From a candidate division WOR-1 bacterium RIFOXYB2_FULL_36_35 (GTDB lineage: Bacteria; Margulisbacteria; WOR-1; XYC2-FULL-46-14; XYC2-FULL-37-10): a DNA stretch of 47,151 nt. The notes beneath the pieces were generated by a model that saw only the letters and a list, made by a program, of their open reading frames with translations, searched no databases and had not been told where the DNA came from. The position numbers were made by a program, and so were the translations under genes. The stretch is from NCBI GenBank assembly GCA_001771505.1, contig MEUA01000029.1:1-47151 (forward strand). Reading direction: 5' to 3'. This document shows, piece by piece, positions 1 to 47,151 of the stretch (position 1 is its first letter; each line of letters begins with the position of its first letter).

Positions 1-1
1 T

Positions 2-217
2 TATTGCCATGAATTAAGGCTTGGCCTTGAAATTGATGGAAGTGTCCATTTGAAGAAGAAAGAGTATGATGCTTTAAGGCAAAATATAATAGAATCTGAA
101 GGAATAACGATAATAAGAATTGCTAACAACGAAATTACAAAAGACAAAAAATCGATCCTAGTAAAATTAAAGAAAAGCTGCCAATCCCTCTCCCTCTGGG
201 AGAGGGAGAAAGCCTAA
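2..217 (+). CDS. DUF559 endonuclease-like protein, C-terminal part (cut by window edge)
   Basis: The frame is open from base 2 and stops at 215-217. The peptide contains LGLEIDGSVH, then a Tyr-Asp-x-x-Arg stretch, then GITIIRIANNEI. This is the usual C-terminal signature of DUF559 proteins, which resemble the very-short-patch-repair endonuclease fold; the Glu-x-Asp-Gly of that motif is present. The last dozen residues (CQSLSLWEREKA) are encoded by an interspersed palindrome at 186-206, so the native end of the gene was probably replaced. The N-terminus lies outside the window. The family assignment is good; activity is unknown. Confidence 0.7.
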   Translation, partial: YCHELRLGLEIDGSVHLKKKEYDALRQNIIESEGITIIRIANNEITKDKKSILVKLKKSCQSLSLWEREKA

Positions 218-256
218 AAGTTTTCTTTTGTCTGAATGTTGGGTGAGGGCTGTTGT
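183..256. repeat. Interspersed palindromic repeat (CCCTCTCCC/GGGAGAGGG with GGGTGAGGG tail)
   Basis: CCCTCTCCC at 186-194 and GGGAGAGGG at 198-206 form a perfect 9-bp stem with a 3-nt loop. GGGTGAGGG follows at 241-249. The unit looks like a widespread mobile palindrome rather than gene sequence. It lies exactly between the DUF559 reading frame, whose end it encodes, and a DUF4258 frame that lacks its N-terminus. Confidence 0.6.
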
Positions 257-258
257 AA

Positions 259-453
259 AAGAGAAAGTCAGGAAAATTAACAGAAAATATTATAGAAAAA
301 ACTGTTTTTAACCCGGATAAAACTTTGCCAGGGGCAGCAAACAAAATTTTGGTTCAAAAAAACATTAATGGAGAAACATTGGAAGTGGTTTATGTTAAGG
401 AGAATGATGATTATATAATTATTACGGCATATTATTTAGAGGAGGGAAATTAG
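259..453 (+). pseudogene. DUF4258 protein remnant lacking its start
   Basis: After an in-frame stop at 256-258, the frame reads about 64 codons. It contains FNPDKTLPG, a central ILVQKNINGETLEVVYV strand and the terminal DYIIITAYYLEEGN, which is the typical DUF4258 profile (a small BrnT-like fold). No start codon or ribosome binding site precedes it, and the usual N-terminal 'H-x-x-x-R-x-x-x-R-x-I' helix is missing or degenerate where the upstream repeat ends. It stops 2 nt before the DUF2283 gene, the common partner of DUF4258. I read it as a 5'-truncated relic of a DUF4258-DUF2283 pair. Confidence 0.6.
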
Positions 454-455
454 TA

Positions 456-686
456 ATGAATATAAGTTATGATAAACAGGCCGACGCAATGTATATAAGA
501 TTTCAAGAGGATAAAGTTGAAAAAACCATAAAAATTCAAGAAGGAATAATTATTGACATAAATAGTAATGGAAATCTATTGGGGATTGAACTTTTGGATG
601 TAAGCCTTAAAATGCCACTTGAATCTTTGTCTCACATAGGATTTGACTTTCCCATTGAAAAGCATAAAACCTTGACATCTGCATAA
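456..686 (+). CDS. DUF2283 family protein
   Basis: This 76-residue protein begins with MNISYDKQADAMYIRF and continues with IIIDINSNGNLLGIELLDVS, the canonical DUF2283 pattern (small beta-rich protein, function unproven). A strong GGAGGG lies about ten bases upstream of the ATG, inside the end of the DUF4258 frame. DUF2283 and DUF4258 genes are often adjacent and are suspected to form toxin-antitoxin-like pairs. Here the partner is truncated, so this copy may be an orphan. Confidence 0.85.
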   Translation: MNISYDKQADAMYIRFQEDKVEKTIKIQEGIIIDINSNGNLLGIELLDVSLKMPLESLSHIGFDFPIEKHKTLTSA

Positions 687-710
687 AACGAGGCAGCCCT
701 TTTGTGCTTT

Positions 711-1784
711 TTAGTGATCGATCGGTTTTATCGGATAGTAAAAAATCCCTTCGTTTGGGGCTAGAGTGTAGGGGGGACGTTTGTATTGTCCTTTAATTAA
801 ATAAGTGGCGTCCAGGTGATCCAATGTTCTTTTGCGAATTATTGCCTCTTGAACGTTTGCTTCTCCTTTTACTGTCAATGAAAATTCTGGAAGCAGGGCA
901 TCAAGACTTATATATGTCTTATATTGTAGCTTTGCTTGATCTATTAATTGAGCCAGATGTTTCTCTATATTATGTCTGTTTTTTAGAATAGGATTGTAAT
1001 AATATACTCTATCCCTTCTATTTAGCATTTCAAGTGTCGTTTTACTGTCAGAGTTTATATTAAAAGGGAATGGAATGGAAGATATAATTGCTGTTGCTGT
1101 TTCTTCGTTTTTTTCTTGCCGCTTAATATCTATTTCCCTGGCGATTAATCCTTCGTCGTATAGGGCGGCAAGAGCGCTTATAATTGCGCTTGGATCTGAT
1201 CTTGTGTCGACAAGGAGTGTTTTGTCCTCAGCGCTATAGCAGACAGGGTTAATAATTTGTGCATAAGCAAAGGCCTTTTCTAAAAAGACTATATCTCTTT
1301 CCAGCTGCAAAACAACTTCTTTGTTTTGTTCGTCGAGTAAAGCAAAATATTCATTTTTGAATTTTTCTATAATTGTTTTAGCTTTTCTGATTAAAGGGAT
1401 TATTTCCTGATATACATCGATGATTTCATCAAAACCCCTAACCTCTTTTTTTGAATAAAAAAGTTTATCTTTGGGCCTTGAATATAATATGTTTTTTAAG
1501 TATAAAAGCCTTAACTTGTTTGTTGTATTTTCCGGGGCATTATTGTTTTTTTGTGGGGAGTTTATCAGGGAATCCTCGTCTTCTGTCATTGCTAACTTAC
1601 CCATTGTGTTTTCTATTTCAGAGATAATCGGATCTATCTCTTCAAAAAAATCAATCATTATTTGCTGGATAGCAGCTGTTAGAAATTTGTTTTCTGGGGT
1701 TGCCAAAGAGGTTTTTCCCTCCTGCTTTTGAATGACAGGTGGATTGAAAAATAAAAGCGTGCTTGCTGTGATGTTTCCGGTCAT
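711..1784 (-). CDS. Hypothetical protein (357 aa), no recognised family
   Basis: The frame is open for 357 codons with composition like its neighbours. No signal peptide or membrane segment is visible. Residues 30-60 and 115-175 look helical and charged, possibly coiled-coil (FFEEIDPIISEIENTMGKL; LIRKAKTIIEKFKNEYFALL). Residues 65-90 are a low-complexity Asn/Ser/Asp linker. The C-terminal third is mixed alpha/beta and ends in a Tyr/Pro-rich tail. The Shine-Dalgarno is weak. It is convergent with the DUF2283 gene and isolated from other minus-strand genes. I do not recognise it. Confidence 0.6.
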   Translation of the reverse strand: MTGNITASTLLFFNPPVIQKQEGKTSLATPENKFLTAAIQQIMIDFFEEIDPIISEIENTMGKLAMTEDEDSLINSPQKNNNAPENTTNKLRLLYLKNILYSRPKDKLFYSKKEVRGFDEIIDVYQEIIPLIRKAKTIIEKFKNEYFALLDEQNKEVVLQLERDIVFLEKAFAYAQIINPVCYSAEDKTLLVDTRSDPSAIISALAALYDEGLIAREIDIKRQEKNEETATAIISSIPFPFNINSDSKTTLEMLNRRDRVYYYNPILKNRHNIEKHLAQLIDQAKLQYKTYISLDALLPEFSLTVKGEANVQEAIIRKRTLDHLDATYLIKGQYKRPPYTLAPNEGIFYYPIKPIDH

Positions 1785-1863
1785 AATCTTTTCTCTGATA
1801 TATTTCGTAGAATTCTTTAATAAAATTCACTTTTTTTATTGTAATTGCAATAGCCCTATTATT

Positions 1864-1982
1864 GGGACTGTTGCGAAATGGTCATTCCCGTGAAAACGGG
1901 AATCTATTTTTCAGAAAACAAGATAGATCCCCGCTTTCGCGGGGATGACAAATTGCAAAAACTGTCATTTCGCAACAGTCCC
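1864..1982. mobile_element. 119-bp MITE, copy 1
   Basis: The ends are a perfect 17-bp inverted repeat: GGGACTGTTGCGAAATG at 1864 and its complement ending at 1982. Inside are two smaller palindromes, ATTCCCGTGAAAACGGGAAT and CCCCGCTTTCGCGGGG. The same 119-bp structure recurs at 38593 and 44733. No transposase is encoded. Target duplication is unclear here (TTATT against ATTTT). It fills the middle of the 308-bp gap 1785-2092; the rest of that gap is AT-rich with no other feature seen. Confidence 0.85.
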
Positions 1983-2092
1983 ATTTTTTAAAGTCTTTAA
2001 AAAAACATGTGAAATTTTTTGAAGGCGGGATCGATGATAATATGTGATTATTTATTGCTCTTATAGTAATTTTTTAAATGGAGGGGATTTTA

Positions 2093-3091
2093 TTGTCTGT
2101 TAAAATGATTAATAAATATGGAAAAGTCAAGCATTTAATTTTGAGGCCTTCGTTTATTGGTGAAGAGTGTAAAGCTGTAATTAAGGCTGCGGCAAGAAAT
2201 CCTTTAGCTATGGCAAACTATCCGACATTTAACGGATACATGAAATATTATGGAGTTAATGATATTTATTGTGATGATCGGGTACGTGAAGAATTTGAAA
2301 CAAAGTTACCTTTATTTCAAGAAGAGATAAAAGATGTTATAGGTTTATTAAGTCTCCCCTCTTTTTTTGGTATCGGATTAAGGCATGTTTCTTATACGGC
2401 AGCCCTTTTTATGAAGAATAAGCCTGGAGAGGCTATTTCAAAAAAGGTTTTTCTTGTTCCTCAAAGTTTTCTTTCCGATATAGAAGTTAATAGCGTTTGT
2501 TCGCAAGCTTCTAAACTTAGAAATACAATTTTTGAAGCATCAAATAGTAAAACAAAACCTTCTGTTTGGGGGGCGATACAGGACTTTCAAGAAGTAAACG
2601 TCTTTCCTCACGCGACAGATGAAGCGTACGTTAATTTATTTAAATGTTACTTAAATTCAGGAGAATTTGAATATCTTAGTTCTATCATAGATGGATCAAA
2701 ATTAAGTAAGGACATCTCGTTCGCGCAGGCGCTTTTTTTATGTAATTTATGGCATGGATTTTTGTGGATGATGCAGGATAGTTCGGAAAATATTACATAT
2801 CTGAATAATTTATCTTTGTTGGCCCGGACTATTGCAAGAAAAGCGATAGCGCCTAAAGAAACAATATCTCCTAGAATGATATCTTCTATACATTATAAAC
2901 ATGAAACGAGTACAGAATTGGAGAGATTATTGGCTTGTAGTTGCGATGATTTTAGTCAAGCTACTGACTACTTAAACGGATTGAAAGAACATTCATATTA
3001 TATGAATTTGACAGCGCGCTTTCCTCTGGCATTGAAAGAGCTTGAACGTGTGCTTGCTAATATCAGACACTTGAAAAGTCATGGTGAATAA
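2093..3091 (+). CDS. Hypothetical protein (about 332 aa), no recognised family
   Basis: The reading frame could begin at an ATG at 2078, but that codon overlaps a strong GGAGGGG at 2080-2086. The TTG at 2093 sits 6 nt beyond this ribosome binding site and is the better start. The protein is soluble-looking with no signal peptide. It has a helical, repeat-like C-terminal half (residues about 170-330) rich in Leu/Ala, with two Cys near residue 285. Its 3' end overlaps the convergent ArnT-like gene by 13 bp. Function is unknown. Confidence 0.6.
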   Translation: MSVKMINKYGKVKHLILRPSFIGEECKAVIKAAARNPLAMANYPTFNGYMKYYGVNDIYCDDRVREEFETKLPLFQEEIKDVIGLLSLPSFFGIGLRHVSYTAALFMKNKPGEAISKKVFLVPQSFLSDIEVNSVCSQASKLRNTIFEASNSKTKPSVWGAIQDFQEVNVFPHATDEAYVNLFKCYLNSGEFEYLSSIIDGSKLSKDISFAQALFLCNLWHGFLWMMQDSSENITYLNNLSLLARTIARKAIAPKETISPRMISSIHYKHETSTELERLLACSCDDFSQATDYLNGLKEHSYYMNLTARFPLALKELERVLANIRHLKSHGE

Positions 3092-4773
3092 CTATTACGG
3101 GATAAAAACAATATATATCCGTTTATCTCTTTTATTATTTTAATTTGCTTTATCTTTTTAATCTCTTGTTCTTTTGATATTCCAACAAGAATGTCCGGAT
3201 TTTTTTTCCGTAAATTAGTTTTAAATGTTGATACAAGCTCTTCTCGGTCTGCAATATAGTATAGTGGCCCATCCATATTTGCATGTTTATCAAACAAGCT
3301 GTCTTGTATATAAAAATATTCCTGCCTTGGTTCTTCTCCTTTATAAACAATTGCTATTATTTTATCTTCTTTGTGTTCACTCCCAATTTCATTCATTGCC
3401 TGCATCAGTATCTTCGTCGGCATAGCTTTATTAATAAAAAGACCAGCCATAATTATAAAGATGATGTAAGATAACGTTGAGGCGGTTACAAAAGTTATTA
3501 TAGATTTTTCAACCTCTTTTTTAAACAAAAAGATTGTTCCTGCTATTAGTCCCGATGAAAAAACAACTAGGAAAGGGAGGGCTATTGGCTTAAAAGCTTG
3601 TATCTCTTTGGGAAAAGATATAAATAAATAGATAGTTACAATAGAAAAAAGCGGAATTAATAAGACTGTATTCAGCCATGCGGAAGTTAAAATATACTTC
3701 TTTAATTTTTCGCCCTCTTCCATAATATTTTCTAATAGGTTGGTAACAATTATCGCAAGCGCGGGAAATGCGGGCAGTATATATCTTCCAATTTTGTAAT
3801 TTAGCGAAAAGGCAAAAATTCCGATTGCGATAGCCGCCCAAACTAAAAAGAGTCTTTGATTTTTATTTTTGAAGCCATAGAAAATCGCGGGATATACAAA
3901 CCCGCCCCAAGGCGCAAAAAGTAAAAATATTTGCAAAAAGTAAGAATAAAAATCATATTGAGGCGCTATTGTATTTAAGTTTCCAATGATATCGGTTGGC
4001 CTAAAAAATCTCAAGAAATTTCGCAGGAAGAAGAGATTTGCAAATGGTTGGCCAAGGATTTTGTATTCAATAATAAACCAGGGAGCTGCGATTGTAAGAA
4101 ACAGGAGCGTTGACATAAAGAGATGAAAAAGATTTGTGTGGATTGGTTGTGAGTTATGGGTTTTGTCGAAAGTTGTGAGAGTAAGAAATTTTAAGATTAT
4201 TAAGGCGCCAAGTGGAATTGCAATACCCACAGGTCCTTTTGTCAACAGAGCCAACGCCAACGCAATAGAAAAAATGTAATAATAAATTGGAGATGTAGTG
4301 GTTGCGCAATATTTTGTGCCATTTAATCGAAATATGCAGTAAAAAGAGGCTGTTATAAAAAAGGTCAGCGGGATATCAAGCATTGGTGTTCTTGTTATAT
4401 AAAAAAATTGGCAGGATAGCATTAGGATTAATCCCGCCAAAAGGCCTCCCCGCCTCCCGAAAAGTTCTCTCCCCATTAAATATGTTAATATTACTGTCCC
4501 TATAGCTAACAGCGAATGCCAAAGGGATAGCGCAAACTCATTTATGCCAAACAGCTTAAATGAAACTGCCATAAACCACATTGCAAGAGGAGGTTTATCG
4601 ATGATATCTCCCGTGTTGACAAATTTTAGCGTTATAAAGTCTCCGCTTTTTATTATATTTTTGGCGATGGTCGCGTAAAAGGCTGTATCTCCATCTATTA
4701 TCGGGATTAACTGCGCAAAAAGCATGAATAATACAAAACCTAAGGCTGCTAACGCGAGGATATCTTTTTTCAT
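3079..4773 (-). CDS. ArnT/PMT-family membrane glycosyltransferase
   Basis: This 564-residue multi-spanning protein is of the GT83/GT39 type, which transfers sugars from polyprenyl phosphate donors outside the inner membrane. The first loop carries DGDTAFY (acidic catalytic-type residue) and then DKPPLAMWF, a hallmark of ArnT-like enzymes. About ten to twelve hydrophobic helices follow, and a soluble C-terminal domain starts near residue 470. Its ATG overlaps the stop of the upstream heptosyltransferase-like gene by one base (TAATG), so the two are translationally coupled. The acceptor is probably a lipid A-like or other envelope glycolipid (inference from the cluster). Confidence 0.85.
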   Translation of the reverse strand: MKKDILALAALGFVLFMLFAQLIPIIDGDTAFYATIAKNIIKSGDFITLKFVNTGDIIDKPPLAMWFMAVSFKLFGINEFALSLWHSLLAIGTVILTYLMGRELFGRRGGLLAGLILMLSCQFFYITRTPMLDIPLTFFITASFYCIFRLNGTKYCATTTSPIYYYIFSIALALALLTKGPVGIAIPLGALIILKFLTLTTFDKTHNSQPIHTNLFHLFMSTLLFLTIAAPWFIIEYKILGQPFANLFFLRNFLRFFRPTDIIGNLNTIAPQYDFYSYFLQIFLLFAPWGGFVYPAIFYGFKNKNQRLFLVWAAIAIGIFAFSLNYKIGRYILPAFPALAIIVTNLLENIMEEGEKLKKYILTSAWLNTVLLIPLFSIVTIYLFISFPKEIQAFKPIALPFLVVFSSGLIAGTIFLFKKEVEKSIITFVTASTLSYIIFIIMAGLFINKAMPTKILMQAMNEIGSEHKEDKIIAIVYKGEEPRQEYFYIQDSLFDKHANMDGPLYYIADREELVSTFKTNLRKKNPDILVGISKEQEIKKIKQIKIIKEINGYILFLSRNSYSP

Positions 4774-6188
4774 TATTGTGAGCTCCTTATATAATTGTTA
4801 ATTAAAATTTTTACTGAAAAATCTTTTTGTTCTTTTTCATGTAGAAGCATTGGGGGAATTGGCAGATATGGTGTTGCCAAAAACCTCGCGATTTTTAATG
4901 CGGTTGGGCAATGAACGCCTACCCAGTGTATAATATTTATATCTTCTTTTATCATCTGTTTCATAAGTTTGATAGGACTTGCCGCCATGCCTATTTCCAC
5001 GGCGTGATAGCCAGCGACCGAAAGTTCGCGGATTATTTCCTGCCTATTGGTAAAAACATTGATTGATTTTTTTAACCAATCAGCCTTTGATTCTGGTATG
5101 GTCTTATTCCCGCGGTTTTCCATAAGAGTTTTAATTCCTGCAATGACATCTTCCACAGAAATTGCTTTTAAGCAGTCTTCAAAAGGGCATGCTTTTGGGA
5201 GACACTTTTGTGAACAGTTTGTTGATTTTCTTATGATAACATTAGTTGTTGCCCAAGGCCCCCATTCTGTCGGCTTTACAAATTTAGTAGGGAATATTGC
5301 TACTGTTGGAATTTTTAACGCTGCTGCTATGTGAAGAGGGCCAGTATCTACTCCTATATATAGATTGTATCTGGATGTTATTGCTATTAATTCTTCTAAA
5401 TTTGTTTTATTAACCAGGTTTATAAGTTTATTTTTACATAATTGTATTATTTTTTGTGAAGAAGAAAGATCTTTTTTACTTCCTGTTAATATAATTTTTG
5501 ATTTTTTATTTTCTATCAAGTAGTCGATAACTTTCGCGTAACGATCGGGAAGCCAAGCTTTGTTCCCTTTCCCCGTACCTATATGAATTCCGACAACAAA
5601 ATCATCTGGTTTTAGCTGATATTCTTGTTCAAATTTTGATCTCAGCTCATAATTCGGCTTAATTTTAAGAGACACAGGATTTTGCGGTAGATTATTCACC
5701 CCTATTAGGAAATCGGGGTTAATTTCTGGTTTTCCCGTGAATAAACGGGGTGAAATTTCAAGAGGGGAAAGAAGGAGAATATTGCGTTCTGTTTCGTGAA
5801 GTGTTAAATCATTCCACCTGCAGTTCCCTCTTATATTATAAAAGGGGATTAAAAGCGGTTTTGATATATCTCCGAGCCGATATTTTATTTTTGCAAGTTT
5901 TGCAAGTAGAGCATAATGGAATTCATTATAAAAGTGGACTGAAAGATCAAATTTTTTTCTTTGAATAAACCTGTAAAGCCTTATCTTTTTTGTATCTTCT
6001 ATGATTTCGTTTATGTCGGGATTGTTTATGAAAACTCCTTTTGTATAGGGACTGCACAAGACAGCTATGTGGCTGTTTGGAAATTTTTCCCTTACAAGAG
6101 AAATAGCAGGTGTTATTAGCACACAATCGCCGATTGCGTCGGGACGGATTATGAGGATTTTCTTGATTTGATTGGCTTCTATTCTCAC
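4773..6188 (-). CDS. GT9 (heptosyltransferase-like) glycosyltransferase with C-terminal extension
   Basis: Residues 9-350 match the ADP-heptose:LPS heptosyltransferase fold. They show KILIIRPDAIGDCVLITPA at the start, a GIHIGTGKGNKAWLP motif at the donor domain, and GVDTGPLHIAAALKIPTVAIF near residue 275-295. Two oddities stand out. Residues 144-166 are encoded by a palindromic repeat (5691-5758) and look like an in-frame insertion between SPLE and LPQNP. Residues about 370-471 form an extra domain I do not recognise. The start is GTG, because no in-frame ATG is near and a stop lies just upstream. A MITE relic abuts the 5' end. The gene is coupled to the ArnT-like gene. Confidence 0.85.
   Translation of the reverse strand: MRIEANQIKKILIIRPDAIGDCVLITPAISLVREKFPNSHIAVLCSPYTKGVFINNPDINEIIEDTKKIRLYRFIQRKKFDLSVHFYNEFHYALLAKLAKIKYRLGDISKPLLIPFYNIRGNCRWNDLTLHETERNILLLSPLEISPRLFTGKPEINPDFLIGVNNLPQNPVSLKIKPNYELRSKFEQEYQLKPDDFVVGIHIGTGKGNKAWLPDRYAKVIDYLIENKKSKIILTGSKKDLSSSQKIIQLCKNKLINLVNKTNLEELIAITSRYNLYIGVDTGPLHIAAALKIPTVAIFPTKFVKPTEWGPWATTNVIIRKSTNCSQKCLPKACPFEDCLKAISVEDVIAGIKTLMENRGNKTIPESKADWLKKSINVFTNRQEIIRELSVAGYHAVEIGMAASPIKLMKQMIKEDINIIHWVGVHCPTALKIARFLATPYLPIPPMLLHEKEQKDFSVKILINNYIRSSQ
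5691..5758. repeat. CCCCGAT-type palindromic element inside a GT9 gene
   Basis: The segment has the family ends (ATTATTCACCCCTATTAGG and AATAAACGGGGTG). Its middle, GGGGTTAATTTCTGGTTTTC, closely matches the intergenic copy at 25572-25630 (GGGGTTGATTTCTGATTTCA). It is fully open in the gene's frame and encodes about 23 residues. Confidence 0.75.
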
Positions 6189-6199
6189 ACCTCAATTTT

Positions 6200-6243
6200 G
6201 GGACTGTTGTGTAATGCCACCCCAGACTAAAGTCTACAGTCCT
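6200..6243. mobile_element. Short MITE derivative (GGGACTGTTG end)
   Basis: It begins with GGGACTGTTGTGTAATG, the MITE terminal repeat. It then has half of a different inner palindrome (GCCACCCCAGACTAAAGTCT) and ends in ACAGTCC, complementary to the start. It is 44 bp, so probably a deleted copy. It lies 12 bp upstream of the GTG start of the GT9 gene, where a leader or promoter would be expected. Confidence 0.55.
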
Positions 6244-6319
6244 ATTTTATAAGACAAATCAAACAGACCTAGTATTACGGATAATAATTTTTTCAATTAG
6301 AATAAATTTCATTTAAAGT

Positions 6320-6682
6320 TTATTTGAGTGGAATGGCGGGCATTCTTTTTAAGGTTTTATTTGCCGCATCTACTAATATTCCTACAGATTCAAGAGCTGT
6401 AACTCCAAGAAGAGGTTCGCAGTTGTCAGGACCAAAAACAATCCTTCCCGCAGTCTTTTCTCCCATAAATTCAATTATAGCTAATCCAAAAGGGAATTCT
6501 TTTATATTGCCATCTGCCATTTCATAAACAGTTTTTCCGACAGGCTCAATCCCTGCCTCTGTAAGCTTATTCCCTGGTACCATTGAATCTGTTGCTCCTG
6601 TATCAACCAAAAACTTGTCTTCATAAGAATTTGGAGCATCTTTACTAGCTCTTAAATTTACAGTTACAAAAGTTAGTCCCAT
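6320..6682 (-). CDS. Retropepsin-like aspartic protease (clan AA)
   Basis: This is a 120-residue protein with LVDTGATDSMVP; Asp27 of the D-T/S-G triad is the expected catalytic residue, and the single lobe implies a dimer. A second hallmark is the LLGVTALESVGI strand near the end. The ATG at 6682 was chosen because the AGGAG at about 6692-6696 is 9 nt away; the upstream TTG (6691) and ATG (6688) are too close. Small proteins of this kind are common orphan genes in bacteria and their substrates are mostly unknown. It sits between two glycosyltransferase genes with its own ribosome binding site. Confidence 0.8.
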   Translation of the reverse strand: MGLTFVTVNLRASKDAPNSYEDKFLVDTGATDSMVPGNKLTEAGIEPVGKTVYEMADGNIKEFPFGLAIIEFMGEKTAGRIVFGPDNCEPLLGVTALESVGILVDAANKTLKRMPAIPLK

Positions 6683-6752
6683 TACCATCAACTCCTGTAT
6701 ATATTATAACACTGTTTTATAAATCTCGTATCCCTTAGTTTGTATGGTGCAA

Positions 6753-6782
6753 TTCACCCAGATTATGATAATCGGGGTTCAT
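6753..6782. repeat. CCCCGAT-type palindromic element at a gene 3' end
   Basis: TTCACCCAGATTATGATAATCGGGGTTCAT is a near-perfect palindrome of the family. On the minus strand it supplies the last residues (EPRLS) and the TAA stop of the glycosyltransferase ending at 6763. (Described here by its two arms: TTCACCCAGATTAT and ATAATCGGGGTTCAT.). Confidence 0.75.
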
Positions 6783-8601
6783 TTTTTGAGGCTTTTCTAA
6801 TATCATTAATTTGCGTTTTAGCTTTATTGAAAATTTCTTTATCCGTAAGTTTGGCTAAGATTTTTTGTTTTTTTCTTTGTTTTAAAATATAGGGCAACTG
6901 TATTAACGCGCTTAAAAAAGCTTTCCATTCTATGGTATTTGGTATGAGTATTTTGGGTATGACCATTTGTAAAATATGTTTAATGATTAATGTTGGCGTA
7001 GTGATGTTTTTCCAGACTGATAAATATTGGTTTTTCCTGTAGCTTAACATCGCTTTTGACTTAGATAGTGTTTTGGTTATGGTTTGGTCATGATCATGAA
7101 AAACGATGGAGTTTGGTTCATATATTATTTTCCATCCGCGTTTTAACGCTCTGTATGATAAATCGGTCTCTTCGTAGTAGCATGGGGTAAATGCCTCATC
7201 AAAACCGCCTATTTCCTTAAATTTTTCTCGCTCGATTAACATTGCAGCTCCGCAGAGCCCAAAAATCTCAACTGGAGTTTTTATCTTTTCTGAGTCTTTT
7301 ATTTTGTTAAACTCCGCGCTTATTATCCCTCCGCTGAAAGAGCCTGTTATTATAGATTCGTTTAGCATATTTTGATTTGGACGTAAGATTTTAGGGGAGA
7401 CCCCAAAAAGATCATCTCTTGTAAAATGTTCTACAAGCTTTAAGAGAAAGTTTTTTGTAACTTTAATATCACTGTTTAAAAATAAAAGAAGATCATTTTT
7501 TGCCTCTTTGGCGCCGGCATTACAAGCTTTTGAAAAACCGATAGGAGCATCAAAATGGATTATTTTGATTTGCGGGAATTCAACTTTTAAAAATTCTTCT
7601 GTATTGTCTTTTGTGCCGTTTACTACAACTATAATTTCATGTTCATAATCATTAGGGAGGTTGTAGATAAGTATTGGGATATTTGTCTCAAGGAGGCTAA
7701 GATTGTTCAATGTCGGAATTATTATGCTTATCGATTTTTTCTTTTTTTCTATTCTGTAAAGATCTCTTTTTCGCGCATATTCCTGTGAGATTTTTATAAA
7801 ATTGTAAATGGCAGGGCCGATCTCTTTTTCTATGCTGCTTAGGTTTTCTTCTGATTTGTGTACTGTTTTTTGGGCCTTTTCAAACTCTTCATTTGAATCG
7901 CCCCACGCCATCCCTGCAAATCCGATCTCCTGATTTTCTATATCTTCTCTTGTCCTGCTCCCGTCGGGGATTATAACTACAGGACAGCCGCAGAGGGTTG
8001 CCTCAAAAATAGTGACAGAAAAGTTGTCATATGAAATAAGTTTTTTACATCTTCTAAACAGATTGCCCAGCTCTTCTTGTTTTGCCGGTTTGTGCCTGTA
8101 TATTTTAAACTTTTCAGAATATCCTTTTATTTTGTCTTTTCTTCCGACATAGACAAGATAGTCTATATCTCTTTTTTCTTTTCCTGTGCTATAAAATATT
8201 TCTCTGTCTATTACAGGGATATATAAGACTCTTTCTTGTGTCATCCCTGGTTGTAATAATTGTTTTACATAGGCAAACAATAATTCAGAGTCAGGGTAGG
8301 TTTTATCTCCGCCTATAAGCCCGGGCTTGTTTAATATGTAACGGACAATGTTTTTCGCGAAAAGAGGATTTCCCTGTTCTGCTTCGGGATAAATTACAAT
8401 AGCCCCTTCTTCTATAAGCTTTTTACCCTGTGATACGGAAATGGTTGGACATTGCCAGTTAAGGTTGGTTTTTTTGTCTCCGTAGATATAGGCTTTTTCT
8501 CCTTTTTCATTTAAAAGATGGCACAATCTGTGCAGAACTTTTACTCCGGCGCTCCCGTGAAAATAATCTCCAACAAGTATAAGATAAGGCTTGTGTTGCA
8601 T
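6763..8601 (-). CDS. Two-domain glycosyltransferase (GT-B-like N-terminus, GT2 C-terminus)
   Basis: This 612-residue protein has two modules. Residues 1-285 look like a GT-B/GT4-like transferase, with LILVGDYFHGSAGVKVLHRL at the start and a donor-site-like ISYDNFSVTIFEATLCGCPVV near 205-225. Residues 290-580 are a classic GT2 domain: SISIIIPTLNNLSLLE, LLLFLNSDI (DxD-like), GGFDEAFTPCYYEETDLSYR (the ED motif). No membrane anchor is visible. Its ATG overlaps the stop of the upstream transferase gene (TAATG). The stop codon lies in a palindromic repeat. It likely adds two sugars in one envelope glycan pathway (inference). Confidence 0.85.
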   Translation of the reverse strand: MQHKPYLILVGDYFHGSAGVKVLHRLCHLLNEKGEKAYIYGDKKTNLNWQCPTISVSQGKKLIEEGAIVIYPEAEQGNPLFAKNIVRYILNKPGLIGGDKTYPDSELLFAYVKQLLQPGMTQERVLYIPVIDREIFYSTGKEKRDIDYLVYVGRKDKIKGYSEKFKIYRHKPAKQEELGNLFRRCKKLISYDNFSVTIFEATLCGCPVVIIPDGSRTREDIENQEIGFAGMAWGDSNEEFEKAQKTVHKSEENLSSIEKEIGPAIYNFIKISQEYARKRDLYRIEKKKKSISIIIPTLNNLSLLETNIPILIYNLPNDYEHEIIVVVNGTKDNTEEFLKVEFPQIKIIHFDAPIGFSKACNAGAKEAKNDLLLFLNSDIKVTKNFLLKLVEHFTRDDLFGVSPKILRPNQNMLNESIITGSFSGGIISAEFNKIKDSEKIKTPVEIFGLCGAAMLIEREKFKEIGGFDEAFTPCYYEETDLSYRALKRGWKIIYEPNSIVFHDHDQTITKTLSKSKAMLSYRKNQYLSVWKNITTPTLIIKHILQMVIPKILIPNTIEWKAFLSALIQLPYILKQRKKQKILAKLTDKEIFNKAKTQINDIRKASKNEPRLS

Positions 8602-9602
8602 TAATTAATCCATCCTTTTGTTCTTAGAAAGTTTTTTAATCTTTCCTCTGAGTTTTTGAAATTAAATATTTCTGATTTTTCCAAGGCATACTCTCTGCAT
8701 TCTTTATAAAAAGCTTTATCTTCCAGCAGCTTCAATGCAAGTTGTATGGCTTTTTTGGTGTCAAATGGTTCTACGCAAAGTTTTGGAAATAAAAGTTTGT
8801 GGGTGGTTGTATGGGGGGTGCTTATACATGGGATTCCTGCGGCCGCGCAGTCTAGGCTATATCTATTCCACGACCACCTATAGTCCATATGGATTGATAT
8901 ATAAGCTTTTGCGTGATCTATGAAAAAATCCTGCCAACTTTTTGTTGGTTTGGATTCTAAGTTGACATTAAATTGTTTAGCAAGATTATTTTCTGTTTTA
9001 TAATCAGTGTTATAACTAAACCCTTTTAGTTTAGGGTTTAGTTTTTGGAGTTGTTTTAGCAAGAAGAAGTTTGTAAATCCCCCCTTACTGCTTGTAAATG
9101 TATTTTGAAACCCTATTAGAGGGCTCTTTTTTTCTGGAGAGATTAGATGGTTTTTTGCCCATTTGACAGGGAAAGGGACCCCGAGCCAAAAAACAGGTCT
9201 ATCTGTGATAGATTCGAAATGGGATATAGAATCAGAAATTAAGACTCCCAGAGCATCTACATTTTGATATGCTTTTACATATCCGACTCTTATTTTTGTG
9301 TTGTATTCATTGTCAGGAGAATGCAAGGATCCTTCTTGTACCCCTATAAGTTTTATGTGAGGGAATTTTTTCTTTATTTTTTCTATAAGATGAAAATTGT
9401 GATGTCTAAGCTCTATCATTGCTATTTTGTAATCTTTAATTTTTGATAGCAATCGTAGAAGACAAGAGTTATAAGTATCCCCATTTGTTGCGGAAGCCCA
9501 TGCTTGTATATCGTGGCTTTCTCTTGTCCATTGTCCACAATGCGGTTGGCAGGAAAGAAAAACTAGGCTTAATGGTCCACCCTTTTTCTTATTTGTAAAC
9601 AT
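8601..9602 (-). CDS. Glycosyltransferase, GT-B/GT4-like
   Basis: This 333-residue protein lacks a signal peptide. The C-terminal half has the pattern of a GT-B donor domain: YISIHMDYRWSWNRYSLDCAAAGIPCIST, then a short helix and VEPFDTKKAIQLALKLLED. The N-terminal half is divergent, with a LIGVQEGSLHSP loop. The gene starts 8 bp after the LpxB-like gene ends and overlaps the next gene by one base, so it is the middle of a tight operon. The specific sugar cannot be read from the sequence. Confidence 0.7.
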   Translation of the reverse strand: MFTNKKKGGPLSLVFLSCQPHCGQWTRESHDIQAWASATNGDTYNSCLLRLLSKIKDYKIAMIELRHHNFHLIEKIKKKFPHIKLIGVQEGSLHSPDNEYNTKIRVGYVKAYQNVDALGVLISDSISHFESITDRPVFWLGVPFPVKWAKNHLISPEKKSPLIGFQNTFTSSKGGFTNFFLLKQLQKLNPKLKGFSYNTDYKTENNLAKQFNVNLESKPTKSWQDFFIDHAKAYISIHMDYRWSWNRYSLDCAAAGIPCISTPHTTTHKLLFPKLCVEPFDTKKAIQLALKLLEDKAFYKECREYALEKSEIFNFKNSEERLKNFLRTKGWIN

Positions 9603-9610
9603 GGTTGAGA

Positions 9611-10816
9611 TTATTTTACCTCATCTTGAATATATTGAGAAATTTGGTTTACTGCCCCTCCCTTGTCCATCCTCTCTTTGCCTATTTCTGATATGTGGTT
9701 ATATCTTGCAGCATCATTTAAAATTGCAACTGTCTCTTTTGCTATGGCCGTCCATAGTTGCGCCATTTTACCCCGATTATTCATAGACGAACAGAATTCT
9801 CGCAGAGTGTTGGAAATTTTCCCAGGTATGAATCCCGATTTTCTAATCGGGGTGAATAATTGGGGTTTATGGGAGGGTTCAACCAACGTTAGAGCATCTC
9901 CCAATAATTCTTTTTGCGCAAGGGCAAATTTTTTGTTGTATTGCGAGCCTCTACTTAAAAAAGAGATAACCGGCTTGCCGATTCCCGCGGCTTGCTCATT
10001 GCCGGTTCCCGACAGTCCGATTATGATGTCCGCATTGTAAATTAAGGTTTCGAAGGATTGGGGTTGCATTTGTTGGGGCGAATTGCAATACGCTTTTACG
10101 GATTTGCATGCTACCAAAAATCGGAAATTTTTATCAATTTTCGACAATTCTTTCGCAATTTTTCCAAAATCTTCAATATTTTTTGGTATATCTTCTTTTC
10201 TTGTTCCGGGAAGAAAACCTATGATCTTTTCACCATCTTTTTTCTCAATTATTTCATAACTTCCAATCCCGTCCATCAATGGGTTTCCCTTGTAAACCGC
10301 ATTAATACCATCTTTTTTAAGGGAATTTGATGTATGGGCATCTCTTGCAAAAACAATCTTTGCGTATTTTTTTAATAGCCACTTTTCCCATGGAGTGTAA
10401 TTGTATCCAAATGTTTTGTAATAGTCTGATTTGTTTACTCCTACAAATATAAAGGGGATTTTTGTAATCAATGCTGCAAAGATTGGCACAATATCTCCAA
10501 TTGCTACAACAAGGTCAAATTGGCCCCTTAATTTTTTTAAAGTTTTTATTTGCAAATACAACAGGCCAAGAAGACCGCTTATAATATCTTTTGGCAAGGC
10601 TAACAAATTTCTTGCTGAAAATCCTCCACTGGGAAGAGATTTTCTGGGGCCGAGAAGGTTTATCGGTTGGGACGGTTCGCGAAACGCCCCTACAACGGCG
10701 CCATCCCCAACCATTGGCATGACGCTGACATCAATATCCGTTGGCAATTTTTCTATTATTTTTGCGGCTGTTTGGTCTTCTCCATGACCGTTTGTAATAA
10801 ATAATATTTTTTTCAT
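9611..10816 (-). CDS. LpxB-related glycosyltransferase (lipid-A-disaccharide synthase-like) with three repeat-derived insertions
   Basis: The N-terminus MKKILFITNGHGEDQTAAKII and the motif LLGPRKSLPSGGF match the 'lipid-A-disaccharide synthase-related' family. A GLSGTGNEQAAGIGKPVISF donor loop lies near residues 265-285. Three stretches look foreign: residues 41-50 (a GGGGCG...CGCCCC-type palindrome at 10667-10696), about 242-253 (a GCGAATTGCAATACGC palindrome near 10060-10095), and 317-350 (a 100-bp palindromic element, 9769-9868). All three keep the frame, so the gene stays open for 401 codons. Whether the protein still works is unknown; retention in the operon suggests it may. Confidence 0.8.
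   Translation of the reverse strand: MKKILFITNGHGEDQTAAKIIEKLPTDIDVSVMPMVGDGAVVGAFREPSQPINLLGPRKSLPSGGFSARNLLALPKDIISGLLGLLYLQIKTLKKLRGQFDLVVAIGDIVPIFAALITKIPFIFVGVNKSDYYKTFGYNYTPWEKWLLKKYAKIVFARDAHTSNSLKKDGINAVYKGNPLMDGIGSYEIIEKKDGEKIIGFLPGTRKEDIPKNIEDFGKIAKELSKIDKNFRFLVACKSVKAYCNSPQQMQPQSFETLIYNADIIIGLSGTGNEQAAGIGKPVISFLSRGSQYNKKFALAQKELLGDALTLVEPSHKPQLFTPIRKSGFIPGKISNTLREFCSSMNNRGKMAQLWTAIAKETVAILNDAARYNHISEIGKERMDKGGAVNQISQYIQDEVK
9769..9868. repeat. 100-bp CCCCGAT-type palindromic element, in frame inside the LpxB-like gene
   Basis: It is about 92% identical by eye to the intergenic copy at 13893-13992, sharing the inner segment ATTCATAGACGAACAGAATT and the arms around CTAATCGGGGTGAATAAT. 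It encodes about 34 residues of the surrounding protein without a stop on the minus strand. Confidence 0.85.
10060..10095. repeat. Short GGGGCG...-type palindrome inside the LpxB-like gene
   Basis: The segment contains TTGGGGCGAATTGCAATACGC, a near palindrome centred on ATTGCAAT. It encodes part of the Gln-rich CNSPQQMQPQS stretch. It resembles the other GGGGCG-type insertion at 10667 in the same gene. Confidence 0.45.
10667..10696. repeat. Short GGGGCG...CGCCCC-type palindrome inside the LpxB-like gene
   Basis: The arms GGGACGGTTCGCG and CGAAACGCCCC are imperfect complements around TTCGCGAA. It encodes VVGAFREPSQ (residues 41-50), placed where relatives run directly from the 'GDG/GEG' turn to the 'GP-x-K-x-LPSGGF' motif. 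Confidence 0.5.
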
Positions 10817-10868
10817 AATCTATTTTTTTGTGTCATTTCAGCAAAACCTAAAGACTTCTTTATCCTGA

Positions 10869-10951
10869 GGGATTGTTACATAATACCACCCCAAACTTCA
10901 GTCTATTCTTTACAAGTCACCACACAAAAATTTGGTTTTGCAATAGTTCCC
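10869..10951. mobile_element. Degenerate MITE derivative
   Basis: The ends GGGATTGTTACATAAT and CAATAGTTCCC are decayed versions of the MITE inverted repeats. The interior starts with ACCACCCCAAACTTCAGTCT, like the variant at 6200. It fills the gap between the msbA-like and LpxB-like genes. Confidence 0.5.
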
Positions 10952-10954
10952 TGA

Positions 10955-12673
10955 TTATATTTTAAACTGCATTTCATAAAGAGTCTTATAAATGCCGCTT
11001 TTTGATAAGAGCTCTTCATGTTTGCCTACTTCTACAATTTGACCTTTATCTAAAACAACTATTTTAGTTGCATGTTGAACTGTAGATAATCTGTGAGCAA
11101 TTACGATGGTTGTCCTGTTTTGCATAAGGTGGTCTATTGCCTCTTGAACTAATTTTTCAGATTCAGTATCAAGAGAGGATGTTGCTTCATCAAAAATCAA
11201 TATTTTGGGGTTTCTCAAAAGCGCTCGGGCAATTGCGATTCTCTGTTTCTCTCCTCCTGAGAGTCTTATTCCTCTTTCTCCGACAAGAGTATCGTACCCT
11301 GCTTGAAAAGAAGCTATGAAATCATGTGCATTTGCCATGACAGCTACTTTTTCAACCTCTTCTTGTGTCGCATCTATTTTTGCATAAGATATGTTATCTT
11401 TTATTGTTCCTGAAAAAAGGATCGTCTCTTGGGGGACTATCCCCATACATTTTCTAAGATCATATATTTTAAGATCCCTAATGTCGTTGTTGTCTATCAA
11501 TATTTCTCCGCTTTTTACATCATAAAATCTTGGGATTAAATTGACTAGAGTAGATTTACCGGAACCCGATCTTCCTACAATTGCCACTGTTTCTCCGGTA
11601 TTTACAGCAAGACTTATATTTTTTAAGACTTCCGCATCGTTTTCGTAAGAAAAAGAGACATTTTTTAACTCCAGTTTGCCTTCTACAATATCTAGGGCTT
11701 TTGCATTGGGCTTTTCTATAACTGATGGAGTTATATCGATTACTTCAAATAACCTATCTGCTGATGCAAGCGCCCCTTGGATGGAAATTGAAATAGCTCC
11801 TAGCCTCGAAACAGGATCGGCGAGAAGGGCAATTCCCGAAAAAAAAGCGATTAAATTTGTGGAGGATAATCTTCCCGATACAACTTCAACCCCCCCGTAC
11901 CATATAAGCCCCAAAATGGCTACCATCTGTATAAAGGCAAGCAGCGGTGTTTGTGTTACGTTTATTTGTGCCTGTTTCATAAATGCCCAAAAATTTTGTT
12001 CATTTTCCTTATGGAATTTTTCAACTTCATGTTTTTCCATGGCAAAAGATTTTATAACTCTAACTCCGGCTACTTTTTCTTGAAGAATTGAAGAGACATC
12101 GGCAATTTTTCTTTGAGCATGGTGTGACACTTTTCTCATCTCGCTCCCAAAGTAACTGATAAAAATGCCCAAGAAAGGAATTACTATTAAAGTTAAAAGT
12201 GTTAATCTCCAGTTTAAATAGAAGAGATATCCCAGCACGCCAAACAGGGTTATTATATTAGGGGTTGTTTCTGTTATGGTTCCGACAATTGTTGATTGAA
12301 TTGTTTGTATATCACTTAGAAGGCGGGAAATAATATCTCCGGTTCTCCATGAGCTGAAAAAATCAAGAGATAAATCTTGCATATGAGTATACACTTTTAA
12401 CCTTAAATCTGTTATTACCCTATAGCCTACAAAATTCATAAGATATCCCTGTCCGTAAGTAACAAAGCCTCTTAGAAAATAGATGCCAAGCGCTATTAAC
12501 GCAGTTATATTAAGGAGATAGAAATCCTTGTTCCCAATGGCCTCTGATATTTTAGCGACAAGAGGGATTATTGCTATGTTACATAAACTAAAAAAGATCA
12601 TACATATTAAAGCACCTAATATGGTTCTTTTATATGGTTTTAGATAGCTTAATAATCTAATAAATGTTTTCAT
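10955..12673 (-). CDS. msbA: MsbA-like ABC exporter (fused permease-ATPase)
   Basis: This is a half-transporter of 572 residues. Six hydrophobic helices fill residues 15-310, and an ATPase domain has Walker A GRSGSGKSTL (about 368-377), signature LSGGEKQRIAIARAL (about 475) and Walker B ILIFDEATSSLD. Family members flip lipid A or other glycolipids, and sitting directly downstream of lpxB makes lipid A precursor export the likeliest role. The ATG overlaps the lpxB stop by 4 bp (ATGA), so they are co-translated. Specificity cannot be proved from sequence; related multidrug exporters look similar. Confidence 0.88.
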   Translation of the reverse strand: MKTFIRLLSYLKPYKRTILGALICMIFFSLCNIAIIPLVAKISEAIGNKDFYLLNITALIALGIYFLRGFVTYGQGYLMNFVGYRVITDLRLKVYTHMQDLSLDFFSSWRTGDIISRLLSDIQTIQSTIVGTITETTPNIITLFGVLGYLFYLNWRLTLLTLIVIPFLGIFISYFGSEMRKVSHHAQRKIADVSSILQEKVAGVRVIKSFAMEKHEVEKFHKENEQNFWAFMKQAQINVTQTPLLAFIQMVAILGLIWYGGVEVVSGRLSSTNLIAFFSGIALLADPVSRLGAISISIQGALASADRLFEVIDITPSVIEKPNAKALDIVEGKLELKNVSFSYENDAEVLKNISLAVNTGETVAIVGRSGSGKSTLVNLIPRFYDVKSGEILIDNNDIRDLKIYDLRKCMGIVPQETILFSGTIKDNISYAKIDATQEEVEKVAVMANAHDFIASFQAGYDTLVGERGIRLSGGEKQRIAIARALLRNPKILIFDEATSSLDTESEKLVQEAIDHLMQNRTTIVIAHRLSTVQHATKIVVLDKGQIVEVGKHEELLSKSGIYKTLYEMQFKI

Positions 12674-13824
12674 TTTTCATTTGTAAATTGATCCCTTATT
12701 ATGGATTCCACAATCTTCTCTGACGCATCAGCAACCTGCATGCTGGCCTTAAGCATTCCCGAAGTCCTCTTCAACGTTTCTTTATCTTCAATTAAGTTTA
12801 GTATATGTTGCACTATTTTTTGTGGTTTTATCTTTCCTCTGAATTCAGGAATGATTTCTTTTTTTGTTTTGATGTTGGGAAGCGCAAAATATTTTGTTTT
12901 AGTATTTATTATTTTGGCTATTGTCCTTTTTATTAATTTGCCCACAACAGGTATTGATGTTATATAATTTGCAAGCCCTTCCAGTGGAATTGCATCTGGA
13001 TTATCTAGTGGAAAAATCATAATAGTTGGAATCCCAAGAACAGCAAGTTGCGCTGTGTTTGTGCCGGGAATTGTTATTGCCATATCAGAAGCTCTAATTG
13101 AATCTAAGTAAGCAAAAACATCAAAAACATTGTGTTCTTTGAATTGCTCAAAATCTTTTATTGAGTTAAATGGAGAGATTATCAGCATTAGTTGGATTTT
13201 CGGCCTTTCTTTTTTTAAAAGAATCCCTATCTTTTCATATATTGGCAAAATATGATTTATTTCCCACATCCTGCTTCCCGGAAGCATGGCAAGAACCGGA
13301 TCTTCTTTATTTGTCTTCCATTTTTTCTGTGCTTCTTCTTTTGTTGTAATGTACGGAAGTTCCGTCATTAAGTCTCCAACTTCAAGGAGTTTTTGAGGGG
13401 GGATCTTCTTTTTAAAAGGTTTTGCGTCTGGCACGAAAAATTTTTCGTAGGATGATATCCATTTTACAAACTTACCTGCAAGATAGGCGTAAGCCTTATA
13501 ATTTAATCTGCTTGCCAGGAGTTTAGCATGTAAAAGGTCTCCACCTATAAAAAGAACAAAACCATCTTTTTTAAATGCGATTTCTTTTTTTAGAGATTTT
13601 CCAAGCAACCATTTTTTGTAATCTTCAGGAGGGATAATATAATCAACTTTTAATTTGTTTTGCGCAAATTCAATCTCTCTTCCTGATGAATATTGACATG
13701 GGGTTAAAACCAGGATAATGCGACTTTCCGGAAGTTTTTGTCTGAATTTCTGGATAATGGGCATTGCAAGAGCAGAAAGCTCTCCAGGGCTATTTGCAAC
13801 TATTACTATATCAAAATTTTGCAT
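12670..13824 (-). CDS. lpxB: Lipid-A-disaccharide synthase (LpxB) family glycosyltransferase
   Basis: This 384-residue GT19-type protein starts IVIVANSPGELSALAMPII (the family's 'GE-x-SG' position reads GELSA). It has LAMLPGSRMWEINHILPIY near residue 195-215, the signature 'LPGSR-x-x-E' loop. It also has AITIPGTNTAQLAVLGIPTIMIF, matching the 'SGT-x-x-LE' donor region with Asn/Thr changes. LpxB joins two acylated glucosamines to make lipid A disaccharide. The Ser-to-Pro and other drifts leave room for a related role. Its neighbours are the msbA-like gene (overlapping) and a second LpxB-like gene in the same run. Confidence 0.8.
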   Translation of the reverse strand: MQNFDIVIVANSPGELSALAMPIIQKFRQKLPESRIILVLTPCQYSSGREIEFAQNKLKVDYIIPPEDYKKWLLGKSLKKEIAFKKDGFVLFIGGDLLHAKLLASRLNYKAYAYLAGKFVKWISSYEKFFVPDAKPFKKKIPPQKLLEVGDLMTELPYITTKEEAQKKWKTNKEDPVLAMLPGSRMWEINHILPIYEKIGILLKKERPKIQLMLIISPFNSIKDFEQFKEHNVFDVFAYLDSIRASDMAITIPGTNTAQLAVLGIPTIMIFPLDNPDAIPLEGLANYITSIPVVGKLIKRTIAKIINTKTKYFALPNIKTKKEIIPEFRGKIKPQKIVQHILNLIEDKETLKRTSGMLKASMQVADASEKIVESIIRDQFTNEK

Positions 13825-13839
13825 TTTACTTATAAGTAT

Positions 13840-13848
13840 ATTATAACA
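13840..13848 (-). promoter_or_regulatory. Extended -10 box of lpxB
   Basis: On the minus strand this reads TGTTATAAT, 15 nt before the lpxB ATG. No clear -35 or Shine-Dalgarno was seen. Confidence 0.5.
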
Positions 13849-13892
13849 GAGATAATCTGCTCTTACACTTTACACCTGTTTTCTCTTTGAGT

Positions 13893-13992
13893 TAACCCCG
13901 ATTATTCATAGACGAACAGAATTCTAGCAGAGTGTTGGAAATTTCCCCAGGTATGAACCCCGATTCCCTAATCGGGGTGAATAATCAGGGTT
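13893..13992. repeat. 100-bp CCCCGAT-type palindromic element (intergenic reference copy)
   Basis: It runs from TAACCCCGATTATTCATAG to CGGGGTGAATAATCAGGG. It lies between lpxB and corA, and its right edge overlaps the corA stop codon. It is nearly identical to the copy inside the LpxB-like gene. Confidence 0.85.
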
Positions 13993-14983
13993 AAAACCAA
14001 TGTTTTTTTCTGAAGAACAAAAGCATTGAAAAAACGACAATCAGGATTAGAGCCCAAATTGAAAAATAACCGTATCTCCATGTGAGCTCGGGCATATAGT
14101 GAAAATTCATTCCATAGATGCTGGAGATGAATGTGAGGGGCATGAATATAGTAGAAAAAATCGTAAGCACCTTCATTACTTCGTTTATTTTATTGTTTAC
14201 AGTAGATAAATAGACTTCCAGCATTGATGCAGTCATATCGCGGGATGTTTCCAGGTTTTCCATGATTTGCACCGTATGATCATACACATCGCGGATGTAA
14301 ATACGGGTTCCCGGTTGAATTAAGCGTGATTCACCCCGCTGAAGGGAGTTTAAAACTTCTCTGAGAGGCCAAATCGATTCCCGAATAGACAACATATCCC
14401 TTCTGAGTTTTTGAATATGCAAAAGGAGCTCTTTTTCTCCGCGATTAAAAATCTCCTCTTCAAGAAGCTCAACTTTTTCTCCATACGATTTTAAAATATT
14501 AAAATAATTATCGATCAAAGCATCTATTATACGATAAGCAAGATAGTCGGTGCCGGATTCCCTCAATCGGGTTCCTCCCGTCCTAATCCTTTTTTTAGTG
14601 GGCTCTAAAATCTGGTCAATTGTTGATCCATGACTGAATGTGATAACGTAATTATCCCCCAAAATTAAATCCACTGCTTCGGAAGAGACTTCGTCGGTTT
14701 CGGCCGAATAGGACATGGTGGTCAAAAGTATAAAAAGATAATTGCCGTGGTCTTCGATTTTTGACCGTTTGTTTTGTTCCAAAAGACTTTCACGGACTAG
14801 TTGATGGAGATTGTAGCAATTGCTTATTTTTTCCAGTAATTGTTCGGAACTGACATCTTTAACTTCGATCCATGTGATTCCGCTTTTATCTTTGTAATTT
14901 ACACATTCATCAAAAGAGGCCTTTTCTTCGGAATATTTATCTTTGTCGTAGTTATAAATTGTAATTTTTTGTTCGCTTATCAT
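13991..14983 (-). CDS. corA: CorA-type Mg2+/Co2+ transporter
   Basis: This 330-residue protein has the CorA architecture: a large cytoplasmic alpha/beta domain, a long helix (residues about 200-270) and two C-terminal membrane segments. The selectivity motif YGMNF is at 290-294 and the positively charged tail is RKKHWF. It would form a homopentameric channel for Mg2+ in the inner membrane. Its ATG overlaps the thrC stop by one base, an operon pairing without an obvious metabolic link. The stop codon borders a palindromic repeat. Confidence 0.93.
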   Translation of the reverse strand: MISEQKITIYNYDKDKYSEEKASFDECVNYKDKSGITWIEVKDVSSEQLLEKISNCYNLHQLVRESLLEQNKRSKIEDHGNYLFILLTTMSYSAETDEVSSEAVDLILGDNYVITFSHGSTIDQILEPTKKRIRTGGTRLRESGTDYLAYRIIDALIDNYFNILKSYGEKVELLEEEIFNRGEKELLLHIQKLRRDMLSIRESIWPLREVLNSLQRGESRLIQPGTRIYIRDVYDHTVQIMENLETSRDMTASMLEVYLSTVNNKINEVMKVLTIFSTIFMPLTFISSIYGMNFHYMPELTWRYGYFSIWALILIVVFSMLLFFRKKHWF

Positions 14984-16041
14984 TATGCTGCATACCCCAA
15001 TTCTTTAACTACGGCAGAAATCGAGCATGTAATACTTTTTGGCTTTAATGTCGAATGTTTGACTGCTGTGTCCGGATCTTTCAATCCGTGTCCTGTGAGG
15101 ATGCAGACCACTTTTGCGCCTTTTTGAATTTCTCCAGACTCGCATTTTTTAAGCAGTCCAGCGATCGATGCTGCTGACGCAGGTTCGCAAAAGACGCCCT
15201 CTGCCGATGCGACAAGATTGTAGGCAGAAAGAATCTCTTCATCTGTGACGCCAGAAATTGATCCTCCGGATTCCTCTTTTGCTGTAACCGCCTGTTTCCA
15301 TGAAGCCGGATTGCCTATCCTTATTGCGGTTGCGATTGTCTCCGGATTTTCGACGGGATGTCCAAGTACAATAGGGGCTGCCCCTGCGGCTTGAAATCCT
15401 GTCATTTTTGGAAGTTTATTAATCTTTTTTCTATTATAATATTCTTTGTACCCTTTCCAATAGGCTGTAATATTTCCTGCATTTCCAACGGGGATACAGT
15501 GATAGTCGGGGACAAAACCTAGCTGGTCGCAAATTTCAAAAGCCCCCGTTTTTTGACCTTCTATTCTATAGGGATTGATTGAGTTTACAATTTCGATCGG
15601 ATATTTTTCTCCAAGTTCGCGGACAAGATTTAATGCCTGATCAAAATTTCCGTCGACTTCAAAAACTTTTGCTCCGTGCATCATCGCCTGCGCAAGTTTT
15701 CCGAGAGCGATCTTCCCTTTTGGTATAATTACTATGCAATCAAGCCCCGCGCGGGCAGAGTAGGCGGCGGCGGATGCAGAGGTGTTTCCTGTCGAAGCGC
15801 AGACTACCGCTTTCATCTTCTTTTCAACCGCTTTTGTAATTGCCATGCACATCCCACGGTCTTTAAATGAACCGGTAGGATTTGCCCCTTCGTATTTTAA
15901 GTAAACTTCACATTGAGTGAGCTCAGAGATTTTGTTTGTCTTGATAAGAGGGGTATTTCCCTCATAAAAAGTTACAACAGGACTCTTTTCATTGACAGGT
16001 AAAAAATCCCTATAAGTTTCAATTACGCCTTTGTATTTCAT
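14983..16041 (-). CDS. thrC: Threonine synthase
   Basis: This 352-residue PLP enzyme is of the short ThrC type. [10 protein letters not shown] carries the PLP lysine (Lys60), [19 protein letters not shown] follows, and [16 protein letters not shown] binds phosphate. It converts O-phosphohomoserine to threonine. Its length and motifs are standard. It shares a pathway with aspartate kinase (lysC at 21099). It overlaps corA downstream. No T-box or other leader is visible in the 230 bp upstream, which holds repeats only. Confidence 0.93.
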
Positions 16042-16062
16042 ATAAAATTGAATGAAAAATTA

Positions 16063-16113
16063 AAAATGATCTAATGACTAATGAAATACAATTCCATAAC
16101 TCATTAGTCATTT
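16063..16113. repeat. 7-bp tandem array and inverted partner between thrC and hisS
   Basis: Units AAAATGA, TCTAATG, ACTAATG run from 16063. The complement TCATTAGTCATT (16101-16112) pairs perfectly with AATGACTAATGA (16073-16084), giving a 12-bp stem with a 16-nt loop. It belongs to the degenerate heptamer family seen elsewhere in the window. Confidence 0.6.
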
Positions 16114-16114
16114 T

Positions 16115-16207
16115 TAACCCCGATTATAGAAATTTGCCAACTGCCTACTTGAACCCCGATTAGGATAATCGAGGTGAATTCTGTTAGTCTATGAATAATC
16201 GGGGTTC
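16115..16207. repeat. CCCCGAT-type palindromic element upstream of hisS
   Basis: It starts TAACCCCGATTATAG and ends TATGAATAATCGGGGTTC, with an inner ACCCCGATTAGGATAATCGA palindrome. It follows the heptamer array directly. Confidence 0.75.
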
Positions 16208-16250
16208 TTCATTATTTTATAAAAGTATATCATGACTTTATGTTTTTTTG

Positions 16251-16259
16251 TGTTATAAT
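16251..16259 (+). promoter_or_regulatory. Extended -10 box of hisS (leaderless)
   Basis: TGTTATAAT ends 10 nt before the ATG at 16270. No Shine-Dalgarno fits in between, so the transcript probably starts within a few bases of the start codon. Confidence 0.6.
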
Positions 16260-16269
16260 TTTCAAAAAT

Positions 16270-17532
16270 ATGATGAAATTTTCATCCCAGCGCGGAACGC
16301 GCGATATTTTGCCTGTTGATATGCCATATTGGCATGGGCTTGAGGCTGTATGCCGGAGGCTTTTCAGGCTTTATAACTATCACGAAATAAAGACCCCTAT
16401 TTTTGAATCGACAGAGCTATTTGCCCGTTCAATCGGTGAATCATCAGACATTGTCTCAAAGGAGATGTACACTTTTAAGGACAAAGGCGATCGAAGTATT
16501 ACCCTTCGTCCCGAAGCGACTGCTCCTGTTGTCCGTGCCGCTATGCAAAATAATCTAATAGAAAACGACAAAGTTACAAAGCTTTATTACATTGGACCGA
16601 TGTTTAGATATGAGCGGCCGCAGGCGGGACGTTACCGCCAGTTTTATCAGGCAGGGGTCGAAGTATTTGGATCCAAAGACCCTGCTTTAGATGCAGAGAT
16701 AATTTTGCTTTCCGAGCAGATAATGAACCGGCTCGGATTAAAAGACTTGGAAGTCAATTTGAATTCGGTTGGTTGCTCAGAGTGCAGACCGGAATATCTT
16801 AAAAACCTAAAAGATTTTTTTACCTCTAACATAAAAAGTATGTGTGAAGATTGCAATAACAGGCTTGAGGTAAATACTTTAAGAATTTTGGATTGTAAAA
16901 ATAAACAGTGCCAGGAATATATAAATAACGCTTCGATTATCGAAGATTACCTATGTGAAAATTGTAGAAATCAGCTTGAGCAGGTTAAGGTCTATTTAGA
17001 TAAATTTTCTATTAAGTATAAAACTGTAAACAGACTGGTGAGAGGGCTTGATTATTATACGGGAACAACTTTTGAAATAGTTTCCGGTAAACTTGGAGCT
17101 CAAAATGCGGTTTGCGGTGGAGGGCGGTATGATAATCTAGTTGCAGAATTTGGCGGGAAGCCGACACCAGCGGTTGGATTTGCTATTGGAATGGATAGGG
17201 TTGTGGAGATTTTAAAACAGAACACGGAACACGGAAAACAGAACACTGACCACAGGAGGAAGATGTTATATGTTGTAACATTGGGAGATAAGGGGAGAGA
17301 AAAAGGGATTGATTTGTTGTTTCAGATTCGAAAAAGGGGATATGAGGCTGACATTGACTATGTTGGCAAGAGTTTAAAGTCGCAGATGAAAGATGCCGAC
17401 AGACAAAACGTGAAATATGTTTTGATTGTTGGAGAAGACGAAGTAAAATCAGGCAAGGCAATTCTAAAAAATTTGGCAACCTCGGAGCAAAAAGAGATTA
17501 GTTTTGATGATGTGCTTACACTTATACTTTAG
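16270..17532 (+). CDS. hisS: Histidyl-tRNA synthetase
   Basis: This class II synthetase is 420 residues long from ATG 16270; an upstream ATG at 16240 lies before the -10 box and was rejected. It begins FSSQRGTRDILP and shows TLRPEATAPVVRA (motif 2 region), the histidine-binding LVRGLDYYTGTTFEI, and GGGRYDNLV followed by AVGFAIGMDRV (motif 3). The anticodon-binding domain starts near residue 332. Residues 317-328 (QNTEHGKQNTDH) between the two domains are encoded by five degenerate 7-bp units. A Cys-rich stretch (CEDCNNR...CENCRNQ) in the insertion domain could bind zinc. The 3' end overlaps the convergent protease gene by 11 bp. Confidence 0.95.
   Translation: MMKFSSQRGTRDILPVDMPYWHGLEAVCRRLFRLYNYHEIKTPIFESTELFARSIGESSDIVSKEMYTFKDKGDRSITLRPEATAPVVRAAMQNNLIENDKVTKLYYIGPMFRYERPQAGRYRQFYQAGVEVFGSKDPALDAEIILLSEQIMNRLGLKDLEVNLNSVGCSECRPEYLKNLKDFFTSNIKSMCEDCNNRLEVNTLRILDCKNKQCQEYINNASIIEDYLCENCRNQLEQVKVYLDKFSIKYKTVNRLVRGLDYYTGTTFEIVSGKLGAQNAVCGGGRYDNLVAEFGGKPTPAVGFAIGMDRVVEILKQNTEHGKQNTDHRRKMLYVVTLGDKGREKGIDLLFQIRKRGYEADIDYVGKSLKSQMKDADRQNVKYVLIVGEDEVKSGKAILKNLATSEQKEISFDDVLTLIL
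17219..17253. repeat. 7-bp tandem array inside hisS
   Basis: Units AGAACAC, GGAACAC, GGAAAAC, AGAACAC, TGACCAC occupy 35 bp in the linker between catalytic and anticodon-binding domains. Confidence 0.7.
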
Positions 17533-18613
17533 AATGTTTTGAAGGTTCACAGCTGAATTTGTCTATCAAAAAATTGTCCATTTCATCTGATTTTTTTAAT
17601 ATTTTCCCGATTTTATTTTTTATTTCTTCTTTAAAGGTTTCATTTTCAATGTCGGAAAGGTGAACCCTATATGACAAATATATTGTATTTTCTTGGCTAA
17701 AAAGGCCAAAAGTAAAGCCTTCCTCAAGAGGAGAACTTAAAATATAAGAAAAGATGTCCTGTAAATTTGTTTTTGGCAAAACGACGAGCGGACAAGTTAC
17801 ATATAAAAATTCATTTTTGTATACAAATACTCTAATTAGCGCGCTCCCTTTGTAAAATTTCCAATAATCAAAGCCATCTCTTGTAGCTGTCGGATCAATT
17901 CCTATTATTTTTAAGGCCTCTTCTACAAATTGTGCCAAAGGATTGAGCCTGCTTTCTAAAAAGAATTTTTTGTTGAGAGATTGACCGCAATTTGGGCAAA
18001 AATCTTCTTGTTTAAATATTAAGGTTTCACATGAAGGGCATACTACTGAAAAAAGCTTGTCTTTGTTTTTTTGGAAAATATCAAATTCCTTTGGAATCGA
18101 CTCTATTGGAATTGCAAATCCCATGCTTTCGGCATTCTCAAGCTTGCTTGTTGTTATTCCTAGTATTTCTCCGTTCATACTTACAAGCGGCCCTCCGCTA
18201 TTGCCTGGATTAATTGCGGAATCTGTTTGAATGTAATCTTGGTTGCCTACAAGCTGCTTAATGGAAGAGACAATCCCTTCTGTTATTGTAAATGACATGC
18301 CGTAAGGGAACCCCATAACCAATACCTTGTCCCTGTTTTGGAGAGTATTAGTTTGTGTTATTTGGACATCTGGCATATTTTCAAGTTGAACATTTGGTTC
18401 AAGCAGCGCAACATCAAGCCTAGGATCTATCATTATTACTTTTGCCGTATATCTTGATTTATCTTGTTTTTCAATGGCGGCAAACCTTTGTCCTGCTACA
18501 ACATGGTGATTTGTGACTATTAAGTTTTTACTTTTTATGTAAAATCCGCTGCCGCTCCCTTCGGAAGTTGAAACTTTTACAACTATTTTTGATATCTGAT
18601 CTAAATTTTCCAT
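17522..18613 (-). CDS. Trypsin-like (HtrA/S1C) serine protease with zinc ribbon and YbjN-like C-terminus
   Basis: Residues 5-175 form a Deg/HtrA-type protease with an intact triad: TNHHVV (His37), RLDVALLE (Asp67), and INPGNSGGPLV (Ser139). There is no PDZ domain. Residues 190-212 are a zinc ribbon with CPSC (192/195) and CPNCG (206/209). Residues about 222-355 resemble the YbjN / type III chaperone-like fold (VEEALKIIGID through LSYRVHL). No signal peptide is present, so it is probably cytoplasmic, unlike DegP. It is preceded 9 bp upstream by a partner gene that may also carry a YbjN-like domain, suggesting they act together. Its target is unknown. Confidence 0.85.
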   Translation of the reverse strand: MENLDQISKIVVKVSTSEGSGSGFYIKSKNLIVTNHHVVAGQRFAAIEKQDKSRYTAKVIMIDPRLDVALLEPNVQLENMPDVQITQTNTLQNRDKVLVMGFPYGMSFTITEGIVSSIKQLVGNQDYIQTDSAINPGNSGGPLVSMNGEILGITTSKLENAESMGFAIPIESIPKEFDIFQKNKDKLFSVVCPSCETLIFKQEDFCPNCGQSLNKKFFLESRLNPLAQFVEEALKIIGIDPTATRDGFDYWKFYKGSALIRVFVYKNEFLYVTCPLVVLPKTNLQDIFSYILSSPLEEGFTFGLFSQENTIYLSYRVHLSDIENETFKEEIKNKIGKILKKSDEMDNFLIDKFSCEPSKHSKV

Positions 18614-18622
18614 TGAGTTTTT

Positions 18623-19729
18623 TTATTCCTTTATTTCCATAATTGAAGACAATGTATTTATAAGCTTGATTCCCGCATCCCTCCATTTTTTTTGAGATGC
18701 ATCTTTTAATCCTTTTAATGCTATTTTTTTTATTTTTGAGCTGCAAGTATATTTGTAAAAAAGATCGTAAATTGCAAGAAACAGGAGGCACGTAGCACTT
18801 TCGTGTTTCCCTTCTGAAAATTCCTGTTTTGCTGAGGCATAACGTTGGCCAATGGAATTTTGAACTGTCATAAAATCAGCCGCAGGCTTGATTGCCGCAA
18901 AAATTTTTATTTTATAAAGCGAAGCAAAGAAATTTTCTTTTGTAAATTCAGTAAGATATTTAATGTTGTCTTTTGATATTCTTAGAGCATCTTCAAGAGA
19001 GTTGTGTTTATAGGCGTCTGATATGCTTTTTTCTATTTTAGCACCAAGCAGCCCTTGAGGAGAAAAAACATAATCAATCTTTGTAAGTGCTATACATATA
19101 GAGTCTAGTGCCAGGTAATTCAATCTTTTTTGTTCAAAATATTCTATATATTGGCCACATTCTTTGAGTGTTTCCTGAAAAATATTCCATGCGGTATCTT
19201 TTGTCTTTTGAGGTATCTCTTCAATTTGTGGGGTATAAGTCCTTTCCGCCTTGAATTGAGAGTAGAATATATCATCATAATAGTCAGCGTTAAAACAAGT
19301 TTCACAAATGACAGAAAGAACTTTTTTAGGATGGCATAAATGGAGAGGAGCTTTAAACTCAAAAAAAAGATTTCCATCTTTTAACACAAGTTGTGATAAT
19401 GTAAGTGATTCGAAATTTATTTCGGCTGTTTTTCTGAGCAGGGCGATAACTCCTGACGATGGGAGCTTTAAAAATTTTGATGAAATTGTATATTTATCTT
19501 CTTTAATTTCTATATTTAATGTTATCGATCCGTGAGGAATTAAAAAAGAATCTTTTTTAAAGTCTTTTATCGATTCTGAATTTATTGCTTTTAAAGTCTC
19601 TTTTATCGATTCGTTGTATTTTCCCGAGTTAAACAGGTAAATAGCTTTTTTGAAAATCTCATCAGAAAAAAGATTTACATTGTATTCTATTATAGGCGCT
19701 GTAAATGAAAAAGAATTTTCTATTTCCAT
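18623..19729 (-). CDS. Hypothetical protein with possible YbjN-like N-terminal domain (368 aa)
   Basis: There is no clear family match. Residues 15-150 have the rhythm of a YbjN/chaperone-like domain: LIPHGSITLNIEI, KFLKLPSSGVIALLRKTAEINF, LSQLVLKDGNLFFEF, then KVLSVICETCFNADYYDD. The C-terminal 190 residues are helical and TPR-like or armadillo-like, with a possible region FFASLYKIKIFAAIKPAADF. No signal peptide is present. It is the first gene of a two-gene operon with the zinc-ribbon protease and is divergent from the FHA-transglutaminase gene 134 bp away. The domain call is inference from pattern, not homology search. Confidence 0.6.
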   Translation of the reverse strand: MEIENSFSFTAPIIEYNVNLFSDEIFKKAIYLFNSGKYNESIKETLKAINSESIKDFKKDSFLIPHGSITLNIEIKEDKYTISSKFLKLPSSGVIALLRKTAEINFESLTLSQLVLKDGNLFFEFKAPLHLCHPKKVLSVICETCFNADYYDDIFYSQFKAERTYTPQIEEIPQKTKDTAWNIFQETLKECGQYIEYFEQKRLNYLALDSICIALTKIDYVFSPQGLLGAKIEKSISDAYKHNSLEDALRISKDNIKYLTEFTKENFFASLYKIKIFAAIKPAADFMTVQNSIGQRYASAKQEFSEGKHESATCLLFLAIYDLFYKYTCSSKIKKIALKGLKDASQKKWRDAGIKLINTLSSIMEIKE

Positions 19730-19813
19730 AGAAGTTTTTTTAGAATATCATTTATTTGCTTACATGTCAAAGTAAGACCATGTAACAGTTCAGTTGTTCC
19801 AAATAAGATTTTT

Positions 19814-19845
19814 TTGACAGTAGAAAACTTCTGCTTGCATATAAG
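19814..19845 (+). promoter_or_regulatory. Possible promoter of the FHA-transglutaminase gene
   Basis: TTGACA at 19814-19819 is a perfect -35 sequence. A -10-like CATATA/TATAAG lies at 19838-19845, giving a spacer of 18-20 bp depending on register. The ATG follows at 19864. Confidence 0.4.
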
Positions 19846-19863
19846 TTTTCGGATGGCAACAAA

Positions 19864-21003
19864 ATGGAACGTTTGGAAGAGTTACAAGATCATAGTTTTG
19901 CAGTATGGATGCAAGAATATGCGTTTTTAGGCCGATTTATTTATGTGAGCGCAATACAAGGTATTCCACCCTCAAGAGGTGTAACTCCGCCAGTTAAAAA
20001 TTTAAGAGATGCCGGGGACTGTCAATTTAATCCTCTGGTAGGGTCATTGTTGTCTATGAGCTCTGGAGAGAGGCTTATTGTAGGAAGAGGATCTGGAAAT
20101 TATTTTAAAAAACTTGACTTGAAAGATTTGGAGATTTCCAAAAGCCACGCGGAATTTTTTATGCTGAGCGGATTTTATTGGGTAAGAGATATAGGGAGCA
20201 GAAACGGGACATTTTTAAATGATAAAAAATTGATGGTAAATAGATGGTATATGCTGCGGGAAGGTGATACCTTGCGATTTGCGTCAGGGAGTTCTTTTCC
20301 TTTAGATTCTATTGCTACTAAACATATTTTTCACACAATTAACATCGAAAAGATAGATGAAATTCCATACGTCAGGGTTTATGATCCCCCTTCGCTTGAA
20401 AATGGGATGTTATATCCGGGCCGCGTGCCGAGAGAAATTTTGGCAGTGGAAGATGATGAAAATACTTTGGAATTTTTAGGAGGAGCAGCAGAAAAAGGGG
20501 TTGAGTTGTCGTCTCTTACAGAGTTGGAAAGGGCAAAAGGGGTTTGTGAATGGGTTGATAATCACTTTACAACGGTTTGGGATGATTCTGAAACGGCTTG
20601 GGAACAAGCGGTTAAAGAACACCATGAAAAGAAGATGTCGGTAGGATATTTTTGGGCTATAAGGTCGGGATGCTGTAGACATAAATCCTTGGCCCTTCAA
20701 ATGGCATATCAGGAACTTGGATATGAATCTCGCCTTGTTAAAGGTTTTTTAAATGAAAGGCCTCATGCGTGGGTGGAAATAAATATAGATGGAAAATGTT
20801 ACATTGCGGATCCGAACGCGGGGAGACGTAAGGGATACGTTTTCTTAAAAGAGGAGAGGGTTCAAAAACATTATAAGCGATTGCCGTTGGAAATTCTTAT
20901 CCCAACTAGCAAAAAAACAACACCTCCGGGTATGGATGGAACTATTGTTTATCCTTCTTATGAAGAGATAGCGACGGTTGTTGTCGGCAGAAATAAAAAA
21001 TAA
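19864..21003 (+). CDS. FHA domain-transglutaminase-like fusion protein
   Basis: Residues 60-150 form a forkhead-associated phosphothreonine-binding domain: IVGRGSG (Gly74-Arg75), ISKSHAEF (Ser92, His95) and DIGSRNGTFLND (Asn114). Residues 215-330 form a transglutaminase-like cysteine protease domain with SGCCRHKSLALQMAYQELG (Cys270/271), RPHAWVEI (His301) and YIADPN (Asp316), a plausible Cys-His-Asp triad. The CRHK-x-LA spacing also recalls the EDR1-type papain/transglutaminase fold. No signal peptide or membrane helix is seen. The pairing suggests phosphorylation-dependent targeting of a peptidase or transglutaminase. It is divergent from the protease/YbjN-like operon. The pathway is unknown. 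Confidence 0.85.
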   Translation: MERLEELQDHSFAVWMQEYAFLGRFIYVSAIQGIPPSRGVTPPVKNLRDAGDCQFNPLVGSLLSMSSGERLIVGRGSGNYFKKLDLKDLEISKSHAEFFMLSGFYWVRDIGSRNGTFLNDKKLMVNRWYMLREGDTLRFASGSSFPLDSIATKHIFHTINIEKIDEIPYVRVYDPPSLENGMLYPGRVPREILAVEDDENTLEFLGGAAEKGVELSSLTELERAKGVCEWVDNHFTTVWDDSETAWEQAVKEHHEKKMSVGYFWAIRSGCCRHKSLALQMAYQELGYESRLVKGFLNERPHAWVEINIDGKCYIADPNAGRRKGYVFLKEERVQKHYKRLPLEILIPTSKKTTPPGMDGTIVYPSYEEIATVVVGRNKK

Positions 21004-21025
21004 TATTTTATGTAAAATCCGAGTT

Positions 21026-21064
21026 TACCCCGATTATTCACCCCGATTAGGATAATCGGGGTTT
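21026..21064. repeat. CCCCGAT-type palindromic element between FHA gene and lysC
   Basis: TTACCCCGATTATT and CACCCCGATTAGGATAATCG followed by GGG form a 1.5-copy version of the palindrome. It sits 16 bp upstream of the lysC -10 box. Confidence 0.7.
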
Positions 21065-21079
21065 ATAGTTTATAAAAGA

Positions 21080-21088
21080 TGGTATAAT
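21080..21088 (+). promoter_or_regulatory. Extended -10 box of lysC (leaderless)
   Basis: TGGTATAAT ends 10 nt before the lysC ATG; the bases between are AT-rich with no Shine-Dalgarno. Confidence 0.6.
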
Positions 21089-21098
21089 ATTATTAAAT

Positions 21099-22325
21099 AT
21101 GTCTACAATAGTTCACAAATACGGTGGTACATCCGTAGGAACACCGGAAGAAATAAAAAAAGTTGCCGAAAGGGTTAAAAAAGTTCATGATCAAGGAAAT
21201 CATGTTGTTGTTGTTGTTTCCGCAATGGGACATACAACTGATGAGCTAATCGCCCTTATGCACCAGGTTACTTCAAGTCCTGATCCTCGGGAATATGATA
21301 TGTTGATTTCTACGGGAGAACAGGTTTCTGCCGCTCTTCTGACGATGGCCCTTCAAGATATTGGGTGTCCGGCGGTCTCTTTAACAGGGGGACAGGCTGG
21401 TGTTGTTACGGAAGATATTTATAAAAAAGCCAGAATTAAAGATATAAAACTTGGTCGAATGAAAAAAGAACTTAAGGCTGGCAATGTTGTTGTTGTGACT
21501 GGTTTTCAAGGGGTTGACAGCAAAGGAGATATTATAACTATTGGGAGGGGAGGTTCAGATACTTCCGCCGTTGCCATTGCCGCGGCTTTGAAGGCGGATG
21601 TTTGTGATATTTATACGGATGTTGATGGTGTGTATACGACTGACCCCAGAATTTGTTCCGATGCTTGTAAATTAAAAACAGTCTCTTATGAAGAGATGTT
21701 GGAGCTTGCCTCTCTTGGCGCCCAGGTATTGCATCCAAGATCGGTTGAATGCGCGAGTATTTATGGCATTGTTCTTCATCTTCGTTCGAGCAAAAGTGAT
21801 GTAGAAGGGACATATATTAAGGAGGCATCTAAAATGGAAAATAAAGAGGCTGTAAGGGGGATCGCACTTGATCAACATGTAGCAAAAATCGGAGTTCTTA
21901 AAATTCCAGACAAGCCGGGAACTGCGGCAAAACTTTTTTCGGCTCTGGCAGCCGATAAAATCAATGTTGATATGATTATTCAAAGCATTCATTCAGAAAA
22001 ATCTCAAGCCGATATGGCTTTTACAATTGAAAAATCCGAGCTTAAAAAAGCTGTCGAAGTTTCAAAGAAAATTGGCGAACAACTCGGGGCCGAAGGGATT
22101 GTATTTGATGATGATGTTTGTAAGGTCTCTCTTGTGGGGATTGGGATGGTTTCACAGCCAGGGACAGCCTCAAAAATGTTTCAAACCTTGGCAGATGCTA
22201 AGATTAATATTCAAATGATAGCAACTTCTGAAATAAAAATCTCCTGTATAGTAAAGGCTTCGGATGGTAAAAAAGCAGTTCAGATTTTGCATAAAGCGTT
22301 TGGTCTGAATAGGATAACGAAGTAG
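21099..22325 (+). CDS. lysC: Aspartate kinase
   Basis: This 408-residue protein begins with VHKYGGTSVG, the nucleotide-binding Lys motif. It has FQGVDSKGDIITIGRGGSDTSAVAIAAALKAD and DGVYTTDPR in the kinase domain. Two ACT domains lie in the last 150 residues (GVLKIPDKPGTAAKLFSALA and GIGMVSQPGTASKMFQTLAD). It phosphorylates aspartate at the head of the lysine/threonine/methionine pathway, and the ACT pair predicts feedback control by an amino acid. Length and motifs match the monofunctional type. A single-gene transcript is likely from its own promoter. Confidence 0.95.
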   Translation: MSTIVHKYGGTSVGTPEEIKKVAERVKKVHDQGNHVVVVVSAMGHTTDELIALMHQVTSSPDPREYDMLISTGEQVSAALLTMALQDIGCPAVSLTGGQAGVVTEDIYKKARIKDIKLGRMKKELKAGNVVVVTGFQGVDSKGDIITIGRGGSDTSAVAIAAALKADVCDIYTDVDGVYTTDPRICSDACKLKTVSYEEMLELASLGAQVLHPRSVECASIYGIVLHLRSSKSDVEGTYIKEASKMENKEAVRGIALDQHVAKIGVLKIPDKPGTAAKLFSALAADKINVDMIIQSIHSEKSQADMAFTIEKSELKKAVEVSKKIGEQLGAEGIVFDDDVCKVSLVGIGMVSQPGTASKMFQTLADAKINIQMIATSEIKISCIVKASDGKKAVQILHKAFGLNRITK

Positions 22326-22341
22326 AGACTTAAAACAAAGT

Positions 22342-22350
22342 GTTATAATG
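22342..22350 (+). promoter_or_regulatory. Extended -10 box upstream of plsY
   Basis: TGTTATAAT lies between lysC and plsY. A leader of about 50 nt would precede the plsY start. Confidence 0.4.
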
Positions 22351-22407
22351 CCCATAAAGGCCTGTAAAGCGATAAAGATATCCCCTGTAATTTTTTGAGA
22401 TTTTTTT

Positions 22408-23013
22408 ATGATAATGATTTTTATAGTTATAGTTACATCTTATTTAATTGGGGCAATCCCCTTCAGCTATATATTGCCTAAAATTTTTACGAAAGTGGAT
22501 GTCAGAGAGAGAGGGTCTTGCAATGTTGGAGCTACGAATGTTTTGGTCACAACAGGGAACAGGCATATAGCTATACTTGCTGCGTTTTTAGATGTGGCAA
22601 AAGGATTTGTTGTTGTGATTGCAGCCAAGTTGTTTTTTGTCTCAGATTTTTATCCTTATTTAGCGGGTTTTTTTGCTATAGTTGGACACGATTTTCCTGT
22701 TTATCTTAAGTTTAACGGGGGAAAAGGAGTTGCAACGACTGTTGGAGTTATTATGGCTGCAAATCCTTTCGCAATTTGGTTTTGCCTGATTGTTTATTCT
22801 CTTTTCATTGTTGTGACGAAGTATTTAATTTTATCTACTATTATAACTCTATTTTTTACTCCTTTTATTCTTTTGTGGTTAGGTGAGGGGTTGATCGGCT
22901 TTATTTTTGGAATTTTCTTTTTATTGTTAGCCCTTTTTGTTCACCGTGCGGATCTCAGCAGAATTATTGCGGGCAAAGAAAAGAAGCTTTCTGAAGCAAT
23001 TCAGTCTGTATGA
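22408..23013 (+). CDS. plsY: Glycerol-3-phosphate acyltransferase PlsY
   Basis: This 201-residue inner-membrane protein has about five to seven hydrophobic segments. The PlsY motifs are recognisable: VRERGSCNVGATNV (motif 1), KFNGGKGVATTVG (motif 2) and a C-terminal HRADLSRIIAGKEKK. It moves an acyl group from acyl phosphate to glycerol 3-phosphate, the first step of phospholipid synthesis. Motif 1 normally reads GSGN; here it reads GSCN, an unusual Gly-to-Cys change at a substrate-binding turn. No Shine-Dalgarno is visible; a second ATG lies two codons in. The TGA stop forms part of the following tRNA promoter. Confidence 0.93.
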   Translation: MIMIFIVIVTSYLIGAIPFSYILPKIFTKVDVRERGSCNVGATNVLVTTGNRHIAILAAFLDVAKGFVVVIAAKLFFVSDFYPYLAGFFAIVGHDFPVYLKFNGGKGVATTVGVIMAANPFAIWFCLIVYSLFIVVTKYLILSTIITLFFTPFILLWLGEGLIGFIFGIFFLLLALFVHRADLSRIIAGKEKKLSEAIQSV

Positions 23014-23019
23014 TATAAT
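23011..23019 (+). promoter_or_regulatory. Extended -10 box for the tRNA-Pro genes
   Basis: TGATATAAT overlaps the plsY stop codon and lies 37 nt upstream of the first proline tRNA. Confidence 0.5.
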
Positions 23020-23024
23020 TACGC

Positions 23025-23059
23025 AGCTAAGCTATAAGTAATTAGCTATAAGCTATCGG
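23025..23059. repeat. 7-bp tandem array running into tRNA-Pro
   Basis: Units AGCTAAG, CTATAAG, TAATTAG, CTATAAG, CTATCGG run to the first bases of the tRNA, so the array forms its 5' leader. Confidence 0.6.
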
Positions 23060-23131
23060 GGCGTGGCGTAGCTTGGTTAGCGCACTCGCTTGGGGTGCGA
23101 GAGGTCGGCCGTTCGAATCGGCTCGCCCCGA
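23057..23131 (+). tRNA. tRNA-Pro (GGG anticodon)
   Basis: A complete cloverleaf is present: acceptor CGGGGCG/CGCCCCG, anticodon stem CTCGC/GCGAG with loop TTGGGGT (anticodon GGG at 23092-23094), and T-arm GGCCG-TTCGAAT-CGGCT. The CCA end is not encoded. Confidence 0.93.
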
Positions 23132-23137
23132 TTTTTT

Positions 23138-23211
23138 CGGAGCATGGCTCAGCTTGGTAGAGCGCCTGGTTCGGGACCAGGAGGTCGTGGGTTCAAATCC
23201 CGCTGCTCCGA
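23138..23211 (+). tRNA. tRNA-Pro (CGG anticodon)
   Basis: The acceptor is CGGAGCA/TGCTCCG, the anticodon stem CCTGG/CCAGG with loop TTCGGGA (anticodon CGG at 23172-23174), and the T-arm GTGGG-TTCAAAT-CCCGC. It starts 6 nt after the first proline tRNA; CCA is not encoded. Confidence 0.93.
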
Positions 23212-23220
23212 GTCTTCTTA

Positions 23221-23291
23221 GCTTTTGTATAGAGCGTCCCGATGCGCGGAGCCATCGGGAAGGTCGTGGGTTCAAATCCCGCTGCTCCGAG
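23221..23291 (+). pseudogene. tRNA-Pro pseudogene with a palindrome in place of the anticodon arm
   Basis: The 37 bases 23261-23297 repeat 23182-23218 exactly (variable loop, T-arm, 3' acceptor strand and flank). GCTTTTGTATAGAGCG resembles the D-arm of the functional copy. Instead of the 17-nt anticodon arm there is a 24-nt hairpin (TCCCGAT, loop, ATCGGGA at 23237-23260). The 5' acceptor strand does not pair, so it should not make a working tRNA. Confidence 0.75.
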
Positions 23292-23322
23292 TCTTCTCAT
23301 ATTTGCGACTTGAAGCTTTTTG

Positions 23323-23331
23323 TGATAAAAT
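23323..23331 (+). promoter_or_regulatory. Extended -10 box of rpsA (leaderless)
   Basis: TGATAAAAT ends 8 nt before the rpsA ATG. A TTGCGA at 23303-23308 lies 17 bp upstream as a possible -35. Confidence 0.55.
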
Positions 23332-23339
23332 AAGTAATT

Positions 23340-24722
23340 ATGACTGAAGAAAAATTTGAAGGTACTACTTTTGATTCTAAAAATAGCATATCCGCGGAAG
23401 GTGAAGTTGACGAACTTATAGCTGGCGCCTTAAAAGAGCTTGAAAAACCCAAGGAGAAAGAGACAAAAGAAGAATCTGTTTTGAAAGCGACTCCTATGGA
23501 TTTACCGCCTAAAACAAATCCTCCTTTGGCGAAAAAAGAAGAGAAAAAGCCTGATTCTAAAGTTTATGATGAAACATTTAAAGAAGAATTTTCTGTGGGA
23601 ATGATTGTTCCAGGAGTTGTTGTTAAAATTGATCCTTCTGGCGCCCTTGTTGATGTTGGCTATAAATCTGATGGCTGGGTAGATGGGAGAGAACTTTCTG
23701 CGAATATAAAAGTTGGAGACAAGATTAAGGTTATGGTTGAAAAACTGGAAAGCAAGGAAGGCTACGTATTGCTTTCAAAGAAAAATGCTGATTTTGAGTC
23801 TGATTGGAATAAAGCTTATTTAGCATATAAAAACAAAACAGTTATAGAGGCAAAAGTTATAAGTTCTGTTAAAGGGGGATTAGTTGTTGATGTAGGAGGA
23901 ATAAGGGGTTTTATCCCTGCTTCCCAGGTAGCCAAAAACCCTGAAGTTTCTCTTGATTCTTTTGTGGGCAGAAAATTGCCTGTAAAGGTTATAGAAATTA
24001 ATCGCAAACAGAGCAAAGTTGTTTTATCTCATAAATTGGGAGAAAACGAGAAAGGCAAACTTGACGCCTCTAAGGTTCTTGATGAATTGGAAGTCGGTCA
24101 GGTTAGATCTGGAACTGTTTCAAGTTTAAAGAGTTTTGGCGCTTTTGTTGATTTAGGGGGCATTGAAGGATTAATTCATCTTTCTGAACTTTCATGGAAA
24201 AGAGTTAAGCATCCGAGCGAAGTTTTGAAAGTGGGAGAGAAGATAGATGTTTTTGTCTTGGGTGTAGATCATGTAAACAAAAAGGTCTCTTTGGGGCTTA
24301 AAGAATTACAGCCGGATCCATGGGAATCTGTTTTAAGCAGATATAAGGCAGGGCAAATTGTAAAAGTTAAAGTACTTAGAATTGCAAAGTTTGGGGTGTT
24401 TGCTGAATTGGAAGAAGGGTTAGAGGGATTAATTCATCTCTCAGAACTTTCAAAAGAGAGAGTTGAGGCTGCAGATAGTGTTGTAAAACCCGGGGATTTT
24501 GTTGAGGTTAAGATTTTGAGAATTATTCCCGAAGAACAAAAGATCGGTTTGTCTATCAAAGAAGTACAAATTGAAAAAGATGCAGCAGCAGTAAAAGAAC
24601 AGAACAGCGGTGAAGACAGCAAAGTAACAATCGGAGATATGCTTGCGGAAAAAGAGCGTCAAAAAGCTGAATATGAAGCCAATCTGGTTGATGAAAATTT
24701 GCCAGAAGATAAAGGTTTGTAG
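23340..24722 (+). CDS. rpsA: Ribosomal protein S1
   Basis: This 460-residue protein has an acidic/lysine-rich N-terminal extension (1-80) and four S1 RNA-binding domains at about 85-148, 165-232, 250-320 and 335-405. Each shows the G-x-V-x-x-x-x-x-GAFVDL-type strand; the clearest are GTVSSLKSFGAFVDLGGIEG and VKVLRIAKFGVFAELEEGLE. It binds mRNA on the 30S subunit. Four domains rather than six is common outside Proteobacteria. Domains 3 and 4 both carry GLIHLSELS. The start has no Shine-Dalgarno, notable because S1 itself helps ribosomes recruit mRNAs lacking strong sites. Confidence 0.93.
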   Translation: MTEEKFEGTTFDSKNSISAEGEVDELIAGALKELEKPKEKETKEESVLKATPMDLPPKTNPPLAKKEEKKPDSKVYDETFKEEFSVGMIVPGVVVKIDPSGALVDVGYKSDGWVDGRELSANIKVGDKIKVMVEKLESKEGYVLLSKKNADFESDWNKAYLAYKNKTVIEAKVISSVKGGLVVDVGGIRGFIPASQVAKNPEVSLDSFVGRKLPVKVIEINRKQSKVVLSHKLGENEKGKLDASKVLDELEVGQVRSGTVSSLKSFGAFVDLGGIEGLIHLSELSWKRVKHPSEVLKVGEKIDVFVLGVDHVNKKVSLGLKELQPDPWESVLSRYKAGQIVKVKVLRIAKFGVFAELEEGLEGLIHLSELSKERVEAADSVVKPGDFVEVKILRIIPEEQKIGLSIKEVQIEKDAAAVKEQNSGEDSKVTIGDMLAEKERQKAEYEANLVDENLPEDKGL

Positions 24723-24791
24723 CCTCCAATACCCTGATTGGAAAGAAATGCGTCAAGGTGTTGGATTAAAATTAACAAATAAAAAGGTTTT

Positions 24792-25574
24792 TTGACTGTG
24801 AAGTTTGATCAATACCTTGAAAATACTATAACTCGAAATAACAGCCAGCTTTGTATAGGGTTGGATATTGATGTTTCTAAAATAGGTAAAGATTTCCTCA
24901 AAGACGATGACCCCATTTTTAAATTCAATAAATATATTATTGATGAAACGTGCGATCTTGTTTGTGCTTATAAACCCAACATAGCTTTTTATGAATCTTA
25001 TGGATTATACGGTCTCGAAGCTATGATAGAGACTATAGATTATATACAGCAAAAAAACATACCTGTTATTCTAGATGCCAAAAGAGGAGACATAGGGCAT
25101 ACTGCGCATGCTTATGCAAAAGCTGTTTTTGATGTTTATAAGGCGGATGCCGTTACGGTTAATCCTTATATGGGGCATGATTCAATAGAGCCGTTTTTAG
25201 AATATCAGGAAAAAGGGATTTTTGTTCTATGTTTAACCAGCAATATAGGGTTTAGAGACTTTCAGGCATCAGACAAAGAATCTCCTTTGTATCTTTCCGT
25301 GGCAAAGCATGTTAAAGAGTGGAATCATTACCATAATTGTGGTTTGGTTGTTGGCGCTACAAGTCCTGAAGAATTAAAAGAGATTAAAAAAATAGTTGGA
25401 GATATTCCTATATTAATTCCTGGCGTGGGGGTTCAGGGGGGAGATCTTGAATTATCCGTTAAATATGTAGGCAAGCAGGCCGTTATCAGTGTTTCCAGGA
25501 GTGTTATCTATACTTCAAACCCTAAAAGAGCCGCAGAAGTTTTTAGAGATAAAATCAATTTAGTTTATAGTTAA
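24792..25574 (+). CDS. pyrF: Orotidine 5'-phosphate decarboxylase
   Basis: This 260-residue protein is of the longer PyrF class (type 2). Early motif LCIGLDIDV is present. The catalytic loop is VILDAKRGDIGHTAHAYAKA, containing the Asp-x-Lys-x-x-x-Asp set near residues 96-101. A phosphate-binding IPGVGVQGG follows near 215. It makes UMP from OMP. The start is uncertain: TTG at 24792 or GTG at 24798, with AAAGG at 24783-24787 favouring neither clearly. The stop TAA is the first three bases of a palindromic repeat. Other pyrimidine genes in the window (pyrR, pyrB) are not adjacent. Confidence 0.93.
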   Translation: MTVKFDQYLENTITRNNSQLCIGLDIDVSKIGKDFLKDDDPIFKFNKYIIDETCDLVCAYKPNIAFYESYGLYGLEAMIETIDYIQQKNIPVILDAKRGDIGHTAHAYAKAVFDVYKADAVTVNPYMGHDSIEPFLEYQEKGIFVLCLTSNIGFRDFQASDKESPLYLSVAKHVKEWNHYHNCGLVVGATSPEELKEIKKIVGDIPILIPGVGVQGGDLELSVKYVGKQAVISVSRSVIYTSNPKRAAEVFRDKINLVYS

Positions 25575-25630
25575 CCCCGATTATCATAATTGGGGTTGAT
25601 TTCTGATTTCACCGTTAATAATCGGGGTTA
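25572..25630. repeat. CCCCGAT-type palindromic element after pyrF
   Basis: It begins TAACCCCGATTATCATAATT, giving pyrF its TAA stop, and ends AATAATCGGGGTTA. Its centre matches the copy inside the GT9 gene. Confidence 0.8.
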
Positions 25631-25637
25631 AAATAAA

Positions 25638-26036
25638 TTATTTTCTGGGATATTTGGCAATCACACTGATTTTTAACCCGCCGCGGGATGTGAACTCACC
25701 TATTACTTCTATATATGTCGGTTTACACGCAGAAACTATATCTTCTAATATTCTATTTATAACATTTTCATTAAATATTCCCAGGTTTCTGTAACCTAAT
25801 AAATACATTTTAAAAGATTTAAGCTCGATGCAACTTTTGTTTGGTCTGTATGTAATTTTGATCTTCCCAAAGTCTGGAAGTCCTGTTTTTGGGCAGATAG
25901 AAGTAAATTCCTCTGTTATAATTTCCACATCATATTTTTTGTAATAGCTTGGGAAAATATATATTGGAGGGAGTTTTGCCTCAATTCCGCTTTTTGCGTG
26001 ATCTTTTGTGTATTCTTGTTTTTTATTAATTGCCAT
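25638..26036 (-). CDS. queF: NADPH-dependent 7-cyano-7-deazaguanine (preQ0) reductase
   Basis: This 132-residue protein is the short, unimodular QueF. FTSICPKTGLPDFGKI carries the catalytic Cys48 and Asp55; ELKSFKMYLLGYRN and EFTSRGGLKI follow. It reduces preQ0 to preQ1 for queuosine in tRNA. The 'RN-x-G-x-F-H-E' motif reads RNLGIFNEN, with Asn where many relatives have His; some short QueFs also vary here. A purine-rich AAGAAGGA precedes the ATG. It follows the HD gene and trpA on the same strand. No preQ1 riboswitch was recognised upstream. Confidence 0.92.
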   Translation of the reverse strand: MAINKKQEYTKDHAKSGIEAKLPPIYIFPSYYKKYDVEIITEEFTSICPKTGLPDFGKIKITYRPNKSCIELKSFKMYLLGYRNLGIFNENVINRILEDIVSACKPTYIEVIGEFTSRGGLKISVIAKYPRK

Positions 26037-26073
26037 TTTATATTATTTCCTTCTTATAACACATCTGCACAAT

Positions 26074-26101
26074 TTAGTCATTAAATCATTACTTAATAAG
26101 T
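26074..26101. repeat. 7-bp tandem array between HD gene and queF
   Basis: Units TTAGTCA, TTAAATC, ATTACTT, AATAAGT overlap the stop codon of the HD gene. Confidence 0.5.
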
Positions 26102-26629
26102 GCTGTCAGCTTCATCTAAAATCCGCATGTAAGAGTCGTGTGACATTACGGATTCGTCGTGCATTGCGACTTCATTTACAATGTCATCACTTTCACCTAT
26201 TCTTTTTAGCATTTCTGATCCTATATGGCCGTGGTGTTTGTGCACATAAAATTTTCGATAAAATGAAGGAGAAGTTTCACATTCACCTTTTTTGGAAAAA
26301 AAATCATAAACAGGCGTTGCCAGTCTCTTTATCATTACCATTGAGGCTTTTGTAAAAATAGAGAGTTTAATTGCCGCTTTTCCTACATCGTGCAAAAGCC
26401 CTAGCCGTATGATTTTTTTGCTGTCTAGATCTTTTCTGTCTCTTGATTCCGCGTACATTCTTCTTGAGACAACCACGCAATGTTTTTGCTCATATTCTGG
26501 AAGAGAAAAAAAGAGCGCGGCCTCTTTTATATCAAGATTTTGTCTGACAAAAATCTTGTCTTCTTCGGACATTTTGGCGCTAAGTGCAAAAATAAATTGT
26601 TTTGTTCTGTATATTATTCTATCTAACAT
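26093..26629 (-). CDS. HD-domain phosphohydrolase-like protein
   Basis: This 178-residue protein has an HD metal site: HCVVVSRRM (first His near residue 46), GLLHDVGKAAIKL (His-Asp near 80), HKHHGHIGSEML (about 131-142) and a later VAMHDESV. The residues fit a divalent-metal phosphohydrolase of the HD/PDEase superfamily acting on nucleotides or similar substrates; the substrate is unknown. It starts 17 bp after trpA ends, so it is probably in one operon with trpA and queF. Confidence 0.82.
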   Translation of the reverse strand: MLDRIIYRTKQFIFALSAKMSEEDKIFVRQNLDIKEAALFFSLPEYEQKHCVVVSRRMYAESRDRKDLDSKKIIRLGLLHDVGKAAIKLSIFTKASMVMIKRLATPVYDFFSKKGECETSPSFYRKFYVHKHHGHIGSEMLKRIGESDDIVNEVAMHDESVMSHDSYMRILDEADSTY

Positions 26630-26646
26630 AGCTTATAAAATGTAGT

Positions 26647-27414
26647 TTATTGATCATTATCCATGGCATTTCTTATTTTTTTGACTAATTTTATGGCTTC
26701 ATTATATCTCTTTTTACCGATGAAATCGACTATTGCTGAACCGACTATTACACCGTCGGCATATTTTACCGTCTCTTTCGCCTGATCCGGCGTGCTTATT
26801 CCGAACCCAACGGCGATCGGTTTTTTTGTCTCTTTTTTTACTCTTCTTATGTAAGACTGCAAATCATTTGCCAAACTTTTTCTCGTTCCTGTAATTCCGA
26901 GAGTTGAAACTAAATATATGAAACCACTCGACTTTTTAACTATCTTCTTAATCCTCTCGTTTGATGTGGTAGGAGAAACTAGTAATATTGTATCTACTGT
27001 ACGCTGTACACTGTTAACTGTCCGCGTTTCTAGTGTCTTGTCCGGTACAATAACTCCATCTACGCCAAAATATTTGCAATCACGATAAAACTTTTCTGTT
27101 CCATATTTTTCCACAAGATTAATGCTTAGCATAAAGATTAAAGGAATTTGCGTCTTTTTTCTCAATCTTTTTACAAGTTTAAAAGCGTCAGAAAGGGAAG
27201 TGTCGTTTTTAAGGGCTCGCAAATGAGATGCCTGGATTATATGTCCATCGGCTATTGGATCGGAGAATGGGATGCCAAGCTCGATAATATTGGCTCCTGC
27301 TTTTTCAAATTCCAAAACAAGTTCTTCTGTTTTTTTAGCAGAGGGATCTCCTACGGTTATGTAAGGGATAAGGGTTTTATTGTTTTTAAAAGCGTTTGAT
27401 ATCTTTGAGTTCAT
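26647..27414 (-). CDS. trpA: Tryptophan synthase alpha chain
   Basis: This 255-residue TIM-barrel protein has the catalytic pair: IIELGIPFSDPIADG contains Glu45 and Asp56. DGVIVPD, ILLVSPTTS and AVGFGIS match the phosphate and indole-glycerol-phosphate sites. Residues 129-141 (ETRTVNSVQRTVD) replace the usual helix after VPD and are encoded partly by four 7-bp units (26994-27021). It splits indole-glycerol phosphate for TrpB. It lies 1 kb from trpB, separated by an opposite-strand TPR gene, and has its own promoter. Confidence 0.92.
   Translation of the reverse strand: MNSKISNAFKNNKTLIPYITVGDPSAKKTEELVLEFEKAGANIIELGIPFSDPIADGHIIQASHLRALKNDTSLSDAFKLVKRLRKKTQIPLIFMLSINLVEKYGTEKFYRDCKYFGVDGVIVPDKTLETRTVNSVQRTVDTILLVSPTTSNERIKKIVKKSSGFIYLVSTLGITGTRKSLANDLQSYIRRVKKETKKPIAVGFGISTPDQAKETVKYADGVIVGSAIVDFIGKKRYNEAIKLVKKIRNAMDNDQ
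26994..27021. repeat. 7-bp tandem array inside trpA
   Basis: On the minus strand the units are ACAGTTA, ACAGTGT, ACAGCGT, ACAGTAG. They encode a segment of the catalytic-loop region after VPD. Confidence 0.7.
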
Positions 27415-27422
27415 CTTTTTGT

Positions 27423-27431
27423 ATTATATCA
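27423..27431 (-). promoter_or_regulatory. Extended -10 box of trpA (leaderless)
   Basis: On the minus strand this reads TGATATAAT, ending 8 nt before the trpA ATG, with no Shine-Dalgarno. Confidence 0.6.
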
Positions 27432-27591
27432 ATTTTGATTCCTATCTGCACAAAAAGTTTTGTCTCAAACCAAAAAATATTTTTGCGTATAGGTGAAATT
27501 GTAAGAGGATGTCAAATAAAAGTTACATAAAAGAAGCTGAAATTTTAGCTTTTTAAACAGGATAATTATAATATAAGGAGTTTGATTAAAT

Positions 27592-28407
27592 ATGAAAGTA
27601 GCTGTTAATTCGTTTCTTCCGGCAAGACCCTTAAAACCTGTTGTTGTGCAAAGAGGAAAAGAGGTTCTTTCGTTGGCAGAAGGCCATTATCGTAAGGCGG
27701 ATGTAATTTTAAGGTCAGGATTTACTGGGCAACCTGTTATACGCGAAGCAATGAGACATCTTGACCGCGCCCTTGAACTCTTCCCTGATGCGGCTGAAAT
27801 ATGGGAAGCCAGAGGATATGCTTTTTCCCTTTTGGGGGAAGAAGAAAATAGTAGGCTGTCATCTGCTCAAGGTAGTTTTATCAAAGGACTAAAGTTTAGA
27901 GAGCAAGAATCTTATCCCAGTGCGATTTTCTGGTTAAATAGTGCAATAAACCATGATCCGGAATTTGTTGCGGCATTCCAAGCCAAAGTTGAGATACTTG
28001 AGTATCTAAGGATAAAAGGACACGATATAGCATTTGATGAGCTTTATAAATGTTATGATAGTATTTTGGATTTGGTTCCCGGAGACAGTGACACTTTATA
28101 TAATAAAGGGGTCTGTTTAATATCGGAAAATAAGTTTGATGATGCGGCAGAATGTTTTAAAAAGATAGAAGTTAACTCTTTTTTGTATTGGCGGGCACAA
28201 TTAAATTTGGGAGGGATGTTTTTCCTTCAAGGGGATCTAGATCACGCAGAAGAAGTTTTTAAAAGGGTGCTAAATGCGTCTGAAGCTGATGAGGAAGGAA
28301 GAAGATCCGCAGAGTTAAATTTGGAGACCATAAAAATAAGTCGAGAAGAAGGGATCCACGTGTTTACGCCTGATGAAATAAGATTAGAACATCATTTTTT
28401 AATATAA
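27592..28407 (+). CDS. TPR-repeat protein
   Basis: This 271-residue soluble protein has tetratricopeptide-like helices: AMRHLDRALELFPDAAEIWEARGYAFSLLGE (two helices, about 50-85), YPSAIFWLNSAINHDPEFVAAFQAK (about 108), DTLYNKGVCLISENKFDDAAECFKKIEV (about 170) and NLGGMFFLQGDLDHAEEVFKRVL (about 205). Such repeats bind other proteins. The start is firm: AAGGAG is 11 nt before the ATG. It is inserted between trpB and trpA on the opposite strand and converges on trpB. The N-terminal MKVAVNSFLPARPLKP is not part of the repeats. Its partner is unknown. Confidence 0.82.
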   Translation: MKVAVNSFLPARPLKPVVVQRGKEVLSLAEGHYRKADVILRSGFTGQPVIREAMRHLDRALELFPDAAEIWEARGYAFSLLGEEENSRLSSAQGSFIKGLKFREQESYPSAIFWLNSAINHDPEFVAAFQAKVEILEYLRIKGHDIAFDELYKCYDSILDLVPGDSDTLYNKGVCLISENKFDDAAECFKKIEVNSFLYWRAQLNLGGMFFLQGDLDHAEEVFKRVLNASEADEEGRRSAELNLETIKISREEGIHVFTPDEIRLEHHFLI

Positions 28408-28417
28408 GATATCTGAT

Positions 28418-29572
28418 TTAAAGAATGATATCTTTGATGCTTTCCACGTCCTTGTCTCCCCGTCCTGAGAGGCAAACAATGACAGTGTCGTTTTTATTTA
28501 ATTTCATCTTTTTTAAATATCCGATAGCGTGGGAAGATTCTAGTGCAGGAATAATCCCCTCCTTTTCAGATAAGAGTTTAAACCCGTAAAGGGCTTCTTT
28601 GTCTGAAACCGGGAGATATTTTACCCGTCCCGTATCTTTTAGATAGCTGTGTTCCGGTCCAACTCCTGAATAATCCAAACCCGCAGAAATTGAATGGGTA
28701 TTTAATATCTGTCCGGATTTTGATTGTAAAATGTACGATTTTGATCCGTGCAGTACTCCTATAGTTCCTCCGCAGCTTAAAGGGGCGGCCCCTTTTGCTT
28801 CACAGCCGATTATTTTAACTTCCGGATTATCTAAAAACGGATAAAAGAGCCCGATTGAATTTGATCCTCCGCCGACACAGGCAACAAGATAATTTGGCTG
28901 TTTTTTTTCTGCCGCAAAATGCTGTGCTTTTGCTTCAAGTCCTATTACCGACTGAAAATCCCTTACCATCATGGGGTAGGGATGTGGGCCTACGCAAGAG
29001 CCCAGGCAATAAAACGTATCATTTGCGTTTGCCATCCAATCGCGCATAGTTTCGTTTATAGCGTCTTTTAAAGTTTTTGTTCCTGATGTTACAGGGATGA
29101 CTTTTGCGCCAAGAAGCTCCATTCTGAAGACATTTAAAGCTTGCCTTTTTATATCTTCTTCTCCCATGTAGACTGTGCATTCTAGTCCAAAAAGCGCGGT
29201 CCCAGTCGCGGTTGCAACCCCATGCTGTCCCGCTCCTGTTTCTGCGATTATTCTCTTTTTTCCCATTCTTTTTGCAAGGAGTAATTGACCGATTACATTG
29301 TTAAGTTTATGAGCTCCTGTATGACAGAGGTCTTCGCGTTTAAGATAAATTTTGCAACCGAATTGGCGGCTTAAATTTTCCGCAAAATAAAGAGGAGTAG
29401 GACGGCCTATAAAATTTTTAAAATAATAATTAAGTTCTTCTTTGAACCTTTTATCTTTTTTATATTTAAGATACGCTTTTGTAAGCTCATCAATAGGGGC
29501 AACAAGTGTTTCTGGAACAAATTGTCCGCCGTATTTTCCAAAATAGCCTTTTTTATCAGGAAGTTTTTTCAT
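28418..29572 (-). CDS. trpB: Tryptophan synthase beta chain
   Basis: This 384-residue PLP enzyme has [15 protein letters not shown] with the PLP lysine at residue 89, [28 protein letters not shown] for phosphate, and CLSGRGDKD near the end. It condenses indole with serine. Length and motifs match the classical TrpB1 type that works with TrpA. It converges with the TPR gene and is divergent from the AdoMet decarboxylase-like gene. A TTAAAAT about 12 nt upstream of the ATG may be its -10. Confidence 0.95.
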
Positions 29573-29659
29573 GATTTAGATTGAATTTTAACAGAAATTC
29601 AGTTAATTTGAAAGGAGGTACTCGAAACATTTTTATAATTCTGTTAAACTATATAAGTT

Positions 29660-30031
29660 ATGTTAAAAGAAGATAATATTCATGGGGTTGGATTTCATTT
29701 GGAGTTATATTGTTATGAGTGTTCTTACGAAAGATTGAAAAACTTGGATTTTCTTTCAGATCTATTTATTAAATTTTTTGAAAGTACGGGAAATAAAAAG
29801 ATTAAAGCTCCGTATATCTTTAAACATGAAAATATGCAAAATCTTGAAAAAGATGGGATTTCAGGAACATTATTGTTTAATGGGTCACTTTTAACAATTC
29901 ATACCTTTCCAGGCAAAAAAATTGCTTTCATCGGGTTTTTTTCAACAATCAGTTTTGATCCTGCTTATGTTGAAGATTATATGAAAAAAGCTTTTGAAGC
30001 TAAAAAATGCGAATTGAAAGATATGTTTTGA
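29660..30031 (+). CDS. Divergent S-adenosylmethionine decarboxylase (SpeD/SpeH) homologue
   Basis: This 123-residue protein aligns by eye with bacterial AdoMet decarboxylase proenzymes. GVGFHLELYCYECSYERLKN matches the first strand, and FNGSLLTIHTFPG matches the family's 'ESH-L-T/S-IH-x-W/F-PE' processing site. Ser76, which would become the pyruvoyl group, and His81 are kept. The Glu before the serine is Gly, the following His is Leu, and the catalytic Cys of 'Y-T-C-G' is absent (FFSTIS). It may have another substrate, as known for some SpeD paralogues, or be inactive. No spermidine synthase gene is in the window. No ribosome binding site precedes the ATG. Confidence 0.7.
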   Translation: MLKEDNIHGVGFHLELYCYECSYERLKNLDFLSDLFIKFFESTGNKKIKAPYIFKHENMQNLEKDGISGTLLFNGSLLTIHTFPGKKIAFIGFFSTISFDPAYVEDYMKKAFEAKKCELKDMF

Positions 30032-30070
30032 CATAATCTAGATAAGTCTAAATGTATACGGGTAAATGTC

Positions 30071-30098
30071 TTGAAACCTTGATCTCTTCTGCTATAAT
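30071..30098 (+). promoter_or_regulatory. Promoter of the SLH protein gene (leaderless)
   Basis: TTGAAA (30071-30076), a 16-bp spacer and extended -10 TGCTATAAT (ends 30098). The chosen ATG at 30109 is 10 nt further on. Confidence 0.65.
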
Positions 30099-30108
30099 TA
30101 CAAAATCA

Positions 30109-31752
30109 ATGAAGATTTTTTGTTTCCTAATTTGTTTTCTTTTTTTATTTTCTCTTTATGCTTGGGGAATTTCTGCTGATTTAGGAGATGTTGGAATTGG
30201 CGCGCGCCCCCTCTCTTTAGGCCGCGCTTATACGGGTGGAGCGGAAGACGCTTCCGCTATTTTTTTAAATCCGGCAGGCTTAGCTTCTCTGCCTAATCTT
30301 GCGCTTGTTTCCATGACGGGAAAAATGTTAAGTGATGTCACTTATGTCTCTTTTGGTATTAGTAATCCTGTGTCTTTTGGGACTTTTGGATTTGGATACA
30401 TAGGAGCTTCTACCCCGGGTATTCCACTTACTACCATAACTCAGACTACAATAGAAACAACTATTAATCAGTATGGTTCCACCGATTATTCTTCTTCGTT
30501 AATGTATTTTTCTTTTGCAAAGCGTTTTTTTGGAAATTTTTCTCTTGGTGGAAATGCCAAATTATTTTATCAAGGTTTTTCTGATACTTCTGGTTCTATG
30601 GAGGGGGGGAGTGGATATGGCTCAGATATGGATATTGGCTTCAAATGGTTTTTTAGAAATTGGCTTGACCTTGGTCTTACAATGCAAAACATTTTGCCCG
30701 CTTCAAGTTTTGGCAAATTTACATGGGGAACAGGGAAAGAGGAAGGGATCCCTTCCTCTTTTAAATTAGGAACTTCCTGTAAAGTTTTAGGAAAAGAAGG
30801 TCTTTACAAGTACAGAGATCAGGACTTGTTGGTAAATCTTGATCTTGAAATGAATTATGATGTTCGTCCTTCGACATGGCATATGGGAGGGGAGTGGTGG
30901 GTAAATCCTATTTTGGCTTTAAGGTTTGGCATTGATCAAGAACCTAAAGCTACAGAAAGTGGGGTAGGGGTTGATAATAATTTAGCTGCAGGAGTTGGAT
31001 TAAAATACAAAGGATTTACTTTTGATTATGCTTACCACCAGTATGGTGATATTTCAGATAATGCGGCCCACTTTTTCTCAATAGGGTTTTTAAACGAAAG
31101 AGAACCCTTTAAAGCTGAAAATATTTTGAATAAAGAAGTATTTATGACACAGCTTCACAGAATTGAAAACTTAAAAACTTTTATAGATGTTCCATCCGAT
31201 TACTGGGCAAAGGATGCTATAGAGCATTTAGCTACGCTTGGAATGATAGAGGGTTATCCGGATAATACATTTAGGCCTGAACAACCGTTGACCCGAGGGG
31301 AATTAGCGGTTCTTTTGGTTAAAGCTAAAGGGTTCGGGGTGGATAAATCCATAAAAGAAGATCTTTTCATTGATGTTGACAAAGACAACTGGGCTGCTCC
31401 TTATATTAAAGTGGCTCTGGAGAAAAATTATGTTTCAGGATATGGAGACGGGAAATTTAAGCCATGGAAAGTAGTTGATAAAGCCGAGGCTATTACAGTT
31501 CTTACAAAATTTGCGGGGCTTATAATCCCTCCTACAGTCTCTTCAAATCCTTATAGCGATGTTAATAAAATCCATTGGGCCGCCCGTTATATAATAGCTG
31601 CAAAGGAAGCAGGTTTTCTGGAATATCTAAGCGGAGGATTATTTGAACCTAATAATCCTTTTACGCGCGCTGAGGCTGCTGAGGTTATAGGTAAAATGAA
31701 ATTCGCAAAAGAGAGAATACAGAAAGAGCTTTTCAAAAAAGAAACGACCTGA
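30109..31752 (+). CDS. Envelope protein with signal peptide, outer-membrane-barrel-like domain and three SLH repeats
   Basis: From ATG 30109 the 547-residue protein starts with a signal peptide (MKIFCFLICFLFLFSLYAWG); an upstream in-frame ATG at 30052 lies before the promoter and was rejected. Residues 23-330 resemble PorV/UPF0164-type outer membrane proteins: GIGARPLSLGRAYTGGAEDA, SAIFLNPAGLASL, then alternating beta strands. Three SLH repeats follow near 358, 419 and 481, each beginning F/Y-x-DV-x-x-x-x-WA and ending in TRGE/KAEA/TRAE. SLH repeats usually bind wall polymers, so this protein may link outer membrane and wall. It looks monocistronic, ahead of the tRNA-Ser gene. Confidence 0.88.
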   Translation: MKIFCFLICFLFLFSLYAWGISADLGDVGIGARPLSLGRAYTGGAEDASAIFLNPAGLASLPNLALVSMTGKMLSDVTYVSFGISNPVSFGTFGFGYIGASTPGIPLTTITQTTIETTINQYGSTDYSSSLMYFSFAKRFFGNFSLGGNAKLFYQGFSDTSGSMEGGSGYGSDMDIGFKWFFRNWLDLGLTMQNILPASSFGKFTWGTGKEEGIPSSFKLGTSCKVLGKEGLYKYRDQDLLVNLDLEMNYDVRPSTWHMGGEWWVNPILALRFGIDQEPKATESGVGVDNNLAAGVGLKYKGFTFDYAYHQYGDISDNAAHFFSIGFLNEREPFKAENILNKEVFMTQLHRIENLKTFIDVPSDYWAKDAIEHLATLGMIEGYPDNTFRPEQPLTRGELAVLLVKAKGFGVDKSIKEDLFIDVDKDNWAAPYIKVALEKNYVSGYGDGKFKPWKVVDKAEAITVLTKFAGLIIPPTVSSNPYSDVNKIHWAARYIIAAKEAGFLEYLSGGLFEPNNPFTRAEAAEVIGKMKFAKERIQKELFKKETT

Positions 31753-31760
31753 GGGGTTTT

Positions 31761-31795
31761 GTAACTGGTAATTAGTGTGAGTAGTTAGTAATTAG
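31761..31795. repeat. 7-bp tandem array between SLH gene and tRNA-Ser
   Basis: Units GTAACTG, GTAATTA, GTGTGAG, TAGTTAG, TAATTAG. Confidence 0.5.
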
Positions 31796-31804
31796 CCGAA
31801 AAAT

Positions 31805-31891
31805 CGGAGGGGGAGGGATTCGAACCCTCGATACACGTTAATGTATACACGCTTTCCAGGCGTGTTCCTTCAGCCGCTCGGACACCCCTCC
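31805..31891 (-). tRNA. tRNA-Ser (GGA anticodon)
   Basis: An 87-nt class II tRNA with acceptor GGAGGGG/CCCCTCC, anticodon loop CTGGAAA (GGA), a long variable arm (GTATACATTAACGTGTAT) and T-loop TTCGAAT. CCA is not encoded. Confidence 0.93.
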
Positions 31892-31897
31892 AGGCTT

Positions 31898-31984
31898 AGT
31901 AATTGGTAATTTGTAGTTGGTAATTTGTTTCCCATTGCCCGCCTCTAACACAAAAAACAAATTACAATTGCTAATTACAAATTA
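31898..31984. repeat. Two facing 7-bp arrays upstream of tRNA-Ser
   Basis: AGTAATT, GGTAATT, TGTAGTT, GGTAATT, TGTTTCC (31898-31932) face their complements ACAAATT, ACAATTG, CTAATTA, CAAATTA (31957-31984), so the pair could fold into a long hairpin. Confidence 0.6.
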
Positions 31985-32003
31985 CATCCCCACACACTCA
32001 AAC

Positions 32004-32441
32004 TCACACTTCCTTCATTCTCAACCTCTTAAAAAAATCTTTAAGTATTTTTCCGCATTCTTCTTTAAGAATCCCTTTTGTTAGTTTGACATTATGTTTT
32101 CTTAATAATCTTCCGGCTCCGTTATCAGGGGAACTTGTTCCTATGACAACATTTCTTATTTTAGCATGAATTATGGCTCCTGCGCACATGAGACATGGTT
32201 CAAGCGTTGTGTAAAGTGTAATGTCGTTAAGATGCCATTCCCCTAACTTTTTTGCTGCTCTTCTTATACATAAAAGCTCCGCATGAGCCAGTGGATCTTC
32301 TTTTGTTTCTCTGACATTATGCGCCTTTGCTATGATTTTATCTTGTAAAACGGCTATACATCCTATGGGGACTTCTTCTTTTTTATAGGCTTTTTTAGCT
32401 TCCTTGACAGCTTCTTTCATCCATTTTTGTAGGGCTTTCAT
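32004..32441 (-). CDS. tadA: tRNA-specific adenosine deaminase
   Basis: This 145-residue deaminase has the zinc site HAE (His53, Glu55) and TTLEPCLMCAGAII (Cys83, Cys86). It converts adenosine 34 of tRNA-Arg(ACG) to inosine. Length and motifs are standard. A TAAAAT box on the minus strand ends 8 nt before the ATG, so the mRNA is probably leaderless. It is divergent from the phosphohexomutase gene 41 bp away. Confidence 0.92.
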   Translation of the reverse strand: MKALQKWMKEAVKEAKKAYKKEEVPIGCIAVLQDKIIAKAHNVRETKEDPLAHAELLCIRRAAKKLGEWHLNDITLYTTLEPCLMCAGAIIHAKIRNVVIGTSSPDNGAGRLLRKHNVKLTKGILKEECGKILKDFFKRLRMKEV

Positions 32442-32463
32442 TCTTTTTAATTTTATCTGTTTA

Positions 32464-32472
32464 TGATAAAAT
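32464..32472 (+). promoter_or_regulatory. Extended -10 box of the phosphohexomutase gene (leaderless)
   Basis: TGATAAAAT ends 10 nt before the ATG at 32483; no Shine-Dalgarno. Confidence 0.55.
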
Positions 32473-32482
32473 TGTAAACAAG

Positions 32483-33892
32483 ATGATAAAGTTTGGAACA
32501 GATGGCTGGCGGGCTATAATATCTGACGAGTTTACTTTTGAAAATGTTCGAAAAGTAGCCTCTGCCATTGCTTTGTATTTAATAGAACACAAGAAAACAG
32601 GCAGACCGCTTATTATAGGATATGATCCTCGTTTTTTGGCGGATCAGTTTGCTTTTGAAGTTGCTAAAGTTATGAAAGATTTGGGAATAAATGTTTTATT
32701 GCCGGATCGCGATACTCCTACACCTGTTATTGCCTGGTCAGTTAAAGATAAAAAAGCATGTGGAGCTGTTATGCTTACGGCATCGCATAACCCTCCTCAA
32801 TATTGCGGTATAAAATTTATTCCAGAGTATGCGGGGCCCGCAAACGAAGAGATAACAAAAGAGATAGAGGAAAATATTAGCAGCGGCAAAAAACATTGTG
32901 CTTCCACCTGTGATATTGGCGAGATAAAACATTTTAAACCTCGGGAAAAATATATTGATTTTTTGTCATCTTTGATCGATTTTTCCAGTATAAAAGGTGC
33001 GCGCCTTAAAATTATTTATGATTCGATGCATGGGTCTGGGAGAGGATATACGGATTACATCCTTCAAAATTTAAATTGTAATATTGAATCGATAAATAAT
33101 TTCAGGGATGTTTTGTTTGGCGGAAACAATCCAGAACCTTCTTCTGAACTTCTTTATAATTTAAAGGAAAAAGTTAAAGAGACAAAGGCTGATTTAGGTT
33201 TGGCAAATGATGGAGACGCAGACCGGTTTGGAATAGTTGATGAGGCTGGAGTTTATTATTCTGCCAACCAGATTATAGCGATGCTTTTTGAATACTTGCT
33301 TGTAGATAAAAAGTTAAAGGGATCTGTGGTTCGAACAGTTGGAACAACATCTATGATAGATGAAATAGCCTTACTCCATAAAGTTAATATTCATGAAACC
33401 CCTGTAGGATTTAAGCATATTGCTGATTGGATGATGAAAGAAGATGTCATAATTGGAGGAGAAGAGAGCGGGGGATTATCCATTAAAGGACATATTCCGG
33501 AGAAAGACGGGATATTGGCAAATTTACTTGTTGTTGAAATGGTTGCAAAACGCAAGAAATCTCTTTCCAGAATTTGGGATGATTTGGTTTTAAAAATAGG
33601 CTTGTTTAAAGAGCTGCGAAAAAAGTTGGCTTTGAGTGAAGATCAAAAAAATGCGATAATAAAGGAATTGGGGAATACTTCTTTGAAAGAGATTGAAGGT
33701 GTTAAAATCTCAGAAGTAAGAAAAACAGATGGTATCAAAGTCATTTTAAAAGACGGAAGTTGGTTTCTTTGCAGACCTTCGGGGACAGAGCCTGTTTTAC
33801 GAATTTACGCCGAATCCAAGGAGGAAAAAATATTAAACGGCATAGATTCTTATTTGAAAAGTTTGGTAAACTCAAATACCTTGGTAGCATAA
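32483..33892 (+). CDS. Phosphoglucomutase/phosphomannomutase family protein
   Basis: This 469-residue alpha-D-phosphohexomutase has four domains. MIKFGTDGWR starts it, and TASHNPPQYCGIKF holds the phosphoserine (Ser101). NDGDADRFGIVD binds Mg2+ (about 243-248), GGEESGGLSIKGHIPEKDGI binds sugar, and RPSGTEPVLRIY binds phosphate. The enzyme interconverts hexose 1- and 6-phosphates. Whether it prefers glucose, mannose or glucosamine cannot be told; the GEESGGL loop suggests glucose or mannose rather than GlmM. It is followed 45 bp later by pyrR on the same strand. Confidence 0.92.
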   Translation: MIKFGTDGWRAIISDEFTFENVRKVASAIALYLIEHKKTGRPLIIGYDPRFLADQFAFEVAKVMKDLGINVLLPDRDTPTPVIAWSVKDKKACGAVMLTASHNPPQYCGIKFIPEYAGPANEEITKEIEENISSGKKHCASTCDIGEIKHFKPREKYIDFLSSLIDFSSIKGARLKIIYDSMHGSGRGYTDYILQNLNCNIESINNFRDVLFGGNNPEPSSELLYNLKEKVKETKADLGLANDGDADRFGIVDEAGVYYSANQIIAMLFEYLLVDKKLKGSVVRTVGTTSMIDEIALLHKVNIHETPVGFKHIADWMMKEDVIIGGEESGGLSIKGHIPEKDGILANLLVVEMVAKRKKSLSRIWDDLVLKIGLFKELRKKLALSEDQKNAIIKELGNTSLKEIEGVKISEVRKTDGIKVILKDGSWFLCRPSGTEPVLRIYAESKEEKILNGIDSYLKSLVNSNTLVA

Positions 33893-33937
33893 TATTTACG
33901 GTTTTAGAGTAAGTAATCTTGGATAAAAAGGAGATGG

Positions 33938-34495
33938 ATGAATATGAAAAATAATAACAACGGGAAGGTAAAAGAAAAGATATTGATGGATGAAATAGCT
34001 ATGAATAGAGCGTTAAAAAGGGTAGCGCATGAAATTGTCGAGAATAATAGAGGGGCTCATAACATAGTTTTAGTCGGAATAATGAACAGGGGAGTTCCGT
34101 TGGCAAAGAGGATTGCAAAAATTATCGATCAGTCTGAGAAGGAACTTATTCCCGTTGGTTCTTTGGATGTCTCTTTATACAGAGATGATCTTACAAAAAA
34201 AGGTGATTATATAACAGTCCGAAAGTCCGACATGCCTTTTTCTATTGATGATAAGATCGTTGTGTTGGTTGATGACGTTGTTTTTGCGGGCCGTACGGCG
34301 AGGGCCGCTTTGGATGGATTAAAAGATTATGGGCGTGCCGCAAAAGTTCAGCTGGTAGCTTTAGTTGACAGGGGACATCGTGAACTGCCTATTCATCCGG
34401 ACTACGTGGGTAAAAAAATTCCGACAAACATTAATGAAAACGTTGCTGTTGAAGTTTTGGAAATTGATGGGGTAGATAGGGTTATAATTAAATAG
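33938..34495 (+). CDS. pyrR: PyrR: pyrimidine operon regulator / uracil phosphoribosyltransferase
   Basis: This 185-residue protein carries the PRPP loop KIVVLVDDVVFAGRTARAALD, typical of PyrR (family: VDDVLYTGRT-RAA), and VGSLDVSLYRDDLTKK. In Gram-positives PyrR binds pyr mRNA leaders to control attenuation and can form UMP from uracil. No obvious PyrR-binding hairpin was seen upstream of pyrB or pyrF, so its target here is unclear. AAGGAGA precedes the ATG at 33938; another ATG follows two codons later. Confidence 0.92.
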   Translation: MNMKNNNNGKVKEKILMDEIAMNRALKRVAHEIVENNRGAHNIVLVGIMNRGVPLAKRIAKIIDQSEKELIPVGSLDVSLYRDDLTKKGDYITVRKSDMPFSIDDKIVVLVDDVVFAGRTARAALDGLKDYGRAAKVQLVALVDRGHRELPIHPDYVGKKIPTNINENVAVEVLEIDGVDRVIIK

Positions 34496-34503
34496 CAGCC
34501 TCT

Positions 34504-35331
34504 TTAAGAAGGCAAGTCAAAAGCTTCGTTAAATAGTTTTTTATCTTTTGAAGTGAATTCAACGTTACGCCTTGCCATTGCGGCTGTTGCAATTTCAATT
34601 GCCTGTGTTATGCTTTGTTTCCCTTTTGTACCCCAGGCAAAAGATGGGATCATCTTTTTGTAATAAGGCTCTCCGAATAGGTTTGCGCAGACTCCTACAA
34701 CACATCCCGTATATATCATTGTTCCGATTGCTGTTTTTGTATGATCTCCTATAAAACAGCCGAGAAATGTTTGTCCTGAATCTATCATTTTTCCGTCAAC
34801 TTGGACTTTTACATTGCCATAATTGTTTTTTAAGTTTGAATTTGTTGTTCCTGCTCCCAGATTTACCCATGAGCAGATATAAGAATGGCCAATAAATCCA
34901 TAGTGCCCTTTGTTTGTATAATCCATAATGACTGAATGGACTATTTCCCCCGCAATTCTGCATTCTTTTCCTATATATAAAGGGCCTCTTATCAGGGTAT
35001 GAGGGTGGACTATTGTTTTTTCTCCTATATAAATAGGGCCTTTTGAAGCATCTAAAACAGCGCAAGGAGAAATTTCCGCATCTTTTCCGATATGAATATT
35101 TTCTTTGTTAATCAAAACAGCGGTTTTGTGAACTTTCCCTTTAATCCCAATATCCATAGATCTAAAATCTTCCTCTATATCTTCTTTTAAATTAGATATT
35201 AAATCCCAGGGATAGGTAATTTCTCTTAAGAATCCTTTGTTTTTTTGGCTGATTGGCAGAGCGCCGCAGATCAGATCCGTTTTTGATCTGAAGACTGTCA
35301 ATGGAAATAATTTTTTGTCTTCTTTATTCAT
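34504..35331 (-). CDS. GlmU-like protein with left-handed beta-helix (N-terminally shortened)
   Basis: Residues about 60-215 are hexapeptide repeats (IHIGKDAEISPCAVLDASKG, PIYIGEKTIVHPHTLIRGPL, YIGKECRIAGE). The unusual YICSWVNLGAGTTNSNLKNN motif is typical of the 'GlmU-like putative sugar nucleotidyltransferase' family. Family members usually have a front domain of about 100-150 more residues. Here only its edge remains (FPLTVFRSKTDLICGALPI), so the nucleotidyltransferase part looks lost or reduced. It starts 20 bp after ackA ends, in an apbE-ackA operon. An acyl- or acetyltransferase role on sugars is possible but unproven. Confidence 0.75.
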   Translation of the reverse strand: MNKEDKKLFPLTVFRSKTDLICGALPISQKNKGFLREITYPWDLISNLKEDIEEDFRSMDIGIKGKVHKTAVLINKENIHIGKDAEISPCAVLDASKGPIYIGEKTIVHPHTLIRGPLYIGKECRIAGEIVHSVIMDYTNKGHYGFIGHSYICSWVNLGAGTTNSNLKNNYGNVKVQVDGKMIDSGQTFLGCFIGDHTKTAIGTMIYTGCVVGVCANLFGEPYYKKMIPSFAWGTKGKQSITQAIEIATAAMARRNVEFTSKDKKLFNEAFDLPS

Positions 35332-35351
35332 GTTTTTTACTTTGAATGACT

Positions 35352-36617
35352 CTATAATCTTTTGTTATAATCTGCCAAGTCAAACGAATAGATAAACTCC
35401 GTATGCCTTTTATAGTTGTTTTCTAAAATTGCGACAACATCTTCAATAAAAACCCTCTCCTCATCTGTTGGTATGACCAAAATCTTTACTTTTGAATCGT
35501 GAGATGAAATATCTCTCTCTTCTCTGTTTACAGCTGCTTGATTTTTTATTTTATCAAAAGAAATTCCGATATTTTCCAGGTTTGATAAAACTCTTTCCCT
35601 GAGTTTCCAGTTTAATTCTCCGGCGCCTGCCGTAAAGACAACAGCATCTGCTTTTCCAAGTATGGCAGCATATGCTCCGATATATTTTTTCAGTTTGTAA
35701 GCTTCAATTTCCTGGGCCAGTTTACACCGTTCATCTCCCTCTTCTGCCGCTTTGTCAATGTCGCGCCTGTCCATATATTTTCCTGTAATTCCAAGTAATC
35801 CGCTCTTTTTGTTTAGGACCTTGTCTATCTCTTCGGCATAAAACCCTTCTTTTTCTATCATAAATAAAATAATTGCGGGATCTATATCTCCGCATCGGGT
35901 TCCCATTACGGCTCCCTCAAGAGGGGTAAGCCCCATGCTTGTATCGATAGAAAATCCATTTTTAACCGCGCAGATAGAGACCCCGTTTCCGATGTGTAAA
36001 GTTATAACATTTGTCTCGCCTGGCTTTTTGCCGAGCATTACAGCGGCGCGCCTTGAAACATATAAATGAGAGGTTCCGTGGAATCCGTACCGTCTTACTC
36101 CGTACATGCCATACCATTCATAAGGGGTTGCGTACATATAAGAGTGTTCTGGCATGGTTTGATGAAACGCCGTGTCAAATACCGCAATTTGAGGGACATC
36201 GGAAAAAAGTTCTTGGGCTGCTTCTATCCCTGCTATATTGGGTGGATTATGCAAAGGGGCTAAATCTTGAACATTTTTTATAGCTTGAAGTACATCTTGG
36301 TCTATTTTTACGGAACTTTTAAATTTTTCTCCTCCATGGACAACTCTATGTCCTATGGCATCTATTTGTGATAAATTTTCTAAGACCCCATACTCTTTAT
36401 TTAGCAACGTTTCTACTATCAGTTTTATTGCTTCCTTATGGTCGTTACATTCATGATTTTCCAGATAAGGATTTTTTCCGTTGCTTTCTTGCTTAATAAA
36501 CGATCCCTGAATTCCTATTCGTTCTACTTCGCCTTTAACAAGGAGTTTTTTTATTGTCCAGTCAAAAACCTTGTATTTTATTGAAGAACTGCCACAGTTA
36601 AGAGCTAGAATTTTCAT
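35352..36617 (-). CDS. ackA: Acetate kinase
   Basis: This 421-residue ASKHA-fold kinase starts MKILALNCGSSSIKYKVFD. It has GHRVVHGGEKF, AVFDTAFHQTMPEHSYMYA, GFHGTSHLYVS, THIGNG-type HIGNGVSICAV, and DTSMGLTPLEGAVMGTRCGDIDP. It interconverts acetate + ATP and acetyl phosphate, giving ATP by substrate-level phosphorylation in fermentation. No phosphotransacetylase is in the window. Its start overlaps the apbE end by 20 bp. Confidence 0.95.
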   Translation of the reverse strand: MKILALNCGSSSIKYKVFDWTIKKLLVKGEVERIGIQGSFIKQESNGKNPYLENHECNDHKEAIKLIVETLLNKEYGVLENLSQIDAIGHRVVHGGEKFKSSVKIDQDVLQAIKNVQDLAPLHNPPNIAGIEAAQELFSDVPQIAVFDTAFHQTMPEHSYMYATPYEWYGMYGVRRYGFHGTSHLYVSRRAAVMLGKKPGETNVITLHIGNGVSICAVKNGFSIDTSMGLTPLEGAVMGTRCGDIDPAIILFMIEKEGFYAEEIDKVLNKKSGLLGITGKYMDRRDIDKAAEEGDERCKLAQEIEAYKLKKYIGAYAAILGKADAVVFTAGAGELNWKLRERVLSNLENIGISFDKIKNQAAVNREERDISSHDSKVKILVIPTDEERVFIEDVVAILENNYKRHTEFIYSFDLADYNKRL

Positions 36618-37476
36618 AATTTACTTTAATAACCTTGCCATCTTTTTTAATGAGTATTGCTGATAAATAAAGCTCTTTTAAAAGGCTCAAAGCCTCTCTC
36701 TCTTCCATAACAAAAAGTCCCGTTGAAAGCCCGTCTAAAAATCCGGCATCCTGTCCGATTACTGTGACAGAAACCCATGTCTTTGGAGTCTTACCTGTTT
36801 TTGGGTTTATAATATGGTTTCCCTGTTCATAAATTCCAGAGGTTGAAAGAGCTTTCCCATGACCCAAAATAAAATCTTCAAAAACATGATCCTTTTTAAA
36901 AGGGTCTTTTATGCCTATTCTTTTGGGTATTTCAAAGATCGCAATACTGCTTGTTGCATCTATAATACCATCTTTTATCCCTCTTTTAAAGAGGAGATCT
37001 CTTGCTTTTTCCACGGCAAAACCTTTAGCTATGCCATCTAGGTTTATATAAATATCTTTTTTTAGTTTTTCTATGCTGTAATCATTAGGATTAAGATTGA
37101 TATTTTGATAATTACCTGACAATGTTATGTCGAAAGCTCCGTTTGTTACTTTGGAAACTTGCTTTGCCAGAGCTATGCAATTATAGGTATCTTTACTTAT
37201 CTTTATTTTTACGTAAGGGTTTGCGTTGTTTATTTTGCTCACTTCACTCTGAGGATCGAATCGATTTAATTTTTTTTCCAATTCTTTTATTTTATTGTAC
37301 GCGGTTTGTATATCGGTTTTTGCATCGGTGCTTTTTAGTTTTATTGTTACAAATGTTCCCATTGTTTGAAAGGTTTTTGAGCTCTCAACGGGAAGAACGC
37401 GGGATAGCTTTAAGGCAGAGAAAGATAAAATAAATAAAATTATTACGACTAAAATTATTTTAAATCGAATTTGCAT
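36598..37476 (-). CDS. apbE: FAD:protein FMN transferase
   Basis: This 292-residue ApbE-family protein has an N-terminal signal anchor (residues 7-25, IILVVIILFILSFSALKL) without an obvious lipobox Cys. TFQTMGTFVTIKL, INLDGIAKGFAVEKA, HIINPKTGKTPKTWVSVTVIG and LDGLSTGLFVM match the family in order; the metal Asp of 'D-A/G-L-A/S-T' is kept. The usual 'LGGNI-x-x-x-G' turn is degenerate (IIDATSSIAIF). ApbE attaches FMN to threonines of Nqr/Rnf subunits and others outside the membrane. The gene precedes ackA and overlaps it. Confidence 0.9.
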   Translation of the reverse strand: MQIRFKIILVVIILFILSFSALKLSRVLPVESSKTFQTMGTFVTIKLKSTDAKTDIQTAYNKIKELEKKLNRFDPQSEVSKINNANPYVKIKISKDTYNCIALAKQVSKVTNGAFDITLSGNYQNINLNPNDYSIEKLKKDIYINLDGIAKGFAVEKARDLLFKRGIKDGIIDATSSIAIFEIPKRIGIKDPFKKDHVFEDFILGHGKALSTSGIYEQGNHIINPKTGKTPKTWVSVTVIGQDAGFLDGLSTGLFVMEEREALSLLKELYLSAILIKKDGKVIKVNYENSSS

Positions 37477-37484
37477 TTTGACTA

Positions 37485-37493
37485 ATTATAGCA
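37485..37493 (-). promoter_or_regulatory. Extended -10 box of apbE (leaderless)
   Basis: On the minus strand this reads TGCTATAAT, ending 8 nt before the ATG. Confidence 0.6.
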
Positions 37494-37532
37494 AAACAGA
37501 AAGCAAAAATCGTTAGATGGAATTGCGGCAAT

Positions 37533-38558
37533 ATGGCTGAAATCTTCCCACAGAGTTTATCGATATATCATTATGAAAGTCAGGATAGGGTGACAATGGA
37601 TAAGATAAAAGGGACTGTTTGCCTTGTGGAAACACAAAGAAATATAACAACAACTGCTAGACTGCTTAATAAGTTTCGCTTAATCGGCAGAGGGCATATG
37701 CTTGATAGACTTTTGAGAGAAATGGCAAGTAATAATAATTTAAAGATTAATTTAACTGTTATGGGCGAACGGACTACTGCGGATGTAGCAAATGGAACTG
37801 ACTTATGTATAGGAATTTCTCTTTATGCGAAAGGATTAAGAGCGGCAGGAATTATAGGTAATAAACATGAAGATAGTATGGTACATTTTGAAAAAGGTAT
37901 ATACCCCAAAGGGTATTTCAGGCGTTTTTTTAGTATTTTAATAAGTGATACTGTTGCCGATATGCAATTTGCATTTGCTGCGATGGGCGTTTCTTTAAAG
38001 ATCGATAATGATACTTTCTCTCCTTTTAATAGAGGCGATTTTTACCGGAAAATAAATTGGGGGAAAGATTTTAATAGAGATTCAGTTATAGGAAGAGGAA
38101 TAGGCTATATCTTTGTTGCCGGGATTTTAGGTGGATTAACGGGATTAGCATACAGTTTTTTTTATGAGAATTATGGGTTTATGCGTTATGCGGGAGTAGG
38201 CTTTTTGTCGGGAATTGCTTTGCCTTTACTTGTTTGCGAATCATATTTGTTGATGAGAAATATGTATAGAAACTTTACATTTGATTCTAAATTTATACAA
38301 TTTATAGAACTTTTTGAAAAAAAAGTTTCAGACAGACAAATTAAAAAAGCAGCTGGCATCCTTAATTGTATAGATGATTTTAACGCATTGGGAATAATTT
38401 TAGACAAAGTACATAAAGATAATCACGGGCGATTGATAAAAAAATTATCTTGTTATAATAGTGGTAGTGGGGGAGGGATATCTCATGGCAATGGTGGTAG
38501 TAGTTGGCATGTGTCAGGAGACTCAGGTAGCAATGATGTAATATATTGGTCAGATTAA
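37533..38558 (+). CDS. Hypothetical membrane protein (341 aa) with Gly/Ser-rich tail
   Basis: I do not recognise the family. Residues 1-185 look soluble. Two hydrophobic segments lie near 188-208 (GIGYIFVAGILGGLTGLAYS) and 215-237 (FMRYAGVGFLSGIALPLLV), forming a hairpin. A helical region follows, and the last 30 residues are Gly/Ser/His-rich (GSGGGISHGNGGSSWHVSGD), which is unusual and possibly disordered or metal-binding. Repetition of Thr/Asn at 40-45 is minor. The TAA stop is supplied by a palindromic element. It shares a two-membrane-helix layout with the next gene. Confidence 0.6.
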   Translation: MAEIFPQSLSIYHYESQDRVTMDKIKGTVCLVETQRNITTTARLLNKFRLIGRGHMLDRLLREMASNNNLKINLTVMGERTTADVANGTDLCIGISLYAKGLRAAGIIGNKHEDSMVHFEKGIYPKGYFRRFFSILISDTVADMQFAFAAMGVSLKIDNDTFSPFNRGDFYRKINWGKDFNRDSVIGRGIGYIFVAGILGGLTGLAYSFFYENYGFMRYAGVGFLSGIALPLLVCESYLLMRNMYRNFTFDSKFIQFIELFEKKVSDRQIKKAAGILNCIDDFNALGIILDKVHKDNHGRLIKKLSCYNSGSGGGISHGNGGSSWHVSGDSGSNDVIYWSD

Positions 38559-38582
38559 CCCCGATATAGATAATCGGGGTTA
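38555..38582. repeat. CCCCGAT-type palindromic element at a gene 3' end
   Basis: TTAACCCCGATATA and GATAATCGGGGTTA face each other; the TAA is the stop codon of the gene ending at 38558. Confidence 0.75.
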
Positions 38583-38592
38583 TTTATACTAG

Positions 38593-38711
38593 GGGACTGT
38601 TGCATAATGGTCATTCCCGTGAAAACGGGAATCTATTTTTCATAAAACAAGATGGATCCCCGCTTTCGCGGGGATGACAAATTACAAAAACTGTCATTAC
38701 GCAACAGTCTC
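38593..38711. mobile_element. 119-bp MITE, copy 2, with 5-bp target duplication
   Basis: The ends GGGACTGTTGCATAATG and CATTACGCAACAGTCTC are inverted repeats. The element is flanked by ACTAG on both sides (38588-38592 and 38712-38716), a clear target-site duplication. The interior is the same two palindromes as copy 1. Confidence 0.9.
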
Positions 38712-38799
38712 ACTAGGTTTAAGTAGCATTTTAGAATTCGAAAAGACCTGTCCTGCGCAAAGCTAAGGGGCCTATGTTTTACTATATTGGAGGAAAAGG

Positions 38800-39762
38800 A
38801 TGAAAGTAGGAGTAAAAAGATTCGCATATGACAGTGTAAAAGAACCAAGATTGGTTCTTTGCGTTAAAAATGAAGCATTAAAAACAGCTATGTTGCGTGG
38901 CGATGTTGAAAGCTCCGGTTGGCATGGGTTTATTCAATCCAAAGAGATTGTCTTGGAAAGATGTTTAAAATGGGGGACTATAGGGGCTTCTTTTAAAAGA
39001 GCTGAAAAGCCAGAAGAGGTAGAAGGTAAAATTATTCGGTATCTTGGGAGTGGGTTTTTGACTGGTGATGTTACAAGGAACTTTTTTGAAGAAAATATAG
39101 GGTTGAGGGAAGCTAGAGATAATTATAAAAATATGCGGATTCAAAGGGGAGCTTCTCAAAAGATAATATTTCCAAAAATTTTTAACGCAGACAGAATGGA
39201 GGCTCAGAGAACACCGGAAGAAATTATAACTTTAAGATATTATGAAGCATTAGTCCAAACATTGAAAAGCAAAACAACAGAAGCTATTTTATGGGTTCTT
39301 TTTGAAAACAGAAACCCTCTTTTTGAACGGAATTTTGAAGATTTTCCCTCTGAAAAAGTAGAAAGGATAACTTCTTTCTTGTTTGATGAAAAAGATGAAA
39401 GTTTAATATCAATTTTAACTCCGCTAATTGCTCTTTTTATAGGAACTTTAGGTTCCGCGTTAGGTCCATCGTTTTTGTTTGCTGATGGGAGAGGTATACC
39501 TGCGTTTCCTTTTTTGAGTGTTTTTATCCCTCTTCTTTTATGGAACCTTTACATTATACGTGATCTTAGCAAGCGTACTACTAATGAAAATTACATTTTT
39601 TTAACCGGGCTTTTTCACGGCATTGAGCTTCAAAAAGAAATCTTGTCTTTTTCAGGAAAAAGTGTAGCAGGGGTCCCTATTGCTCAACAAGAAAAAGGTC
39701 AAAAACCTTTGACTCCAACAACAAACTCTGGTTTAAAAGCATTAGTGGCTTCAAAAAATTAA
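38800..39762 (+). CDS. Hypothetical membrane protein (320 aa)
   Basis: No family is recognised. Residues 1-200 look soluble and charged. Two hydrophobic segments lie at about 207-230 (LISILTPLIALFIGTLGSAL) and 242-260 (FPFLSVFIPLLLWNLYII). The tail contains an IFLTGLFHGIELQKEIL helix. A GGAGG at 38789 fits the ATG at 38800 well. With the preceding orphan gene it forms a same-strand pair, separated by a palindrome and a MITE. Both have a C-terminal membrane hairpin, but no clear sequence similarity was seen. Confidence 0.6.
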   Translation: MKVGVKRFAYDSVKEPRLVLCVKNEALKTAMLRGDVESSGWHGFIQSKEIVLERCLKWGTIGASFKRAEKPEEVEGKIIRYLGSGFLTGDVTRNFFEENIGLREARDNYKNMRIQRGASQKIIFPKIFNADRMEAQRTPEEIITLRYYEALVQTLKSKTTEAILWVLFENRNPLFERNFEDFPSEKVERITSFLFDEKDESLISILTPLIALFIGTLGSALGPSFLFADGRGIPAFPFLSVFIPLLLWNLYIIRDLSKRTTNENYIFLTGLFHGIELQKEILSFSGKSVAGVPIAQQEKGQKPLTPTTNSGLKALVASKN

Positions 39763-39807
39763 AAAGCTTTATTTTTACAAGTACACACAGCGGATTTCAT
39801 ATGTTTA

Positions 39808-39816
39808 TGCTATAAT
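39808..39816 (+). promoter_or_regulatory. Extended -10 box of pyrB
   Basis: TGCTATAAT ends 14 nt before the pyrB ATG; a short AAAGG lies in between. Confidence 0.55.
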
Positions 39817-39830
39817 TAAAAAAGGTTAGA

Positions 39831-40787
39831 ATGAACAAGGTAAAAGGCCTTAAAACAAAAGATCTTCTTGGCCTGCGTTATCTTACCGCAGAGGATATAA
39901 ATCTTATTTTAGATACCGCTCAATCTATGAAAGAAGTTATGACGCGTCCAGTTCGCAAAGTCCCTGCGCTTCTTGGTAAAAATATTGTCACTCTTTTTTA
40001 TGAGCCATCAACTAGAACCCGCACAAGTTTTGATGTTGCCGCAAAAAACTTATCCGCAAACACTACAAATATTGCTTTGGCGCAAAGCAGCGTGAAAAAA
40101 GGGGAGACCTTAATTGATACTGCAAAAAATCTTGAAGTTATGGGTTATGATGGTGTTATTATCCGTCACAAAATGTCAGGAGCTCCGCATCTTTTAGCGA
40201 AAAACATAAAAGGAGCGGTTATTAATGCGGGAGATGGTTGCAATGAACATCCGACGCAAGGGCTTCTTGATATTTTTACAATGAGAGAGAAGAGAGGGGA
40301 TATTGCAGGGAAGAGGGTTGTTATTGTTGGGGATATTGCGCACTCAAGAGTTGCCCGTAGTAATATCTGGGGATTAAACAAACTTGGCGCAAAAGTTGTA
40401 GTAGTAGGGCCCCCAACACTAATCCCAAAAAATATAGAAGAACTGGGGTGTGAGGTTTCCTATAAGCTTGAGAAAGTTATAGAAGATGCAGATTTTATAA
40501 ATGTTTTAAGGATCCAGCTTGAACGGCAGGAAGAGGGATTGTTTCCGTCTGTTGAAGAATATCATAAATTTTACGGAATAACTGCCGATCGGCTCAAAAA
40601 ATGTAAGTCCGATATAGTTGTTTTGCATCCGGGACCTATTAATCGTGGAGTTGAAATAACTTCTGAGGTTGCCGATGGCCCTTACAATGTGATTTTAGAA
40701 CAGGTGACAAACGGAGTTGCGGTTCGCATGGCTGTCCTCTTTTTACTGCTATCAGGGAGAAAACCGATGTTGATGAAAAAAAATTGA
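39831..40787 (+). CDS. pyrB: Aspartate carbamoyltransferase catalytic subunit
   Basis: This 318-residue protein has LFYEPSTRTRTSFDVAAKNL (carbamoyl phosphate site), NAGDGCNEHPTQGLLDIFTM (HP-x-Q), and VLHPGPINRGVEI near the end. It joins carbamoyl phosphate to aspartate in pyrimidine synthesis. No pyrI or pyrC is adjacent. Motifs and length match class C-type ATCases. Its relative argF lies 4.4 kb downstream, and the two are easily told apart by 'HPTQ' against 'HPCQ'. Confidence 0.95.
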   Translation: MNKVKGLKTKDLLGLRYLTAEDINLILDTAQSMKEVMTRPVRKVPALLGKNIVTLFYEPSTRTRTSFDVAAKNLSANTTNIALAQSSVKKGETLIDTAKNLEVMGYDGVIIRHKMSGAPHLLAKNIKGAVINAGDGCNEHPTQGLLDIFTMREKRGDIAGKRVVIVGDIAHSRVARSNIWGLNKLGAKVVVVGPPTLIPKNIEELGCEVSYKLEKVIEDADFINVLRIQLERQEEGLFPSVEEYHKFYGITADRLKKCKSDIVVLHPGPINRGVEITSEVADGPYNVILEQVTNGVAVRMAVLFLLLSGRKPMLMKKN

Positions 40788-40802
40788 AAAACGCATTCTG
40801 GC

Positions 40803-40830
40803 TTGACAATGGACAATCATCTTGTATAAT
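40803..40830 (+). promoter_or_regulatory. Consensus promoter of the DUF5679 gene
   Basis: TTGACA (40803-40808), 16 bp, TATAAT (40825-40830). It is the best sigma-70-type match in the window. Confidence 0.75.
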
Positions 40831-40862
40831 CTTTTTATCTTAATTTAAAGGGGTGAATAATA

Positions 40863-41009
40863 ATGGTAGAAGTTAAAGGATATTGTGTAAAATGCAAGAA
40901 GAAAACTGAAATGAAAGAGCCTAAAGCAGTCACCTTAAAAAACGGAAGAAAAGCCACCAAGGGCGAGTGTCCAAAGTGCGGCACTAAAATGTTTAAAATT
41001 GGTGGTTAG
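40863..41009 (+). CDS. DUF5679 small zinc-ribbon protein (48 aa)
   Basis: The 48-residue peptide reads MVEVKGYCVKCKKKTEMKEP, then VTLKNGRKATKGECPKCGTK and MFKIGG. Two Cys-x-x-Cys pairs (CVKC, CPKC) form a zinc ribbon, and the KNGRKA-x-KG-x-CP-x-CGTKMF core matches DUF5679. AAAGGGG lies 9 nt before the ATG. It has its own strong promoter and a perfect hairpin after its stop, so it is a separate, probably well expressed unit. Its function is unknown; such proteins are often found near replication or ribosomal genes. Confidence 0.9.
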   Translation: MVEVKGYCVKCKKKTEMKEPKAVTLKNGRKATKGECPKCGTKMFKIGG

Positions 41010-41017
41010 TTTTTGAC

Positions 41018-41051
41018 ACCGTCGGAACATGCGATCGTATGTTCCGACGGT
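41018..41051 (+). terminator. Perfect 13-bp hairpin after the DUF5679 gene
   Basis: ACCGTCGGAACAT pairs exactly with ATGTTCCGACGGT around an 8-nt loop. A T-rich tract follows 15 nt later, not directly, so it may be a terminator or another palindromic repeat. Confidence 0.5.
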
Positions 41052-41070
41052 AGATGATTTCCTTCTTTTT

Positions 41071-41079
41071 TGTTATAAT
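41071..41079 (+). promoter_or_regulatory. Extended -10 box of dnaE (leaderless)
   Basis: TGTTATAAT ends 9 nt before the dnaE ATG. Confidence 0.6.
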
Positions 41080-41088
41080 CTATAAATA

Positions 41089-44000
41089 ATGCCTCGTAAG
41101 TTTGTTCATCTTCATGTCCACTCCGAATATAGTTTATTAGATGGCGCTTCAAAGATTACGGAGCTGGTCAAAAGAGTAAAAGAGCTTGATATGTCTGCTG
41201 TTGCCTTGACGGATCATGGCAATATGTATGCTGCCGTTAAGTTTTTTCTTGAATGTAAAGAGCATGAAATAAAACCTTTAATTGGATGTGAGTTATATCT
41301 TGCTCCCCGCAGTCGGCTTGACAAAGAGACTAAAGAGGATAGATCCCCTTTTCATTTGACCTTTTTGGCAAAGGATGAAGAAGGGTATAGAAATCTTATT
41401 AAACTTGTGTCGTTAGCTTCGCTTGAAGGATTTTATAATAAACCTCGTATTGACAAGGAGCTTTTGGGAAAATACAACAAAGGTCTTGTTTGTTTGTCGG
41501 GGTGTCTTCAGGGGGAGATAGGAGTTCATTTATTAAACAATCAGCAAGATAAAGCGATTGATGCTATCTCTTTCTATAAAGATCTTTTTGGAGACGATTT
41601 TTATATTGAGATTATGGATATGGGACTTTATGATCAGAAAACAGTCAATCCTAGAATAATTGAAGTTGCAAAAAAATTAAACGTAAAACTTGTGGCTACA
41701 AATGATGCTCATTACTTAAAAAGAGAAGATGCTTTTGCCCAAGATGTTTTACTGTGTATAGGGACAAACTCTTTTTTAGATCAAGAAAAACGTTTAAGAT
41801 TTGAAAATGACCAGTTTTATCTTAAGTCTGCGGAAGAGATGTTTGAAGTTTTTAAAGATGTTCCACAGGCTATTGACAATACCCTGGAAGTTGCCGAGAA
41901 ATGTAATTTTGAACTTGAAACTGGGAAATTACATCTTCCCAATTTCGAAGTTCCGGATAGAGAGACCCCTAATTCTTATCTTGAAAAGCTTGTTTGGGAT
42001 GGCATTAAGACAAAATATGGCGTAAAAATTGAGGCTATGGGCCAGGAGAAACTTGTTGTCCCTCCTGAAATTAATGATCGGGTTAAGTATGAGTTGTATA
42101 CAATAGAGAAGATGGAGTATGCTGCATATTTCCTTATAGTTCAAGATTTTATAAATTTTGCAAGGAGCAAGGGGATACAAGTGGGGCCGGGAAGAGGATC
42201 TGCGGCTGGATCCATTATATCTTATGCTTTAGGGATAACAAGTATTGATCCTTTAAAGTATGGTTTGCTTTTTGAGCGGTTTCTTAATTTGGAAAGAATA
42301 TCCATGCCGGATATTGACATAGATTTTTGCTTTGAGCGTCGTCAGGAAGTTATTGATTATGTCAACAGAAAATATGGAACTGATCATGTTGCTCAAATAG
42401 TAACGTTTGGAACTATGGCAGCCCGTGGCGCAATAAGAGATGTTGGCAGGGTCCAAAGGATGCCTCTTTCTGAGGTTGATAAAATTGCCAAGATGATACC
42501 TTTTGGCCCTAAAATTACAATTGAAGATGGATTGAGCATTAATAAAGAACTAAAGGCTCTTTATGATAGCGATGAAAAAGTTAAAAACTTAATAGAAACT
42601 GCAAAAAAATTAGAAGGATTGTCCCGTCATGCCTCTGTTCATGCTGCTGGGGTTGTAATTTCTGAAAAACCTTTAATGGAGCATCTTCCCCTTCAAAGGT
42701 TGGATGAAAATTCTATTGTTACCCAGTATCAGATGACAGATTTGGAAAAAATAGGGATCCTCAAGATGGATTTTTTGGGATTGAGAAACCTGACAATGAT
42801 CGATCATGCCGTAAATATTATTAAAGAACGCAGAAACGAGGAAATTGATATGGGCAACCTTATTTTAAATGACCATAAAACTTTTTCACTTTTGCGATTA
42901 GGTGAGACGATAGGGGTTTTTCAGCTTGAATCTCGAGGTATGCGTGGATTAATGAAAGATTTACAGCCGGATAATTTCGAGGAAATTATAGCACTGCTTG
43001 CTTTATACAGGCCAGGGCCTCTTGAGTCGGGAATGGTTGATGATTATGTTAAACGCAAACACAAAAAAATTCCCGTTCATTATGATCTCCCTGAACTTAT
43101 TCCCATCCTTGAAGAGACTTATGGAGTAATTTTGTATCAGGAACAGGTTATGGAAATTGCAAGTAAGGTTGCCGGTTTTACCATGGGCCAGGCAGATGTT
43201 TTGCGAGCGGCAATGGGGAAGAAAAAAGTTAAAGAAATGGCCAAGCAGAAGGAACTTTTTATTGAAGGGGCGGTTAAAAGAAATGTTTCAAAGCATAAAG
43301 CTACGGAATTGTATAATCTTTGTGCGAAATTTGCCGGATATGGTTTTAATAAATCACATTCAACAGCCTATTCTTTGATTTCTTACCAAACGGCATATCT
43401 TAAAGCAAATTACCAGGAAGAATTTATGGCGGCGCTTCTTACCTCGATTATGGGGAATACCGATAAAATAACTCTTTACATATCTGAAGCCCAAAGAATG
43501 AAGATAAAGGTTTTGCCTCCCGATGTTAATTTTAGCACTCGTGTCTTTACTGTTGTTGATGAAGGAATTCGGTTTGGTTTGACCGCAATAAAAAATGTCG
43601 GAATAGGCGCTATCGAGTCTATACTGGAAAGCAGAAAAAAAGAGGGGACATTTAAATCTCTTTTGGATTTTTGCAGAAGGGTTGATACAAGGACTTGCAA
43701 TAAAAAGGTGATAGAAAGCCTTATAAAGTCGGGAGCCATGGATTCTTTCGGCAAAACTAGAAATTATTTGCTTTCTGTTTATGAGAGGGTTCTCACTGCC
43801 GCTTCTGGCGAGCAAAAAGAGCGGGCGAGCGGGCAAATTTTTATGTTTGATGTAACTCCCCAGGCTTATAAAGAACCATCAGATGAATATTTGCTGGAAA
43901 ATATTGAACCTGTAGACCACACATCGGAAGAATTATTAAGAATGGAAAAAGAATTACTAGGTCTTTATATTTCTAAGCATCCACTGGAGAATTTGATTGA

Positions 44001-44583
44001 TTCATTGGAAGGGCAGGTTGAATACCGTGTGGCGGATGTCGTTGAAAAATATGAGGGTGACATTGTAAAAATAGGCGGATTATTGACTTCAATCAGAAAA
44101 ATTACCACCAAAAAAGGCGACATGATGATGGTTGCGGCACTGGAAGACTTGTCGGGGAGTATTCCCCTTGTAATATTTCCTAAAACTTATAATAAATATG
44201 TGCATCTGTTAAATGATGATGCTGTTATAATAATAAAAGGGAAGCTTAACAGGGACGCAAGAACCGAAGAGATGAATGTGTGGGCGGAGACTGTTGAGCC
44301 TCTTGCCGAACTTGAGAAAGTCAGGTCTCTTCATATTGAGGTGGTTGAATTAAAAGATAAAGCGATTCTTGAAAGGCTGAAAGATATCTTGTTGTTTTAT
44401 AGGGGGAATGAACCTGTGATAATCTATTATGACGATCAGAAGGTGGCGGCAGGTTCCAAGTATCGGGTTGATATAAATCCGGAACTTGTAGAACGAATTG
44501 AAGAACTTTTGGGGACGGGAGCTGCAAGAGTTGAACAGAGACACTTAAAAAGAATGAAAAATGACTTAATTAAGAATGACTAA
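41089..44583 (+). CDS. dnaE: DNA polymerase III alpha subunit
   Basis: This 1164-residue DnaE-type replicative polymerase has a PHP domain (FVHLHVHSEYSLLDGASKI, TDHGNMYAAVKFF) at 1-210. The polymerase core includes GRGSAAGSIISYALGIT and the catalytic PDIDIDF near 406-412, and GFNKSHSTAYSLISYQTAYL is present. It has a helix-hairpin-helix region and a C-terminal OB domain (KIGGLLTSIRKITTKKGDMM). The last residues (RMKNDLIKND) are encoded by a 7-bp tandem array. No Shine-Dalgarno precedes the start. It is transcribed alone from a promoter after the DUF5679 gene. Confidence 0.97.
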   Translation: MPRKFVHLHVHSEYSLLDGASKITELVKRVKELDMSAVALTDHGNMYAAVKFFLECKEHEIKPLIGCELYLAPRSRLDKETKEDRSPFHLTFLAKDEEGYRNLIKLVSLASLEGFYNKPRIDKELLGKYNKGLVCLSGCLQGEIGVHLLNNQQDKAIDAISFYKDLFGDDFYIEIMDMGLYDQKTVNPRIIEVAKKLNVKLVATNDAHYLKREDAFAQDVLLCIGTNSFLDQEKRLRFENDQFYLKSAEEMFEVFKDVPQAIDNTLEVAEKCNFELETGKLHLPNFEVPDRETPNSYLEKLVWDGIKTKYGVKIEAMGQEKLVVPPEINDRVKYELYTIEKMEYAAYFLIVQDFINFARSKGIQVGPGRGSAAGSIISYALGITSIDPLKYGLLFERFLNLERISMPDIDIDFCFERRQEVIDYVNRKYGTDHVAQIVTFGTMAARGAIRDVGRVQRMPLSEVDKIAKMIPFGPKITIEDGLSINKELKALYDSDEKVKNLIETAKKLEGLSRHASVHAAGVVISEKPLMEHLPLQRLDENSIVTQYQMTDLEKIGILKMDFLGLRNLTMIDHAVNIIKERRNEEIDMGNLILNDHKTFSLLRLGETIGVFQLESRGMRGLMKDLQPDNFEEIIALLALYRPGPLESGMVDDYVKRKHKKIPVHYDLPELIPILEETYGVILYQEQVMEIASKVAGFTMGQADVLRAAMGKKKVKEMAKQKELFIEGAVKRNVSKHKATELYNLCAKFAGYGFNKSHSTAYSLISYQTAYLKANYQEEFMAALLTSIMGNTDKITLYISEAQRMKIKVLPPDVNFSTRVFTVVDEGIRFGLTAIKNVGIGAIESILESRKKEGTFKSLLDFCRRVDTRTCNKKVIESLIKSGAMDSFGKTRNYLLSVYERVLTAASGEQKERASGQIFMFDVTPQAYKEPSDEYLLENIEPVDHTSEELLRMEKELLGLYISKHPLENLIDSLEGQVEYRVADVVEKYEGDIVKIGGLLTSIRKITTKKGDMMMVAALEDLSGSIPLVIFPKTYNKYVHLLNDDAVIIIKGKLNRDARTEEMNVWAETVEPLAELEKVRSLHIEVVELKDKAILERLKDILLFYRGNEPVIIYYDDQKVAAGSKYRVDINPELVERIEELLGTGAARVEQRHLKRMKNDLIKND

Positions 44584-44585
44584 AA
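44551..44585. repeat. 7-bp tandem array forming the 3' end of dnaE
   Basis: Units AGAATGA, AAAATGA, CTTAATT, AAGAATG, ACTAAAA cover the last eleven codons of dnaE and its stop. Confidence 0.6.
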
Positions 44586-44630
44586 GGGAAGGATGGAAGA
44601 GGATTAGTGTAACTTTTCAGTTTTTTGAAA

Positions 44631-44657
44631 TAAACCCCGATTATGATAATTGGGGTA
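44631..44657. repeat. CCCCGAT-type palindromic element between dnaE and hisI
   Basis: TAAACCCCGATTAT and GATAATTGGGGTAA face each other; no gene overlaps it. Confidence 0.75.
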
Positions 44658-44701
44658 AAAGTTTTTTTATTTTGAACGTTTGGCGACACTGACATTGTAC
44701 G

Positions 44702-44729
44702 CATTAGTCATTAAGTCATTTTTAATTAT
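44702..44729. repeat. 7-bp tandem array upstream of hisI
   Basis: Units CATTAGT, CATTAAG, TCATTTT, TAATTAT; its end overlaps the old -10 box of hisI. Confidence 0.55.
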
Positions 44730-44732
44730 AAT
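44727..44732 (+). promoter_or_regulatory. Original -10 box of hisI, now split from the gene by a MITE
   Basis: TATAAT abuts the MITE. Its last five bases are the target duplication repeated on the other side of the element. Confidence 0.5.
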
Positions 44733-44851
44733 GGGCTTGTTGCCTAATGATAGTTTTTGCAATTTGTCATCCCCGCGAAAGCGGGGATCCATCTTGTTTT
44801 TTGAGAAATAGATTCCCGTTTTCACGGGAATGACCATTACGCAACAGACCC
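44733..44851. mobile_element. 119-bp MITE, copy 3, inserted upstream of hisI
   Basis: The element has inverted ends (GGGCTTGTTGCCTAATG and CATTACGCAACAGACCC). It is in the opposite orientation to the other two copies and is flanked by ATAAT on both sides (44728-44732, 44852-44856). Confidence 0.9.
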
Positions 44852-44874
44852 ATAATATAAGGAGGCTAATTTTT

Positions 44875-45186
44875 ATGAATTTAAAGTTTAATAAAGATGG
44901 ATTGATTCCTGTTATAGCGCAGGATTATAAGACAGGAGATGTTTTAATGCTGGCTTATATGAATGAGGAGTCCTATAAAAAAACTGTTGAAACAAAAGAG
45001 ATGTGGTATTGGTCGCGATCAAGAAAGGTTTTGTGGCATAAGGGGGATACTTCCGGTCACATTCAAAAAGTAAAAGAGCTTTATTACGATTGTGATGCTG
45101 ATGCGCTTCTTGCAAAAATTGAGCAGGTAGGGGATGTTGCTTGCCATACAGGCAATAGGAGCTGTTTTTTTAATAAAGTGATATAG
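44875..45186 (+). CDS. hisI: Phosphoribosyl-AMP cyclohydrolase
   Basis: This 103-residue protein contains [30 protein letters not shown] (metal Asp cluster) and [10 protein letters not shown] (zinc Cys), the HisI core without a fused HisE domain. It opens the ring of phosphoribosyl-AMP in histidine synthesis. AAGGAGG 8 nt before ATG 44875 fixes the start; an ATG at 44830 lies inside the MITE and was rejected. No other his biosynthetic genes are near (hisS is a tRNA synthetase). Confidence 0.95.
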
Positions 45187-45215
45187 GTTTTTAAATTGTT
45201 TTTCATGTAATTTTA

Positions 45216-45224
45216 TGATAAAGT
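45216..45224 (+). promoter_or_regulatory. Extended -10-like box of argF (leaderless)
   Basis: TGATAAAGT ends 10 nt before the argF ATG. Confidence 0.45.
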
Positions 45225-45234
45225 AGGGACAAAT

Positions 45235-46170
45235 ATGAAGGATTTAATATCCATCCATGATTTAACCTCCTTGCAAGTTGAGGAGATTCTTAGCCTTGCC
45301 TGCGACCTTAAACAGAAACAGAAAGATAAAGAGAAGCATGAATATCTTTGGGCTAAATCCCTTGTTATGATTTTTGAAAAACCTTCAACCCGTACTCGGG
45401 TCTCTTTTGAAATAGGGATGTGGCAACTTGGAGGTTTGGCTATCAATCTTGATCAGGAAAATATCGGGCTTGGAGCCAGAGAATCGATAGGCGATGTGGC
45501 AAAAACGCTTTCCCGCTATGCTGACGGGATTTTGATCCGCACGTTTGAACATAAAAAAGTTATCGACCTTGCAGAATCAGCCAGCGTTCCTGTTATAAAT
45601 GGGTTATCTGATCTTCTTCATCCGTGCCAGGCGCTGACGGATGTTTTTACTATAAGGGAGAAAAAGGGGTTAGAAGGGGCAAAAAGAGATGGAAAAGGAT
45701 TGAAGGTGGCGTATATTGGAGATGGGAACAATGTTTGCCATTCCCTCATGTTTGCATGTGCCAAAGTCGGTATTAATTTGACTATTGCGGTGCCGGTTGG
45801 TTATGAGCCTGACGAAGAAATTGTTAAATTGGCTTTTGCTGATGCAAAGATGGCGGGGATACAGATAGACATTTTAAATGATCCAATAATGGCGGCCAAA
45901 AATGCCGATGTTATTTATACGGATGTTTGGACCTCGATGGGGCAAGAGGCAGAAAGCAGAAAGCGGAAAGCGGATTTTGAAAAGTTTCAAATCAATAGAG
46001 AGTTGGTCAAATTAGCAAAGCCTGATTTTATCTTTATGCATTGCCTTCCCGCGCATCGTGGCGAAGAGGTGACCGATGAGGTTGTTGATTCCACAAATTC
46101 CGTTGTCTTTGACCAGGCCGAGAATCGCCTGCATGTCCAAAAGGCTATATTAACGATTTTGTTGAAATGA
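45235..46170 (+). CDS. argF: Ornithine carbamoyltransferase
   Basis: This 311-residue protein has FEKPSTRTRVSFEIGMWQLGG (carbamoyl phosphate site), LLHPCQALTDVFT (HPCQ, typical of OTC), and FMHCLPAHRGEEVTDEV (ornithine-binding HCLP). It makes citrulline in arginine synthesis or, in reverse, supports arginine fermentation. Residues about 239-248 (ESRKRKADFE region) are encoded by four 7-bp units. No other arg gene is adjacent. Confidence 0.95.
   Translation: MKDLISIHDLTSLQVEEILSLACDLKQKQKDKEKHEYLWAKSLVMIFEKPSTRTRVSFEIGMWQLGGLAINLDQENIGLGARESIGDVAKTLSRYADGILIRTFEHKKVIDLAESASVPVINGLSDLLHPCQALTDVFTIREKKGLEGAKRDGKGLKVAYIGDGNNVCHSLMFACAKVGINLTIAVPVGYEPDEEIVKLAFADAKMAGIQIDILNDPIMAAKNADVIYTDVWTSMGQEAESRKRKADFEKFQINRELVKLAKPDFIFMHCLPAHRGEEVTDEVVDSTNSVVFDQAENRLHVQKAILTILLK
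45949..45976. repeat. 7-bp tandem array inside argF
   Basis: Units GCAGAAA, GCAGAAA, GCGGAAA, GCGGATT. Confidence 0.65.
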
Positions 46171-46253
46171 ATTTTTTGTGTAGGGAGTCCTCTTTTTTTG
46201 TTAAAAATCATCTGAAATTTTTATAAAAACATTAAGAAGATTATCTGATAAAA

Positions 46254-46280
46254 TTCACCCCGATTATCTTAATCGGGGTT
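46254..46280. repeat. CCCCGAT-type palindromic element upstream of the last gene
   Basis: TTCACCCCGATTAT and CTTAATCGGGGTT face each other; it ends 20 bp before the ATG at 46300. Confidence 0.75.
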
Positions 46281-46299
46281 TCTAATAGGAGGGGAAAAA

Positions 46300-46932
46300 A
46301 TGATAAATTCTTCAACACGAGGGAGCAACGTCACTCCTGATTTTCCAAAACTTTTTAAGGATATTCGAACGCTATTTCACAGTCGCGCGTTAGGGCTAAG
46401 AATAGAAGGAAAAGTGCAAGCTGCTAGATTGCTTGTTGGCGCTGGACACGAAACAGAATTTTTGAAATTTGTAGAGAGCTTGCCGAGGCAGCTTAGTCTC
46501 AGGGATATATGTTTTTTACCTGCGAGATCAATGGAAGCAAAGGGAGAAAATAGTCTCCCTGTTAATGTGGGAATAGGAGTTGGGCAGGGGATGACATGGA
46601 CAGAGTTTTCTGTTGCGATTAGAGATAATAATTGGGGGAGATCAGAAACACCTGAAGCTTATCTTGAAGGATTAAGGACGAACTCTAGTCTTTTAAGCGA
46701 AACAATAACCTTTGATGCCGGGATAGCTTATGACTCTCCAAGTCAAAGAGAGTCAATGCATGGATACGATCAATTGGCTGAAGATGAGCAAACCTTGTTT
46801 TATTGTGTTTTGAAGCAAAGGCTTACAACAATAGAGCGAGCGATTGCCAAGGGCTTGTCATTAGCTCCGGGAGATCAGTCATTGAGACGCGTGGAACAAG
46901 ATGATGGCTTCAAAAGTCAGCGTCAACAATAA
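46300..46932 (+). CDS. Hypothetical protein (210 aa), no recognised family
   Basis: AGGAGGGG lies close to the ATG, so the start is firm. The protein is soluble with no signal peptide. Residues 15-60 are helical (DFPKLFKDIRTLFHSRALGL), 85-110 hold a glycine-rich LPVNVGIGVGQGMTWTEFSV, and the C-terminal helix (FYCVLKQRLTTIERAIAKGL) ends in a charged tail. It lies alone after argF. I do not recognise it. Confidence 0.6.
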   Translation: MINSSTRGSNVTPDFPKLFKDIRTLFHSRALGLRIEGKVQAARLLVGAGHETEFLKFVESLPRQLSLRDICFLPARSMEAKGENSLPVNVGIGVGQGMTWTEFSVAIRDNNWGRSETPEAYLEGLRTNSSLLSETITFDAGIAYDSPSQRESMHGYDQLAEDEQTLFYCVLKQRLTTIERAIAKGLSLAPGDQSLRRVEQDDGFKSQRQQ

Positions 46933-46973
46933 AAGAATATTCTAAGAATTTTATCTTTCTTGACCGAATTATG

Positions 46974-47151
46974 GGGCTGTTGCGAAATAGGCACCCCACA
47001 TTAAAATGTGGGGAATTTGTGAGTAAATATTCCCCAGACTTAAGTCTGGGGTGGCATTATACGATGGTGTATAAATAGTTGTGTAAATTGTCATTCTGAC
47101 GAAAGTCAGAATCCATTTCTCTAGTAAAACATAGATTCCTGCTTCCGCAGG
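46974..47151. mobile_element. MITE-family composite, cut by the window end
   Basis: It starts GGGCTGTTGCGAAAT like the MITE. It then has two different palindromes (CCCCACATTAAAATGTGGGG; CCCCAGACTTAAGTCTGGGG), a GTGGCATTATACGATGG stretch, and a third palindrome ATTCTGACGAAAGTCAGAAT. The right end is not reached. Confidence 0.6.

Follow-up and report, generated by a model that had tools for sequence, protein, structure and literature searches.

Small palindromic elements inserted in frame in an LpxB-like gene and dispersed through a WOR-1 genome

The window analysed here (the whole 47,151-bp stretch of DNA, from a candidate division WOR-1 bacterium) carries on its minus strand, at 9611-10816, an open reading frame for a 401-amino-acid protein that matches Pfam LpxB (E 6e-7) and whose structural model has GT-B-type enzymes as its best matches in a structure search. 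Inside this gene lies an imperfect palindrome with TTTA on either side. The original prediction, made from the letters alone, was that a palindromic element sits in frame in this glycosyltransferase gene and is about 92% identical to a copy at 13893-13992; the frame is indeed free of stops throughout the ORF, and the identity computed for 9767-9867 against 13892-13992 is 92%. The predicted dimensions, 100 bp and 34 residues, must be revised as follows: the palindromic insert is 95 bp long (9771-9865) and stands between TTTA repeats, so that element plus 4-bp duplication give a net gain of 99 bp, or 33 residues. The features of the gene are:

9611-10816, minus strand: gene for the 401-aa LpxB-like glycosyltransferase (Pfam LpxB), with an insertion at about residues 319-350 that is missing in orthologues
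9771-9865, minus strand: 95-bp element in the LpxB-like ORF, read in the gene frame as PQLFTPIRKSGFIPGKISNTLREFCSSMNNRG; 40 genomic copies
9767-9770, unstranded: target-site duplication copy 1, TTTA (TAAA in the gene sense)
9866-9869, unstranded: target-site duplication copy 2, TTTA
9833-9852, unstranded: 20-bp palindrome nested in the 95-bp element, with flanks TGAA/TGAA (TTCA on the other strand)

Alignments of the LpxB-like protein with its relatives stop by about residue 313-320 in nearly all cases (52 of the 57 relatives with a match), and in the closest relative, G002, whose protein is 77% identical, and a few others a second aligned segment begins at about residue 357. In multiple alignments the inserted residues are missing from all relatives; nine named WOR-1, Saganbacteria or Margulisiibacteriota genomes are among the orthologues without the insert, and by these nine the host genome falls in WOR-1/Margulisiibacteriota. 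Could the 33 residues nevertheless be native, or have converged locally with the repeat? An open frame and good conservation of the flanking protein agree with that reading, but orthologues sharing the residues, which the original prediction had named as the sign of native sequence, do not occur, and the insert is therefore not native; moreover, the 95-mer has 40 near-full copies of 84-94% identity in its own genome (G000), many of them non-coding and with stops. We give a native origin practically no chance. An AlphaFold2 model built with the same orthologues has a mean pLDDT of 84, and its sole stretch with pLDDT below 50 is residues 316-334, inside or beside the insert; because the low values are confined to this stretch, the insert is plausibly a flexible surface loop, as had been anticipated.

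Ten places in the window had been listed as copies of one family. They do form a single family, although of differing size classes, and only those at 9769 and 13893 are 95-mers. The copy near 5691 is also in frame in a gene (glycosyltransferase family 9, GT9; ORF 4773-6188), a point that the first reading of the sequence had not mentioned. The other copies in the window are:

13896-13990, unstranded: 95-bp copy, TTAA/TTAA; the right TTAA (13991-13994) contains the stop of a CorA-like gene, 13991-14983 (Pfam CorA)
5686-5750, minus strand: ~65-bp copy whose outer end has decayed (its position set by inspection), in frame in the GT9 (heptosyltransferase-like) gene; peptide ...PRLFTGKPEINPDFLIGVNN...
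6757-6777, unstranded: 21-bp element, TTCA/TTCA
16118-16204, unstranded: 87-bp composite copy
21028-21061, unstranded: 34-bp copy, TTTA/TTTA
25575-25627, unstranded: 53-bp copy, TTAA/TTAA; the left TTAA (25571-25574) is the stop codon of ORF 24792-25574
38559-38579, unstranded: 21-bp copy with a degenerate left end, TTAA/TTAT; the left TTAA (38555-38558) is the stop of ORF 37533-38558
44635-44655, unstranded: 21-bp copy, TAAA/TAAA
46258-46278, unstranded: 21-bp copy at a site common to the sister-genus genome G002 (alignment)

The expectation that the genome would hold many more copies was borne out: the family has about 300 in this 1.95-Mb, 67-contig genome, including the 40 near-full 95-mers. 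Exact matches to the half-site ACCCCGATTA number 546 in the genome and those to a reversed control pattern 4, which together with the 40 long copies excludes chance, and 197 palindromes of 21 bp were found at up to 3 mismatches. Clusters were counted in a sample of stretches covering 1.16 Mb of the genome, with one mismatch allowed per end (CCCCGATTA, TAATCGGGG). This sample contains 182 separate clusters of at most 140 bp with no transposase gene inside, and they fall into size classes of 20 (n=14), 21 (49), 34 (19), 53 (9), 71 (11), 82 (10) and 95 bp (21). The ends are CCCCGATTA…TAATCGGGG, and terminal inverted repeats of the form CCCCGATTA(TTCA)...(TGAA)TAATCGGGG run across all the size classes.

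Identical 4-bp flanks border 99 of the 182 clusters, where 44.2 are expected and 62 was the maximum in 10,000 shuffles. By sequence they are TTAA (59), TTCA (13), TAAA (11), TGAA (8), TTTA (6), TCAA (1) and TTGA (1). Non-palindromic flanks give 40 direct matches and only 8 inverted ones, so the flanks are a TNNA target duplication that lies outside the palindrome. The 83 clusters without identical flanks may reflect decay, composite units or mis-chosen ends.

The larger units are built from the smaller. The 95-mer is laid out as CCCCGATTA-TTCA-[ CCCCGATTAGGAAATCGGGG ]-TTCA-TACCTGG…TATGAATAATCGGGG, that is, as a 71-mer into whose left inverted repeat a 20-mer of the same family has been placed at TTCA, with the TTCA duplicated. 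This nested parse fits 24 of the 27 units of the 95 class (the inner TTCA flanks are identical in 18 of those), and nested forms occur in more than one 71-mer subfamily. One filled/empty pair is exact: removal of 24 bp from the 95-mer at L109:14501-14595 leaves a sequence that matches the 71-mer at L104:12716-12786 in 71 of 71 positions. The 24-bp gain is the only difference between the two, so the 20-bp palindrome acts as a unit of insertion. The 82-mers and 34-mers look as if one inner and one outer end had been used, and some have matching flanks of their own, a structure which points to mobilisation of any pair of ends in the proper orientation. An origin of the 34-mers by tandem duplication fits some of them, but is probably not the general route, the inner 4-mer of most being different from their outer flank.

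Palindromes can in principle also be formed or spread by replication slippage, hairpin-primed template switching or gene conversion, with no integrase and with flanks that merely reflect a sequence preference. The very small size of the units (20-21 bp), the 34-mers that could partly be local duplications and the failure to find a transposase among four DDE families (below) all agree with such a process, but the flank matches are direct rather than inverted, preference alone predicts 44 of them rather than 99, and the filled/empty pair has gained exactly 20 bp plus 4 bp. We consider this explanation unlikely, and take the elements to be inserted with target duplication.

Other proteins were predicted to carry the element as well, and they do. 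Counting as an in-ORF copy at least 12 codons inside an open frame of at least 120 codons, we found 16 distinct elements within ORFs in the 1.16 Mb, and all 16, in either element strand, are read in phase 0, CCC-CGA-TTA (PRL/PRF…NRG). By Pfam, the hosts include the LpxB-like protein, two GT9 transferases, a tRNA-dihydrouridine synthase, an HtrA/DegP-like protease, an NtrC-like regulator (insert between the AAA lid and Fis domains), a DUF2229/BcrAD protein, a histidine kinase and a thioredoxin-like protein (insert near the N-terminus); a TPR protein has two copies, and several large proteins have no assignment. In most hosts the duplicated target is visible in the protein as a repeated E…E (GAA) or K…K (AAA). 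The insert's absence from orthologues is shown for two hosts, the LpxB-like protein and the DUF2229/BcrAD protein, whose G007 orthologue (65-69% identical) lacks 33 residues at the insertion site. There are 14 further in-ORF copies; among them, the histidine kinase 20-mer (L125) has an ambiguous position in the homologue alignment, and the GT9 copy in L080 has homologues that are just ~25-34% identical. Element-like peptides were also seen outside the sampled stretches, in long frames (295 and 499 aa) at G000:C40:58030-58146 and C40:41940-42023.

Which copies are found in genes depends on their length. Taking the net insertion as element plus 4 bp, the 20-, 53-, 71- and 95-mers add 24, 57, 75 and 99 bp and keep the frame, whereas the 21-, 34- and 82-mers break it. 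Half of the 20-mers (7/14) and none of the 21-mers (0/49) lie in ORFs (p = 6e-6), and overall the proportions are 13/70 for frame-keeping lengths and 3/112 for other lengths (p = 6e-4). One of the three exceptions, called at 5699-5750 in the window, is better read as a frame-keeping 65-bp unit with a decayed outer end. ORFs cover about 87% of the sampled DNA, and most elements must therefore have been kept out of genes. For the 71- and 95-mers phase 0 is the only open frame; the 20-mer has four of its six frames open, yet all seven in-gene copies are in phase 0 (binomial p = 0.008). The contrast between 20-mers and 21-mers is a natural experiment on the insertions that proteins tolerate.

In-gene copies might instead be skipped by translational bypassing, as are the byp elements of yeast mitochondria, and so be absent from the protein. 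Bypassed hairpin inserts in coding sequence do exist (PMC6649704), and the copies here fold well as RNA; bypassing, however, requires neither frame nor absence of stops, while here 16/16 copies are stop-free in one phase and the out-of-frame classes are nearly absent. We regard bypassing as very improbable and the copies in genes as probably translated.

Outside the interiors of ORFs, 28 elements with TTAA/TTAA flanks lie exactly on the T|TAA of a gene and 24 lie elsewhere, as against 171 unoccupied TTAA sites on stops and 1464 elsewhere (odds ratio 10 for elements, p = 6e-14). Stop sites are occupied at 36 of 215 for TTAA, compared with 3 of 210 for TAAA and 3 of 105 for TGAA. Duplication of a TTAA target leaves the gene its stop, and copying of the TAA in this way is a simple route by which an element can insert at the end of a gene with the stop preserved. 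The element units fold well as RNA (z -4 to -7). The enrichment at stop codons reflects either target choice or retention, a hairpin after the stop being harmless or useful at the 3' end of an mRNA.

Among 142 other genomes, clear family copies were found only in G002, which belongs to the same family and another genus and has two. The copy at 46258-46278 has a counterpart there in the same place and with similar flanks, so that the family is older than the split from G002 or the block has been exchanged. The 95-mer core had no match in scans of IMG/VR or genome_contigs, where its own genome was perhaps left out. The surrounding block at 45235-47065 (aspartate/ornithine carbamoyltransferase and the next gene) shares with G002:C29 (L092) ~93% DNA identity around the intergenic hairpin and 95% protein identity, well beyond the 77% found for the LpxB-like protein, and a recent exchange of the block with this different-genus genome is possible.

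What moves these elements? A target duplication of constant length together with inverted ends points to a DDE-type enzyme, and the element is probably best explained as a member of a non-autonomous, MITE-like mobile family, which would be served by such an enzyme in trans. The transposase would recognise about 9-13 bp of each element end and would cleave TNNA targets, TTAA by preference, with a stagger of 4 bp. It would be indifferent to the sequence between two properly oriented ends, and larger new elements would therefore arise through self-insertion. Most insertions into genes would be purged; the survivors would be those that kept the frame, predicted to be translated as an extra and probably disordered loop, and those that fell on a stop codon of the TTAA form, whose duplication would preserve the stop.

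Searches for this enzyme gave the following. None of the DDE transposase families PF01609, PF13701, PF00665 and PF13751, the four searched, has a match in the genome (assembly ~96% complete), and the lack of PF13701 also speaks against derivation from an IS1380 or piggyBac-like (TTAA) element. No long element with family ends and a transposase gene was found among candidate long units between matching ends: by Pfam these hold shikimate dehydrogenase, an ABC ATPase, a magnesium-chelatase-like protein and other genes, and a 320-aa frame in the L112 candidate has no Pfam match. The mobilising enzyme may have been lost, may be of another family or may lie in the few per cent that the assembly lacks. 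The weakest step of the account is the 20-bp unit, on which two transposase subunits, each bound to its own end, are difficult to accommodate. Tentatively, the 20-21-bp palindrome may be mobile as a complete unit in its own right, which would rank with the smallest target-duplicating elements known; it would be moved by an undescribed enzyme, would build larger protein-coding elements by insertion into its own ends, and would be either directed to the stop codons of genes or retained there. A mobile unit of 20 bp is the most unusual feature of the family, and its insertion with target duplication challenges notions of the minimum size of a mobile element.

REP and REPIN sequences are 20-40-bp palindromes near gene 3' ends, some of them intragenic (PMC3733652), and the present elements share that size, placement and occasional position inside genes. 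Could they then be REP-type palindromes moved in single-stranded form by a RAYT or an IS200-like Y1 tyrosine transposase? The extragenic 20-21-bp palindromes near gene 3' ends and their doublet-like arrangements do resemble REPs (PMC3733652, PMC3116915), and the genome holds one Y1 gene. This gene, however, has an in-frame TAA, its hairpins are different, and no family end lies within 1.5 kb of it (3.4-kb locus); the listed units have no GTAG or CGTC tag; and the family lacks a linked RAYT. Y1 enzymes are not known to make target duplications, whereas 4-bp direct repeats are clear here. Membership in the REP/RAYT system, with its sole candidate gene not flanked by family ends, is accordingly rejected as improbable, and we retain the MITE-like interpretation. 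The Y1 gene (degraded, IS200-type, PF01797) is at L115 1474-1840 (G000:C41).

The family has inverted repeats, target duplication and many copies, as is usual for MITEs; an autonomous partner was not found, and in this class a partner with the same ends is not always present. Among bacterial MITEs that carry ORFs (ERIC, the 107-bp Correia element and YPAL), in-frame fusions are known, and most such MITEs terminate in TA and measure ~100-200 bp (PMC2229807). The WOR-1 family resembles them in being small and non-autonomous with terminal inverted repeats and a target duplication (PMC2229807), and differs in its 4-bp TNNA duplication and in units as small as 20 bp.

In behaviour the family is closest to the Rickettsia palindromic elements; the original prediction drew this parallel, and we uphold it for behaviour only, claiming neither membership nor homology. 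Those elements are ~100-150-bp palindromic repeats found in frame in unrelated conserved proteins and between genes, and their insertions are presumed neutral (PMC10969869, PMC2229807). The likeness to the Rickettsia and Wolbachia elements is in-frame insertion into unrelated proteins with absence from orthologues (LpxB-like, DUF2229). The WOR-1 family, in contrast, is from another phylum, not from Rickettsiales, and its sequence looks unrelated; it has a clear 4-bp target duplication, an item entered as '?' for the Rickettsia elements in a 2007 review (PMC2229807); it is built of mutually inserting 20-21-bp units; and it shows strong TTAA stop-codon placement. Protein-coding palindromes are best known from Rickettsia; the WOR-1 family adds an independent example from a remote, uncultured lineage, in which the traces of insertion can still be read (target duplications, filled/empty pairs and a clean frame filter). 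In Nostoc, small dispersed repeats of 21-27 bp, likewise very small, are regarded as mobile.

Several other repeats were noticed. A second dispersed repeat of ~120-140 bp, containing GGGACTGTTGC..., is present at 1864-1985, 38584-38722 and 44722-44860 (88-94% identity); its ends recur on a short palindromic form at ~L112:6973-7030, and one copy seems to interrupt a CCCCGATTA element at L086:5226-5314. A 49-nt inverted repeat pair at 6187-6235 and 47036-47084 (GGGACTGTTGTGTAATGCCACCCCAGAC..., 76% complementary) is perhaps a third small repeat family. A look for a similar element family in G001, the other family member among the genomes, gave a different short palindrome (TCTCCCCCTT...AAGGGGGAGA); G001 has a short palindrome of its own, TCTCCCCCTTnnnAAGGGGGAGA, flanked on one side by TGTCCC/GGGACA and dispersed at L188 2135, 9435, 19040 and other positions.
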